Below, piece by piece: positions 1 to 47,107 of a stretch of DNA of 47,107 nucleotides (positions are counted from its first letter, which is position 1; each line of letters begins with the position of its first letter). The DNA is from a virus, in the IMG/VR virus record IMGVR_UViG_3300013285_000023, positions 1 to 47,107 of that record; one strand, written 5' to 3'. A program made the position numbers and the translations under genes. The notes beneath the pieces are model-generated. The model made no database searches. It saw only the letters and a program-made list of their open reading frames with translations, and had not been told where the DNA came from.

Positions 1-3000
1 CCAGCATCTCTGTAGCATTTATCTACATCAAATGTAAACCCGCCTACTGCGATACTACTAACATAAGATAATGTCTGTTGTTGTAGATATGTTTTATTGG
101 CTTGTAAAATATCATAAGCACGTCGAGCATCTTGAGAAACTACTTTTATACCGTTTGGTACAATTAGATCAGTAACTCCATTAGTACCGCTGTTCAATAT
201 GTTAAGGATGTATTGGAAATCGTCCTTAACAGCATATAGTTGGGTGTACGTTGCAGTAGTTAAACTAGTATTTTGTGTTGCCGTTGTAACAAATCGTCGA
301 ACTGTACTAGTGTTATTAACTACAACTTCCTGAGCCAAATTACTTAGATATTGTATTGCTCTAGTAGTTGTAGTCAGTTCTCCTGGAATAGTTGCATTAG
401 TTGTAGTAGATTGATTCCAATATTGTAATCCAGCAAAGTTACTTTGTGTGTATCCGTTTACCGGGAAGGATAAATCAATAGCAAAAGAATCAACTAACAA
501 CCCAGTATCTCTGAAACACTTGTCAGAATCATATGTGAAACTTAAACTTGTTACCTGCGGTACCACAGTCTGCTGTGGAGAAACTACTGCCTGACCTAAT
601 ATGATTGGCTCCACTAACTGTTTAATATGAGCGTAAGCCGCAGTAGTCTGTGGAATCTCATTTGGAATTGCGGTATCGTTAGTATACCCATAATAGTATA
701 CACCACTTTGAATTGCCTGACGGTTGCCGCCATACAAGGTATCAAAGCAAACACTGTCTAACATGTAACCAACATCTCGGAAACACTTAGTTTCGTCGTA
801 TACAAATCCTGTGTACTTGTTATCAACATAGGCAACTACTTCATTTTGAATAAATTCTCTGTTGGCCAGCAATAAATCAAAAGCATAAGCAATTTTTTTA
901 TTACTATCAGGTGTCAATGAAATTGGAACTTTTGCTCCTGTTACACTAGGACCTTTGTTAATAATATTTGTAATTGTAGATATGTAACGTTTTGCCAATG
1001 CCGCTTCAGTTATTGTTGCAGGCAATAGATATGTTACCTGGGTAGCAGTATTACCAGGAGACTTTTGTACTATATTACCTAATAAGATAGTCGAAACAAC
1101 ATCACCTAATCTAGCATACGCATCATTTACCTGAGGTAGTTCATAGGTAATTACGCTAGATGTATTGATATAATTGTAATAATACACACCGCTTTGAACA
1201 GCCTGTCTATTTCCGCCATGCACTAGATCAAAACTTACTGAATCAATCATGTAACCTAAGTCGCGAGCACATTTAGTTCTGTCATAAACAAATGTTGAAC
1301 TTGAAACTGTATCGATATAGGCAAGAGTTTCTTCAATCATGTACTCCTTGTTGGCTTGTAAGATAGCGTAAGCATTATTAGTACTGGTTGTATTTGTTAA
1401 TTTGCCATTAGGCACAATTATATCGCTAACTCCAACTGTACCAGTTTGAAGAATATTAATAATAACACCAAAATCAGCACCAACTGCTGATGCATCGGTA
1501 ACTGATGCTTTTGGCAAACTGACATTTTGTGTAGTTGTATTTTGATAACGAGTACCTGTGTTATTCACTACTACCTGTTGAGCCAACGAGCTTAGATAGA
1601 TAACAGCATTAGTTGTTGTAACTAATTCTCCCGGAAGTGCAATACTAGTTGAACTAGACTGATTCCAATATTGTAATCCGGCAAATGTTGATTGACTAGT
1701 TTCTTTTGTTGGATACTGCATGTCAAATGCAACAGCATCAACAATTAATCCAACATCTCTAAAGCAGTTGGCTTTATTGTAAGAAAAATTAGATGTAGAA
1801 TTTACATAGGCAATAATTTCACGTTTTAAAAATTCTCTGTTTTTCTGTAATTTTTCATATGCCTGTACAACATCAACTTTTGTACTTGATGTTATTGAGT
1901 TAGGTTTAATTCTATCTGTAACTCCGTCAACACCATTGGTTAGAATATTAATAATTTCTTGAAAATCAGTTTTGACAATGTTTACAGTAGTAGTAGAAAC
2001 TTTATAAGTGCTGGTAATTTGGAACGGTTGAGCTTTGTACTGGTCGTTCACATACGCAATTGTTTCTGCCGCAATAAAATCTCTGTTGGCATGTACAATA
2101 GCCGCCGCATTTAATATACTTGCAGTTGTAGTAATTGTTAATCCTAGTGAAGATTTGGCTGTAGCAGTTGTTTGACCATTGGTAATAATATTAGTAATAG
2201 TATTAATAAATGTTTGTAAACTTTTGGCTTCGGCAATTGTACCAGTGGTTAAGTTAGTTACCTGTAAGACATTTGGTTGATAGGTAGAAGTAGTAACACC
2301 TGTAACAATCCAAGGTAACAAATCTTTGATGTGTGCATAGGCACCAAGTGTCTGCACACTTTCGTTTGGAATTACGGTTTCAGTTGTTGTAAAGTTGTAA
2401 TAGTAAACACCGCTTTGTACGGCTTGTTTGTTTCCACCGTACAAGGTATCAATAGCAATACTGTCAATAACATACCCAATATCTCTGTAGCATTTGGTTC
2501 GGTCATAATCAAATCCAGTACTTGTACTAGAATAGTTAGTATAGGCAATGCCTTCAGTTTGGATGTAAGCTCTGTTGGCTACAATAATATTAAAAGCATT
2601 CACAGCATCAGTTGCAGTACTGGCTGTGATACCGTTTGGTATAATAATGTCAGAAACACCGCTTGTACCAGTTTGTAATATGTTCAGGAATACATCAAAA
2701 TCTGCTTTAACTGTAGCAGAAGTAGATGCCGCAGGTAGTGATACATTTTGTGTAACTGTAGTTTGATAGCGTGTACCTGTACTGTTGATAACCAACTGTT
2801 GAACAAGTCTACTTACATATTTGAATGTATTTGTAGTTGTTGTCTGTTCACCGGGAATGATTGAATTTGTACTTGTACTTTGAGCCCAGTACTGTAATCC
2901 AGCAAAAGTTGATTGACTTGACGTACTAAACAACAAGTCTTGAACAATCGAGTCAACAATTAGTCCGGTATCTCGAGTACATTTAACTGAGTCGTAAGCA

Positions 3001-6000
3001 AATCCAGTAAAGTATCGTGTGCCTGTTGTACTATTAGTTAAAATTTCGCTTGCTAAACTTTGTAACTGCTTAATTGCATTTGTTGTAGTAGTCAGTTCGG
3101 CTCCAATAGTCCCAACATACCCTCGTTGGTTCCAATACTGGACTCCGGCAAATGTTGATTGACTCGATGTATTGAACAACAAATCTTGTGCCAATGCATC
3201 AATAATTAATCTAGTATCACGCGAGCATTTTACATCATCGTACACAAACTGGCTAGGCCAAATACTGTCAATATAGGCAACAGTTTCTGCCTGAATAAAG
3301 TTTTTATTTTCTTCTAATAAACGTCTAGCACTATTAGTGCCTTCTGAAATTGTTTTATATTGAAAAGGTCGAATAATATCAGGACCAGTACCCGATCCGT
3401 TTCCTACAATTCCTGCTATGATGTTGAATTTTTCTGAAACTACATCTGATGCATCTGCTCCGTGTTGGAAAGACGGGTCAATTGATTGAGAAACTTTTGT
3501 CTGATAAGTTGTAGTTATTAGTTCGTTGGCAATAATTTTTACTGCAAGATCTCTTGCATTTAAAATTGCTTGGCTAGTTGTACTAACTTCTTCTATAGGT
3601 AGTACTACTGCTTTAGTAGTAGCGGTAGAACTTATGGTTTGGTCAACTGTACTAGATAACACATTGTAATAAGCATTTCCGCAAAAATACATAGTCAAAA
3701 AGTTGTCATTGGTTACATCGCCGCCGCCGTTCAAAATTGGTCTGTCTAGCGTAATACTTCTGTAGTTTACATCGGCAACTCGTGTACCTGTTGTTACATA
3801 AGTTCCTACACCGTCAGGTCCTTCGTTGCCGTATATATCTCTAATATAAATTGTATGTCCAACTGCAATGTCTGTAACATCAACATCTGTAATTGTGTAA
3901 CTGCCTGTTGTAACTGTGGCTGTATTAGAACTAGCAACTAAGAATCCAGAATAGCCTGCGGCATTGACATATGATATACGATCGCCGTTGTAATCTAAGT
4001 ATGTATCGGGAGGAATAACCTCCATAACTTGTCCGATGTGCGGTCTATTTAATTCGTCTGGTACAAATACTTCTACTCGCTGTTTGTTTGGCCAATAACC
4101 TAATGGATAAAATTCACTGTTAGGTATATTAGTTGGAAATGCTGGGTTCCAAACAATACCTGCAAAACTTAATTGACCAATACCTTTGGCAACCAAACAT
4201 TGATCTCCAAAGTTAGCGTTAGAGTTAGTGATAGAAGCAATACCTCCGTTTTCAACTAACACAGATGTAGAACAGAAGATTGTAAACACAGACACTAATT
4301 GTGCATAACCATTGTTGATAATGTGAACGCCAATACCGCCCTGATTTAATTGTGTAAACGCATCGAACACAAACGATTGAATAGGTGATCGCAATGAGGG
4401 AGCATTGCCATCAACAAGAGCGCCCCCTCCCGACCCATTAGGGTCTAATCTACGATCGGCAAAAATCCCATCATATTGGTCAACAGTCCATAACGCAGGT
4501 ATTTGATCGTCTAAAAATGGATAAACACTTGTACTACCAAAATATACGGTAGCATTATCGCTAGCCGCAATGGTAGGATTATTTAAAGTAACTGCATAGC
4601 AACCTGTTGATACTTCTGTGACTGCGGTAACTTGACTTGCAGTATTAATAGCATCAGCACTTAACCCACTAGGAACAATTAAGGCATAGATATCGTCTAC
4701 TACATCAGGAGCAGTTGTTGGACCACCATTAATAATAGTTGTAATAATTCCAAAATCAGTAGTAAGTCTTGTATTAACTACGTGGCCTTTATCTTTAGAA
4801 AGATCTATAGTTTGAGACACTGTAGTTTGATAAGTGCTAGTGATCACTGTGTTAGAAACAACTTTTGATGCAAGTGATGATAGGTAATTAATCGCGCCTA
4901 TAGTTTCAGTTTGTTGTCCAACAATTAAACTATTTGTTCCAGACCAATAACTTAGACCAGCAATAATGCTTCGTTTATTACCACCATATCGAGCATCGCC
5001 TGCTACAGCATCAACAATTAGTCCAGTATCTCTAAAACATAGAGCCTGATCGTAAACAAAATATGTGTTATTAAGATACGCAATTGTTTCTGCTTTGATG
5101 AATTCTCTATTGGCTTCTAATATTATAGCCGCATTCTTAATATACTGATTCGTGCTTGGAAATAAAGGTAACGGCGATAATTCTTCAGCAACACTTGGTC
5201 CGTTATTAATAATATTTGTAATTGTAGAAATAATAGCCTGTGCCTGTGTGCCTTGTGTTACGGTACCGCCGACCAAGTCAGTAATTTGGACTACTTTTGC
5301 CTGTTGGGGAGTAATAGTTTGACCAGTAATTATAGAAGGAAGGATACTCTTAATAAAATTATAGGCCGCAGTAGTCTGTGGTATTTCATTTAAAATTGCT
5401 GTTGCTGTTGTATATCCGTAGTAGGCAACTCCGCTTTGAATAGCCTGTCTATTTCCCCCGTATAATAAATCTATACTAACACTATCAATCATATATCCCA
5501 AATCTCTAAAACACTTGGCTTCGTCAAATTGGAATAATGGAGGATATTTACTATTAATATAGGCAATGACTTCTGACTGAATAAAACTTCTATTAGAAGT
5601 CAGTAGTTTTGCAGATTCGTAATTATTAACATTAGTGCTTGAAGTTAAATTAATAGGAGTCTTGTCAGATGCAACAGATGGCCCATTCCTAATAATATTT
5701 GTAATAGTACTTACAATATCATAAATTTCAGCAGATTCTGTAAATGTTGCTGTATAGGTAGCAAATACTTGCGTAACAGTTGACTGATATGGAGTAACTG
5801 GAACGTTTTGAATTATTTTCTGAGACAGATTTTCTAAATATTGATATGCATCAAGTGTAGCAGGCATTTCATTAGCCAATACTGTAGCAGTACTGTATCC
5901 GTAGTAATAAACACCTGATTGGACTGCTTGACGATTACCGCCGTGTAACAAGTCAAAACTGATACTGTCTAACATATATCCTACGTCGCGGTAGCATAAT

Positions 6001-8099
6001 GCTTTGTCATACCTAAACCCTGTGCCAGTTGTAACAGCATCAACATACGCAACGGCTTCACGTTGAATATAATCTCTGTTTAATTGTATTAAATCATAAG
6101 CACGTTTGATATTAGTTAATGTGCTAGCATCAATATTGTTAGGAACAATAATATCTGTTACGCCTACTGTCCCGCTTGTTAAAATATTGATAACAACATT
6201 AAAATCTGTTTTAATTATGTTGGCTTCAGACACCGTTGCTGGAGATAGATTTACAAATTGAGATAGTGAACTTTGATATCTAACACCTGTAGTAATATTT
6301 CTAATCACTTGTTGGGTTAGACTATTAACATATCTAATGGCATTAGTAGTAGTTGTTAATTCACCAGGAATAATACTGTTAGTAGTTGTTGACTGTCCCC
6401 AATATTGTAATCCAGCAAAAGTTGATTGGCTGTGTTCTGGTGTCGGATATAATAGATCTAAAGCAATAGCATCAACAATGAGTCCAGTATCTCTTCCACA
6501 ATTCTGTTGATTGTAGTAAAATCCAGAGCGCAATGTATCAATATAGGCTAGTGTTTCTCGTTGTATGAAATCTTTATTTGTTTGTAATGCAGAATAAGCA
6601 TTGACCACATTTGTTGCGGTACTGGCTGTAATACTATTAGGAATAATGGCATCAGTTACTCCGGCCGTTCCTCTGTTAAGTATATCGGTAATAACCTTAA
6701 AGTCATTCTTAATAAGAGTTACTTCTTTATCTGATCCAAACAATACACCGGTAATTTGGCTAACGGTATTTTGGAATCGTGTTCCTGTTGTTCCAACAAT
6801 TACCTGTTGTGCCAATTTACTAGCATATTGAACAGCCTTAGTTGTTGTGTTAATTTCGCCAGCAATAGTACCTACATAGTTTTGTTGGTTCCAATACTGT
6901 AATCCAGCAAAGTTAGACTGACTATTTCCACCAAATAATAAATCTTGTGCAATAGCATCAACAATTAATCCAGTATCTCGTTTACAAGTTGCTTGATTGT
7001 ATGAAAATCCATTGTAGGTAGTGTTTACATAGGCTACAACTTCATTTTGTAAAAATGTTCTATTTGCCTGCAATAATAATTGGGCATTACGATACCCTTC
7101 ATTAGCGGCATCGTTTATTGACATGCCGGCTACAATTGTTCCTGTGGCTACATAAACTGTAATTGTACTTTGCCCTGCTACCCATGTACTTGTTCCGGCA
7201 GCATCTGGAATTTGTACAGTTTGATTGGGAATAAACATGGTACCGTCAAACAACCAGGGACCTGATTGATTAGTACAGTTTTGAATATAAGGGGAATGGT
7301 AAACATCAATAGGGTCTGAAAGTAGTGGAGGAAATGCGGTAGCGTATGCCCCTGTAGTATATGTACCTGCACCACCCGGTGCATAACGTTCAACTGAACC
7401 CCTTCGCAAATTAATCATAGCCATTTGTGCAATATATACGCCAGAATTAACATGGAATAAGTCAGTGTCTTTATTCAATGGTTCAAGAAATGTTGTTCTT
7501 AGATCATTGCCAATTACAGAAGTGTAGGCCTTCAGTACTAACGGATTTTCTTCAAAGTAATGTCCGGCTGCTACACGTATAGTTGTACCTTCTTGATAGT
7601 AGGGACTACGGATAGCACCGGCAACAGTTCGACAGGCACGAGTGGAGTCTTGAGCACGGCCGTCATTGGTATCATCGCCGTCTACTGTTACATATAGAGT
7701 ATTTCCTACAAAAGGTGCTGTTCCTTTTGGATCTTCACCTAATACTTTAATTTTTCCTTTTAATAGTGTATCACCAGTTACTGATAACTTTCCGTTAACT
7801 GTAACAGTAGTATCGGGACTTAATTCAATTTCGCTTTTGACTATTTTTGAGCCGTCGATAGTAATTGGAGTACCGGTTACTGTAGGAGTAATTGTTTGTT
7901 TAGTAAAATTTAATTTACCTAGTTCACTACTAAAAGTTGTTACACCTTTTGCATCTTGTTTTAGTGTAAACCCGTCGTCCGTAGATGGAGTTGGCCCTAA
8001 ATTAGGCATTGCTTGGTCAAGACCAAGGTACTTCCAGCGATCAGCCGTTAAATCATTTAACGGTTTTAATTTTCTTCTTTGACTTACTAGACGACTCAT
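1..8099 (-). CDS. Giant repeat-containing fibre/virion-surface protein A (3' end outside window)
   Basis: An open frame runs without a stop from the ATG at 8099 off the left edge, at least 2,699 residues. The N-terminal ~330 residues carry a DGDDTNDGRA motif and a Gly/Asn-rich stretch (DLFHVNSGVYIAQMA, APGGAGTYTTGAY) that reads like the start of a right-handed beta-helix. The rest is a tandem array of modules marked by C-x-RD-x-G (about 13 seen, near 6980, 6490, 5985, 5500, 5030, 3215, 2975, 2485, 1755, 1262, 775, 515 and 10). The array is interrupted at about 4560-3660 by a second beta-helix-like block (GGGALVDGNAP, FVFDAFTQ, GVHIINNGYAQLVSVF). It is a paralogue of the 2,202-aa gene upstream. 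A virion fibre or adhesin role is inferred from size, repeats and late-gene context. The receptor-binding tip is not visible. The gene starts 15 nt after the 127-aa gene and is probably co-transcribed with it. Confidence 0.75.
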   Translation of the reverse strand, partial: MSRLVSQRRKLKPLNDLTADRWKYLGLDQAMPNLGPTPSTDDGFTLKQDAKGVTTFSSELGKLNFTKQTITPTVTGTPITIDGSKIVKSEIELSPDTTVTVNGKLSVTGDTLLKGKIKVLGEDPKGTAPFVGNTLYVTVDGDDTNDGRAQDSTRACRTVAGAIRSPYYQEGTTIRVAAGHYFEENPLVLKAYTSVIGNDLRTTFLEPLNKDTDLFHVNSGVYIAQMAMINLRRGSVERYAPGGAGTYTTGAYATAFPPLLSDPIDVYHSPYIQNCTNQSGPWLFDGTMFIPNQTVQIPDAAGTSTWVAGQSTITVYVATGTIVAGMSINDAANEGYRNAQLLLQANRTFLQNEVVAYVNTTYNGFSYNQATCKRDTGLIVDAIAQDLLFGGNSQSNFAGLQYWNQQNYVGTIAGEINTTTKAVQYASKLAQQVIVGTTGTRFQNTVSQITGVLFGSDKEVTLIKNDFKVITDILNRGTAGVTDAIIPNSITASTATNVVNAYSALQTNKDFIQRETLAYIDTLRSGFYYNQQNCGRDTGLIVDAIALDLLYPTPEHSQSTFAGLQYWGQSTTTNSIIPGELTTTTNAIRYVNSLTQQVIRNITTGVRYQSSLSQFVNLSPATVSEANIIKTDFNVVINILTSGTVGVTDIIVPNNIDASTLTNIKRAYDLIQLNRDYIQREAVAYVDAVTTGTGFRYDKALCYRDVGYMLDSISFDLLHGGNRQAVQSGVYYYGYSTATVLANEMPATLDAYQYLENLSQKIIQNVPVTPYQSTVTQVFATYTATFTESAEIYDIVSTITNIIRNGPSVASDKTPINLTSSTNVNNYESAKLLTSNRSFIQSEVIAYINSKYPPLFQFDEAKCFRDLGYMIDSVSIDLLYGGNRQAIQSGVAYYGYTTATAILNEIPQTTAAYNFIKSILPSIITGQTITPQQAKVVQITDLVGGTVTQGTQAQAIISTITNIINNGPSVAEELSPLPLFPSTNQYIKNAAIILEANREFIKAETIAYLNNTYFVYDQALCFRDTGLIVDAVAGDARYGGNKRSIIAGLSYWSGTNSLIVGQQTETIGAINYLSSLASKVVSNTVITSTYQTTVSQTIDLSKDKGHVVNTRLTTDFGIITTIINGGPTTAPDVVDDIYALIVPSGLSADAINTASQVTAVTEVSTGCYAVTLNNPTIAASDNATVYFGSTSVYPFLDDQIPALWTVDQYDGIFADRRLDPNGSGGGALVDGNAPSLRSPIQSFVFDAFTQLNQGGIGVHIINNGYAQLVSVFTIFCSTSVLVENGGIASITNSNANFGDQCLVAKGIGQLSFAGIVWNPAFPTNIPNSEFYPLGYWPNKQRVEVFVPDELNRPHIGQVMEVIPPDTYLDYNGDRISYVNAAGYSGFLVASSNTATVTTGSYTITDVDVTDIAVGHTIYIRDIYGNEGPDGVGTYVTTGTRVADVNYRSITLDRPILNGGGDVTNDNFLTMYFCGNAYYNVLSSTVDQTISSTATTKAVVLPIEEVSTTSQAILNARDLAVKIIANELITTTYQTKVSQSIDPSFQHGADASDVVSEKFNIIAGIVGNGSGTGPDIIRPFQYKTISEGTNSARRLLEENKNFIQAETVAYIDSIWPSQFVYDDVKCSRDTRLIIDALAQDLLFNTSSQSTFAGVQYWNQRGYVGTIGAELTTTTNAIKQLQSLASEILTNSTTGTRYFTGFAYDSVKCTRDTGLIVDSIVQDLLFSTSSQSTFAGLQYWAQSTSTNSIIPGEQTTTTNTFKYVSRLVQQLVINSTGTRYQTTVTQNVSLPAASTSATVKADFDVFLNILQTGTSGVSDIIIPNGITASTATDAVNAFNIIVANRAYIQTEGIAYTNYSSTSTGFDYDRTKCYRDIGYVIDSIAIDTLYGGNKQAVQSGVYYYNFTTTETVIPNESVQTLGAYAHIKDLLPWIVTGVTTSTYQPNVLQVTNLTTGTIAEAKSLQTFINTITNIITNGQTTATAKSSLGLTITTTASILNAAAIVHANRDFIAAETIAYVNDQYKAQPFQITSTYKVSTTTVNIVKTDFQEIINILTNGVDGVTDRIKPNSITSSTKVDVVQAYEKLQKNREFLKREIIAYVNSTSNFSYNKANCFRDVGLIVDAVAFDMQYPTKETSQSTFAGLQYWNQSSSTSIALPGELVTTTNAVIYLSSLAQQVVVNNTGTRYQNTTTQNVSLPKASVTDASAVGADFGVIINILQTGTVGVSDIIVPNGKLTNTTSTNNAYAILQANKEYMIEETLAYIDTVSSSTFVYDRTKCARDLGYMIDSVSFDLVHGGNRQAVQSGVYYYNYINTSSVITYELPQVNDAYARLGDVVSTILLGNIVQKSPGNTATQVTYLLPATITEAALAKRYISTITNIINKGPSVTGAKVPISLTPDSNKKIAYAFDLLLANREFIQNEVVAYVDNKYTGFVYDETKCFRDVGYMLDSVCFDTLYGGNRQAIQSGVYYYGYTNDTAIPNEIPQTTAAYAHIKQLVEPIILGQAVVSPQQTVVPQVTSLSFTYDSDKCFRDTGLLVDSFAIDLSFPVNGYTQSNFAGLQYWNQSTTTNATIPGELTTTTRAIQYLSNLAQEVVVNNTSTVRRFVTTATQNTSLTTATYTQLYAVKDDFQYILNILNSGTNGVTDLIVPNGIKVVSQDARRAYDILQANKTYLQQQTLSYVSSIAVGGFTFDVDKCYRDA

Positions 8100-8114
8100 G
8101 TGTTTCTCAATTTA

Positions 8115-8498
8115 TTAAGCGTTTGCTGTTTCTAGAATACTTAGGATTAGTTTACATGTACCTGTCGAATCTGCGTATGCTCTGATGCTGTCCTGACTTT
8201 CAATAATCATCTTACCAGTGATTAAAGAAGCAGAGTCAGCAGGTGGTATTGCAAATCCCTTTACTAATTCTGTATCTATATTTGCATCCTGCCCGTTATT
8301 ACCTTGTGCATTTGGGAGGACTCTAAAATTTCTATGATGTGTAAAAGTTACACTACGATCAACAGAGTCAACATTTGATACCTGTGCCATAAGAATAATT
8401 GAAGTTACTCCAATTGGTGCTGTATACACAGTAGCCGTTGTATTTGTATCTAGAATCCTTGTCATTGTCCTAAACGTGTTTAATGGAATTAATGCCAT
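8115..8498 (-). CDS. Small virion-type protein between the giant fibre genes
   Basis: A 127-residue protein lying between the two giant fibre genes, 16 nt after the upstream stop and 15 nt before the next start. The start is fixed by a strong ribosome binding site (AAGGAGATATAA then ATG). The sequence is beta-rich, with alternating hydrophobic and polar residues and a C-terminal pattern (SLITGKMIIESQDSIRAYA then CKLILSILETA). That pattern is typical of small beta-sandwich virion proteins in aquatic T4-like phages and resembles the 105-aa gene at 16058-16375. No enzyme motif, signal peptide or membrane segment is visible. A fibre-joining or decorating role is only an inference from position. 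Confidence 0.6.
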   Translation of the reverse strand: MALIPLNTFRTMTRILDTNTTATVYTAPIGVTSIILMAQVSNVDSVDRSVTFTHHRNFRVLPNAQGNNGQDANIDTELVKGFAIPPADSASLITGKMIIESQDSIRAYADSTGTCKLILSILETANA

Positions 8499-8514
8499 TT
8501 ATATCTCCTTAATT

Positions 8515-11500
8515 TTATGCAATATCTGCGCCAACAACCAATATAAACGGTGTTAACTGAGAGAACAAACTCTTAGTAAATGTTCTTCCAGTGATTACAC
8601 CAGTTGCTTGGCTAATTACTAACCCCGGACCAATTCGGAAGTCACCATTTTGATCTGTTGAAGTAAAGAATACCTTACCATTATTTAACTGAACTGTTTC
8701 CTTGGATTGATTTGGATCTACTCTACCAACCTGAGGTAAGGCACCATATTGTGTTCCTGCACCTACATATTCAAAAACATATCCAGATGCACTCATATAT
8801 GAACGTTGATAAAAGTTCACCGTAGTACCGTCTACAAATAAAGTAGGGTCTCTTACTTGATCTTCTAAACTAACAATATGATAAGTTCCGTCTTTTGTAT
8901 AATATGTTATAGCGGCTTCAACTGCTCGACTATTGCCACCTGTTTGAAGATCATAAATCAATGCGTCGATTATTAGTCCCACATCTCGACGGCATTTGAA
9001 TTTGTTGTATGTAAATCCTTTGTAAGTTTTGTTAACATACGCAATGGTTTCATTTTGAATAAAACTTCTATTTGCAATAATTAGATTATAAGCATTTAAC
9101 ACATTGGGGTCTGTACTCATAGTTTGACCAATAGGAACTTTACTATCTCCTGACACTACAGCAGGACCATATTGAATGATATGTGTCATTACATCAACAA
9201 GACCTTGTGCCATAGATATCTGACTATTAACACCTGGTACTAGATTTGTTATCTGTGTTACAGTGTTCTGATAACTTGGACTAATCGGTGTCCCTGTGAT
9301 AATGTCTCCAATAATACCTTTAATAAAATTGTATGCAGAAGTAGTCTGAGGTATTTCTTTTGGTATTGAAGAAGAAGAACTAAATTGATAATAGTACGCA
9401 CCTGCTTGTATCGACTGGCGGTTGCCACTGTGTAAAGTATCAAATGCTACGCTTTCTAAAATATAGTGTAAGTCTTTTCGGCATCGTGTTTGATCGTAAA
9501 CAAATCCAGGATTATTTGTATTAATAAAATTTATAGTATCACTGATAATTGTAGAAGTACTTGCTATCAGTGCATTATAACCGTTAATAATTGAAGCATT
9601 AGTACTGGCTAATCCGTTAGGAACAATTGTATCACTGATATTTCTCACACCATTTGATAAAATTGTTGTAACATTATCAAAGGCAGCACCAACTCTGGAA
9701 GAAGTGGCTCCGTATCCGCTAGTTGCATTTACTGCTAGAGTTCTTGCATAACTAATTGCCTCAGTTGTAGTTGTTAATTCTCCAGGAATTATAGTTTCTG
9801 TACTTGTAGATTGTTTCCAGTACTGTAGTCCTGAAAAGGTTGATTGACTTGTACCGCCATACAACAAATCCATTGCAATACTATCTACAATTAACCCAGT
9901 ATCTCTAAAACATTTTGCTTGATCGTACGTGAAGTTTGGATATATAGCATCAACATAAGCAACAGTTTCATTCATAATGAATATCTTGTTATCTTTTAAT
10001 AGTTGAACTGCATCTAAATTCCCTGCAGGTTTTATGTCAGTTGCTGTAGAGGCAGGTGCATTCTGCGGGCCTTTTAATATTACTCCGGTAACTATGTCTA
10101 ACTCATTTGCCACGAATGATACAGATCCTGCACCGTTTGAGTAAGCACCGTTAGTAACTTGCAGTACTGTTGAAGTATTATAAGTCGTTGTCAAAACTGT
10201 ATTGCTAATAACAGACTGGCATACACTACTCATATAGTTGATAGCATCTATTGTTTCATTTTCCTGACCTTTGATTTTACTTTGGCCAATAGGATAAGGA
10301 CTTCCAGCAATCTTACTTGTCACTACGCTGTAGTAAGCATTTCCGCAGGTATAAATGTTAAAATAATTTAAATTGCCTACTTGTGAACCAGTTGCAGTTA
10401 TGGGATTACTTAAGGTAATTGTTTGATACGACATAGCAACAATTGTAGTATCGGTGGAAAGATAATATGTTCCAGTTGAATCAGTTTGACTGCCGTATTG
10501 ATCTCTAATGTAGACGTTTTGTCCGATCGCCATGTCAGTTACGTCAATACCGCTTATTTCATATGTTCCGACAAATAAAGTTGCTGTATTACTTGCGGCA
10601 GTTAAAAATCCTGGAAAACCTTGAGAATTAATATAAGGTACTTGATTACCGTTAAAGTCAATATATTGATCAGGAGGAACAACTTCCATCACTAAACTAA
10701 TGTGTGGTCTATTATCTGGACTAGGAACAAAAATACAAACATTAGCATTGTTAGGAAAGAATCCTTCTGGATAATTGGTATTGGCTACAAAACTATTTGA
10801 TAGTTCGTTGTATTCTATATTTGACGGATTGTAAACTGTGCCGCCAAATTGACGTTTTCCATATCCTTCAGCCAACAAACATATATCACCAAAGTTTGCA
10901 TTACTGTTCACAATAGAAGCAATACCGCCTGATTCAACATGTACTCCCACATCGCAAAAAATTGTAAACACAGATACTAACTGAGCATAACCATTATTGA
11001 TAATGTGAACGCCAGGGCCTCCCTGAGTGATCTGAGTAAATGCATCAAACACAAATGATTGGATAGGTGAATTAGTCGACGGAGCATTTCCATCAACTAG
11101 GGCTCCTCCGCCACTACCATGCGGATCAATACGTCTGTCTGCTTCCCCGTCTTTACCCCATGTGCTTGAAATATTTTTATCTTCTATAGGATAAACAGTT
11201 GTTTCGCCTATATATAGTGTATCGTTAGTGGATGAAGAATTTGTTGTGGTACTTAAAGTTATAATAAATTCAGTAACATTCTCATCAGTTGCCTGCGGAG
11301 CAAAATCTGGGCCGTTTTCAATTATTGTAGCAACAGCATCAAAATTACCTGATACTAACGATGCGGCTACATAACCATCTGTTAATAGAGGATTTATTGT
11401 TTGAGTAACAATTGAAGCAGTATTAGTTGAAGTTTGGAAAGATTCAATAATTGGACGATTGGCAATTACCCGCAGTGCAACTTCTTTAGCAAATTGAACT

Positions 11501-14500
11501 GCCCCTGCTGTTTCTTTTAACTGTCCGTTAATAACACTTACTGCACCGTCCCAATATTGGATACCTGCGTATATACTTCGTTGATTTGAGTGATTGCTGA
11601 TATCAGTAACAATGCTGTCAACAATTAATCCCATATCTCTAAAACATAATTGTTCGTTAAAGGTAAATGAGTACGGATCAATAAACGTTGTTTCAACAAA
11701 AGCAATAGTTTCTGCTTTAATATATTCTTTATTAGCCACTAATAAATTATAAGCATTCACAGTATTAGCATCTGTACTATAGGTCAACGGTAAAGAAGTT
11801 TTGTTAGCACCTACAGGACCGTTTTTAATAATATCATTAATAATCCCAATCTTATCAACAATAATCTTAGCCTCACTGGCTGTTGCCGCAGGTAAATTTG
11901 TAACTTGCAATATATCTGTTTGATAACGAGTTCCGTCTGTACGATTTTGAACAATTAGTTCAGAAATGTATTTTAAATATTTGTATGCCGCAGTAGTCTG
12001 AGGAATTTCGTTAACAAGAACTGTACTAGTACCAATATAGTTATAATAGTAGGTGCCTGCCTGAATACTCTGACGGTTACCGCCGCGTAGTGTATCTATA
12101 AGAACAGAATTAATTACATATCCCGTATCTCGACGGCATAATGTTTCGTCAAATGTAAATCCTGGTGCTGAATTTTGTCTTACCCATTCAATTGTTTCAT
12201 CAATAATAAATTGTTTGTTAGCAACTACAAGGTTGTAAGCGTTCAATGTTCCTCGGTCAGTAGTTACTGAACCGTTTGGCTGAATAGCATTTGTTACCCA
12301 TGAACTACCAGTACTTAAGATATTAATAACTGTTTGCCAATTGCCTTGGATTGCAGTTGCTCCGATTAGAGAACCAGTTGCAGTAGAATATACCTGATGA
12401 GAATTTGTTTGTAATGCATTAATATAATTATTTTGAGCAATGTCAAAACAAATATCACGAGCATGAGCAAATGCCTGTGTTGTGGTTGTTAATTCTCCAG
12501 GTATAATAGAATCGGCTGTGTTAGATTGATTCCAGTATTGTAGCGCGGCAAATGTTGAATTTGAACTACTACCGTATAACAAATCCATAGAAATACTATC
12601 AATGATTAATCCGGTATCTCTTGAACAACTTGTACTATTGTAAGTAAAATTCTGTTGTGTAAATGTTGTATCAACATATGATACTAGTTCATTTTTAATC
12701 CAATTAGAATTAATATTAATTAAATCAATACTATTAACTATTCCGTCAATTGTACTTACGCTAGCACCGTTATTGAATAAAGTAGGAGCCGCATCGGGGC
12801 CTTTAGCAATAATATCAGTTAGAATATCTAAATTTCTAGATATTAGTTCGGCAGCGGCTACCGTACCTGTATTAATTGTACCTATGTATTGAGTAAGTGT
12901 AAAACAATACCCGTCTGTAATTCTTGTATTGGTTACTACATTTTTTAGTACTTGCGATAGATACTCATATGCGGCAACTGTTTGGGAAACTTCGCCACTA
13001 ATTGTAGAAGTAAGAGTAGCAGAAGTTCCTACCCAATATTGTAGTCCAGCGTTTATAGTTTGTTGATTTCCACCGTATGATAAATCTGTTTTAAGTGCAT
13101 TCAGTGCTAATCCAATATTATTAAAAAAGTTTGATTTATTGTAAGTAAAACTGGTAGTTGGTTGTCCTACATAATTTTTATTTACAAATCCCACAGTTTC
13201 AGATTGAATGAATCCTCTATTGGCATTTAACAATGCCCCCGCATTTGAGTACCCTTGTTCGTTTAATAAAATATCAGATAATAAAGAACTTAAATTATCT
13301 ATAGTACCTGTAGTTGCTTCTCCACCCGATAAAGAAATATTAAAAGTCTGCGCAAGAATATTGCCAGTTGTTACAGAAATAGGAGTATTAGTAACTACAT
13401 TTTTTAAACATTGTGCTAGGTATTGGTAAGCATCTACTGTAGGAGATAATTCAGCCCCTAATAAGTTTGAATTATTAATAAAATATTGTTGTCCTGCATA
13501 CACAATGTTAGCGTTTCCGCCATACACAATATCATTATTAAATGCATCAATTACATACCCTGTGTCTCTTTCGCATAAGGTAGTATTGTAAACTAAATCA
13601 GGATATTTCCAATTAATGTAATTAACTATTTCTGATTTTAAAAATACACCATTATCAGAAATTAGTTTATTAGCATGTTGATAACTGGTATTAGCATTAG
13701 TAATTGTTGTAATAACAGCAACAGGAATATTTGGGTCAGCAATAAATCCAGATCCGTTTACTGCCATCCCTACTTTTATTTGTTGTGAACTTAATTCGGC
13801 ATTTACCTTAATTGCTAAACTTGAAGTATTAGCACCGTACGTACTGTCCGCTACTGCCAGCGGTACCTGCACTGTATTGTTAGGAATAAACATAGTCTTA
13901 TCATACAGCCACGGTCCTGATTGATTGGTACAGTTTTGAATATAAGGTGAATGATAAAGACTAATTGGATTGTCTAGCCTTGGAGGAAATGCTACACAAT
14001 ATGCACCTGTGGTATATGTGCCGGCGCCGCCTGGGGCATATCTAGTTACCTTACCTCTTCTTAAATTTAAGAAAGCCATTTGTGCAATGTAAACTCCAGA
14101 GTTTACATGGAATAGGTCAGTATCTTTGTTTATTGGTTCTAAGAATGTTGTACGTAAATCATCTCCAACAACTGAAGTATATGGTAACATCTCAATAGGA
14201 TTATCTTCCATGTAGTGGCCTGATAATACTTTAATAATTGTACCTTCTTGGTAGTAAGGACTTTTTGTTGCACCACTGACTGTACGGCATGCACGAGTCG
14301 AATCCATTGCACGACCATCATTGGTATCGTCGCCGTCCATGGTCACGTATAGGACATTTGAAACAACCGGAGCAGTACCTAGAGGATTTGTGCCGTATAC
14401 TCTAATGTCACCGTTGACCTGTATAGTCTTGTTGATACTTCTTTCTAATTTAGGAATGTCCGGAAATACTTGTAATACTGTTGATGTACTTGTACTATTG

Positions 14501-15123
14501 CTTACTGTAGAAAGAGTATCTAAAGTATTTGCAAATAAGGTATTAAAGTAAGCACCCAACCAAACATTACTAGTTGATCCTAAAGAATAAGCAGAAACAA
14601 CTGATGTATTTGTTGTGAATATTGTAGCAGTTGTACCAGTTCCGGTACCTGTTGTAACAGAATAAGTACCTGTACTTAACCATGGTAAGAAATTAGATGC
14701 TATCTCTGATTCAAATATAACTCTGTCACTGCTGGTTGTATCACCGAGGATAATATCACCGTCGGCTGTAATATTGCCAGTAACATGTAAACTACCAGTA
14801 ATGGTAGTGTCAGCAATAATTCTAACTGTAGAACTTGAGCCCGGCTGTATAGTTAATGGACCAACCGAAGTGGTCATAAAACTATTGTTGGTTACGGTAT
14901 TTGAGGAGATTGATACTAATCCAATAGTAGCAGTGTTAACAGTTAAGTAATAACCTTTGATGTCTCCGCGTACATCTAACGCTACCGTAGGATTGAGTGT
15001 AAGGATACCGATTCGTTTGCTTTGTACATCAAACTGAAATAGGTTCGTATCGACTGTTAAGTTAACACCGTCACGAGTCAGATTGCTGGCAAGTAACGGA
15101 CCGGTAATACGCCCAATGGCCAT
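8515..15123 (-). CDS. Giant repeat-containing fibre/virion-surface protein B (2,202 aa)
   Basis: Complete 2,202-residue protein starting at the ATG after TAAGGAGCGAAG. Domain order: (1) an N-terminal virion-attachment-like region (about 1-230; DVRGDIKGYYLTV, VTGNITADGDIILGD) of the kind seen in phage fibres; (2) the DGDDTNDGRAMDSTRACRTV block and a beta-helix-like stretch to about residue 420, closely matching paralogue A; (3) five ~150-residue modules; (4) a second beta-helix-like block (about 1290-1560; GGGALVDGNAP, FVFDAFTQ); (5) three more modules; (6) a short C-terminal tail. Modules carry C-x-RD-x-G-(L/Y), then an acidic position and an (L/I)QYW or YYY motif. One (about residues 660-690) has lost Cys and RD. 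A late promoter lies upstream with an ~85-nt leader. A tail or side fibre role is an inference; no peptidase or depolymerase motif is evident. Confidence 0.75.
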   Translation of the reverse strand: MAIGRITGPLLASNLTRDGVNLTVDTNLFQFDVQSKRIGILTLNPTVALDVRGDIKGYYLTVNTATIGLVSISSNTVTNNSFMTTSVGPLTIQPGSSSTVRIIADTTITGSLHVTGNITADGDIILGDTTSSDRVIFESEIASNFLPWLSTGTYSVTTGTGTGTTATIFTTNTSVVSAYSLGSTSNVWLGAYFNTLFANTLDTLSTVSNSTSTSTVLQVFPDIPKLERSINKTIQVNGDIRVYGTNPLGTAPVVSNVLYVTMDGDDTNDGRAMDSTRACRTVSGATKSPYYQEGTIIKVLSGHYMEDNPIEMLPYTSVVGDDLRTTFLEPINKDTDLFHVNSGVYIAQMAFLNLRRGKVTRYAPGGAGTYTTGAYCVAFPPRLDNPISLYHSPYIQNCTNQSGPWLYDKTMFIPNNTVQVPLAVADSTYGANTSSLAIKVNAELSSQQIKVGMAVNGSGFIADPNIPVAVITTITNANTSYQHANKLISDNGVFLKSEIVNYINWKYPDLVYNTTLCERDTGYVIDAFNNDIVYGGNANIVYAGQQYFINNSNLLGAELSPTVDAYQYLAQCLKNVVTNTPISVTTGNILAQTFNISLSGGEATTGTIDNLSSLLSDILLNEQGYSNAGALLNANRGFIQSETVGFVNKNYVGQPTTSFTYNKSNFFNNIGLALNALKTDLSYGGNQQTINAGLQYWVGTSATLTSTISGEVSQTVAAYEYLSQVLKNVVTNTRITDGYCFTLTQYIGTINTGTVAAAELISRNLDILTDIIAKGPDAAPTLFNNGASVSTIDGIVNSIDLININSNWIKNELVSYVDTTFTQQNFTYNSTSCSRDTGLIIDSISMDLLYGSSSNSTFAALQYWNQSNTADSIIPGELTTTTQAFAHARDICFDIAQNNYINALQTNSHQVYSTATGSLIGATAIQGNWQTVINILSTGSSWVTNAIQPNGSVTTDRGTLNAYNLVVANKQFIIDETIEWVRQNSAPGFTFDETLCRRDTGYVINSVLIDTLRGGNRQSIQAGTYYYNYIGTSTVLVNEIPQTTAAYKYLKYISELIVQNRTDGTRYQTDILQVTNLPAATASEAKIIVDKIGIINDIIKNGPVGANKTSLPLTYSTDANTVNAYNLLVANKEYIKAETIAFVETTFIDPYSFTFNEQLCFRDMGLIVDSIVTDISNHSNQRSIYAGIQYWDGAVSVINGQLKETAGAVQFAKEVALRVIANRPIIESFQTSTNTASIVTQTINPLLTDGYVAASLVSGNFDAVATIIENGPDFAPQATDENVTEFIITLSTTTNSSSTNDTLYIGETTVYPIEDKNISSTWGKDGEADRRIDPHGSGGGALVDGNAPSTNSPIQSFVFDAFTQITQGGPGVHIINNGYAQLVSVFTIFCDVGVHVESGGIASIVNSNANFGDICLLAEGYGKRQFGGTVYNPSNIEYNELSNSFVANTNYPEGFFPNNANVCIFVPSPDNRPHISLVMEVVPPDQYIDFNGNQVPYINSQGFPGFLTAASNTATLFVGTYEISGIDVTDMAIGQNVYIRDQYGSQTDSTGTYYLSTDTTIVAMSYQTITLSNPITATGSQVGNLNYFNIYTCGNAYYSVVTSKIAGSPYPIGQSKIKGQENETIDAINYMSSVCQSVISNTVLTTTYNTSTVLQVTNGAYSNGAGSVSFVANELDIVTGVILKGPQNAPASTATDIKPAGNLDAVQLLKDNKIFIMNETVAYVDAIYPNFTYDQAKCFRDTGLIVDSIAMDLLYGGTSQSTFSGLQYWKQSTSTETIIPGELTTTTEAISYARTLAVNATSGYGATSSRVGAAFDNVTTILSNGVRNISDTIVPNGLASTNASIINGYNALIASTSTIISDTINFINTNNPGFVYDQTRCRKDLHYILESVAFDTLHSGNRQSIQAGAYYYQFSSSSSIPKEIPQTTSAYNFIKGIIGDIITGTPISPSYQNTVTQITNLVPGVNSQISMAQGLVDVMTHIIQYGPAVVSGDSKVPIGQTMSTDPNVLNAYNLIIANRSFIQNETIAYVNKTYKGFTYNKFKCRRDVGLIIDALIYDLQTGGNSRAVEAAITYYTKDGTYHIVSLEDQVRDPTLFVDGTTVNFYQRSYMSASGYVFEYVGAGTQYGALPQVGRVDPNQSKETVQLNNGKVFFTSTDQNGDFRIGPGLVISQATGVITGRTFTKSLFSQLTPFILVVGADIA

Positions 15124-15213
15124 CTTCGCTCCTTATACACCGAGTTTCACGGATAACCACCTTGCATTGCGGGTTTACCACAGTATAATCTGCCAGACAC
15201 TCCGGCATCGATG

Positions 15214-15221
15214 TATTTATT
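15214..15221 (-). promoter_or_regulatory. T4-type late promoter element for giant fibre gene B
   Basis: AATAAATA on the minus strand, a one-base variant of the T4 late element TATAAATA, in the 126-nt gap between the 268-aa gene and the giant gene. The predicted +1 is near 15208, giving a leader of about 85 nt with two small hairpins (GCC/GGC near 15199 and CCG/CGG near 15146) before the ribosome binding site. The rest of the gap holds nothing else I recognise. Confidence 0.5.
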
Positions 15222-15249
15222 TAGATTGGAAAATAACCCAAGTTTGAGA

Positions 15250-16056
15250 TTAATCGGGTGTTGGGAAGTAACCGTCAAAGCCTAGGAGAGTTACAACTGG
15301 CTTGGTAGGAACAGTACCTGTAAAAGTAATATAATAACCTGTGGTATAAGATACAGTAAAAGTACTGCCTGAAGTTATTGCACTTATCGTAGGTTGACTA
15401 AAAACAAAGTAGTAGTTAGTAACAGTAGCAGGAACGGTTGGAGGTTGTAGTCTTGAAGAATATGCTGAAGCAACTGTAGTTCCAGGTGCAATTCCTGCTC
15501 CGGATACTTTCATAACACCGGATGTAGCAGTAATAATATTTGTAGTAGGATCACCAGTAAGAAACTCTACTTGCACGGTAAAAGTTCCAGTAGAAGCAGG
15601 CGCCGCAACTCTTTCAGTAATAGAAGCAGGAGTTGCCCCAACGTCATAGTTTGTTACAGGAATCTGATAAACGTTATCAACGTAAACCATAATATTAGCG
15701 GCACTTTTTACATACGAACTTTGATAAGTCGAATTTAAAGGGCCAAAAATTGTATCTCTATAGTTACCATTACCTAAATTTTGAACTGTAATAACTGCAG
15801 GACGGACTGTTCTAATACGTTCCCATATACCTCGTTGATAGACTTCTAAGTTTTGTATATCACTATTATAACGAACAGTTCCTGATACTAACGGTTCATT
15901 TGGAAAACTGGTTCCGCCTGGGCGTTGAACCGTTGTCCCTGAAGGCAATTCCATACCAATTTTAGATTTGGTTATGATCATTCCGTTTGCATCTGTAGCA
16001 AATCCATTATCCATTGGATTGCCTCGATTTAAATTTTGTCGTTTATAGAATTTCAT
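15250..16056 (-). CDS. Fibre-associated virion protein, 268 aa
   Basis: A 268-residue protein in the fibre cluster. Residues about 57-85 (SGTVRYNSDIQNLEVYQ then GIWERIR) match a motif common in phage tail-fibre proteins, where a short beta-strand block ends in a Trp after a YQ or WQ turn. After it comes a DNVYQIP segment and Thr/Ser/Val-rich beta repeats. The C-terminus ends in a hydrophobic beta run (KPVVTLLGFDGYFPTPD). The ATG lies directly after the stop of the 105-aa gene (TAATATG), so translation is probably coupled. I infer a small fibre, fibre tip or collar-type part. No enzymatic motif is seen. Confidence 0.6.
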   Translation of the reverse strand: MKFYKRQNLNRGNPMDNGFATDANGMIITKSKIGMELPSGTTVQRPGGTSFPNEPLVSGTVRYNSDIQNLEVYQRGIWERIRTVRPAVITVQNLGNGNYRDTIFGPLNSTYQSSYVKSAANIMVYVDNVYQIPVTNYDVGATPASITERVAAPASTGTFTVQVEFLTGDPTTNIITATSGVMKVSGAGIAPGTTVASAYSSRLQPPTVPATVTNYYFVFSQPTISAITSGSTFTVSYTTGYYITFTGTVPTKPVVTLLGFDGYFPTPD

Positions 16057-16057
16057 A

Positions 16058-16375
16058 TTATGATAATGACACGAAACTAATTGTTGATGTTATGATAGAG
16101 TTTTGACTTGCTTGTGCTTGAACACTATCACCGTTTGATAAAATAAACTTTTCAGTATCAATACTAAAAGTTTCACCTCGTGGTACTGAGATAGTATTTA
16201 ATATCATGTTATTATTTCCCACAGCATATCCAGATGGAACTAACCATACTGTTACTGTAGCATCGGTAGTTAAACTGTTGTTACAAAATATAATTGCTGT
16301 AACAGCATTGTCTCCGGAAGATACTAAAATTTGTCCTGGAGATGTTGCATTTAATGTCAAGTTCTGAATCGCCAT
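16058..16375 (-). CDS. Small beta-rich virion-type protein, 105 aa
   Basis: A 105-residue protein with almost pure beta-strand character (NLTLNATSPGQILVSSGDNA then AIIFCNNS, then VTVWLVPSG). It ends in a run similar to the 127-aa gene at 8115-8498 (GDSVQAQASQNSIITSTISFVSL versus QDSIRAYADSTGTCKLILSIL), so the two may be distant homologues. The ribosome binding site AAGGAATAATA precedes the ATG, and the gene starts 9 nt after the 333-aa gene. It probably belongs to the same fibre or virion-surface set. The precise role is unknown. Confidence 0.55.
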   Translation of the reverse strand: MAIQNLTLNATSPGQILVSSGDNAVTAIIFCNNSLTTDATVTVWLVPSGYAVGNNNMILNTISVPRGETFSIDTEKFILSNGDSVQAQASQNSIITSTISFVSLS

Positions 16376-16384
16376 TATTATTCC

Positions 16385-17386
16385 TTAAAATATTATTCCT
16401 AATACTATTGCTTTTTTAGCACTTACTAATTCACCGCGAAATACAGTTCCTTGAGCATTTTTAAAATTAAACAATAGTCCTGTCGCGCCGGCTCCAACAG
16501 TAGAACTACTAAACACATTTACTTTTCCAATAGCAGGTGTAGGCGGATACCAACTTGGAAAAACAGGGGCCTGGAAAGAAACACCGTTGTTTACGGCTAT
16601 GACTCCTCGACCGTTTGTAAGTAGTGTTAGATCTGTATTACTTGATAGTGATTCAATTGTTGAGTTGCCAATTCTAACTGTTGAAAACAACACTTCGGTG
16701 GGTCTTATAGTAAGTGTAGTAGTACTATTCAACGAAGCAGTGATAAAACTTTGCTGTCCTGTTTCAGTGTAATCACTAATTGTAACAGAACTATTACCTA
16801 CTCTAATTTCTCTAGCAGTCAACGAATTAGTTGATGTGTTACCTGTCCTGCTATCAACATATTCTTTATTAGGAATGTCGTTCCTATCAATAATCTTTGA
16901 TGTGTAATTGTCATCGTTAACATTAAGTGGGGCCAATTGATCTGTTAAGATGTAATTTTTATCTTGTCCTGCGGCATTTCCATTAAACCTAATAGTACCA
17001 ACATCAATAGCAGAAAAAACTCCACCTTTCTTAAATGTCCAAATACCCCTGTTAACTGTAGCGCCTGTCCATCCAATTGTATCGTCCCATAGTAACTGTG
17101 CTGACTTTGTTGGATCGTTTGCACCTCCACGATCAATCGATATACCAGCACTGCCTAGCGATATACTACCTCCAGATATGGCGCTAGATTCTCCTTGATT
17201 TAAAACAAGTATATTGTCTTTGATAGTAGCATTAATTGATTCAATTGTCGTTTGAATACCGCGGACATCAAGGTTTCCAGTAATTACAACCGTGCCTGTA
17301 GTTACTCCGGTGTCAAAAGTAATAGTACCCGCTGTGGGAGTTTTAATGTAATAATCACCAGAAAGAACTAACTTGTCAGTACTCAT
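16385..17386 (-). CDS. Fibre-like virion protein, 333 aa
   Basis: A 333-residue protein. The N-terminal half (TVVITGNLDVRGIQTTIES then IKDNILVLNQGE, then GISIDRGG, then LLWDDTIGW) is the repeated beta-strand pattern of fibre proteins in aquatic T4-like phages. The middle holds an IDRNDIPNKEYVD segment of the kind found near trimerising fibre regions. The C-terminus is again beta-rich. The start has a clear ribosome binding site (AAAGGAA, 7 nt before ATG) and a possible late element at 17405-17412. Fibre or baseplate-appendage membership is inferred; no receptor-binding or chaperone domain is recognised. Confidence 0.6.
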   Translation of the reverse strand: MSTDKLVLSGDYYIKTPTAGTITFDTGVTTGTVVITGNLDVRGIQTTIESINATIKDNILVLNQGESSAISGGSISLGSAGISIDRGGANDPTKSAQLLWDDTIGWTGATVNRGIWTFKKGGVFSAIDVGTIRFNGNAAGQDKNYILTDQLAPLNVNDDNYTSKIIDRNDIPNKEYVDSRTGNTSTNSLTAREIRVGNSSVTISDYTETGQQSFITASLNSTTTLTIRPTEVLFSTVRIGNSTIESLSSNTDLTLLTNGRGVIAVNNGVSFQAPVFPSWYPPTPAIGKVNVFSSSTVGAGATGLLFNFKNAQGTVFRGELVSAKKAIVLGIIF

Positions 17387-17404
17387 GAACGATTCCTTTA
17401 AGCA

Positions 17405-17412
17405 TATTTAGC
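17405..17412 (-). promoter_or_regulatory. Possible late promoter element
   Basis: GCTAAATA on the minus strand, in the 27-nt gap before the 333-aa gene. The expected +1 would fall just before AAAGGAATCGTTC-ATG, giving a short but usable leader. Two positions differ from TATAAATA, so this is a weak call. Confidence 0.3.
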
Positions 17413-17413
17413 G

Positions 17414-17989
17414 TTAATACACTCTTAGTTGAATGCTGTCTATTAAGACAGTTTCTTTGTGCGGATAGTACAAATGACTTTGAAATCTTAAAGTTATACC
17501 AAACGTTGGATCTTGTAGCATTGAGGCCGTTAACTGGTTGTCCCATAGGTCAGTTGGGCCGCCATAAGATGTTGAGTTATTGATCGGAACATGATTGAGA
17601 TCGTCTAAGCCGTAATTGATTTTATTTTCGCCTATAAGATTTCCCTGATAACTTAATTGTACAGTTTCGTCCATGATACGACCTTTGCGTCTCACAGTTG
17701 TTTGGACTGCTATTCCGTTAATAGGATTTGTAATGCCTGTAATATTAAATCCAGTAAAGGTAATGTACCAAGTTTTTTCTCTACGTGGGGCATGCCCATC
17801 ATTAGATATATAAACAATAGGTCTTATACTTTGTATTACGCCAATATTGTTTGATAAATCAGTATTAGGAGTTGTTTGTATTCGTCCGTGAGCATCAACA
17901 GAAGTAGTATAACCTGCTTGCCATTGTACATGTTCTTCAAATTCTGCTGTTTGAGTTGTGATTGTTGGAGTGAACCATTGTGTAGTCAT
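17414..17989 (-). CDS. Virion-type protein, 191 aa, possibly from a leaderless mRNA
   Basis: A 191-residue protein starting MTTQWFTPTIT. I chose the ATG at 17989. A TTG 15 nt upstream lies in the tail of the preceding terminator and upstream of the late element, so it is unlikely to be used. The protein has a WQAGYTT segment, a central strand pair (RREKTWYITFTGFN) and a C-terminal beta run (ITLRFQSHLYYPHKETVLIDSIQLRVY). I cannot assign a function; position between a virion protein and the fibre cluster suggests a structural role. No Shine-Dalgarno sequence precedes the ATG. Instead GGTAAATA ends 5 nt before it, which places the expected transcription start on the A of the ATG. Confidence 0.6.
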   Translation of the reverse strand: MTTQWFTPTITTQTAEFEEHVQWQAGYTTSVDAHGRIQTTPNTDLSNNIGVIQSIRPIVYISNDGHAPRREKTWYITFTGFNITGITNPINGIAVQTTVRRKGRIMDETVQLSYQGNLIGENKINYGLDDLNHVPINNSTSYGGPTDLWDNQLTASMLQDPTFGITLRFQSHLYYPHKETVLIDSIQLRVY

Positions 17990-17994
17990 ACAAA

Positions 17995-18002
17995 TATTTA
18001 CC
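17995..18002 (-). promoter_or_regulatory. Late promoter element 5 nt before the start codon
   Basis: GGTAAATA on the minus strand followed by TTTGT and then ATG. In T4 the late element occupies about -13 to -6, so +1 here would be the A of the ATG. The same 8-mer occurs twice in the palindrome at 35812-35832, which supports it as a real variant of the element. Confidence 0.45.
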
Positions 18003-18029
18003 AAAGAAAAAGGGCCCGGAGGCCCTTTT
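18003..18029 (-). terminator. Rho-independent terminator after the 302-aa gene
   Basis: On the minus strand AAAAGGGCC, loop TCCG, GGCCCTTTT, followed by TCTTT: a 9-bp stem with a U-rich tail, 17 nt past the stop of the 302-aa gene. It separates that gene from the 191-aa gene, which therefore needs its own promoter. Confidence 0.85.
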
Positions 18030-18045
18030 GTTGCAAAACCAACAA

Positions 18046-18954
18046 TTAAGCGTTCTTAGCAAGAGATACTTGATTAGTACCTGTAGCCGCACTCAATGTC
18101 CACCCTGCTACTAGATCAGTAATAAGTGCTGTACTTGTGTTTGTTCTATTAATTAACGTTGCTTTGTGCGCTGTTAATTTAGTAACATAATAGGTAGCAC
18201 CGCCGCCGTCTGTAGCAATAATGTGAGCTTGACCAGGTACTAATGTATGAGTTGCACCGGTGCCAGCCCCAATTCTTACCTGTCCAATACCTTGACTGTT
18301 ACGTACTAGATAACGACGTGAGCTTTCTTGCTTGATGATATCTCCGCCGCTGATTGCTGAACTGCCAGTTGTTATATAAGATGTGATTGCAATAGCATCT
18401 TGTGTTGTTGTAGTTGCGAACAATGCAATTGAGTTAGCCTGAGCCGATCCTGCATCGACAAACGCAATTGATGCATTGACTGTACCTGCATTTGGCCATG
18501 TTAAGTTAACAGCACCACTTACAACAGACGTAACAAAAGTAGCACTGGCATTAATGTTAACACCAATAACCTTCATACCTACATAGATTCCGGTAGTACT
18601 TGCTGGATAGATAATTGATTGGCCAGTTGTACCAGTAGATGCACTAGCAACTCCAGTGGCTGTAGTTACTGTTAGTGTTGGAGCACTTGTATAACCAGTA
18701 CCGCGTTCAGTAAATGTAACACCACGTAGTAAACCGTTAGTGTCAATAACTGGTGTGCCTGTTGCTCGAATACCACCAGCAACGTTTGGAACACCAAAAC
18801 TTACTGTTGTTCCTTGTGAATATAGTGTACCGCTGTTTGAAAATGTAACACTTGCTACACCTTCACCACCTACACCAGTATTGCCACCTCTTGCGTAATT
18901 TGTATACGGACGGTTTTTGTTACCGAAATATTTTTCTTTAATTGGACGTCCCAT
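18046..18954 (-). CDS. Virion-type protein downstream of the capsid gene, 302 aa
   Basis: A 302-residue protein beginning MGRPIKEKYFGNKN, an opening I associate with a conserved family of structural proteins of unknown function in aquatic T4-like phages. It has Gly/Thr/Ser-rich beta repeats (GEGVASVTFSNSGTLY, RGVTFTERGTGYTSAPTLT). A segment near residue 213 (KQESSRRYLVRNSQGIGQVRI) may be the conserved core. The gene has its own perfect late promoter (TATAAATA), a long leader and a strong terminator, so it is an independent and probably highly expressed transcription unit right after gp23. A capsid decoration or surface protein would fit, but this is inference. Confidence 0.65.
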   Translation of the reverse strand: MGRPIKEKYFGNKNRPYTNYARGGNTGVGGEGVASVTFSNSGTLYSQGTTVSFGVPNVAGGIRATGTPVIDTNGLLRGVTFTERGTGYTSAPTLTVTTATGVASASTGTTGQSIIYPASTTGIYVGMKVIGVNINASATFVTSVVSGAVNLTWPNAGTVNASIAFVDAGSAQANSIALFATTTTQDAIAITSYITTGSSAISGGDIIKQESSRRYLVRNSQGIGQVRIGAGTGATHTLVPGQAHIIATDGGGATYYVTKLTAHKATLINRTNTSTALITDLVAGWTLSAATGTNQVSLAKNA

Positions 18955-19041
18955 TTTATTTTCTCCTTAAGAATAATAGCGTTCTAGGCTATACGCGGTT
19001 GGATTTCCGCATAAAATTCACCCTATGTAAATCGTACTGTG

Positions 19042-19049
19042 TATTTATA
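19042..19049 (-). promoter_or_regulatory. Perfect T4-type late promoter (TATAAATA)
   Basis: Exact TATAAATA on the minus strand directly after the gp23 terminator. Predicted +1 near 19036, giving a leader of about 80 nt with a GCGG/CCGC hairpin and a GCGT/ACGC hairpin, then AAGGAG before the ATG at 18954. Drives the 302-aa gene. Confidence 0.8.
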
Positions 19050-19057
19050 GTGCTCAT

Positions 19058-19083
19058 AAAAAAACGCCCCGAAGGGCGTTTTT
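19058..19083 (-). terminator. Rho-independent terminator after gp23
   Basis: Minus strand AAAACGCCC, loop TTCG, GGGCGTTTT, followed by TTT: a GC core closed by the very stable C(UUCG)G tetraloop with a U tract, 25 nt after the major capsid stop codon. Confidence 0.9.
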
Positions 19084-19107
19084 ATTTTGCTTACTGCAAG
19101 TTTCTGA

Positions 19108-20289
19108 TTAACGGAAACTTACTGTGTTGCTTGTAATAGCAACCTTACCTAAGTAGTCAGCGGCGTTACCTAGAGAAGAAGCAGTGTTGCTCAACTCAAC
19201 GTAACCGTAACGTGTTAGGAAGCCAACTACTGGCTCAAATGTGTTAGGATCTAACACAACACCAGAAGACATCAACGGAATATAAGGGCAATAGAACGCG
19301 GCAGCATCTGCTTCGCTAGAACCTTTGTAACCAATTAGGATCTGATTGTTATCAGATGTGTCGCTCATATAAGCGTCAACATAGATACGCATAGAACCGT
19401 TCAATGTACCAACGAACTTAGTGTTTGTTGGGGCTTCAAATGTACCTTCTGTAGTACGAGCAAATGCGCTTGTAGTAGCAGATTGTAGAATTGTCAACGC
19501 TTGGTTAGAAACAACTGCCCAGTTAGCAGAACCACGACGTGTACGCTGAGCGATCAAGTTGCTTACGCGATTGATCTGAACAGCAAGAGCGGCGTGCTCG
19601 TCACCAACAAATGTTGCAGTACCAGACACTTGTGACTGGTCATATGTTTCTTCAACGGATGCCAAAGCACGTAAGGAAGTTAGGATCTCTTGATCGATCT
19701 CAACTGTGATCTCTTGTGCTAGAGCGGCCATGATTTCAGCCTCAATGTCAATACCTTGTTGAGCTTGTGCATCTTGAGCAGCCTCGAATGTCCAACGTGC
19801 GCTTAGTTTGCGTGATTTGGCTTCAACTGGTGCTTTCAATACTTGAATGCTCATACGCTTACCTGGTTGACCTTCAAGAACTGAAGTGGCACTAGCACGT
19901 GGTGTAGTGTCATTGTTGTTACCAGAATAAGCAGCCGCAATCTTGAATGGGCTCAATGCTTCTTCACCTGCTACTATACCATCGCTACCGCTGGTGTCAG
20001 CGTAACGAACACGTAGTGTGTGAATTTGACCAACAGGGCCAGTCATTGGCTGAACGCCGATGATTTCGTTGGCAATAACTGTTGGCATAACACGACGAAT
20101 AACTGGAAGGATCACACGGTTTAGTGTAGCGATATTACCAGAACTTGTCGCACCGCTTGTAGCGGCTTCTGCTAGATATTTACGAGTGTTCTCCAAGCAA
20201 ACGTTCATCGATGCTTTACGAGTACCTGATAGACCTTCAAGCAGAGCGTCTTTGGTCTCTGACCATCTTTCATTTAATAATTGTGACAT
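19108..20289 (-). CDS. 23: gp23 major capsid protein
   Basis: A 393-residue T4-type major capsid protein that forms the head lattice. The recognisable core includes NRVILPVIRRVMPTVIANEI then GVQPMTGPVGQIHTLRVRY, then ARWTFEAAQDAQAQQGIDIE, then EIDQEILTSL, and a C-terminal LMSSGVVLDPNTFEP then FLTRYGYVE block. The N-terminus is a likely propeptide cut by gp21: LAE-A at residues 39-42 fits the (I/L)-x-E cleavage rule, with LNE and LLE as further candidates. At 393 aa it is clearly shorter than T4 gp23 (about 520), consistent with a reduced or missing insertion domain and short propeptide. Ribosome binding site AAGGAGAAG. It lies downstream of gp21 and gp22 in the usual T4 order and ends at a strong terminator. 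Confidence 0.95.
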   Translation of the reverse strand: MSQLLNERWSETKDALLEGLSGTRKASMNVCLENTRKYLAEAATSGATSSGNIATLNRVILPVIRRVMPTVIANEIIGVQPMTGPVGQIHTLRVRYADTSGSDGIVAGEEALSPFKIAAAYSGNNNDTTPRASATSVLEGQPGKRMSIQVLKAPVEAKSRKLSARWTFEAAQDAQAQQGIDIEAEIMAALAQEITVEIDQEILTSLRALASVEETYDQSQVSGTATFVGDEHAALAVQINRVSNLIAQRTRRGSANWAVVSNQALTILQSATTSAFARTTEGTFEAPTNTKFVGTLNGSMRIYVDAYMSDTSDNNQILIGYKGSSEADAAAFYCPYIPLMSSGVVLDPNTFEPVVGFLTRYGYVELSNTASSLGNAADYLGKVAITSNTVSFR

Positions 20290-20315
20290 TTTATGTCTTC
20301 TCCTTGAATATTAAA

Positions 20316-21416
20316 TTATTTTGATAAACCCGCTAATTTGCGGATATCCAAAATGTTATCTAAGCCTACCTGAGGCTGATTTTTTACTTCGCGATCACCT
20401 GTTACAACTTGACCTTCTGTTAAAACAGCCTTTTGAACTGCTGTCTTAACTGCCTTGCCTTCCATTACGGCTGGCAAGTATTTGTCAAATGCTTCATTGA
20501 GACGTTGTGTCTTAGTAGACTCAAGCAACTCTTTCATAATCGTTTTCTGTTCAGCACTCAGTGGTGCTAGTAACTCACCCATTACAACTTTACGTTCCAT
20601 TAGATCTTTAGCAACACGAACTTCGCGTTCCTTAGACTCAACAACACGTTGTTTTTCTGTAATGGTATTTTGTGCTTCGGCTAACTCTGCATCTTTCTTC
20701 TGAAGAATCTTTAACAATTTACTTGTTTCAGATTTTTCATTTAGATAACTTGTAGAATACTCCTGGGCGAACGCTTCGAACATCTTACGACCAAATGCGT
20801 TACGACGAGCAGATTCGATATCTTCTCTCAACTGAGATAACTCAGTTGTAAGTTTCTTCGTAACTGTCTCTTGTACCAATCCGGCGCTTCGTTGAATGAA
20901 ACGTTGTTTTACCTCATCGAATTTCTTCTTTGCTTCACGGACTAACTTAACTTTCGCTTCTGCTAGTTCACGTTTGTCTTGACTAAATTCGTTGATCTCT
21001 CTCGCTAGAGCAGTTACAATGAATTGCTCTAACTTAGAAAAATTCTCTGCAACTTTCTTACGATCGTTTTGGAATTCCCCTAATTCTTTTCCTAACTGCT
21101 TAATAACAAATGCTTCCATCATTTTAGAATCACGTGCTACCTTGTGTTGATAAGCAACTTTGGCTTCCACCAAACCTTTTTTATCTTCTACAAGTTCAGC
21201 CATCTCTGCGGCCAATCTATCGCTCACCATTGCGTCAAGTGACTCAATAATATTCTGTCTATCATGATCATATTTTTGAGCAAACTCTTCACGTAGTTGA
21301 GCAGTGACTTGGTCGCGGTTTTCTTGAATCTTAGCGTTGAAAGCGTTTTCTAGTTCAGAACCTACGTCCTCTCCTATAACACCACTTTCGACTAACCTCT
21401 TGAATGCGTCCATCAT
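20316..21416 (-). CDS. 22: gp22 prohead core scaffold
   Basis: A 366-residue, highly charged, almost wholly alpha-helical protein with long coiled-coil stretches (about 90-280) and no enzyme motif, located between the protease (gp21) and major capsid (gp23) genes exactly as T4 gene 22. Many (L/I)-x-E tripeptides (such as LVE, LAE, LRE) would let gp21 degrade it during maturation. The C-terminus (LDNILDIRKLAGL) resembles the conserved tail of gp22 proteins. T4 gp22 is about 269 aa, so this one is longer. The start is the first of two ATGs, 8 nt after AAGGAG. Confidence 0.88.
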   Translation of the reverse strand: MMDAFKRLVESGVIGEDVGSELENAFNAKIQENRDQVTAQLREEFAQKYDHDRQNIIESLDAMVSDRLAAEMAELVEDKKGLVEAKVAYQHKVARDSKMMEAFVIKQLGKELGEFQNDRKKVAENFSKLEQFIVTALAREINEFSQDKRELAEAKVKLVREAKKKFDEVKQRFIQRSAGLVQETVTKKLTTELSQLREDIESARRNAFGRKMFEAFAQEYSTSYLNEKSETSKLLKILQKKDAELAEAQNTITEKQRVVESKEREVRVAKDLMERKVVMGELLAPLSAEQKTIMKELLESTKTQRLNEAFDKYLPAVMEGKAVKTAVQKAVLTEGQVVTGDREVKNQPQVGLDNILDIRKLAGLSK

Positions 21417-21428
21417 CGCTTTTTCTCC

Positions 21429-22064
21429 TTAGGTTTTTAAGCCATTTATAATACTCAGCATGGCCTCGCGGACATACTTTTCTGCCTTGGGATCTTTTTG
21501 TACCTCTTGCGCTGTCCTAAATGCTCTATGACCACCACGACTATTCATCAAGTGTTCATAAATTGGTGTAGGATATGCTCCCGGCGCACTCGGCTGAGCA
21601 ACTATATCAACTGTGATAATCTCGAACTCAGATACTTGGCCGTTACCTTCGTTAACGTTTCCGCTACCTCTAGAACTAACACCAAGTTTTACACTGCTTT
21701 CAAGCATAGTCTTTACTAGATTACCCATTGGGGTAGGAAGGATTTTCATCTTTCCATAACCATTAGGACCGTCCATCCACATGTCTGTAATCATGTGCGA
21801 CACACGGTCTAAGTTTACTTTTAAGTCTTCTGGATGATCTACCTCACCTAATACAGAGTAACCATTTTGAATTTGATCGTTTAACGTTTTAACTGCGATA
21901 GTAATTTCATTCACAGGGTAAACACGCTGGTTAGCGTTGCGAATACCGCCCTGAATTGCAATGCCTTTTAAGTACAGACTCTTGCCATCCTGACCTTCAA
22001 CAGACTCTACTACGCATCGCGCTTGATCAAAACTTAAATGCTCTCTTAGATAAGATATTTTCAT
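21429..22064 (-). CDS. 21: gp21 prohead maturation protease
   Basis: A 211-residue protein of the T4 gp21 / herpesvirus-assemblin-like serine protease family, which cuts scaffold and capsid precursors inside the prohead. The conserved GIAIQGGIRNANQRVYP block comes first, then GEVDHPEDL with the catalytic His at about residue 77, then LGVSSRGSG with the catalytic Ser at residues 130-131, then a VDIVAQPSAPGA block. T4 gp21 is of similar length. The ATG is 2 nt past the stop of the gp67-like gene, suggesting translational coupling. Confidence 0.95.
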   Translation of the reverse strand: MKISYLREHLSFDQARCVVESVEGQDGKSLYLKGIAIQGGIRNANQRVYPVNEITIAVKTLNDQIQNGYSVLGEVDHPEDLKVNLDRVSHMITDMWMDGPNGYGKMKILPTPMGNLVKTMLESSVKLGVSSRGSGNVNEGNGQVSEFEIITVDIVAQPSAPGAYPTPIYEHLMNSRGGHRAFRTAQEVQKDPKAEKYVREAMLSIINGLKT

Positions 22065-22066
22065 TA

Positions 22067-23161
22067 TTAAGCGTTCCTGTTAGGTGCGCCTGTTAACGGG
22101 CTCTTGGTATTAACGGAACCAGTTTGACCTGTTTTACCGCCACTACCTGATCCCCATCCTTGTCCTTCTCCGCCAGTACCTTTCTTCTCAGCGCCATGCC
22201 CGCCACTAACTTTGCTTAGTGCCGCGCCTGACTTCATGCTAGAATTGGCTTTGTTAGAGATGTTCTTTTCAACACCTTTAGTGAACTCGCCTTTAGTAGC
22301 ACCAACTAAACCACGTGAACCTTTGTCCATGTTAGGACTTGTTCCGCTCATCTCGCCTACACCTTTAGTGCTTGCTAGAATGTTGTGTGCTGTTGCGCCA
22401 GTAGTTGGCTTGCCCTTACCAGAACTTACTGGGCTTTTTAGGTTGCTAACGTCTGTTTGACCAGCCTTATCACCTTTGCCAGAACCAACCGGACCTGGTG
22501 TTTTCATGCTGTTCTTTTCCCAGTCGTTACCAACTGTGTCTCTATATTCACGAACACGTTGACGGTTTTCAAACATGCCTTCGTCTTCTTCGTCATCTTC
22601 TTCGTCATCTTCGCTATCATCTTCTTCATCGCCGAATGGGTTTTCTTCGCCCTCTTCGTTGTCACCTTCTTCGCCACCAAAGTCTGGATCATCTTCACCG
22701 TCACTATGTTCTGGCTCGTGTTCTTCGTCAGCCATTAAGGCTTCAAATTCTGCTTTTAATTCTTCTAAGGCGTCTTCTAAGTCGTCGATACGGTCTTCTG
22801 TAGAACCGCCTTCACCGCCGATATCACCGGCCATGTCGTCGCCGCCCATTGGATCGTCCATGTCGCCCATACCGTCATCGCCCATGTCAGCACCAGGTGC
22901 TCCCATGTCGCCGGCCATAGCATCTGTTGGGTCGCCACCGATTTCAAGAGTAGTTTCTTCGTCTAACTCTTCTTCGTCGTCTTCCTCATCGTCCTCTTGG
23001 GCTTCGTCCATTTCTTCTTCGTCTTCTGCTGCCTCTTCGGCAATTAAATTCTCGTATATATCTCTAGATTTTTCTACAACGATTTCATGAAACAATTCAT
23101 TTGCCTTGTCCATTTCCTCGTTTACTAGATAATCTAGAAGTTGTTCAAACTTGTTAGTCAT
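22067..23161 (-). CDS. Acidic gp67-like prohead core protein, 364 aa
   Basis: The first ~42 residues (KFEQLLDYLVNEEMDKANEL then HEIVVEKSRDIYENLIAEE) follow the pattern of T4 gp67-type core proteins: a short helical head followed by a long Asp/Glu run. Residues about 43-200 are very acidic and contain Met/Gly/Asp repeats, encoded by short GAA/GAT/GAC codon repeats. The C-terminal 160 residues switch to basic Gly/Ser/Lys/Thr-rich sequence with repeated KSP motifs. T4 gp67 is only 80 aa, so most of this protein is extension. It lies directly before gp21 with probable coupling. A scaffold role is inferred from position and composition. Confidence 0.65.
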   Translation of the reverse strand: MTNKFEQLLDYLVNEEMDKANELFHEIVVEKSRDIYENLIAEEAAEDEEEMDEAQEDDEEDDEEELDEETTLEIGGDPTDAMAGDMGAPGADMGDDGMGDMDDPMGGDDMAGDIGGEGGSTEDRIDDLEDALEELKAEFEALMADEEHEPEHSDGEDDPDFGGEEGDNEEGEENPFGDEEDDSEDDEEDDEEDEGMFENRQRVREYRDTVGNDWEKNSMKTPGPVGSGKGDKAGQTDVSNLKSPVSSGKGKPTTGATAHNILASTKGVGEMSGTSPNMDKGSRGLVGATKGEFTKGVEKNISNKANSSMKSGAALSKVSGGHGAEKKGTGGEGQGWGSGSGGKTGQTGSVNTKSPLTGAPNRNA

Positions 23162-23201
23162 TGCATTGGTCTCCTATATAGATTGGCAAGGCTGTCGAGT
23201 A

Positions 23202-23209
23202 TATTTACA
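23202..23209 (-). promoter_or_regulatory. Probable late promoter for the gp67-like/gp21/gp22/gp23 operon
   Basis: TGTAAATA on the minus strand, about 40 nt before the gp67-like ATG and followed by AGGAGACC as ribosome binding site. One or two positions differ from TATAAATA. The gap 23162-23320 also holds a weak hairpin (23239-23259); nothing else is recognised. Confidence 0.4.
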
Positions 23210-23238
23210 GCCGAGATGTAATACTTATGTAAAATAGC

Positions 23239-23259
23239 CGAAAAAACCAGGTTTTTTGG
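23239..23259 (-). terminator. Weak terminator-like hairpin
   Basis: Minus strand AAAAAAC, loop CTG, GTTTTTT: a 7-bp AT-rich stem whose 3' arm is itself the U run, about 60 nt past the stop of the 80-aa gene and before the late element at 23202. Low stem stability makes this uncertain. Confidence 0.35.
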
Positions 23260-23320
23260 CAATGAGGTTGAAAAAGACAAAAATATTTAAGATTTTGTCT
23301 AAGGGAATTAAGTTTGTAGT

Positions 23321-23563
23321 TTAAGCGGCCGCTTCTTCAGCGGGAGGAGCGGCATACATGACTTTTACAAACTCTAAGTCTTCTTTTTGCTCTTTATAAC
23401 GAGCTTCGCCGCCTTTGCGCAGATCGTTTAACATACGTAGGGTAAGCCTAGTTTTTCGTAGATCTTTGCTTTTTATAACACTAGTATCGTGAAAAGGATC
23501 GTACCGGTCGTTATCGCCAAGTCCGTTGTCTTTGTCAAAATAAATGAATTCGTTTAGTAACAT
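23321..23563 (-). CDS. Small conserved protein between gp20 and the prohead core genes
   Basis: An 80-residue charged protein (MLLNEFIYFDKDNG, then DRYDPFHDTSV, then RKTRLTLRMLNDLRK, then LEFVKVMYAAPP) of a type I recognise at this position, next to the portal gene, in aquatic T4-like phages. T4 has head-core genes in this interval, but similarity to gp67 or gp68 is not evident here, so the function is unknown. The ATG has no Shine-Dalgarno sequence. AATAAATA, overlapping the gp20 stop, ends exactly 5 nt upstream, making this a second candidate leaderless late gene. Confidence 0.7.
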   Translation of the reverse strand: MLLNEFIYFDKDNGLGDNDRYDPFHDTSVIKSKDLRKTRLTLRMLNDLRKGGEARYKEQKEDLEFVKVMYAAPPAEEAAA

Positions 23564-23568
23564 GTTGC

Positions 23569-23576
23569 TATTTATT
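23569..23576 (-). promoter_or_regulatory. Late promoter element overlapping the gp20 stop codon
   Basis: AATAAATA on the minus strand followed by GCAAC and ATG. It shares bases with the TAA stop of gp20, so coincidence is possible, but the 5-nt spacing equals that before the genes starting at 17989 and 43377. Confidence 0.35.
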
Positions 23577-25290
23577 ACTGAGTAGGGGGTGCGCCGCCGG
23601 GTGGTGTCGCTTGTGGTGTTGCACCACTCATATCGGGCTCAGGACCACCTTCCATACCCTCTGGAGCTTCTCCGGATTGACCTAAGGTATCTAAATCACT
23701 CTTCATGCCATCTGCAGTTACCCCGGCACCACGAAGCTCACTGCCCGCAGGTAGTGCATCGTTGCTCATGCCGTTTTCTTCTTTCCACATTTTTTCGTTT
23801 TCTGCTACTTCTTCCGCTGTTAAACCTAAGAAACGCTTGAGTGCAAAGCGTTTGCTGATGTGTGGCACAGCCGCAATAGAACCAAATGTATTGATACGCA
23901 CACCGTCCATCTCTGCTTGGCGATAGGCCGCAAAGTTCTGCGGTGGGTTAAATTTTAGATCAAACACATTAGGGTCAAAGTTAATGCCCTTGTTCTGCAT
24001 ATACAGTTTAAATTCGAGATCAAATGCCTCGTTGATCAAACTTTGTAAGCGTTCGCAGTACTTGTTAAATCTTAATTCTTGGATGTAGGCAGTGCCCACG
24101 CGGCCATCATTGAAGTTACTGCCTCCGTCATCTGGACCTGTAGGTAGATAACTTGAAGGGATGCGCAAAGCCCTAAAAAGTTTGTTTGTGAAATAGCGAA
24201 GATCATCGATTTCTCCAAGGTTAGTACCTCCTGGTAATATTTCAACCTTACTACCTCTTCCCTCACTAGTTTGTGGGAAAAAGTAATCATCATTCATACT
24301 TAACGGATTATAACTGCTGTCTGTAACAGTCTGACCACCACCTGTGACGCTGGGAATTCTACGTTGGTTTACTTCGTTTTTAACACGTTCTACGAAGCTC
24401 ATTGCCAAATGGCTTGGCATATTACCCACATCAATATAAAACACTCTACGCTCAGGAGCACGTTGTACACGATAGATAATGATAGCATCTTCAAGCAGTT
24501 CTTTCTGCTTGTATACTTTAAAGATAGGTTCTAGTAAACTGTTACCAAAAGGGAAATTATTGTCTAAACCTTCACTCATTGACAGGTGAATTACATGTTT
24601 AGCATCAATAGCATATTGATTTTGATTCACACCAAAACGGTTTCCGCCACTGCTTCCACCTTGACCGCCAACCATGCCCTTCTGTTGTGCTCCAGCAGTA
24701 ATGTAATTGCTTCCGCCGGGCGTATTTGTTTGATTTGAAGGACTAATCTGTGTAACTGTTAGTGCCATTAGGTTAATGTTCAAGTCACGAATAATATACT
24801 GTTCGGGCTCTTTGCCAGTACTTTCGTTAACAATAATCTTGTCAACTTTGTTAGGATCGATATACATCCATGCTTGGGTTTCAGGATCACGAACAAAGAA
24901 ACTGTCCCCGTACTTGAACGCATTGCGTACAATTTTAAAAATTCTACTGTTGAATTTGTTTAACTTTGACCATTGCTGTAGATACTTTTTAATGATCTTT
25001 GTTTCACTAGATGTTGCTTGCTCTTTAAAAAATATTTGGAAAGGAGTCCTATTATCATCATTTTCCTGTGAACAGAATTCTGCTAGAATATCCAGTGCGG
25101 CATTGACTTCTGAGTCACTATCCATGGTGTCATATTGTCCATAACGTTCTAAACGATTTGGGTGTCCAGAATAAACATCGGGCAGGTATGAACTGTAATT
25201 TGTCTTAGATCCGTGCGGACGATTCATACCACTAATCGTGCTCATCTGTCCAGACACATTAACGGGGGTAAAATACTTTTTCCAAGACAT
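23575..25290 (-). CDS. 20: gp20 portal vertex protein
   Basis: A 571-residue T4-type portal protein, the dodecameric ring at the unique vertex through which DNA is packaged and to which the tail joins. Family blocks visible: RYGQYDTMDSDSEVNAALDI, then NAFKYGDSFF near residue 130, then PFGNSLLEPIFKVYKQKELL, then YRVQRAPERRVFYIDVGNMP, then LPGGTNLGEIDDLRYFTNKL, then ALRIPSSYL. The length compares with 524 aa in T4. The C-terminal ~70 residues are Gly/Pro/Ala-rich and probably disordered. It starts 7 nt after the tape-measure stop, with no clear ribosome binding site, so coupling to the upstream gene is likely. Confidence 0.96.
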   Translation of the reverse strand: MSWKKYFTPVNVSGQMSTISGMNRPHGSKTNYSSYLPDVYSGHPNRLERYGQYDTMDSDSEVNAALDILAEFCSQENDDNRTPFQIFFKEQATSSETKIIKKYLQQWSKLNKFNSRIFKIVRNAFKYGDSFFVRDPETQAWMYIDPNKVDKIIVNESTGKEPEQYIIRDLNINLMALTVTQISPSNQTNTPGGSNYITAGAQQKGMVGGQGGSSGGNRFGVNQNQYAIDAKHVIHLSMSEGLDNNFPFGNSLLEPIFKVYKQKELLEDAIIIYRVQRAPERRVFYIDVGNMPSHLAMSFVERVKNEVNQRRIPSVTGGGQTVTDSSYNPLSMNDDYFFPQTSEGRGSKVEILPGGTNLGEIDDLRYFTNKLFRALRIPSSYLPTGPDDGGSNFNDGRVGTAYIQELRFNKYCERLQSLINEAFDLEFKLYMQNKGINFDPNVFDLKFNPPQNFAAYRQAEMDGVRINTFGSIAAVPHISKRFALKRFLGLTAEEVAENEKMWKEENGMSNDALPAGSELRGAGVTADGMKSDLDTLGQSGEAPEGMEGGPEPDMSGATPQATPPGGAPPTQ

Positions 25291-25297
25291 AATTTAA

Positions 25298-28200
25298 TTA
25301 AACGTATAAGTTTCCAGAAAGTGAACCAAGTTTCGAAGTTTGATTTTTGTTTTCTTCAAGCGTCATCTTCGTATATTTTACTAATTCTACTGTGTTCTTA
25401 TTTAACTGTTGCATCTCTTTAAGTAAATTTTCATTACCGCCAGATCCGCCCATTGCACCTAGTAACGGGTTTAATAAAACGCCTGCAGGACTCATGCCTG
25501 CTACATTCTTGATTCCGTCTGTTATGGTCTTGCCCATACTTTCCATTTCGCCTTTCGGGTCTTTCTTAATATCATCAATCTTTTTAGTAAGGTCGCTCAC
25601 ACTAGGCATTTTACTCATAAACTCTGGCATTAAAGTTTTAGCAAATGATCCTAGTGTATCTGTAAGCATAGGCGTTTTTGATTGTGTTGTAGACTGTAAC
25701 CCTGCTTCGGTCATTGGAGATAATTTTTTAGTCTGTTCAGCCATTATTTGTTTAATAGTATCGTTGTACGTATCTTTTTCAGGAGACTTTTTAATATCCA
25801 ATGTTTTTTCAGACATTCTACCTAAACTAGCATTGATGTCTTTGGTCATAGACTCCATATGAGTTTTCATATCAACTGGAGTTTTAGAGTCTTTAGTCAA
25901 TTCCGGTTGTTTGATACCAGACATTGAATCAAGGGGCAGTAACTTGCCAAGTGCCGCAATACTTTCCCTTGAAAGTGTAATAGGTTGTTGTTGCTGTCCC
26001 GAAGCGGCTATATCGCTAGCAACACCTTTAAAGTTGCCGCTGATACTCTTTGACATGTTTGCTAGATGCGGTTGCATATCTGCAAGTTTATCATTAGGAG
26101 TAATTTTTCCTGCGGCATCTGGTACCATTATTTCAGGTCCTTCTTCACCTACCCAGTACGGTTGCCCTGCTTTAACTGGACCGCCTTCAGCACGTTTGTC
26201 AACGCCTTTCTTCTTTTCTTCGGCTTCTCTTCTGGCTAATTCATCTGTTTCGCCTTGAATTCTATCATCTTTAGCAGTCTTACTTAAATTTTGAAGAACA
26301 CCGCCACCTAAGAAGTCAGGCAGTATAGCCCCAAGCATACTACCTGCTTTTTCAATTCCTCTTGCCGCACCGGATTCAATTTTATCCGCAATGCCCATTT
26401 TTTCCCAATTTTTATCATCTTGTTTTTCTTTTTCAGAGGCATTGTAAACAGGCGCAGTTTCTTTAACAAGTTTATCAGCATCGGCTTTTTTTGCTTTAAT
26501 TTCTTGTTCTTTTGCGGCTACTGCTTTTTGTTCTTCTGGTTTGTCTGCTAACTTAACAAGATTTGTCTGTTTTCTTTTTGCTTCTGCTTGTGCTTCTTCT
26601 GCCGCGGCAATTTCTTCGTTAATTTTCTTTATTTTTCCTACATCTTTTCCGGCATCCGCTTTTTGTTTATTCAAGGCTTCAATTTTTTCTGAAGATGCTT
26701 TTATTTCTGTATCGTAAGATTCTTTAGTCTTACCTGCTTTAATATCATTAAGTGCTTGAATTTTTCCAGCATTAGACATTTCTTCACGAGCAACTTCTGC
26801 TTTAGCATCATATGCTTTCTTTTCTGCATCTAGTTTATCTTTGTCTGCTTTAGCAGACGATTCACCGTACCAAGGAATAATTGCTTTCTTAACTTCAATT
26901 AACATCAACTTCATATAATAAGCAATATCATTGATAATTTTCTTTCTGCCTTCTTCTGAAAATAAATCTTTTGCAAAATTAGTGACAAAGGTTACTAGAG
27001 TAGTAAGAGCCGCTTTAATTGCAGGCATATTGTTTTTAACCATCTCCATAAACTGGTTTGCTAAATCGTTTACTATGGGAGTTAACATAGCCAGTGCTGG
27101 TTGTAGGGCTCCGTATATTGCGGCACCCATGTCTTTAAATGCTTTTTCACTTTCGGCGGCTGCGGCGGCGGCGGATTGACTACGAGCCTTTTCTTCGGCC
27201 GCAATATGTGCCATGTTCTTATTATAATCTTCTACGCTGTTAATTTTTTTATTGTTTAGATTATTTTCATTTTTAAGCATTGCATTAGACAACTCGCCCT
27301 GAGCCCCGCCTGCCTGCGTCAATGCAGATAGTGTGGTTCTTCCAATAGTTTCACTGTCTTTCTTTAGCCCAACAGCCATACCAGCAGTGGCTTTTCGAAC
27401 ATCGTCTAATCCTTTAGTACCGTCTTTAACTGCCCGTACCTGATCATCTTGAGCCGCGTTTGCTTTTTGAGCCATGGCCATAAACATGCCGCCCGCTTCA
27501 GTTAAAGGTATACCTGCTAGTTTATTTTTAAGTGCGTCACCTGCACCTTTACCGCCTGTTGCTAAACTTTCTTGTAGGGCTTTAGTTGCTTTCTCTCTAC
27601 CTTTCTCATCTAATGTCTGCAGATAGTTTTGAAAAGCGGCATCTGCGGCCTGCTCTTTCATCTGTGCTTCTAAGGCTTCTTTGCTTTCTCCAGTTAAACT
27701 TGATAACTGATCTAGTTCAACCATGTATCTAGCACTGGCTTCTGCAAGACCTTTAGTGTTTTTCATTTGGTCAGCAGTGCGGCCACCAGTCATGGTAATA
27801 TAATTTGCCATGCTGTTAGCAGTCTCTTCTGAAGTGTAGCCTAATGCTCTTAACTCTTCGCCTGCTTTTGAGTTGCGAAGTGCTTTGGCTACTTTTGTAA
27901 ATGCTTCTGCTCCTTCATTAGCACTACCACCCATGTTGGCAAAATCTGTACCGCGGGCTGACATTAGTTTGCCAAACTGATCTAGAGTTAGTCCTAAGTC
28001 AAGTGCGTTCTGTCTAATGGCATTTAACTGTCCTCCAAAGTTAACTCCGGCTTTGGTCATTGTTCTATAAGTTTCTAACTCTGCTTCCTGCATTTGGGCA
28101 ATCTTTTGAAACAGCCCTGCTACTAGACCCATACCCAACGGTAGGTCTTTCATTGCACCGTAAAAATCACTTAAGCCACCTTTGCCGTCCATTAGACCGC

Positions 28201-28561
28201 CAGCAAAGTCAGTTAAGTTACTGGCAGTTTTAGCAACTCCTCCAACTAGATCTCCAACAATACCGCCAAGGATCATCGCTCCCTTGGCAAATCTACTCAT
28301 ACTTTCTGTTGCCGCATTGGTAGCAACTGTTTGTTGGCCTGTTGCCTGTGTCTGTTGGGTTGTTGCTCCGGTCTGTTTCTGGGTTGCCGCTGTCTGTTGT
28401 TGAGTTGCTTGGGAAGTATTACCACCGCCACCATTTTTAAGTGCAGATAAAGCCGCAGTTTGCCTGTTCATTGCAGCCAACATGGCTCTTAATGTGGCTT
28501 CTGTTGCCGCATTATTCAGTTCTACTGGTTGCCCGCCTATCGTTCCCGTTACTTCAGCCAT
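25298..28561 (-). CDS. Tape-measure-like tail protein, 1,087 aa
   Basis: Tape measure proteins fill the tail tube and set its length. The evidence is a long Ala/Lys/Gln-rich helical protein with a Gln/Thr repeat (about 50-80), hydrophobic segments (MILGGIVGDLVGGVA; YGALQPALAMLTPIV) and coiled coils (about 560-720). It also has the signature found near the C-terminus of many tape measures (AEGGPVKAGQPYWVGEEGPE then MVPDAAGKI). It lies between gp20 and the gp26-family pair. T4 gp29 (about 590 aa) is the functional counterpart, and this protein is nearly twice as long. A divergent late promoter lies at 28616-28623, and GGTGGA serves as ribosome binding site. An alternative would be an unrelated large internal virion protein. 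Confidence 0.75.
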   Translation of the reverse strand: MAEVTGTIGGQPVELNNAATEATLRAMLAAMNRQTAALSALKNGGGGNTSQATQQQTAATQKQTGATTQQTQATGQQTVATNAATESMSRFAKGAMILGGIVGDLVGGVAKTASNLTDFAGGLMDGKGGLSDFYGAMKDLPLGMGLVAGLFQKIAQMQEAELETYRTMTKAGVNFGGQLNAIRQNALDLGLTLDQFGKLMSARGTDFANMGGSANEGAEAFTKVAKALRNSKAGEELRALGYTSEETANSMANYITMTGGRTADQMKNTKGLAEASARYMVELDQLSSLTGESKEALEAQMKEQAADAAFQNYLQTLDEKGREKATKALQESLATGGKGAGDALKNKLAGIPLTEAGGMFMAMAQKANAAQDDQVRAVKDGTKGLDDVRKATAGMAVGLKKDSETIGRTTLSALTQAGGAQGELSNAMLKNENNLNNKKINSVEDYNKNMAHIAAEEKARSQSAAAAAAESEKAFKDMGAAIYGALQPALAMLTPIVNDLANQFMEMVKNNMPAIKAALTTLVTFVTNFAKDLFSEEGRKKIINDIAYYMKLMLIEVKKAIIPWYGESSAKADKDKLDAEKKAYDAKAEVAREEMSNAGKIQALNDIKAGKTKESYDTEIKASSEKIEALNKQKADAGKDVGKIKKINEEIAAAEEAQAEAKRKQTNLVKLADKPEEQKAVAAKEQEIKAKKADADKLVKETAPVYNASEKEKQDDKNWEKMGIADKIESGAARGIEKAGSMLGAILPDFLGGGVLQNLSKTAKDDRIQGETDELARREAEEKKKGVDKRAEGGPVKAGQPYWVGEEGPEIMVPDAAGKITPNDKLADMQPHLANMSKSISGNFKGVASDIAASGQQQQPITLSRESIAALGKLLPLDSMSGIKQPELTKDSKTPVDMKTHMESMTKDINASLGRMSEKTLDIKKSPEKDTYNDTIKQIMAEQTKKLSPMTEAGLQSTTQSKTPMLTDTLGSFAKTLMPEFMSKMPSVSDLTKKIDDIKKDPKGEMESMGKTITDGIKNVAGMSPAGVLLNPLLGAMGGSGGNENLLKEMQQLNKNTVELVKYTKMTLEENKNQTSKLGSLSGNLYV

Positions 28562-28587
28562 TGATTAGATCCACCATTTTGTGCGTA

Positions 28588-28595
28588 CATAAATA
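28588..28595 (+). promoter_or_regulatory. Late promoter for the gp26-family pair
   Basis: CATAAATA on the plus strand, one base from TATAAATA. Predicted +1 near 28601, then CGGAGAAATTTT before the ATG at 28635. Confidence 0.6.
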
Positions 28596-28615
28596 TTATC
28601 ATACTTAGACAAGTT

Positions 28616-28623
28616 TATTTATC
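28616..28623 (-). promoter_or_regulatory. Late promoter for the tape measure gene
   Basis: GATAAATA on the minus strand, one base from TATAAATA, with +1 predicted near 28610 and a leader of about 50 nt to the ATG at 28561. It lies downstream of the plus-strand element at 28588, so the two transcripts overlap at their 5' ends. Confidence 0.6.
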
Positions 28624-28634
28624 GGAGAAATTTT

Positions 28635-29504
28635 ATGGTTCCTCAACCAAAAGTAAATCAAAACCCCTTATCAGGGTTCATGCGTCAGCCTAAAATCTAT
28701 ATCAAACTTCCTAGCGGAGGAGAGTTCTGGCCCGCGGGCAGTTTAAACAAAACAGAAAACGAAGAGTATCCTGTATACTCTATGACTGCCAAAGATGAAT
28801 TAATGCTTAAGGTTCCTGATGCTCTTATGAATGGACAAGCAGTTACCAGTGTTATCGAACACTGTGTTCCTAATATCAAGAATGCTTGGCATGTTCCTAA
28901 TATTGACTTAGATGTTATTCTAATTGCTATTCGCATTGCAACCTACGGTGAAATGATGACTGTACCAGTTGTAGTAGGAAACGACACAGATCTCGAATAC
29001 AGTTTAAATCTTAACTTGTTAATGGATACCTTAATGGGGCAGATCAGATGGGAAACTGCAATTCCAGTTAGTTCCGATTTAACTGTACACATTCGTCCGA
29101 TAAACTATAAACAGATGACCGAAAGTGCTCTCAAAACTTTTGAAACACAAAGAATATTTGATGCAGTTAATAGTCAAAATTTATCTGATGCTGAAAAATC
29201 CAAAGTTTTTAATGAGAGTTTTGACAAACTAAATCAAATTACTATTGGTATAGTAAACAATTCTGTGTTTGCCATTGAAAGTTCTGCAGGTACGACTGAC
29301 AATCCGGCACATATTCAAGAGTTTATGGAAAATACAGACAAAGAAATATTTGACATTGTTAAAAAACAAATTGAAACTCAACGTGAGAATAACAGCATCA
29401 AACCTTTGAAAATCCAAACTACAGATCAGATGCGTGAAGCAGGAGTAATTGAGGACGAAATTGAAATTCCGCTAGTGTTTGACGCTAGTTATTTTTTCGC
29501 ATAA
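28635..29504 (+). CDS. gp26-family baseplate/tail assembly protein; upstream part of a likely frameshift pair
   Basis: A 289-residue protein: an N-terminal IYIKLPSGGEFWPAG block, then TAKDELMLKVPDALMNG, a Cys in IEHCVPNI, then LIAIRIATYGEMMTVPV, and a C-terminal IEIPLVFDASYFFA. The layout matches the T4_baseplate (gp26-like) family, in which T4 gp26 (208 aa) takes part in baseplate hub assembly. It starts from ATG after CGGAG. Its last codons contain TTTTTTC (29492-29498) just before the TAA, and the next gene is in the -1 frame. That is the classic arrangement of tail-assembly chaperones, which normally neighbour the tape measure gene, as here. The family call is moderate; the chaperone role is inference. 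Confidence 0.65.
   Translation: MVPQPKVNQNPLSGFMRQPKIYIKLPSGGEFWPAGSLNKTENEEYPVYSMTAKDELMLKVPDALMNGQAVTSVIEHCVPNIKNAWHVPNIDLDVILIAIRIATYGEMMTVPVVVGNDTDLEYSLNLNLLMDTLMGQIRWETAIPVSSDLTVHIRPINYKQMTESALKTFETQRIFDAVNSQNLSDAEKSKVFNESFDKLNQITIGIVNNSVFAIESSAGTTDNPAHIQEFMENTDKEIFDIVKKQIETQRENNSIKPLKIQTTDQMREAGVIEDEIEIPLVFDASYFFA
29492..29498 (+). promoter_or_regulatory. Probable -1 ribosomal frameshift site (TTTTTTC)
   Basis: T TTT TTC in the zero frame fits the X-XXY-YYZ slippery rule. After a -1 slip the ribosome reads CGC ATA AGG CTT TTG TCA ATG with no stop and enters the frame of the 70-aa gene, giving a fusion of about 364 residues. The -1 frame is closed by TAG two codons upstream of the heptamer, and the zero frame closes at TAA one codon after it, so the site sits in the only possible window. 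A hairpin ACTATC / GATAGT (29519-29535) lies 20 nt downstream, further than usual for a stimulator. Confidence 0.6.
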
Positions 29505-29515
29505 GGCTTTTGTCA

Positions 29516-29728
29516 ATGACTATCGACGAGATAGTTGAACTTGCTAAACGCATGGAGCAAGAGACAAAGGCCATAAAGCAAGAACTCTATAAGTTTTGTT
29601 GGTACATGCGAGGAGGGCTTTCTTTTACAGAAGCCTACGAACTCGACATTGGAGATCGTGAGATACTGGGTAAGATTATTGAAGAAAATCTAGATACAAC
29701 TAAGAAAACTCAGTTGCCGTTTTTTTAA
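29516..29728 (+). CDS. Small tail-assembly protein, read alone or as the -1 frameshift extension of the gp26-like gene
   Basis: A 70-residue protein from the ATG at 29516 (AAGG 9 nt upstream); a TTG six bases earlier is possible. It has an N-terminal helix (TIDEIVELAKRMEQETKAIK), then WYMRGGLSFTEAY, then ILGKIIEENLDTTKKTQLPF. This compact pattern is known to me from small proteins beside tail genes in T4-like phages. It could be made separately or fused to the upstream protein by the slippery site at 29492-29498. Its last four bases overlap the stop of the convergent 284-aa gene. Confidence 0.65.
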   Translation: MTIDEIVELAKRMEQETKAIKQELYKFCWYMRGGLSFTEAYELDIGDREILGKIIEENLDTTKKTQLPFF

Positions 29729-30579
29729 ATCAATGTCTTAAAAAATTTACTATAGAATTGTGTGCTCTCGGCCATTGCTTTCGAAGCGGCTCTTGCGGCA
29801 CGTTTACGCATTGCATTCGGAGTTTGACTTACTTGTCCTGGTACTTTACCGCCACGAGCTGTTGGAGCCGCTGTAGGTTGAGCACCCGGTGTCATTGATC
29901 CAGGAACTTGCATTGGTTTCATAGGCATAGCGGTACCTTTTCCAAAACTTGGTGCATTTGGATTTCCTGGTTTAGCAGTATTTGTTTTACTAACAGGAGC
30001 ATTTGCCATTGTGTTAGCAGGAGGCGCTGCCGGAGCAGGAGTTCCTGTTAGTGTGTTGGCCATTTGACTCATTGCACCTGCGCCAGGATCGGGTGCTTTT
30101 TGTTTTTTGGCTAATGTAGCATCTAATGTTTTCTTAACACTTGCTAAATCTCTTGTTCTTAGGGTAGGAAGGATCTTGTTAATTTGACCTACGCCAATTT
30201 TACTTTGTTGTGCTTGAGCGGCACCGCCTGCGGCCGGATCATCAGATGCACCTGCTGACACTCCACCTTGTACCGGAGCACTGGCTTGTCCACTACCTTG
30301 TTGTGTTGGATCACCTGCTTGTTGAGCACCACCTTGTGCCTGGACAGGAGCACCCGCTTGTGCTGGTTGTTCATCAGGACCACCACCAATAGTATCAGCG
30401 GCTCTATTATAGCCTTTTCCAATTGCTCGAGCAATACCTGCTGGTACACCTGCTACAGCACCGATCCCTTGACCAACTGCGCCAAGTCCTTTACCAACAG
30501 CGGCACCTGCCCCACGAACTTTATCCCATACGGGTCCTTCTTCAAGATTTTCTGTTAAAAATAAATCGTCGATGCGCAT
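29725..30579 (-). CDS. Ala/Gly/Pro/Gln-rich low-complexity protein, 284 aa
   Basis: A 284-residue protein with an ordered N-terminal head (MRIDDLFLTENLEEGPVWDK) and a glycine-alanine amphipathic segment (GKGLGAVGQGIGAVAGVPAG, about 30-50). A long Gln/Ala/Gly/Pro-rich region follows (about 60-260), with a more ordered insert (KIGVGQINKILPTLRTRDLA, about 127-146), and a basic C-terminus (NAMRKRAARAASKAM). It has a perfect late promoter (TATAAATA at 30605-30612), so it is expressed with virion proteins. Function unknown; an internal head protein, an ejected protein or a disordered linker are all possible. It is convergent with the frameshift pair, overlapping by 4 nt. Confidence 0.6.
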   Translation of the reverse strand: MRIDDLFLTENLEEGPVWDKVRGAGAAVGKGLGAVGQGIGAVAGVPAGIARAIGKGYNRAADTIGGGPDEQPAQAGAPVQAQGGAQQAGDPTQQGSGQASAPVQGGVSAGASDDPAAGGAAQAQQSKIGVGQINKILPTLRTRDLASVKKTLDATLAKKQKAPDPGAGAMSQMANTLTGTPAPAAPPANTMANAPVSKTNTAKPGNPNAPSFGKGTAMPMKPMQVPGSMTPGAQPTAAPTARGGKVPGQVSQTPNAMRKRAARAASKAMAESTQFYSKFFKTLI

Positions 30580-30604
30580 AACAAGGGATTCCTATTTGAT
30601 GATT

Positions 30605-30612
30605 TATTTATA
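30605..30612 (-). promoter_or_regulatory. Perfect T4-type late promoter (TATAAATA)
   Basis: Exact TATAAATA on the minus strand, 25 nt before the ATG at 30579 and immediately past the terminator that ends the structured region at 30617-31047. ATAGGAA follows as a possible ribosome binding site. Confidence 0.8.
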
Positions 30613-30616
30613 TTTT

Positions 30617-30636
30617 AAAAAGCGAACTACGTTCAC
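30617..30636 (-). terminator. Rho-independent terminator ending the candidate RNA
   Basis: Minus strand GTGAAC, loop GTA, GTTCGC (one G-U pair) followed by TTTTT: a 6-bp stem and U tract. It closes a gene-free stretch, so it most likely ends either a non-coding RNA or the gp55-gp47-gp46 operon transcript. Confidence 0.7.
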
Positions 30637-31047
30637 TTGCTCTTTCGTTTACACTCAGAGCAATTTTAACTACGAAGTAGTTTAAGTATTATCTAGATCG
30701 TTCAGTCACACTTTGCCCGCACAGGGCAAAGATTTGAACATTATCTGAGTCGAACATGTATCACCTAGCGTTAGAGCATTACAGTGGCGGTTGACCGGTA
30801 CCACGAGCTCCGTCTTTATAACAACGGCGGCTTACAAATATACGCTAACATATTTGTAAACGCAGGGTTTTTCTCCCTTCCTTTTGCCTTATCTGCATCT
30901 TCAAACAACTAAATCGCAGGGCTTGGTAGCGATCTTCATCCTTTCGGGTAGTAGTTGAGTACTCACAACGGCGAGAGATTTCCATCCCTGCGACCCAAGG
31001 TCCAGGTTTAGGGCTCCAGAGATTAGCAGGAGCAAGCCATTACCGTT
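30617..31047 (-). ncRNA. Candidate structured non-coding RNA or long structured 3' region, family unknown
   Basis: No gene fits in this ~430-nt stretch. A hand count of 30661-31020 gives about 45% G+C, above the flanking coding DNA by eye. Read on the minus strand it holds, in order, a GCTCC/GGAGC hairpin, a long-range helix TCGCAGGG (30986-30993) with CCCTGCGA (30914-30921), and CC-GAAA-GG. It then holds a perfect 10-bp hairpin (30832-30841 with 30850-30859), an 8-bp hairpin (30711-30718 with 30724-30731), AACTAC/GTAGTT (30668-30682), a 7-bp hairpin (30637-30643 with 30657-30663) and the terminator. It follows the GIY-YIG-like gene, so it could be the 3' end of that mRNA, a processed small RNA or an independent transcript. 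I found no match to tRNA, tmRNA, RNase P RNA or group I/II intron core motifs. Confidence 0.5.
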
Positions 31048-31476
31048 TTAAATTTTAGATTTTATGTGGGAGCCATGGACACGGACCTGTATGTGCCCGT
31101 TATAATAGTTGTCTGATTCTAATACTTTGCGGTCGAATTGTTCGCGGGCCTCAATGTACGATGTTTCTGATTTGCTTTTACAGTAGTGTAATATTTCTCG
31201 AGAGAAGTTTTCTTTGCCTAGATTGTCTATGTCTGCTGTTAAGTTAGGACTGGACCCGTAATATTCCTGCCAATCACTGTCTATTTTGCTTCTAATTTTC
31301 TTTTTCTTCTTGGTGCCGTTCTTCAACTTTACAGTTTTGTAGGTTGTTTTACTAAATTTTGCTAGTTTTTTGCCAATATATTGGCGCCCGGAAATTGTGT
31401 TAGTAATGCAATATACAAAGCCAACACACTCTTCGGGTAATTCATTTATAACTTGTCCTTGATATGTCCAAGTCAA
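31048..31476 (-). CDS. GIY-YIG-like endonuclease-family protein, 142 aa
   Basis: The N-terminal part has the GIY-YIG core: GFVYCITN (first strand), then GRQYIGKK (second strand). A basic insert follows (LKNGTKKKKKIRSK), then a DWQEYYGSS block, and YIEAREQFDRKVLE carries the likely metal-binding Glu. The length suits a stand-alone domain. Family members are homing or repair-type nucleases, but stand-alone copies near gp46/gp47 occur in aquatic T4-like phages and their role is not established. The start appears to be TTG at 31476, the codon immediately after the TAA of the upstream 64-aa gene and in the same frame. No in-frame ATG precedes the GIY motif. Confidence 0.7.
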   Translation of the reverse strand: MTWTYQGQVINELPEECVGFVYCITNTISGRQYIGKKLAKFSKTTYKTVKLKNGTKKKKKIRSKIDSDWQEYYGSSPNLTADIDNLGKENFSREILHYCKSKSETSYIEAREQFDRKVLESDNYYNGHIQVRVHGSHIKSKI

Positions 31477-31671
31477 TTACTTTGCTGCCTTGGCTTCCTT
31501 GCGGGCGTTCTTCTCAGCAGTAATTTCATTACGACGAGCCTTAACCAGTTTGCCTAGTTCTGCTAATGCCTTACGTGATCGTGTGCCAGCGGCACTATTA
31601 CCACCGGTAAACTTAGCATCTTCTGCTAAGAATTCTGCAAATTGTTGTTCTAATTGCTCAGTTATTGTCAT
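31477..31671 (-). CDS. Small basic protein, 64 aa
   Basis: A 64-residue protein with an acidic N-terminal helix (TITEQLEQQFAEFLAEDAKF) and a basic Ala/Lys/Arg-rich C-terminal half (AAGTRSRKALAELGKLVKAR then KNARKEAKAAK) reminiscent of histone-H1-like tails. Short proteins with an AGTR-x-RKAL motif are common in aquatic T4-like phages; DNA or RNA binding is a guess from charge. It overlaps the end of the preceding gene by 14 nt, and its stop abuts the TTG start of the GIY-YIG gene in the same frame. Confidence 0.7.
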   Translation of the reverse strand: MTITEQLEQQFAEFLAEDAKFTGGNSAAGTRSRKALAELGKLVKARRNEITAEKNARKEAKAAK

Positions 31672-31996
31672 TTTTCTTTTCCTCTTTAAAAACTTGTACG
31701 TACTTTAGCCTCTCGAGTTCTTCTGCATGAGCTCGCCAACGTCTTTTATCTTCTGCTCTAAGTAGTTGTCTTATTACAGTTAAGTCGTTATACATTGCCA
31801 AACTTGATCTTTTAATTGCAGTCAAACTTTTTTGTAGTTCTCGAGATGTCTCTTTGCTTGGAAACTCCATATATGCCATTTGAGCATTGTGAATACGAAA
31901 AATCAAAGCCAGGTACTCTCGATAGTTACTACTATGATTGTTTAGTCGATCTTCTATCTCCGGGGTGCTAGTTTTGAAACCTTTATGTCTCGACAT
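31658..31996 (-). CDS. Hypothetical helical protein after gp46, 112 aa
   Basis: A 112-residue, charged, helix-rich protein (PEIEDRLNNHSSNYREYLAL, then FPSKETSRELQKSLTAI, then RAEDKRRWRAHAEELERL). It has no recognisable domain. It overlaps the gp46 stop by 14 nt and the next gene by 14 nt, so it is translated as part of the gp46/gp47 operon. A role in recombination or repair is suggested only by position. Confidence 0.65.
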   Translation of the reverse strand: MSRHKGFKTSTPEIEDRLNNHSSNYREYLALIFRIHNAQMAYMEFPSKETSRELQKSLTAIKRSSLAMYNDLTVIRQLLRAEDKRRWRAHAEELERLKYVQVFKEEKKNDNN

Positions 31997-33770
31997 AGTC
32001 TGTATCTGTTGCGTAACTGGTAAAACCGTTTTCCTTAACTACTTTAAGGACATTATTTACACGGCCTACCAATTCATCCTTATGTGATATGAGATAAATG
32101 TTCTTGTTTCGTTCACGTGCCATCTTCTTAAGTACAGCAATACCCGCTTCTACTCCGGCAGAGTCCATACCTGCATCAATAAGTTCGTCAATAAACAGTA
32201 AGTTGATGTGTTGATATAGGTTTTCCCATACATCACGGAAGGCCCACGACAAACTTAAGATCAATCGATTGCGTTCTCCGCGTGATAAATTATCAAAATC
32301 TAAATCTTGTCCTAGTTGAGTAATCTCAACTGTTAGATCATTTAAGAATTTAACCTGATGGGGCAAGCCCATTTTGTTGATATAGTAGTCTAATCGCTTG
32401 TTTAGATAGTTTAAATTCTGATCAATAATCTTTTTACGGATAAAACTATCCTTATTGGTCAACAGTTTAAGCAAGAACTCCTGATGATCACGAACAGATG
32501 TTAGTTCGTTTACAGTATCCCAAGTAATTTCTTGAATGGCGGTATTCTTTAGATCCTCAATTTGCTCATCGTACGGATTGGCTTCGACAATTTTATCGTC
32601 TAAATTACTCTTTAGATTGTTTAAATTGCTTTGATGCGTAGTTGCTTCGGCTTCTGTATCGTAAAAAGTAATAGGTTTCTTAGGTTGAATACCTATTGCA
32701 TCTATTTCAGTCAGTATCTTTTCCAAATCTTCACCTACTTTAGTAAAGTAGTTGGCCGCATCTAGTGCATTTTTTTCAGCAGTAGTGGTCATTTCCTCAT
32801 GCTTATGGTCATGTAGTGCTTGTTCACAAGCATGACATGTTTTGTTTGCTAGACTTTCTAATTCTTTTGTGTATTTTGTTAAACTTTTTTCAGCCTGTAT
32901 TACAGCACTTTCTAGCGTGGCCTTTTGTTTAGTTAGATTACGTACCTTAGTATCATTTTCATTCCATTGTTTAATATCGGCATGTGCTTGCAATTCAACG
33001 TCAATGTTTACGCTTTCTAGTTGTGATATTGCTTTATTAAACTTACCAATGTCGTCTTGTTTTTTATTTGTCCATGCTTGACTTTTAAGCACTAAACTGT
33101 CAATACTTTTTTGTACATTTTCATTAGCAGTTCTAGTTGCTTCGATCTTTGCAGTTTCTTGTTGAATATTGTCTTTAATAGTCTTGATCTGTGCTTTTAG
33201 TAGTTCAGACTTTTCACTTAAAAGTGTAATACCCAATAGTTGTTCAATTACTTCTCGTTGATCTGCCGCTTTCATACTTAAGAAGGGCTCTGTATATGTA
33301 TTCAATGCTACAAGATGTTTAAACATTGTATGGCTCATGGCCAATAACTGTTCTATTGACTTTTGTGTTTCGCGACTGTCACCTTGGGCATCGTCGTCTG
33401 CTTCTTCGGCAGTTTGTTCCTGGTCATTAACAAAAAATCTAAGTACATTAGGTTTACGACCACGTTCGATCTTGTATTTTACACCGTTTTGTTCAAACTC
33501 AACAGTGACTAACATACCTTTAGTATTGGTTTTGTTAATTAAGTTTTCTTTACGGATGTTTGTGAGTGCTTGACCGTATAGAGCATAACTCAGTGCATTG
33601 ATAATTGTAGTTTTACCTGTACCGTTACGTGACCCGCTGTCGTCTCCACCTAGGTCAAGATTCTCTCCTAGCACCAAGGTAAGTGCTTCTTTGTCAAAAT
33701 CTACAGCCTGTGTTTGATTGCCAACGCTAAGAAAGTTCTTAACGGTTATATTCTTTAGTTTAAATGTCAT
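31983..33770 (-). CDS. 46: gp46 recombination endonuclease subunit (Rad50/SbcC-like ATPase)
   Basis: A 595-residue SMC-type ATPase that with gp47 processes double-strand ends for recombination-dependent replication. Walker A NGTGKT lies at residues 49-54. Two coiled-coil arms flank a zinc-hook motif CHAC near residue 312. The ABC signature LSRGERNRL is near residue 490 and Walker B LLFIDELIDAGMD near 530. T4 gp46 is 560 aa. The ATG overlaps the gp47 stop (ATGA), so the two subunits are translationally coupled. An acidic Gly/Asp insert (LDLGGDDSGSR) precedes the P-loop. Confidence 0.96.
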   Translation of the reverse strand: MTFKLKNITVKNFLSVGNQTQAVDFDKEALTLVLGENLDLGGDDSGSRNGTGKTTIINALSYALYGQALTNIRKENLINKTNTKGMLVTVEFEQNGVKYKIERGRKPNVLRFFVNDQEQTAEEADDDAQGDSRETQKSIEQLLAMSHTMFKHLVALNTYTEPFLSMKAADQREVIEQLLGITLLSEKSELLKAQIKTIKDNIQQETAKIEATRTANENVQKSIDSLVLKSQAWTNKKQDDIGKFNKAISQLESVNIDVELQAHADIKQWNENDTKVRNLTKQKATLESAVIQAEKSLTKYTKELESLANKTCHACEQALHDHKHEEMTTTAEKNALDAANYFTKVGEDLEKILTEIDAIGIQPKKPITFYDTEAEATTHQSNLNNLKSNLDDKIVEANPYDEQIEDLKNTAIQEITWDTVNELTSVRDHQEFLLKLLTNKDSFIRKKIIDQNLNYLNKRLDYYINKMGLPHQVKFLNDLTVEITQLGQDLDFDNLSRGERNRLILSLSWAFRDVWENLYQHINLLFIDELIDAGMDSAGVEAGIAVLKKMARERNKNIYLISHKDELVGRVNNVLKVVKENGFTSYATDTDYVET

Positions 33771-34780
33771 AGGTTATTATAAATCTCTAGCAATAACTTC
33801 TTATCAAATGTTTCTGAATCAATATTAATCAGTTGTTCTGTTACAATTTGGTCAACTGACTCAAATTTTGTATTAGGGCTATCGTCTATTACGCCTTCTA
33901 GATTATCTCGTTCTTGAATTAATTGTAGTTCACGGATATCTTTAGAGGCCATGAATGTTTCTTTTAAGAAATTAGCCTCTTCAAATGTAACATTACAATC
34001 TAAATGAACTTTGAGGTACATTTTGTCTTGTAGAATTGTATCTTGCTCATCAATTAAGCGGCTGAGTTTAAGTGTACGGAACTTAGGAGCATCGGGCCAT
34101 GCTTGATATTGCGGTTCTCCACCCCATTCCATGAACATCATTCCTCGTTCATCGTCCCATGTGTCTGAAAAGTTATGAGGAAATGCATTTCCAATATAAA
34201 CAACTTTATTACGGGCCTGTCGTTTATGAAAGTGTCCGCTGAACACATAGTCTTGATGTTCAAAATGTTCTGCTTGCAATTCACCATGATCGGGCATCTG
34301 TACCATTGCGTTCATATAGAACAAGGGTAATTCAAAATGCCCAAACATGTATCGGCTTTTCGTTTGACTAATAGTCTTCCATTCATCTCCGACCAACCAC
34401 GGTACAAGGGTGACATCGCCTAGAGTGGTGACAGAGTCTACGACAGTCACGCCAGGAATATGGCGTCCGAACGCACTACTATGGATGTCTCGCTTGTCCT
34501 TGTAGAATAAATCGTGGTTACCAGGAAACCAAAAGAATTGTTCAAATCCTGCGCCAAGTTTTTCCAAACACCGCATTGAAGTATCTAGTGTAATTAGATT
34601 AATTGAGTTGCGGTTATGGTGCCAGTCGCCTAGAAAAATACAAGTTTCACAGCCTTTGGCTTGTGCTTCGGCAATAAACCAGTCTACAAAGTCCTCGCAG
34701 TCCTGGTTATGAGTTCCCGAATTTGATTTCAGTCCAAAATGTATGTCCGTAAAACATGCTACCTTCTTGAATAATGTCAT
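33767..34780 (-). CDS. 47: gp47 recombination endonuclease subunit (Mre11/SbcD-like)
   Basis: A 337-residue calcineurin-type phosphoesterase, the nuclease partner of gp46. The metal-binding motifs are all present: DIHFG (Asp12, His14), GDWHHNR (Asp52, His54), GNHD (residues 87-90), GHFELP and SGHFHKRQ. T4 gp47 is 339 aa, the same length. Ribosome binding site AAGGAA. It sits between gp55 and gp46 in a single minus-strand operon behind the sigma70-type promoter at 35769-35797, so early or middle expression is expected. Confidence 0.96.
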   Translation of the reverse strand: MTLFKKVACFTDIHFGLKSNSGTHNQDCEDFVDWFIAEAQAKGCETCIFLGDWHHNRNSINLITLDTSMRCLEKLGAGFEQFFWFPGNHDLFYKDKRDIHSSAFGRHIPGVTVVDSVTTLGDVTLVPWLVGDEWKTISQTKSRYMFGHFELPLFYMNAMVQMPDHGELQAEHFEHQDYVFSGHFHKRQARNKVVYIGNAFPHNFSDTWDDERGMMFMEWGGEPQYQAWPDAPKFRTLKLSRLIDEQDTILQDKMYLKVHLDCNVTFEEANFLKETFMASKDIRELQLIQERDNLEGVIDDSPNTKFESVDQIVTEQLINIDSETFDKKLLLEIYNNL

Positions 34781-34828
34781 CAGTTAGATTCCTTTACAGA
34801 CTAGTGTAGCAGAAACGTTAAGCAAAGG

Positions 34829-35743
34829 TCAAGCCTCTTCTTCTTCAATATCTGTTTCTTCACTCTTAGGCATACGGAACTTCTTATACAGTTCGGCCTG
34901 GCGAGCAGTTTCATCTGCAAACTGTGCCTTGTTCTGTCTTGTGTTACTTGGAGTAAGTCCGTGTTCTTGTAGCATATCGTCCCGAATATTTTGATTTTTC
35001 TTTTCAATATTAAGAATACGAGTAAATGAGTTGGTCACAGCGGCAGTATAGTAGGCAAACGGATTTTCTGATTTGCTTTCGTCAAACTGTAGACCAATTT
35101 GGCTTAATTGTAGGATAGCCTGTCCCTTCATTTCTTCAACGTAGGTGTAACCACGCCAATTGCTACGTTGTGCATATCGTTCGCTTAGTTTGATATACAT
35201 CTTTCCTAAATTTTCTGTAATACGACCGTGATCTTTACTAAACACCCCGGTATCTAACGGACCTTTCCAATGACTCTTGCCAACACAGACTAATTCATCT
35301 GGGGTTGTTTCGTCAAACTTCCAATGCTGGAAGGGAGGAAAGTTTACCTTATCGTGACTGTCCGCTGTAGTTTTTGTTGTCTTCTTGCGACCTGGCGCTA
35401 AAGGAATATGCTCAAACGTCATAATACGTATGACTAAATCAGTTTTTGCAACAGTTTTATAATCTGGAGTACACTCTGTTAATTTTATTTTTTTATCGCC
35501 TGCTAATCTTGCTCGGGCAAATGCTTCTAGTCCTAGTCTTTTTGCTTTATTACGTTTGGCTTCTGCTATAGTTCTTATATTAATTTTATCTAAATTGCTA
35601 AGAATAATATCATGTTGGCTGTATTCTGGTTTGGTAAAACTTGAAAATGTATTTTTTGATCTATGGATTTCTGCTAGTAAATCTCTGTTATTTAAATACT
35701 TGACCTTGCGTCCAGTAGGTGATGTTGTTAGTGTTGTAGCCAT
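34829..35743 (-). CDS. 55: gp55 late-transcription sigma factor
   Basis: A 304-residue protein whose second half matches T4 gp55, the small sigma factor that directs host RNA polymerase to TATAAATA promoters: WRGYTYVEEMKGQAILQL, then FDESKSENPFAYYTAAVTNS, then IKKE-like LNIEKKNQNIRDD. T4 gp55 is 185 aa; the extra ~150 residues are mostly an N-terminal extension with a conserved-looking FPPFQHWKF then ELVCVGKSHWKG part. I chose the ATG at 35743 because AAGGAGT lies 10 nt upstream; longer starts would lie inside or upstream of the -10 box of the promoter. The window's many TATAAATA-type elements are its expected targets. Confidence 0.88.
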   Translation of the reverse strand: MATTLTTSPTGRKVKYLNNRDLLAEIHRSKNTFSSFTKPEYSQHDIILSNLDKINIRTIAEAKRNKAKRLGLEAFARARLAGDKKIKLTECTPDYKTVAKTDLVIRIMTFEHIPLAPGRKKTTKTTADSHDKVNFPPFQHWKFDETTPDELVCVGKSHWKGPLDTGVFSKDHGRITENLGKMYIKLSERYAQRSNWRGYTYVEEMKGQAILQLSQIGLQFDESKSENPFAYYTAAVTNSFTRILNIEKKNQNIRDDMLQEHGLTPSNTRQNKAQFADETARQAELYKKFRMPKSEETDIEEEEA

Positions 35744-35768
35744 TGGTATTTGGACTCCTTTATGAGAT

Positions 35769-35797
35769 ATTGTAGCATTTCTGCCACACGGTGTCAA
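35769..35797 (-). promoter_or_regulatory. Sigma70-type (early) promoter for gp55-gp47-gp46
   Basis: Minus strand TTGACA, 17-nt spacer, TACAAT: a perfect -35 and a one-mismatch -10 at ideal spacing. Predicted +1 is near 35762, a few bases before the AAGGAGT ribosome binding site of gp55. Confidence 0.85.
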
Positions 35798-35811
35798 CCA
35801 TTATGTGGACA

Positions 35812-35832
35812 TTTATTTACCTGGTAAATAAA
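35812..35832. promoter_or_regulatory. Perfect palindrome holding two back-to-back late promoter elements
   Basis: A 10-bp perfect inverted repeat around a single central base. Each arm contains GGTAAATA: plus strand 35823-35830, minus strand 35814-35821. The plus element leads to TAGGAAAATAAAATA-ATG of the gp48/54-like gene. The minus element points at gp55 and lies upstream of its sigma70 promoter. Confidence 0.7.
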
Positions 35833-35851
35833 CATATAGGAAAATAAAATA

Positions 35852-37183
35852 ATGCCCTCTATTAAATCATCTGCTGGTCAGGCCGACGTATCGATTACCA
35901 AACAACCCGACGGCACAATTACCTTCAGTGCGCCTAATTGGCCAGGCGCAAGTTTTGGTTCAAATAACGAAACAGTGTCAGGGCATTGCGGCGGTGTACT
36001 TGATGTAAACAGTATACATCAATCCATACAATCAGATGAACAAAGGATTGAAGACAAACGAAGATTCATTGATGATGCTTTTAAACAAATTAACGATACT
36101 ACTCGTAATCCCCCTTACGATCCTGCTTATATTGACAATTTAAAAAGCCAAGTAGCAGGCGCTCAAAATGACATTCAAATTATCAAAGACTCTCTTGATT
36201 CTTGGAATAGTTTAGACAAGCAGTATAGTACGTTAGTTGATCAAGTTAATGCCGCAGATAAAGCAGATGCACCTGCAGGTGAAGCACAAACTAACGAAGA
36301 AAAGAATGCCGCAGAAGCACAAGGCGTTACATTAGAGCCCGGTGCGGCCGCAACAACTACAACTGAATCTGTAACTAATTCAGATCCTAACAAATTCAAA
36401 GGTGAAAGTGGAAACCCAGCCCCGCAAACACCTGAAGGTTCTGACCCTAGCAATGCAAATCAAGATCAAAATAATGACGGCGGCGGCGGAGGAAACCCCG
36501 GTGAAAGTTTTACAGCCAAAGCGGCCTCAGGCGGTCGAGTTAGCGGGCCACCAACACAGAATTCAGCACCGGCAAAATCTAAATGGAACGGCGGCGACGA
36601 TATGCGGGTAGCATTAATTATACCTCCGGCTTACTTTGGACCAAATACAGCATCTGAAATTCGTTCAGCCGGAGGTATAGTATTTCCCTACACTCCAACA
36701 CTTAGTTACGATACGTCTGCTAGTTACGGAAATAGTAACCCATTACATTCTAATTATACACAATACTTTTTTAAAAATAGTTCTGTAAGTGCTATCACAC
36801 TTAGTGGAAAATTCACGGTACAAAATGAAAACGAAGCAAATATATGGTTGTCAATAGTACAACTAGGGAGGATATTAACAAAAATGCCTTTTGGTAGCGA
36901 TACAAAATTTTTAGCAGGCAGTGCTCCACCGGTAGTTCGTCTATATGGATATGGTGCTTATGTGTTTGATAATGTGCCAGTTTCAATTACAAGTTTTAAA
37001 TTTGATTTGCCTGAAGGAGTTGATTATATTCATAATAGTGGATCTGGATTTACAAACTCGATGGCCCCTGCCATTTCAACAATTTCATTCACTCTAATAC
37101 CTATGTACAGCAGACAAGAAATACGAGACTTTAGTGTAGATAAATGGGTATCAGGTGGCTTGGATGGTAAAGGATATCTATAA
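35852..37183 (+). CDS. gp48/gp54-like tail tube cap/initiator protein with long N-terminal extension
   Basis: The C-terminal ~195 residues (from about 248, DDMRVALIIPPAYF) follow a family pattern linked to T4 gp48/gp54, the proteins joining baseplate hub and tail tube: VFPYTPTLSYDTSASYGNSN, then HSNYTQYFFKNSSVSAITLS, then FTVQNENEANIWLSI, then RLYGYGAYVFDNVPVSITSF, then LPEGVDYIHN, then LIPMYSRQEIRDFSV. The N-terminal half has a coiled coil (about 50-120) and a disordered Ala/Gly/Asn/Pro-rich linker (about 130-245). It is the first gene of the baseplate operon, behind the late element at 35823, and its stop overlaps the gp53 start (TAATG). Which of gp48 or gp54 it replaces is not clear. Confidence 0.7.
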   Translation: MPSIKSSAGQADVSITKQPDGTITFSAPNWPGASFGSNNETVSGHCGGVLDVNSIHQSIQSDEQRIEDKRRFIDDAFKQINDTTRNPPYDPAYIDNLKSQVAGAQNDIQIIKDSLDSWNSLDKQYSTLVDQVNAADKADAPAGEAQTNEEKNAAEAQGVTLEPGAAATTTTESVTNSDPNKFKGESGNPAPQTPEGSDPSNANQDQNNDGGGGGNPGESFTAKAASGGRVSGPPTQNSAPAKSKWNGGDDMRVALIIPPAYFGPNTASEIRSAGGIVFPYTPTLSYDTSASYGNSNPLHSNYTQYFFKNSSVSAITLSGKFTVQNENEANIWLSIVQLGRILTKMPFGSDTKFLAGSAPPVVRLYGYGAYVFDNVPVSITSFKFDLPEGVDYIHNSGSGFTNSMAPAISTISFTLIPMYSRQEIRDFSVDKWVSGGLDGKGYL

Positions 37184-37482
37184 TGTCAGCCTATTCTAAA
37201 TTTAGTCCTTATTATAAAACTCAAGAAACTCACGGGCATTTAGATGTGCTTTCTCTTAGAGATATACCGGCGGCAAGTGACGATATATTATTTGAAGTTA
37301 CACAAACATACTCTCTAAGACCCGACCTATTAGCACATGATTTATATAATGATTCTAGACTTTGGTGGGTATTTGCAGTAAGAAATAAAGATGTAATACA
37401 AGATTCAATATATGATTTAGTAGCAGGTCAACGAATCTATTTGCCATCTCTTGCAAATTTGCAGTCTGTGGGTATTTTATAA
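37183..37482 (+). CDS. 53: gp53 baseplate wedge protein
   Basis: A 99-residue protein with the gp53 hallmark: YSLRPDLLAHDLYNDSRLWWVF then AVRNKDVIQDSIYDLVAGQRIYLPS. The final segment is LysM-like, as in T4 gp53 (196 aa), but the protein is about half that length. In T4, gp53 binds the wedge complex and promotes joining of six wedges around the hub. It is coupled to the upstream gene through a one-base overlap (TAATG), with AAAGGA as ribosome binding site. Confidence 0.88.
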   Translation: MSAYSKFSPYYKTQETHGHLDVLSLRDIPAASDDILFEVTQTYSLRPDLLAHDLYNDSRLWWVFAVRNKDVIQDSIYDLVAGQRIYLPSLANLQSVGIL

Positions 37483-37483
37483 T

Positions 37484-40400
37484 ATGCCGGCAAATGTTGA
37501 ACTCAATCCTTTAGATAGTTATAGGTCGGTTACTTATAATTTTATTTTAGCGGCAATATCTCCTGACATGCTAAAAGATCCTAATCAAGAATGGAGAAAG
37601 AGTCCTTTAAAATATGTTATTGCGTCGACTCGTGGTAAAGGAGCCAATGCCATAAGTCCATCGGCATCTGCATCGGCCGCGGCCGCAAATCTAGCAAACG
37701 GCGCACAGAAAAAAGTAGATGTTACTAGTTTAGTAAATGTGTTTAACAAAGAAAGTCCTGGAGCATTTGATCTATGGATTGATAATGTTGAAGTTGACAC
37801 AATCATGGCACCAACTGAACAAAGTGGTCCTGCTTTAGGAACTAAAGTTTCATTTGAAATTTATGAGCCCTTTAGTATAAACGGTTTTATAGAGGCCCTT
37901 CATGTTGCGGCCCAAGCGGCTGGTTGGGACGGATATCTTAATGCTACATTCCTATTAAAAATAGAATTTATAGGTTATCCAGATAAAGATAATCTTCCAA
38001 GTAAAGCAAGTATAATAACTGAAAAATTTATTCCTATTTTAATTGTTGGATCAGAAATTGATGTAACAGAACAAGGGACTCGTTATAAAGTTAAAGGCAT
38101 TCCTGTGAATGAAGTTTCTTTTTCAAATTACAACAAATTAACTTCTGCGATTACTATGAAGGGTACCAAGGTCGGTGAAGTTATAACTGAATTAGAGAAG
38201 GGATTAAATGATGCAATTATAGCCAGGACAAAAAAGGAAAACGAAAATACATCATCTATTCATGATTCTTATAAAATCTATTTTCCTAAACGGCCTGACC
38301 CCGGGCAAGCACTTGATCTTGAAAGTAAAAACGATATTCTCAAAGCAGATATGAATCGGCAATTAAAAGAAAATAATGTTTATCAATTTCAAGATCTAAA
38401 AGATAAAGAATCAAATCCTAAAGGGTCTGATCCAAATAAAAAATATGATCCTAAAAATAGTATTGTGCAGTTTCCCGTAAATGCTGATATAATTGATATT
38501 ATTACTGCTGTTATACGAGATAGCCAGTACCTAGCAGATATTTTAAAAAATACAGAAAAAGAAGCAAAAGACGATGACGGAATGTTTGAATATTTTCAGG
38601 TAATAGTCAAAGCAGAACCAATAGGGTATGACACAACAAACAATGTTCATTGCTACAAGTATCAATATATAGTGATGCCTTATAAGGTACATTCAAGCAA
38701 ATTGCTCAATCAACAATTTAATAAATTTGAGGCTAAACAATTTGACAAACTTGTAAAACGTAAGTACGATTATTTGTATGGCGGAAAAAATGTCGATGTG
38801 TTAAGTTTTAAATTAAATTTTAATAATTTATTTTTCCAAGCATCAAATGCTAATATGGGTAATAAACCAGACACAGAAAAATCTAATGCTGCCGCTCCAT
38901 CAAACGACAAAGATGTTAAAAAACCAAAAGACCAAGCAAACGGATCAAACACTTCACAACTTGATACCAATGGATCTAGAACAATAGTACAGGCATCGGG
39001 GAATGACGGTCGTGCCGGTGCTACACGGTCTGATCCTTATTGGCAATTGACACATAATGCACATCAGGCTATTTTAGAAAGTGTTAATTTGTTAACTGGG
39101 AATTTAGATATAATGGGTGATCCTTATTATCTTTGCACTAGCGGTATGGGGAATTATATACCTAAAACAAAAGATATTTCTACAACAGTAGACGGTGAAG
39201 CAAATTTTACTCAAGCACCGTGTGTTATTAAACTTAATTTTAGAAATCCTATAGATATTGGTACAGATGGATTTCTAAAATTTCAATCAACACTGGTTCC
39301 GTTTAGCGGACTTTATCAAGTTATTAATTGCCACAGTAAATTCAACGACGGACAATTTAAACAGACTTTAAAATTAATTAGATATGCAGGACAACTTAAC
39401 GAAGATGATCCATCACCACCTAAAACAGTTCCTAATCTTGTGCAAGTAGATAATCCTAATAATGATTATGTTAAAGATTCTGCACCTGCGGATGTAATGT
39501 CTGCAGGCCTACGCCCTAACACACTGAATCTTGCTAAAATGCAACAGATAACTCTTCCATCTAATGGATTCCCTGGAGATTTAAATCAATTGTTATCAGC
39601 AGGAAATCTAATACCGGGTCTAAGTAATTTCTTATCAGGATCAGTAAACGGAGCTCTTGCAGATATTTCTTCTGCGGCTTCGGGATTGTTAGGCAATGCC
39701 GCAGGTGTGTTTGGCGGAGGAAGTCTGCCGTCATTGTCGGGATTGGCCAATCAAGCATCTACGCTATTAAGCAATCCCTTAGGTGCTGTTAGTAATTTAG
39801 CCAATGGGGCAATATCTAGTGTGGGGAAATTAGTTTCCGATCCTACTTCTTTATTATCTCAAACTCCTGGAATTAGTCAAGGACTAAATGCTATAAATCA
39901 GGCCAGCGGTGGCTTAGGATTAAAAGTCGGTGATGTTCTTGGCGGGTCAAATCCGTTGACTTCTGGTGTTAGACTAGATGCTTCGGCCATTGGCGGTGTT
40001 GTAAATCAAATTAAGAACGCAGGAGCATCTATTGCCGACGGGGCTTCTAATATGATTGCAAATGTTACAAGTATAAACGGTAATATTTTGGGAGCAGATC
40101 AAATTAATTCTGTAATTTCCAATGCATCTCTTAACGGAATATCTCCTAGCCTAGCATTAAAGAATGCCAGCTCACTTGGATTAAAAATACCAAATATAAG
40201 CGGACTAACTCCTGGAGCATTAGCAGATAAATTAGGACTTGACCTAAAACAAATAACAGGAGCCGGAGGCCAAATAGATGTATCAGCACTTAAACAACTC
40301 CAATCAATTGCAGAAGATCTTCCTGAGAATGTTGACTTAGGCGATGCTAAAAAACTAGGTTTTAGTCTTGGAAGTTTAAGCAGGGCTACCTTGCAAAATC

Positions 40401-41059
40401 TGCCTGCAATTCCTTCTCTAACAGTCAAAGCCCCAGATATAGAAACTTCAATTGTTGATCAGTTGATTGATAGTCCCGGCGATCCTAAGATACTAGCACA
40501 GTTTGGGCTAACTCCGGCTATGGGTAATTTTGGATCTAATATAGGCGGTAACCTATCTAATCTTGATAATTTAAAGTCTGGGTTGACTGGAGCAATTCCG
40601 GGTGCGGGTAGTTTGATAGCCAACGCTCAAGCAGGGTTTGGAACCAGCATAACAGCACAGTTAGGCAGTTTATCAAAAGGCAGTCCGCTAGACAGATTAA
40701 AAACCATAGGCTCTAGTGCCGGGTTAAATATGCCATCGGGACCTCCAGTTTTTGTAACGGGCCCTGGATCAGATGGTGGATTTGGTGGATTTGTTGCAGG
40801 ACCTGGTGGCCCTGCACAGCCTACTTCTGGACCCCCACTTGATCCGTACACCGTATTGATAGCCGATACTAGGAAGTATAATCCTACTCTTGCAAATTAT
40901 TATGAATTACCCCAACCACAACAAAGGGCATTACTTTCAGAATACGGAGCACAAACTGGCATTACTTTTATAACCAACAGTTTTGGCGATCATCCCGAAA
41001 ATCCAGCATATTATGAAAGCGATCCCTTTAAACAGTTCCTTCAAGGACGCGGAATTTAA
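37484..41059 (+). CDS. Large baseplate hub-like structural protein, 1,191 aa
   Basis: The ATG at 37484, one base after the gp53 stop, is preferred over an upstream TTG lying inside gp53. Residues 1-650 look globular: NPLDSYRSVTYNFILAAISP, then KVSFEIYEPFSINGFIEALH, then ATFLLKIEFIGYPDKDN, and near residue 600-640 LKFQSTLVPFSGLYQVINCH then QFKQTLKLIRYAGQ. That last pattern is seen in phage hub and tail-joining proteins. Residues 690-1100 are Gly/Ser/Leu/Asn/Ala-rich repeats (such as LSGLANQASTLLSNPLGAVS). The end is globular again (LDPYTVLIADTRKYNPTLAN). Position directly before gp5 suggests the gp27-like hub partner, but no clear gp27 signature is visible, so this stays an inference. Confidence 0.6.
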   Translation: MPANVELNPLDSYRSVTYNFILAAISPDMLKDPNQEWRKSPLKYVIASTRGKGANAISPSASASAAAANLANGAQKKVDVTSLVNVFNKESPGAFDLWIDNVEVDTIMAPTEQSGPALGTKVSFEIYEPFSINGFIEALHVAAQAAGWDGYLNATFLLKIEFIGYPDKDNLPSKASIITEKFIPILIVGSEIDVTEQGTRYKVKGIPVNEVSFSNYNKLTSAITMKGTKVGEVITELEKGLNDAIIARTKKENENTSSIHDSYKIYFPKRPDPGQALDLESKNDILKADMNRQLKENNVYQFQDLKDKESNPKGSDPNKKYDPKNSIVQFPVNADIIDIITAVIRDSQYLADILKNTEKEAKDDDGMFEYFQVIVKAEPIGYDTTNNVHCYKYQYIVMPYKVHSSKLLNQQFNKFEAKQFDKLVKRKYDYLYGGKNVDVLSFKLNFNNLFFQASNANMGNKPDTEKSNAAAPSNDKDVKKPKDQANGSNTSQLDTNGSRTIVQASGNDGRAGATRSDPYWQLTHNAHQAILESVNLLTGNLDIMGDPYYLCTSGMGNYIPKTKDISTTVDGEANFTQAPCVIKLNFRNPIDIGTDGFLKFQSTLVPFSGLYQVINCHSKFNDGQFKQTLKLIRYAGQLNEDDPSPPKTVPNLVQVDNPNNDYVKDSAPADVMSAGLRPNTLNLAKMQQITLPSNGFPGDLNQLLSAGNLIPGLSNFLSGSVNGALADISSAASGLLGNAAGVFGGGSLPSLSGLANQASTLLSNPLGAVSNLANGAISSVGKLVSDPTSLLSQTPGISQGLNAINQASGGLGLKVGDVLGGSNPLTSGVRLDASAIGGVVNQIKNAGASIADGASNMIANVTSINGNILGADQINSVISNASLNGISPSLALKNASSLGLKIPNISGLTPGALADKLGLDLKQITGAGGQIDVSALKQLQSIAEDLPENVDLGDAKKLGFSLGSLSRATLQNLPAIPSLTVKAPDIETSIVDQLIDSPGDPKILAQFGLTPAMGNFGSNIGGNLSNLDNLKSGLTGAIPGAGSLIANAQAGFGTSITAQLGSLSKGSPLDRLKTIGSSAGLNMPSGPPVFVTGPGSDGGFGGFVAGPGGPAQPTSGPPLDPYTVLIADTRKYNPTLANYYELPQPQQRALLSEYGAQTGITFITNSFGDHPENPAYYESDPFKQFLQGRGI

Positions 41060-41074
41060 AATTTAGGATAACAA

Positions 41075-43372
41075 ATGCCAGAATTAGAAAGAGCCCGGAA
41101 AGGCATATACGGCAAAGGTACAAAGGATTTACCCAGTGCCGGCCCTTGGTTAGGAATAGTTACAAACCATCTAGACCCAACTTACATGGGAGCGCTTGAA
41201 GTAAGTATCATCGATGCAACCCAAAGTACTGTTGATTTACAAAATCAAACCTATGTAGTTCAATATTGTTCTCCTTTTATGGGAGCAACTTCTGTCAGTT
41301 TTGAAGGTAATAATTCTGCTGATTACGAAAGTGTGCAAAAAAGTTACGGGTTCTGGGGAGTTCCTCCAGACTTAGGTGCTACTGTGATGTGTATTTTTAT
41401 TAACGGAAATAGAAATGCAGGATACTGGATAGGATGTGTGCAAGACCAGTTTCAAAATCACATGATACCGGGATATGCCGCAAGTCAGAATGTAGAAATA
41501 TCTCCTGAAGACGAAGCAAAATACGGCACACGATATTTGCCTGTAGCAGAGTTTCATAAAAAATCTCGCAAGGATGCTAGCGAAGATAGCCAGGATATAA
41601 ACACTCCCAACAAATACAATAAACCTATTTTTAAACCTTTTGCTGATCGATTATTAGCACAGGGTCTATTAGGAGATCCTGTTAGAGGTCCGACAACAAG
41701 TAGTGCCCGGCGAGAAGTTCCGTCGGCTGTATTTGGCATTTCGACACCCGGCCCGATTGATCCTAACAGTAAACAAAAATCTAATGGTTTAAAATATAAT
41801 GATACTCCTATTGATATACCTGTTGGTCGTCTAGGTGGTAGTTCGTTCGTTATGGATGACGGTGATAAAGACGGACAAAACGAACTAGTTCGTATCAGAA
41901 CACGCACAGGGCATCAAATATTATTTCACAATACACATGATCTAATCTACATTGCTAACAGTAAAGGTACTGCCTGGATAGAACTTACCAGTGCAGGAAA
42001 AATTGATGTATATGCGGCTGACAGCGTTAGCATACATTCAGAAACTGATTTTAATTTTAGAGCAGACAGAGATATAAACATCGAAGCAGGCCGAGACATG
42101 AATATATCTGTTACCGGGTCTTATCAATTAGATATTGTTAATGACTTTACATTAATTGTTGAAGGCAATGGTAAAATTGCCATCACTGGTGACTATGATA
42201 AAACAACTGATGGAGATTATAAAAACACTGTTTCTGGAGATTCGCATGTTGGTGTGGGCGGATCAATATATCAAACAGCACTTGATGAAACACATGTACG
42301 TACTGGTTCTGTGATGTTTATTGAAAGCGGCACTGATTATAATCTTGTAGTAGGCAAAGATTATAAACTACAGGCAACTGGATCTACAAATATCACTTCT
42401 GTACATCATATCGAAAGTGCAGGAACTATTGATATGAATGGTCCAGCGGCCGCTAAGCCAAAACCTACTGATGCGGCTTATACTGCTGAAATACCATCAG
42501 GCCTGCCGAAATTCACACTACCTAACAGAAATAAAGATGCTGGGTGGAAAAACGGACAATACAATAAAGCAGATGACATACAGTCAATTATGAAACGTGT
42601 ACCAACTCATGAACCTTGGGATCAACACGAAAATACAAAACCTAGTGAATTTTCGTCAAGCAATACCGATATAGGAGCCGCGGCACCGACGAAACGAGAT
42701 AAAAAAGGACACGGGCCTAACACACCTCCCGGGCCCGGTACTACTCCTAATCCTCCTGATAATTTAAACAGAAAAGAAATGGCGGCTGATTGGGTACAAG
42801 ATGCTGGATTCCTAAAAGCAGTTAAGGATACTGCTAAATCTTTAAACTGTTCTTTTATTGATCTATTGTGCTGTATGGCGTTTGAAACAGGTCGCACATT
42901 TAATCCTGCACTAAGAAACAGTATTGGAGCAACAGGACTTATCCAGTTTATTAAACCGACTGCAATCGCATTGGGAACAACTACCGATGCATTGGCAGCA
43001 ATGACAAGAACCGAGCAGATGGACTATGTAAAAACTTATTTTAAGAAAGGACCGGTTGCTAAAGTTGCTAATCCTCAATTAGAAGATTTATATATGCAGA
43101 TTTTGTGGCCCGCCGCAGTTGGAAAACCTTTAGATTATGTTTTATTCAAAGAGCCTACTGAGGCCTATGAACAAAACAAAGGGTTGGACAAAGGGAAAAA
43201 AGGCTATGTAACTAAACAAGATGCGGCAACCAAAGTTCGCGATCAATTAAGTTACATAAGAACACAGTTACTCAAAGCACCCGACGATGAAGCAACTCCG
43301 GTTGTAGACGGAAGTGGTAATCCTGTAAAGGACGGAAGTGGTAATATAGTGACTTACGGTAGAAGTAAATAA
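41075..43372 (+). CDS. 5: gp5 baseplate spike protein with C-terminal lysozyme-like domain
   Basis: A 765-residue protein. An N-terminal OB-fold-like region (PWLGIVTNHLDPTYMGALEV then GFWGVPPDLGATVMCIFING, then AGYWIGCV) as in gp5/VgrG comes first. A conserved GGSSFVMDDGDKDGQNELVR then TRTGHQILFHNTHDLIYI switch region follows at about 248-300. Next is a beta-helix spike (about 305-455) with short periodic repeats (VTGSYQLDIVNDF, TGDYDKTTDGDY, VGGSIYQTA). A Pro/Lys/Asn linker leads to a C-terminal lysozyme/transglycosylase-like domain (about 569-720) with Glu604 in AFETGRTF and an ATGLIQF motif. In T4 gp5 (575 aa) the lysozyme lies between the OB fold and the helix. Ribosome binding site AGGA. 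Confidence 0.9.
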   Translation: MPELERARKGIYGKGTKDLPSAGPWLGIVTNHLDPTYMGALEVSIIDATQSTVDLQNQTYVVQYCSPFMGATSVSFEGNNSADYESVQKSYGFWGVPPDLGATVMCIFINGNRNAGYWIGCVQDQFQNHMIPGYAASQNVEISPEDEAKYGTRYLPVAEFHKKSRKDASEDSQDINTPNKYNKPIFKPFADRLLAQGLLGDPVRGPTTSSARREVPSAVFGISTPGPIDPNSKQKSNGLKYNDTPIDIPVGRLGGSSFVMDDGDKDGQNELVRIRTRTGHQILFHNTHDLIYIANSKGTAWIELTSAGKIDVYAADSVSIHSETDFNFRADRDINIEAGRDMNISVTGSYQLDIVNDFTLIVEGNGKIAITGDYDKTTDGDYKNTVSGDSHVGVGGSIYQTALDETHVRTGSVMFIESGTDYNLVVGKDYKLQATGSTNITSVHHIESAGTIDMNGPAAAKPKPTDAAYTAEIPSGLPKFTLPNRNKDAGWKNGQYNKADDIQSIMKRVPTHEPWDQHENTKPSEFSSSNTDIGAAAPTKRDKKGHGPNTPPGPGTTPNPPDNLNRKEMAADWVQDAGFLKAVKDTAKSLNCSFIDLLCCMAFETGRTFNPALRNSIGATGLIQFIKPTAIALGTTTDALAAMTRTEQMDYVKTYFKKGPVAKVANPQLEDLYMQILWPAAVGKPLDYVLFKEPTEAYEQNKGLDKGKKGYVTKQDAATKVRDQLSYIRTQLLKAPDDEATPVVDGSGNPVKDGSGNIVTYGRSK
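43364..43371 (+). promoter_or_regulatory. Possible late promoter element 5 nt before the gp25 start
   Basis: AGTAAATA followed by AGTGT and ATG. It overlaps the gp5 stop codon, so coincidence cannot be excluded, but no ribosome binding site precedes gp25 and the 5-nt spacing equals that at 17989 and 23563. Confidence 0.3.
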
Positions 43373-43376
43373 GTGT

Positions 43377-43811
43377 ATGGTACAAAAAAATATTGTTTTA
43401 CAGCCGGCAAATATAAAATCTCAAACTACTGTAAAATCTAGCCAATTTTACAAAGGGTTCAGTTCGCTTGACGAAACATCTACAACACCGAGACAGTACG
43501 ATTTTGATGTAGTAAAACAGGATTTACTAAATCGATTAAACACTCGCAAAGGCGAACGATTGATGAATCCTACGTTCGGTACAGTTATATGGGATTTAAT
43601 TTATGAGCCGTTAACTCCGGACGTTAAAACAGCAATTGCTAACGATCTAAATTCAATCCTAACTAGCGACCCTAGGTTAATTCCCACAAATATAAACATT
43701 GTAGAACAAGAATACGGCTTTTATATTGAACTATCTCTACAGTACGCCAATACTGATCAAACCGAACAGATAAAATTAACCTTTGATCGAAATGTTGGTT
43801 TACTTGCTTAA
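43377..43811 (+). CDS. 25: gp25 baseplate wedge protein
   Basis: A 144-residue protein of the gp25 family (T4 132 aa), a conserved wedge component that nucleates sheath assembly and binds gp6 and gp53. Diagnostic blocks: FDVVKQDLLNRLNTRKGERL then MNPTFGTVIWDLIYEPL, then ANDLNSILTSDPRL. The extra N-terminal ~20 residues are polar. It lies between gp5 and gp6 as expected in T4-like baseplate operons. No Shine-Dalgarno sequence precedes the ATG. Confidence 0.95.
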   Translation: MVQKNIVLQPANIKSQTTVKSSQFYKGFSSLDETSTTPRQYDFDVVKQDLLNRLNTRKGERLMNPTFGTVIWDLIYEPLTPDVKTAIANDLNSILTSDPRLIPTNINIVEQEYGFYIELSLQYANTDQTEQIKLTFDRNVGLLA

Positions 43812-43820
43812 AAACACCAG

Positions 43821-43850
43821 GTTTATAAAGGTAATAAATACCTTATAAAC
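43821..43850 (+). repeat. Inverted repeat enclosing a late promoter element before gp6
   Basis: GTTTATAAAGGTA (43821-43833) and TACCTTATAAAC (43839-43850) pair over 12 bp with one bulged A. The loop and inner stem contain AATAAATA (43833-43840), a one-base variant of the late element. ATG of gp6 follows 12 nt after the repeat. No U tract follows, so it is not a standard terminator. It may act as promoter, as an RNA processing or attenuating hairpin, or as both. Confidence 0.5.
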
Positions 43851-43861
43851 GGTACTTGCTT

Positions 43862-46800
43862 ATGATTCCATCAACAAATTCAAAACTATTAGTTGCCGAA
43901 GATTGGACAAAGATATATCAATCCTTCAACAATTCTGATTTTAAGTCTTACGATTTTGAGACTTTAAAACGCACCATGATTCAATATCTTCAGGCAAACT
44001 ATCCTGAGGATTTTAACGACTATGTTGAATCTAGCGAATATATTGCATTAATAGATTTAATTGCCTACATGGGCCAAAATTTAAGTTTCCGAGTTGACAT
44101 GAATGCTCGTGAAAACTTTTTGGCAACCGCACAACGTCGAGACAGCATATTAAATCTAGCACAGTTAATCAATTATAATCCTTCTCGTGCAGTACCTGCT
44201 AATGGATTATTAAAAATTACCAGCATCAGTACTACAGATAGTGTCTTTGATTCTACAGGAATTAATCTAGCAAACTCTAATATTTCATGGAATGATTCTA
44301 CCAATGTTAATTGGTATTCTCAATTTTTATCAGTATTAAACTCTGCTATGCCGTCTAATAGTACGTTTGGTAAACCTTACGATCGAGCATCGATTAATGG
44401 TATTCCCACAGAGCGATATCAGGTTTCTAGTGCGCTAAATGATATTCCTATTTTTGGATTTTCAAAATCTATTAACGGAATTGCTACAGATTTTGAAATT
44501 GTAGGATCTACATTTGCTAATCGCAGTTACATTTACGAATCTACTCCGAGACCTAATGCTAATTTTGATTTCTTGTTTAGAAATGATACCAAAGGCAATG
44601 CAAGTCCTAACACAGGTTTTTTTGTATTTTTTAAACAAGGTAGTCTTTCTCTAAATAAATTTAGTGTTGATGTTCCTGTTGAAAATGAAATTATAGGAGT
44701 AAATGCTACTAACATAAATGAGTCAGATGTTTGGTTATGGCAACTAGATCCAAACGGAAATTACAGCACTCTATGGACACAGGTGCAGGCTATTACTGGA
44801 AATAATGTAATTTACAACAATGTGTCCAATGCTGATCGCAACATTTATGCAGTCAGCACAAGAATTAACGATCAAATTGATTTAAATTTTGCCGACGGCG
44901 CTTTTGGTAATTTACCTAAAGGCAATTTTGTATTATATTACAGACAGGGCAATGGGTTGTCTTATCCGGTTACTCCTGAGCAAATTAACGGTATACAAGT
45001 TAAGATTCCCTATTACAATCAATACGGCCAAAAAAATACATTATCATTGACATTGAGTTTGCAGTACACAGTTGATAATGCGTCTGGTACAGAGTCTAAT
45101 ACCAGTATACGTTTAAAAGCACCTCAAGCATATTATACACAAAATCGTATGGTTACTGCTGAGGACTATCAAATTAGTCCATTAACCGCAGGTAATGATA
45201 TTCTTAAGGTTAAAAGCATTAACAGAACGTCGACAGGTATTTCTAAATATTTTGAATTAAGCGATATCAGTGGTCAATATAGTTCTGTAAATATCTATGG
45301 GTCTGACGGAGCATTATATAAAAATTCTTCATCAGAAGATATTAATTTTATGTTTGCAGGTCGTAATGACATTTATTCTGTAATCCTAAATACCGTTATT
45401 CCTATTCTGCAGAAAAATGAAATAAAACATTTTTATTATGACAACTATCGTAGAACAGCCAACTATGATAATCTAACAGGTGGATCTAAAATTTCTCCAT
45501 TAAACGTTTCTTGGAAATTATTAACATCTACTACCAATCAAACAACAGGTTATTTTCAAAATAAAATTAATAGCACACCATTGCCCACAGGTTATTTCAG
45601 TTCAACTGATTTAAAGTATGCTATCAACGGAGCATTAATTAAGTTTATTCCGCCTGCTGGAAAGTATTTTTTACCAAACGGGAAATTAACATCTGTTCAA
45701 GATAAAACAACAAGAAATTATTTTTGGTCATCCCTAGTTCTTACTATAGGTGATGGTTATAATAGCGGTGCTGGAGTACTAGCAGATGGTACAGGGCCTA
45801 TAACATTAACAAATTATGTTCCCTCAGACGCAATAATTTCTGAGATTGTGCCACCTTTTGTTACTACTCTTTCTCCTGCATTGCAGTCAGAAATTATTAA
45901 TTTGTGTTTAAATTATTTTAATTTTGGATTAAGTTTTTCAAGAGAAAAAAATGCATGGTCTATTATTACCGATACCAATCTTAATACAACTGATCCGTTT
46001 AGTTTGATATATCAGGGAGATACCACTAATACAAATAGAGATTCAAGTTGGTTATTTTCTTTTGTATGGACAGGAATTGATTACAAGTTAACATACAGAT
46101 TTACTGAATACCTATTTGAAAGTGCTAAAGAAACCGCATTTAATTACAATGACAGACAAAAGAATTATGATTTTATTTCTAATACTGTTATTAAAGACAG
46201 TATAGATGTATTAGGTATTAATAGTCAAAGCACCTCAACTACAAGTTTAGGAGCAGATGTTACTTGGCAAATAGATGGCAATGTTGTGGAAATTGACGGA
46301 TATATTGAACCTAAACGGGTTAAAGTATCTTTTTACGATTCTCAAGATGACGGACATATTGATGATCCTGACGGATTTGATATTATTGTACAGCCCGATA
46401 GCCTAAGTAATCAAACAGGATACAATGATAAATTTACTTACTTTCAATTGAACTCAGATAAGATATCTTATTCGATAACTGATTCGTCTAATTTTGTAGC
46501 GTATCCTACAGAAGCATCTGTTCCTACATCAGCATTAGTGGAAGGGAATTTATATTATTTCTACCACGCTAACGCAGATATCGTCATGTCATATTCTGCA
46601 TCTACACCTAATTCGTTTACATTACAACCTCAGTATTATGCAAAGGCCGGAAGAAATAATCTTAAATTCCATTACAAGCATAATAGCCCCGATGATAGAC
46701 GTTTAGATCCTAGCAAAACAAATTTAATTGATTTATATATTTTAACAGGCGCATATGACACTGCATACAGATCGTGGTTAAGTTCTGGTAAGGGAACTGC

Positions 46801-47107
46801 ACCACGCCCTCCTACAAGTTCGTCACTAGAAGAAAACTTTAGTTCAGTTCTTGAACCTATAAAAACTATTAGTGACCAAATAATATATCAACCGGTTACT
46901 TACGTCCCTCTTTTTGGTCCGCAGGCACCTATTAGTTTACAGGCCATTTTTAGGGCTGTTAAAAGTAGTTCTTCCTCTGCATCGGATAACGATATTAAAT
47001 CAAGAATAATATCTGGAATTAATTCTTTCTTTACATTAGATAATTGGGATTTTGGAAAATCTTTTTTCTTCAGCGAATTGACAACTTATATCATGAATTT
47101 ATTAACA
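43862..47107 (+). CDS. 6: gp6 baseplate wedge protein (3' end outside window)
   Basis: Open from the ATG at 43862 to the right edge, at least 1,082 residues. The N-terminal part is typical gp6: SEYIALIDLIAYMGQNLSFR then DMNARENFLATAQRRDSILN, then LAQLINYNPSRAVPANG. Later blocks include FADGAFGNLPKGNFVLYYRQ near residue 345 and the MVTAEDYQISPLTAG segment shared by gp6/gpJ-like wedge proteins. gp6 forms the hexameric ring of wedge dimers. T4 gp6 is 660 aa, so this version is much longer even though incomplete. Ribosome binding site is poor (ACGGTA), and a late element lies in the inverted repeat just upstream. Confidence 0.9.
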   Translation, partial: MIPSTNSKLLVAEDWTKIYQSFNNSDFKSYDFETLKRTMIQYLQANYPEDFNDYVESSEYIALIDLIAYMGQNLSFRVDMNARENFLATAQRRDSILNLAQLINYNPSRAVPANGLLKITSISTTDSVFDSTGINLANSNISWNDSTNVNWYSQFLSVLNSAMPSNSTFGKPYDRASINGIPTERYQVSSALNDIPIFGFSKSINGIATDFEIVGSTFANRSYIYESTPRPNANFDFLFRNDTKGNASPNTGFFVFFKQGSLSLNKFSVDVPVENEIIGVNATNINESDVWLWQLDPNGNYSTLWTQVQAITGNNVIYNNVSNADRNIYAVSTRINDQIDLNFADGAFGNLPKGNFVLYYRQGNGLSYPVTPEQINGIQVKIPYYNQYGQKNTLSLTLSLQYTVDNASGTESNTSIRLKAPQAYYTQNRMVTAEDYQISPLTAGNDILKVKSINRTSTGISKYFELSDISGQYSSVNIYGSDGALYKNSSSEDINFMFAGRNDIYSVILNTVIPILQKNEIKHFYYDNYRRTANYDNLTGGSKISPLNVSWKLLTSTTNQTTGYFQNKINSTPLPTGYFSSTDLKYAINGALIKFIPPAGKYFLPNGKLTSVQDKTTRNYFWSSLVLTIGDGYNSGAGVLADGTGPITLTNYVPSDAIISEIVPPFVTTLSPALQSEIINLCLNYFNFGLSFSREKNAWSIITDTNLNTTDPFSLIYQGDTTNTNRDSSWLFSFVWTGIDYKLTYRFTEYLFESAKETAFNYNDRQKNYDFISNTVIKDSIDVLGINSQSTSTTSLGADVTWQIDGNVVEIDGYIEPKRVKVSFYDSQDDGHIDDPDGFDIIVQPDSLSNQTGYNDKFTYFQLNSDKISYSITDSSNFVAYPTEASVPTSALVEGNLYYFYHANADIVMSYSASTPNSFTLQPQYYAKAGRNNLKFHYKHNSPDDRRLDPSKTNLIDLYILTGAYDTAYRSWLSSGKGTAPRPPTSSSLEENFSSVLEPIKTISDQIIYQPVTYVPLFGPQAPISLQAIFRAVKSSSSSASDNDIKSRIISGINSFFTLDNWDFGKSFFFSELTTYIMNLLT

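Follow-up and report, generated by a model that had tools for sequence, protein, structure and literature searches.

A gp26-family gene with a conserved -1 slippery site and a covarying downstream stem: a predicted frameshifted tail-assembly-chaperone locus in a T4-like phage

In this work we describe a gp26-family gene of the viral record IMGVR_UViG_3300013285_000023 (positions 1–47,107, hereafter the window, that is, the whole stretch of 47,107 bases that was analyzed), which very probably yields a short and a long protein form by -1 slippage of the ribosome near its end, as judged from sequence comparisons. We consider it highly likely that the locus is a TAC-N/TAC-NC tail-assembly-chaperone (TAC) locus made by such slippage and located beside a divergent tape-measure-like gene. 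The features that support this reading are listed in Table 1.

The 3' end of the gene reads ...GAC GCT AGT TAT TTT TTC GCA TAA, with the last base at position 29504. The heptamer has the canonical X_XXY_YYZ register, which allows the two tRNAs to pair again once the ribosome has slipped by -1. The zero frame ends with TAA at 29502–29504, one codon past the heptamer; in the -1 frame a TAG at 29486–29488 is followed by an open stretch from 29489 to 29725, so that the heptamer lies within the overlap of the two frames (29489–29504), as is typical of canonical -1 sites. The initial annotation had claimed a TTTTTTC at the gene end, a following ORF in the -1 frame without an intervening stop, a single slip window bounded by these two stop codons and a fusion of about 364 aa, and each of these claims was borne out to the base: the computed spliced product is 364 aa long and its junction reads ...SYFFRIRLLSMT..., as predicted there. 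The word TTTTTTC is not rare in itself, as 15 copies are present in the 47,107-base window against 18.75 expected. The heptamer being an ordinary word, the case against chance is built on its position and conservation.

Table 1. Coordinates of the features of the predicted chaperone locus and its neighbors in the window
Feature	Position	Strand	Basis and remarks
gp26-family gene, short form (TAC-N), 289 aa	28635..29504	+	ORF; start ATG 28635; phrog_150 and BFVD fold matches
Slippery heptamer T_TTT_TTC	29492..29498	+	Sequence; identical in 69/69 distinct loci found via the -1 domain
Spacer GCATAA, 6 nt, contains the zero-frame stop	29499..29504	+	Sequence; alignment
-1 frame ORF	29489..29728	+	Post-slip codons 29498–29725, stop TAA 29726–29728; C-terminal extension of the predicted 364-aa TAC-NC
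Stem, 5' arm, GGCTTTTGTC	29505..29514	+	Pairing/covariation; fold z -5.1
Stem, 3' arm, GACAAAGGCC	29563..29572	+	Pairing/covariation
Divergent 1087-aa tape-measure-like protein	25298..28561	-	phrog_1538 tail length tape measure, E 3.5e-7, local, residues 789–850
Putative portal-like gene adjoining the tape-measure-like gene	23575..25290	-	ORF; named by position and by eye; annotated portal at the same place in RaK2, GAP32 and PA5oct

A check proposed in the initial annotation, whether the heptamer and the -1 register are conserved in homologues of the gene pair, was performed with two sets of sequences and passed in both. The gp26-side set comprised 93 loci or records, namely 80 loci from viral contigs searched with the gp26 protein, the window and records of isolated phages; an in-frame T_TTT_TTC near the gene end was detected in 91 of them, the two misses being L072, where the heptamer is nonetheless visible by eye, and RM378. 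The second search, seeded solely with the -1 frame domain, gave 80 viral loci (69 distinct), all of which carry the heptamer in the same register (80/80 loci, 69/69 distinct). Both searches were made in one collection and have some contigs in common, so they are not wholly independent. The zero-frame stop is located three codons from the slip start in 59 of the 69 distinct loci and six codons from it in 10. Since the other Phe codons of these genes are TTT in 78% and TTC in 22% of cases, the invariant TTT-TTC order is not an effect of codon usage. A chance heptamer was therefore rejected: heptamer and register are kept in close and distant relatives, and on the evidence of these alignments the conservation of the heptamer is far beyond chance.

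Among distant relatives, a tblastn search against phage records revealed a gp26-like protein with about 26–33% identity in jumbo myophages. The heptamer was found at the end of the same gene in 11 isolated records at 25–31% identity (Agrobacterium phage Atu_ph07, Sinorhizobium phage Phosso, 121Q, RaK2, PA5oct, GAP32, XaC1, Vibrio phage 2.275.O, Munch, BF and SCTP-2), and in the same records the -1 frame runs on from FF into a related domain. In isolated jumbo phages the zero-frame stop has drifted up to 13 codons past the first slip codon, with the heptamer kept. In cyanophage Sf-FS3, Aeromonas phage phiAS5 and Rhizobium phage IC12, T_TTT_TTC is followed in the -1 frame by a short domain, which the Sf-FS3 record annotates as gp51-like; RL38J1 carries TTTTTTG at the corresponding site. 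Seven consecutive T stand at the end of the gp26-like gene of Rhodothermus phage RM378 (L091, 3600–3910), where the domain continues in the +1 (or -2) frame, not in the -1 frame. Pseudomonas phage Cygsa01 (L095, 2290–2330) contains a gp26/gp51 relative without a slippery site, in which the ATG of the gp51-like gene overlaps the stop of the first gene; the long form may be absent there or made otherwise. A search of the junction DNA against phages gave no match. In the published records of 121Q, GAP32, RaK2 and Atu_ph07 the C-terminal half appears as a hypothetical protein, separate or truncated, or was missed, and the conserved heptamer provides a rule for correcting such annotations in jumbo phages.

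The -1 ORF has a length of 72–79 codons in every distinct sequence examined. Its substitutions are distributed over codon positions 1/2/3 as 0.32/0.19/0.49, nearly equal to the 0.31/0.19/0.50 of the zero-frame gene before the slip. In an alignment of 45 sequences of the -1 domain 12 of 78 columns are invariant; six of these fall within the first seven residues, where slip site and stem also constrain the nucleotides and account for part of the invariance. Conservation sets in at the slip itself (FFR..LL), ahead of the start codons available to a separate gene. Moreover, the -1 ORF of PA5oct has no ATG, GTG or TTG in all its 75 codons, and in L054, L058 and L080 the first possible start is codon 38. 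By these signatures the -1 ORF is judged to be coding and, in general, not an independent gene. Its domain is predicted to form a helical hairpin (pLDDT 87); the model has no clear relative in PDB or BFVD, and no named match to the domain was found in PHROGs or BFVD.

Besides the heptamer, sequences of the window's clade share a stem of 9–12 bp that begins 6 nt after it. In the 12-pair version 95.0% of cells over 54 aligned sequences are paired, compared with 87.2% in shuffles and with 29–51% when the partner was slid by 1–3 columns as a control. Compensatory changes were revealed at 7 of the 12 pairs, and 38 cells are changed on both sides versus 10.6 in shuffles, a value reached in 0 of 500. 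RNAalifold recovers the same stem unprompted, with 10 pairs; examples of arm pairs in relatives are GGCTTTTGT/ACAAAAGCC, GGCTTTTGA/TCAAAAGCC and GGCTTTTAC/GTAAAAGCC, and 10 contiguous pairs are present in Atu_ph07 and Phosso. The 92 nt after the heptamer of the window fold with -28.0 kcal/mol (z -5.1), the clade mean being z -4.4 (50 sequences). The 3' arm encodes a conserved T/S-K-A, and the conservation is thus partly due to coding, but coding does not account for the paired changes. A conserved inner hairpin in the stem loop, which the folds of the window and of L006 had suggested, was rejected: its register varies from sequence to sequence, and it has no support from RNAalifold.

The stem lies at the normal distance of a stimulator, within the range of 5–9 nt downstream where 3' elements are expected, and it probably promotes the slip. 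The initial annotation supposed a low frequency of the fusion; with 10 bp at 6 nt the slip could be fairly efficient. The stem is not universal: at such spacing it was not found in 20 of the 69 distinct loci of the -1-domain search, and the same stem was not found in phages of the RaK2/121Q/GAP32/Munch type. Other elements may do the job of the stimulator where the stem is missing. L124, L178 and similar loci without the long stem have short palindromes just past the heptamer (AAGGATCCT; AAGGCTCCTTAGCCTT), which are perhaps alternative stimulators. Rfam has no family at the locus, its sole match being a snoRNA below the cut-off, and a literature search found no description of the covarying stem, which does not prove that none exists. 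We regard as evenly balanced the proposal that the covarying stem sets the ratio of short to long chaperone in Atu_ph07, in Phosso and in a large clade of T4-type phages that are jumbo-like and uncultivated, and would represent an undescribed family of frameshift stimulators in tail assembly genes, replaced elsewhere by other solutions including the two genes of T4. The stem makes the control of this ratio directly testable.

An alternative is that the two proteins are made separately, by termination at the gp26 stop and reinitiation at ATG 29516 or TTG 29510, the heptamer being incidental. In the window this ATG is preceded 9 nt upstream by AAGG (29503–29506), so that separate initiation is possible; however, apart from the window only its two closest relatives have this ATG. 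Many members of the clade have TTG as codon 6 of the -1 frame, but neither this TTG nor a nearby start is present in L054, L058, L079 and L080, and the PA5oct ORF has no start codon at all. Some annotators have called a separate gene here (121Q gene 595, Phosso 319), and Cygsa01, with its overlapping ATG and no heptamer, indicates that coupling is used in at least one relative. Nevertheless, separate synthesis leaves the invariant heptamer and stem unexplained, and conservation starts at the slip codons, upstream of the candidate starts. An independent second gene as the main mode was rejected on these grounds, the lack of start codons in relatives and the conservation from the slip onward, and we consider reinitiation improbable.

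Slippage might also occur during transcription of the T run rather than on the ribosome, giving mRNAs that encode the fusion. The site is indeed a run of six T, and in RM378 seven T are followed by continuation in the +1/-2 frame; however, transcriptional slippage usually requires longer runs, of about nine. The feature conserved here is six T followed by C, placed exactly in the X_XXY_YYZ register, and a covarying stem that starts 6 nt further on suits a ribosomal stimulator, which makes the transcriptional variant very unlikely. Homopolymer runs are also common sites of error, and one might suspect a pseudogene or a single true gene that a sequencing indel in the T run has split. This is already refuted, with hardly any probability left to it, since the two frames stand in the same relation in all distinct loci (69/69), which come from many metagenomes, and in isolated phage genomes.

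With -1 ribosomal slippage as the preferred reading, ordinary translation of 28635–29504 would produce TAC-N, a gp26-family protein of 289 aa. The stem (29505–29514/29563–29572) would slow a fraction of ribosomes, which would shift by -1 on T_TTT_TTC (29492–29498) with tRNA-Phe in the P and A sites and read to 29725, giving TAC-NC of 364 aa with an added helical C-terminal domain. The tape-measure protein would be coated by many short and fewer long copies, and tube subunits would be recruited, as with gpG/gpGT in lambda; by analogy, coating would be the role of the short form and recruitment of the tube that of the long one.

By its match to phrog_150 (E 9.5e-11) the zero-frame protein is a member of the T4 gp26 'baseplate hub' family. 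A BFVD search with its structural model (pLDDT 82) retrieved predicted baseplate hub assembly proteins of the T4-like kind, with E down to 1e-20. Pfam gave nothing useful for the four proteins searched, and no solved structure matched the gp26-family protein by sequence or by Foldseek at E<0.001. The HK97 tail assembly chaperone 2ob9 was considered as a relative of the model (VIA-align Z 6.0, rmsd 4.2, 93 residues) and rejected; the score is within noise, in a list full of unrelated helical proteins. The T4 proteins gp26 and gp51 figure in PMC3004832 as chaperones of hub assembly. According to hhalign the two are paralogues (Prob 99.2, E 2e-19), and the extra C-terminal part of gp51 aligns in register with the -1 domain, the direct hhalign comparison of the fusion with gp51 being weak (E 0.015). 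The whole 47-kb record contains one gp26-family match, but as it is probably a fragment, a second such gene may lie outside it.

A divergent tape-measure gene next door and a role in tail assembly had also been suggested in the initial annotation. The neighbor at 25298–28561 on the minus strand has a local match to phrog_1538 (E 3.5e-7), and genes for the portal, a long structural protein and gp26 follow one another in this order in 121Q, RaK2, PA5oct, GAP32, XaC1 and BF. The chaperone reading is supported at the comparative level by the conserved heptamer and register, the covarying stem and phrog_150 membership, and it is by analogy that binding of the tape measure by the TAC pair may be expected. 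On the other side of the locus, positions 29725–30579 (minus strand) encode a 284-aa protein of low complexity, rich in A/G/Q/P, for which no family match was found; its stop codon overlaps that of the -1 ORF on the opposite strand.

Frameshifted TAC genes are already known in T4-like phages, and the covariation-supported stem is an added detail. Two later papers name Vladimirov et al. 2022 as the source for poly-T frameshift signals in the TAC genes of T4-like phages (PMC12846349, PMC10885494), and the finding is therefore not new in kind. The latter paper, citing Vladimirov, Gautam and Davidson 2022 (Virology 566:9-15), adds that some T4-like phages have a short gene and a longer fusion gene, with no frameshifting (PMC10885494). 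As far as its title and these two citing papers describe it, the TAC-N/TAC-NC system of Vladimirov et al. 2022 shares with the window a gp26-family TAC-N, a poly-T slippery site near the 3' end and a downstream -1 extension; the window's clade differs in being uncultivated and jumbo-like and in its long covarying 3' stem. Phage Adele (Vandenendeviridae/Andersonviridae) is likewise a myophage whose TAC involves a conserved -1 slip at a T-rich sequence, but the motif is GTTTTT and the lineage is another one (PMC12846349). A 2010 comparison notes that cyanophage gp51 is without the first ~200 residues of T4 gp51 (PMC3037559), which would fit a C-terminal domain normally reached by frameshift.

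T4 itself uses the same gp26 family, and its gp51 resembles a gp26-like domain with a C-terminal extension; unlike in the window, its short and long forms are two paralogous genes. We found neither a slippery heptamer nor such a -1 ORF at the end of T4 gene 26. The 2022 abstract by Vladimirov, Gautam and Davidson reportedly states that frameshifting is conserved in several T4-like groups, T4 itself using genes 26 and 51. The T4 record (L093) contains at 3803–4090 (minus strand) a shorter gene 26' inside gene 26 with the same end, which is possibly a further isoform of the short chaperone.

A 2016 review describes the G-T frameshift as widely conserved in long-tailed phages 'except T4' and reports that the tape measure of lambda is bound by gpG as well as by gpGT, the frameshift product, whose T domain recruits tube subunits (PMC5009743). 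At the present locus the predicted one-gene, one-slip, two-product arrangement is seen across T4's wider relatives. The locus resembles lambda gpG/gpGT (PMC5009743) in its one gene with a short form and a predicted long form made by -1 slippage near the stop, which would act on the tape measure. Unlike lambda, whose genes point in the same direction as that for the tape measure, the window locus has a divergent tape-measure-like gene.

The sequence CATAAATA at 28588–28595 (plus strand), some 40 bases ahead of the gp26 start, differs at one position from the T4 late promoter TATAAATA; matches of this quality occur in the window as often as expected by chance. Further downstream, positions 34829–35797 (minus strand) encode a predicted protein that by eye is like the T4 gp55-type late sigma factor, and gp46/gp47-like recombination genes (31983–34780) adjoin this gp55-like gene.

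Follow-up and report, generated by a model that had tools for sequence, protein, structure and literature searches.

A pseudoknotted RNA, about 430 nt long in T4-like phages and also present in bacterial integrative elements, extends the Polynucleobacter-1 motif and carries two matching heptamers

A stretch of DNA between a nuclease gene and a late gene of a T4-like phage encodes a free-standing, ornate non-coding RNA of ~430 nt that probably acts in trans and whose two identical heptamers probably share a partner. The window (the whole stretch of DNA that was analysed) comprises 47,107 nt of viral DNA, IMG/VR record IMGVR_UViG_3300013285_000023. It belongs to a T4-like virus, as gp23, gp20, gp46/gp47-like SbcCD subunits and a late sigma factor were all found; no tRNA genes were found in the window. 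The order on the minus strand is gp47, gp46, two small genes, a SegE-type GIY-YIG nuclease, the RNA and the late gene, and the RNA, which ends in a 3' hairpin of its own, concludes the gp47-gp46-nuclease region. It lies in a 468-nt gap (30580-31047) which, in an open-ended ORF list, is the sole intergenic gap above 300 nt in the window, as the original prediction had stated. RNA positions are numbered such that position p corresponds to window position 31048 - p (position 1 = 31047, position 428 = 30620); the 5' end at ~31047 is a predicted start, set by the first conserved helix. The features of the locus are the following:

29725-30579, minus strand: variable late gene that occupies the slot behind the RNA; the protein has 284 aa and the N-terminus MRIDDLFLTE
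30605-30612, minus strand: T4-type late promoter TATAAATA of the next gene
30617-30638, minus strand: terminator-like terminal hairpin (RNA 410-428) with its U tract; changes on both sides in 7/7 counted pairs (helix 18)
30620-31047, minus strand: whole RNA, 428 nt, defined by end-to-end conservation and an 18-helix covarying structure
30903-31038, minus strand: RF01718 Polynucleobacter-1 part (5' domain), 110.9 bits in cmscan
31048-31476, minus strand: SegE-type GIY-YIG nuclease (PF19835), 142 aa, Pfam 1.3e-33

Across all six frames of 30620-31047 the longest open stretch is 64 codons and indels occur throughout the alignment of relatives, which led us to reject a decayed gene. The G+C content of the RNA stretch (0.451, 92nd percentile of 428-nt stretches) exceeds that of the window (0.383) and of the GIY-YIG gene (0.371) but not that of the gene on the other side (0.478), and the claim that the stretch is richer in G+C than its surroundings is thus correct on one flank and incorrect on the other. 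Single-sequence folding energies show no strand preference (minus strand, z = -2.49; plus strand, z = -2.56); they are suggestive only and not diagnostic, unlike the comparative covariation described below, which is the decisive evidence for the fold.

When the stretch was searched against Rfam at E up to 1, nothing besides RF01718 (Polynucleobacter-1) was returned, with model positions 1-141 of 141 aligned to 136 nt and a score far above the gathering score of 37. The RNA had been described as unidentified; this no longer applies to its 5' third and stands for the remainder, which lies beyond the Rfam model. Polynucleobacter-1 is a motif of unknown function published in 2010 (Weinberg et al., PMC2864571), and our literature search found no other paper that names it. 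Its published distribution table gives Burkholderiales from fresh water or estuary, and T4-like phages and integrative elements are not among the listed carriers (PMC2864571). Scanning IMG/VR with a pattern of the Polynucleobacter-1 core gave at least 119 contigs. Three candidates of the genome scan (L130, L132 and L133) were dropped as chance pattern matches without covariance signal, and no DNA match was found among the cultured phages of INPHARED. Among the matches listed, 54 non-redundant viral loci have enough DNA downstream; in these, similarity to the window copy runs far beyond the Rfam model, reaching the end of the RNA in many of them. The viral RNAs measure 410-485 nt (median 443, among the matches listed).

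The RNA starts ~9 nt before the Rfam model, which adds an arm of pseudoknot 1, and conservation and covariation extend to RNA position 428, past the end of the ~141-nt model. Because covariation continues to position 428 and bacterial members also possess the 3' domain, the Rfam model is partial and covers the 5' domain; the complete RNA is a member of RF01718, three times longer and a larger variant. What it shares with RF01718 is that its 5' 136 nt fit the whole model and that the freshwater and Burkholderiales distribution agrees, whereas the middle domain, the 3' domain, the further pseudoknots and the paired heptamers are all absent from the Rfam model.

The final structure, derived from alignment A2 (54 rows), has 18 helices, 88 pairs and four pseudoknots. 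Its cells are paired in 94.6% of cases, compared with 82.4% in shuffled alignments and 36-43% when the partners are slid, and cells with changes on both sides number 593 (vs 164 shuffled and 53-109 slid). Over the 88 pairs the covariation score is 0.393 (vs 0.05-0.09 slid). Under a tree-based null, significant Watson-Crick pairs were detected along the entire RNA, and an unsupervised stem search recovers the majority of these helices. Except for pseudoknot 2, the pseudoknots are contacts that are long-range or involve a loop (RNA 2-6/76-80, 200-205/278-283 and 223-226/255-258). Pseudoknot 2 is built around the helix formed by RNA 15-19 and 31-35, and helix 3 is paired in 99.6%. The structural features are, from 5' to 3':

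31042-31046, minus strand: pseudoknot 1, 5' arm (RNA 2-6), outside the Rfam model, partner 30968-30972; helix 1, 97.6% of cells paired, changes on both sides in 3/5 pairs
31025-31038, minus strand: pseudoknot 2, RNA 10-12 (31036-31038) with RNA 21-23 (31025-31027)
30968-30972, minus strand: pseudoknot 1, 3' arm, a hairpin loop (RNA 76-80)
30843-30848, minus strand: pseudoknot 3, 5' arm, loop UUAGCG (RNA 200-205); helix 12, 94% paired, changes on both sides in 6/6 pairs
30822-30825, minus strand: pseudoknot 4, 5' arm GUUG (RNA 223-226); helix 13, 97.7% paired, changes on both sides in 2/4 pairs
30790-30793, minus strand: pseudoknot 4, 3' arm CAAC (RNA 255-258)
30765-30770, minus strand: pseudoknot 3, 3' arm (RNA 278-283)
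30711-30731, minus strand: 8-bp hairpin between the heptamers (RNA 317-337; helix 16)
30639-30661, minus strand: 3' hairpin with a GAGC-GNNA-GCGAA top (RNA 387-409); changes on both sides in 5/5 pairs (helix 17)

The original prediction had called for an Rfam covariance search and an alignment of related phage loci. The first matched RF01718 only (110.9 bits, 5' third) and the second revealed base pairs that covary across the full length; none of the findings named as able to overturn the prediction (absent conservation, absent covariation, a decayed gene) was obtained. Likewise, neither Rfam nor ARAGORN found a core of group I or group II introns, RNase P RNA, tRNA or tmRNA, which bears out the earlier failure to match these classes, and the suggestion of a catalytic RNA received no support.

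The RNA starts a few nt past the GIY-YIG stop codon and its upstream neighbourhood is nearly constant in phages. Of the 118 viral loci with upstream sequence among the matches listed, 117 have GIY-YIG as the gene immediately before the RNA, the one exception (L074) having a PDDEXK_15 phage endonuclease in its place, within the 528 nt that precede the RNA; gp46 is upstream on the same strand in 85 of the 87 contigs long enough, again among the matches listed. The RNA is therefore inherited at one phage locus. As nearly every viral locus has a nuclease gene immediately before the RNA, the RNA could be conceived as a guide or cofactor RNA for that nuclease, like the omega RNAs of IscB and TnpB, and it does share with HEARO and the omega RNAs of IscB-type nucleases the location of a structured RNA beside a nuclease gene. 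We nevertheless give this reading hardly any credence: the nuclease is a different one, there is no Rfam match to these RNAs and no variable guide exists at either end. Moreover, the association is not constant in either direction, each partner occurring without the other. SegE-type proteins are common in T4-like phages (the family has 510 INPHARED records), and RF01718 was absent from eight complete phage genomes with a GIY-YIG protein that were picked from these 510; the RNA, in turn, is present in bacteria without the nuclease. On both counts, GIY-YIG was rejected as an obligate partner. Just upstream of the GIY-YIG gene, a 64-aa gene (31477-31671, minus strand) matches the histone H1-like protein Hc1 (PF07432), and homologues of it are found upstream in 33 viral loci among the matches listed.

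At its other end the RNA closes with the hairpin AAGUGAAC-GUA-GUUCGCUU followed by UUU (30638-30617), and a perfect late promoter comes directly after, so that the arrangement originally predicted is confirmed at 30638-30605 (minus strand). A long U tract is often absent after the hairpin in relatives; judging from its sequence, the hairpin presumably acts as a terminator and ends the transcript. The promoter motif TATAAATA has 2 occurrences in the window (vs 6.4 expected by chance), each of them a short distance before a gene, and 35 of 54 relatives among the matches listed have an ATAAATA late-promoter core no more than 70 nt past the RNA 3' end (0.014 expected per locus). The other TATAAATA (19049-19042) is associated with a second known RNA motif, freshwater-2 (RF02980, 70.4 bits; window 18952-19032, minus strand), which begins ~10 nt past it, extends to the start of a 302-aa gene and resembles a 5' leader belonging to a late phage transcript.

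Given that the RNA sits between two genes and so close to the GIY-YIG stop codon, it might function in cis, as a 5' leader of the late gene or as a 3' untranslated region of the GIY-YIG/gp46 operon. This appears very unlikely to us, because the late gene promoter is 3' of the RNA, which hence does not lie between a promoter and a start codon as a riboswitch or 5' leader would, and because what follows downstream in many phages is an unrelated or a convergent gene; the same two observations contradict cis-regulation of the late gene. On the upstream side, GIY-YIG is replaced in L074 and is missing beside the bacterial homologues, where the DUF6641 gene is divergent.

These bacterial homologues were identified with RF01718 in 20 of the 186 genomes searched of the Polynucleobacter-type genus, in 8 of 398 genomes of its family and in 2 of 400 genomes of the Aquabacterium family. 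At the 14 chromosomal loci that were fetched, the RNA measures ~480-560 nt. A DUF6641-type gene (PF20346 for the representative) lies upstream of the RNA in divergent orientation in 14/14 loci, a ~188-aa tyrosine recombinase follows the RNA in 13/14, and an AAA+ protein and a second integrase are encoded beyond in most; thus, the bacterial carriers look like integrative mobile elements of Burkholderiales. A model of the 3' domain built from the viral RNAs alone (R1) matches the RNA in every one of the 14 loci, with E from 2e-13 to 0.012 (weakest in L174), and widens the set to 39 of the 186 genomes of the genus. Many of the loci added by R1 are without the Polynucleobacter-1 domain, and DUF6641 and the small recombinase adjoin all 13 of the 13 fetched. 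The added loci form two further sequence groups (L187-L190, L192 and L197-L199; L191 and L193-L196), both with the same 3' domain, other 5' regions and long conserved sequences. No acceptable Rfam match was obtained for either group, and by sequence they are apparently sister families. None of the element's proteins was found in the viral loci among the matches listed. Altogether, because the RNA keeps to one phage locus and recurs in integrative elements of Burkholderiales, we conclude that it serves mobile elements, both phages and integrative elements, and not one given neighbour gene; from this context we infer that it acts in trans.

The 3' domain common to all these RNAs bears a heptamer in two copies, 52 nt apart, that flank the 8-bp hairpin:

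30740-30746, minus strand: heptamer copy 1, AGAUAAU (RNA 302-308), preceded by an invariant CUC
30688-30694, minus strand: heptamer copy 2, AGAUAAU (RNA 354-360), preceded by an invariant UCU

Among the matches listed, the two copies are identical in 54/54 aligned viral rows, which contain 11 different words, and, located by their anchored context, in 103 of 104 complete viral loci (the exception being L115), against 18% expected from word frequencies. This identity is confined to the heptamer: the letter after it differs between the copies in 51 of 54 rows, and CUC and UCU differ in all. When the changes were mapped by parsimony on a tree of the remaining RNA sequence, 24 were reconstructed for each copy, all on the same branches and with the same bases. 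Bacterial copies obey the same rule with other words (for example AGCGAAA, AACAAAA, AUCAAAA and AGAGAAA), the exceptions being L135, L147 and a related trio, L141, L157 and L168. Gene conversion is disfavoured as the origin of the identity, because the flanking CUC and UCU stay different in every aligned sequence. Neither aligned columns nor unaligned searches pointed to a complement that covaries with the heptamers, be it within the RNA or within 600 nt on either side; the unaligned searches of RNA and flanks showed no enrichment over the words of other lineages, and there is no genome-wide enrichment of the heptamer or of its complement. A G.U-rich match of RNA 140-145 was discarded as a low-complexity coincidence. 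Since the word drifts between lineages yet the copies change together, both heptamers probably contact one co-evolving partner.

The paired identity could also mirror a symmetric interface between copies of the RNA itself, if these oligomerised to a cage or multimer during lysis in an RNA-only assembly as in GOLLD and ROOL, with the heptamers at the subunit interface. The RNA is indeed phage-borne, ornate and pseudoknotted, and no protein accompanies it constantly; homo-oligomers have been described for GOLLD, ROOL and OLE, and the first two, whose function is not known, are likewise large, ornate and pseudoknotted and occur in phages and mobile elements (PMC12286853). Such an assembly nonetheless seems unlikely: there is no covariance match in Rfam to GOLLD, ROOL or OLE, and the identical words are unable to form Watson-Crick pairs with each other. 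This RNA further differs from GOLLD and ROOL in being clearly shorter and in having no tRNA genes in the window around it. By the tests made, it belongs neither to GOLLD, ROOL or OLE nor to the introns or guide RNAs. In favour of an assembly, phage ICP1 has a large and abundant RNA without a known role (PMC7567579). The ~800-nt non-coding RNA of ICP1 and the PLE satellite RNA resemble the present case in that a lytic phage and an integrative element both have large RNAs (PMC7567579), but the RNAs of phages and elements studied here are homologues, and a satellite relation is putative.

The DNA at the 3' end of the RNA forms a hypervariable slot. When bacterial elements are compared in pairs, similarity holds as far as the RNA 3' end, is lost completely after it and returns just before the recombinase gene; the slot is nearly empty in L161 and holds an insert in L173, and the cargo between the RNA 3' end and the small recombinase differs among elements (L161-L174). 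An AbiEi-like protein (L163) was the sole defence match among eight cargo proteins scanned, and a defence function of the cargo genes was rejected. In phages, a same-strand gene is found 16-84 nt past the RNA in 26 of 41 loci with enough downstream DNA, among the matches listed. These slot genes come from many unrelated families; elsewhere the RNA abuts a conserved block on the opposite strand. Nearly all phage slot proteins have an N-terminus of the type M(K/R)IxxLLxE, which we compared with the capsid-targeting sequences of T4 internal proteins (PMC9026906). The MRIDDLFLTE of the late gene in the window resembles a capsid-targeting sequence, and the phage slot proteins may be ejected head proteins.

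A slot of this kind raises the question of whether the element is mainly DNA, that is, a recombination or insertion platform for the 3' gene slot in which the heptamers are matched overlaps. The matching overlaps of tyrosine recombinases are typically ~7 bases, which suits the size of the heptamers, and both the break in bacterial identity at the RNA 3' end, with near-empty and filled sites, and the like behaviour of the viral slot would fit. This reading is nevertheless quite improbable in our view: viral loci encode no such recombinase, the heptamers are merely 52 bp apart, and covariation over 18 helices with pseudoknots is unneeded by a DNA site. Homologous recombination at a conserved sequence explains the slot as well and is its simplest reading; because the RNA gene is the most conserved DNA there, the slot is probably a consequence of recombination at this gene, with a hot spot at that point.

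A phage-encoded structured RNA, as first predicted, is thus strongly supported by full-length conservation, 18 covarying helices, the RNA's own 3' hairpin and its independence of neighbours. For the trans-acting RNA that we favour, we propose that it would be made during infection and persist as a stable RNA, with a structural role or as part of a ribonucleoprotein. Its 5' and middle domains, with their pseudoknots, would form a compact body, and the 3' domain would display the identical heptamers, one before and one after a hairpin, to a partner, which may be a dimeric or bivalent protein or a nucleic acid in trans; the heptamer pair would set a lineage-specific specificity. More tentatively, the 3' domain may be a new RNA recognition module, in which two sites are bound to be identical while the word is free to drift, a lineage tag read twice by one partner. 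As the same module is present in lytic T4-like phages and in integrative elements of their presumed hosts, it could conceivably decide self versus non-self or let the element exploit the phage.

With these results, an orphan Rfam motif of 140 nt becomes a complete ornate RNA of ~430 nt with a tested structure. The identity of its heptamers is a form of covariation that falls outside ordinary Watson-Crick scans. We can now place the RNA in the genomes of T4-like phages and of integrative elements and, apparently, alongside two sister families, so that its function can be tested directly.
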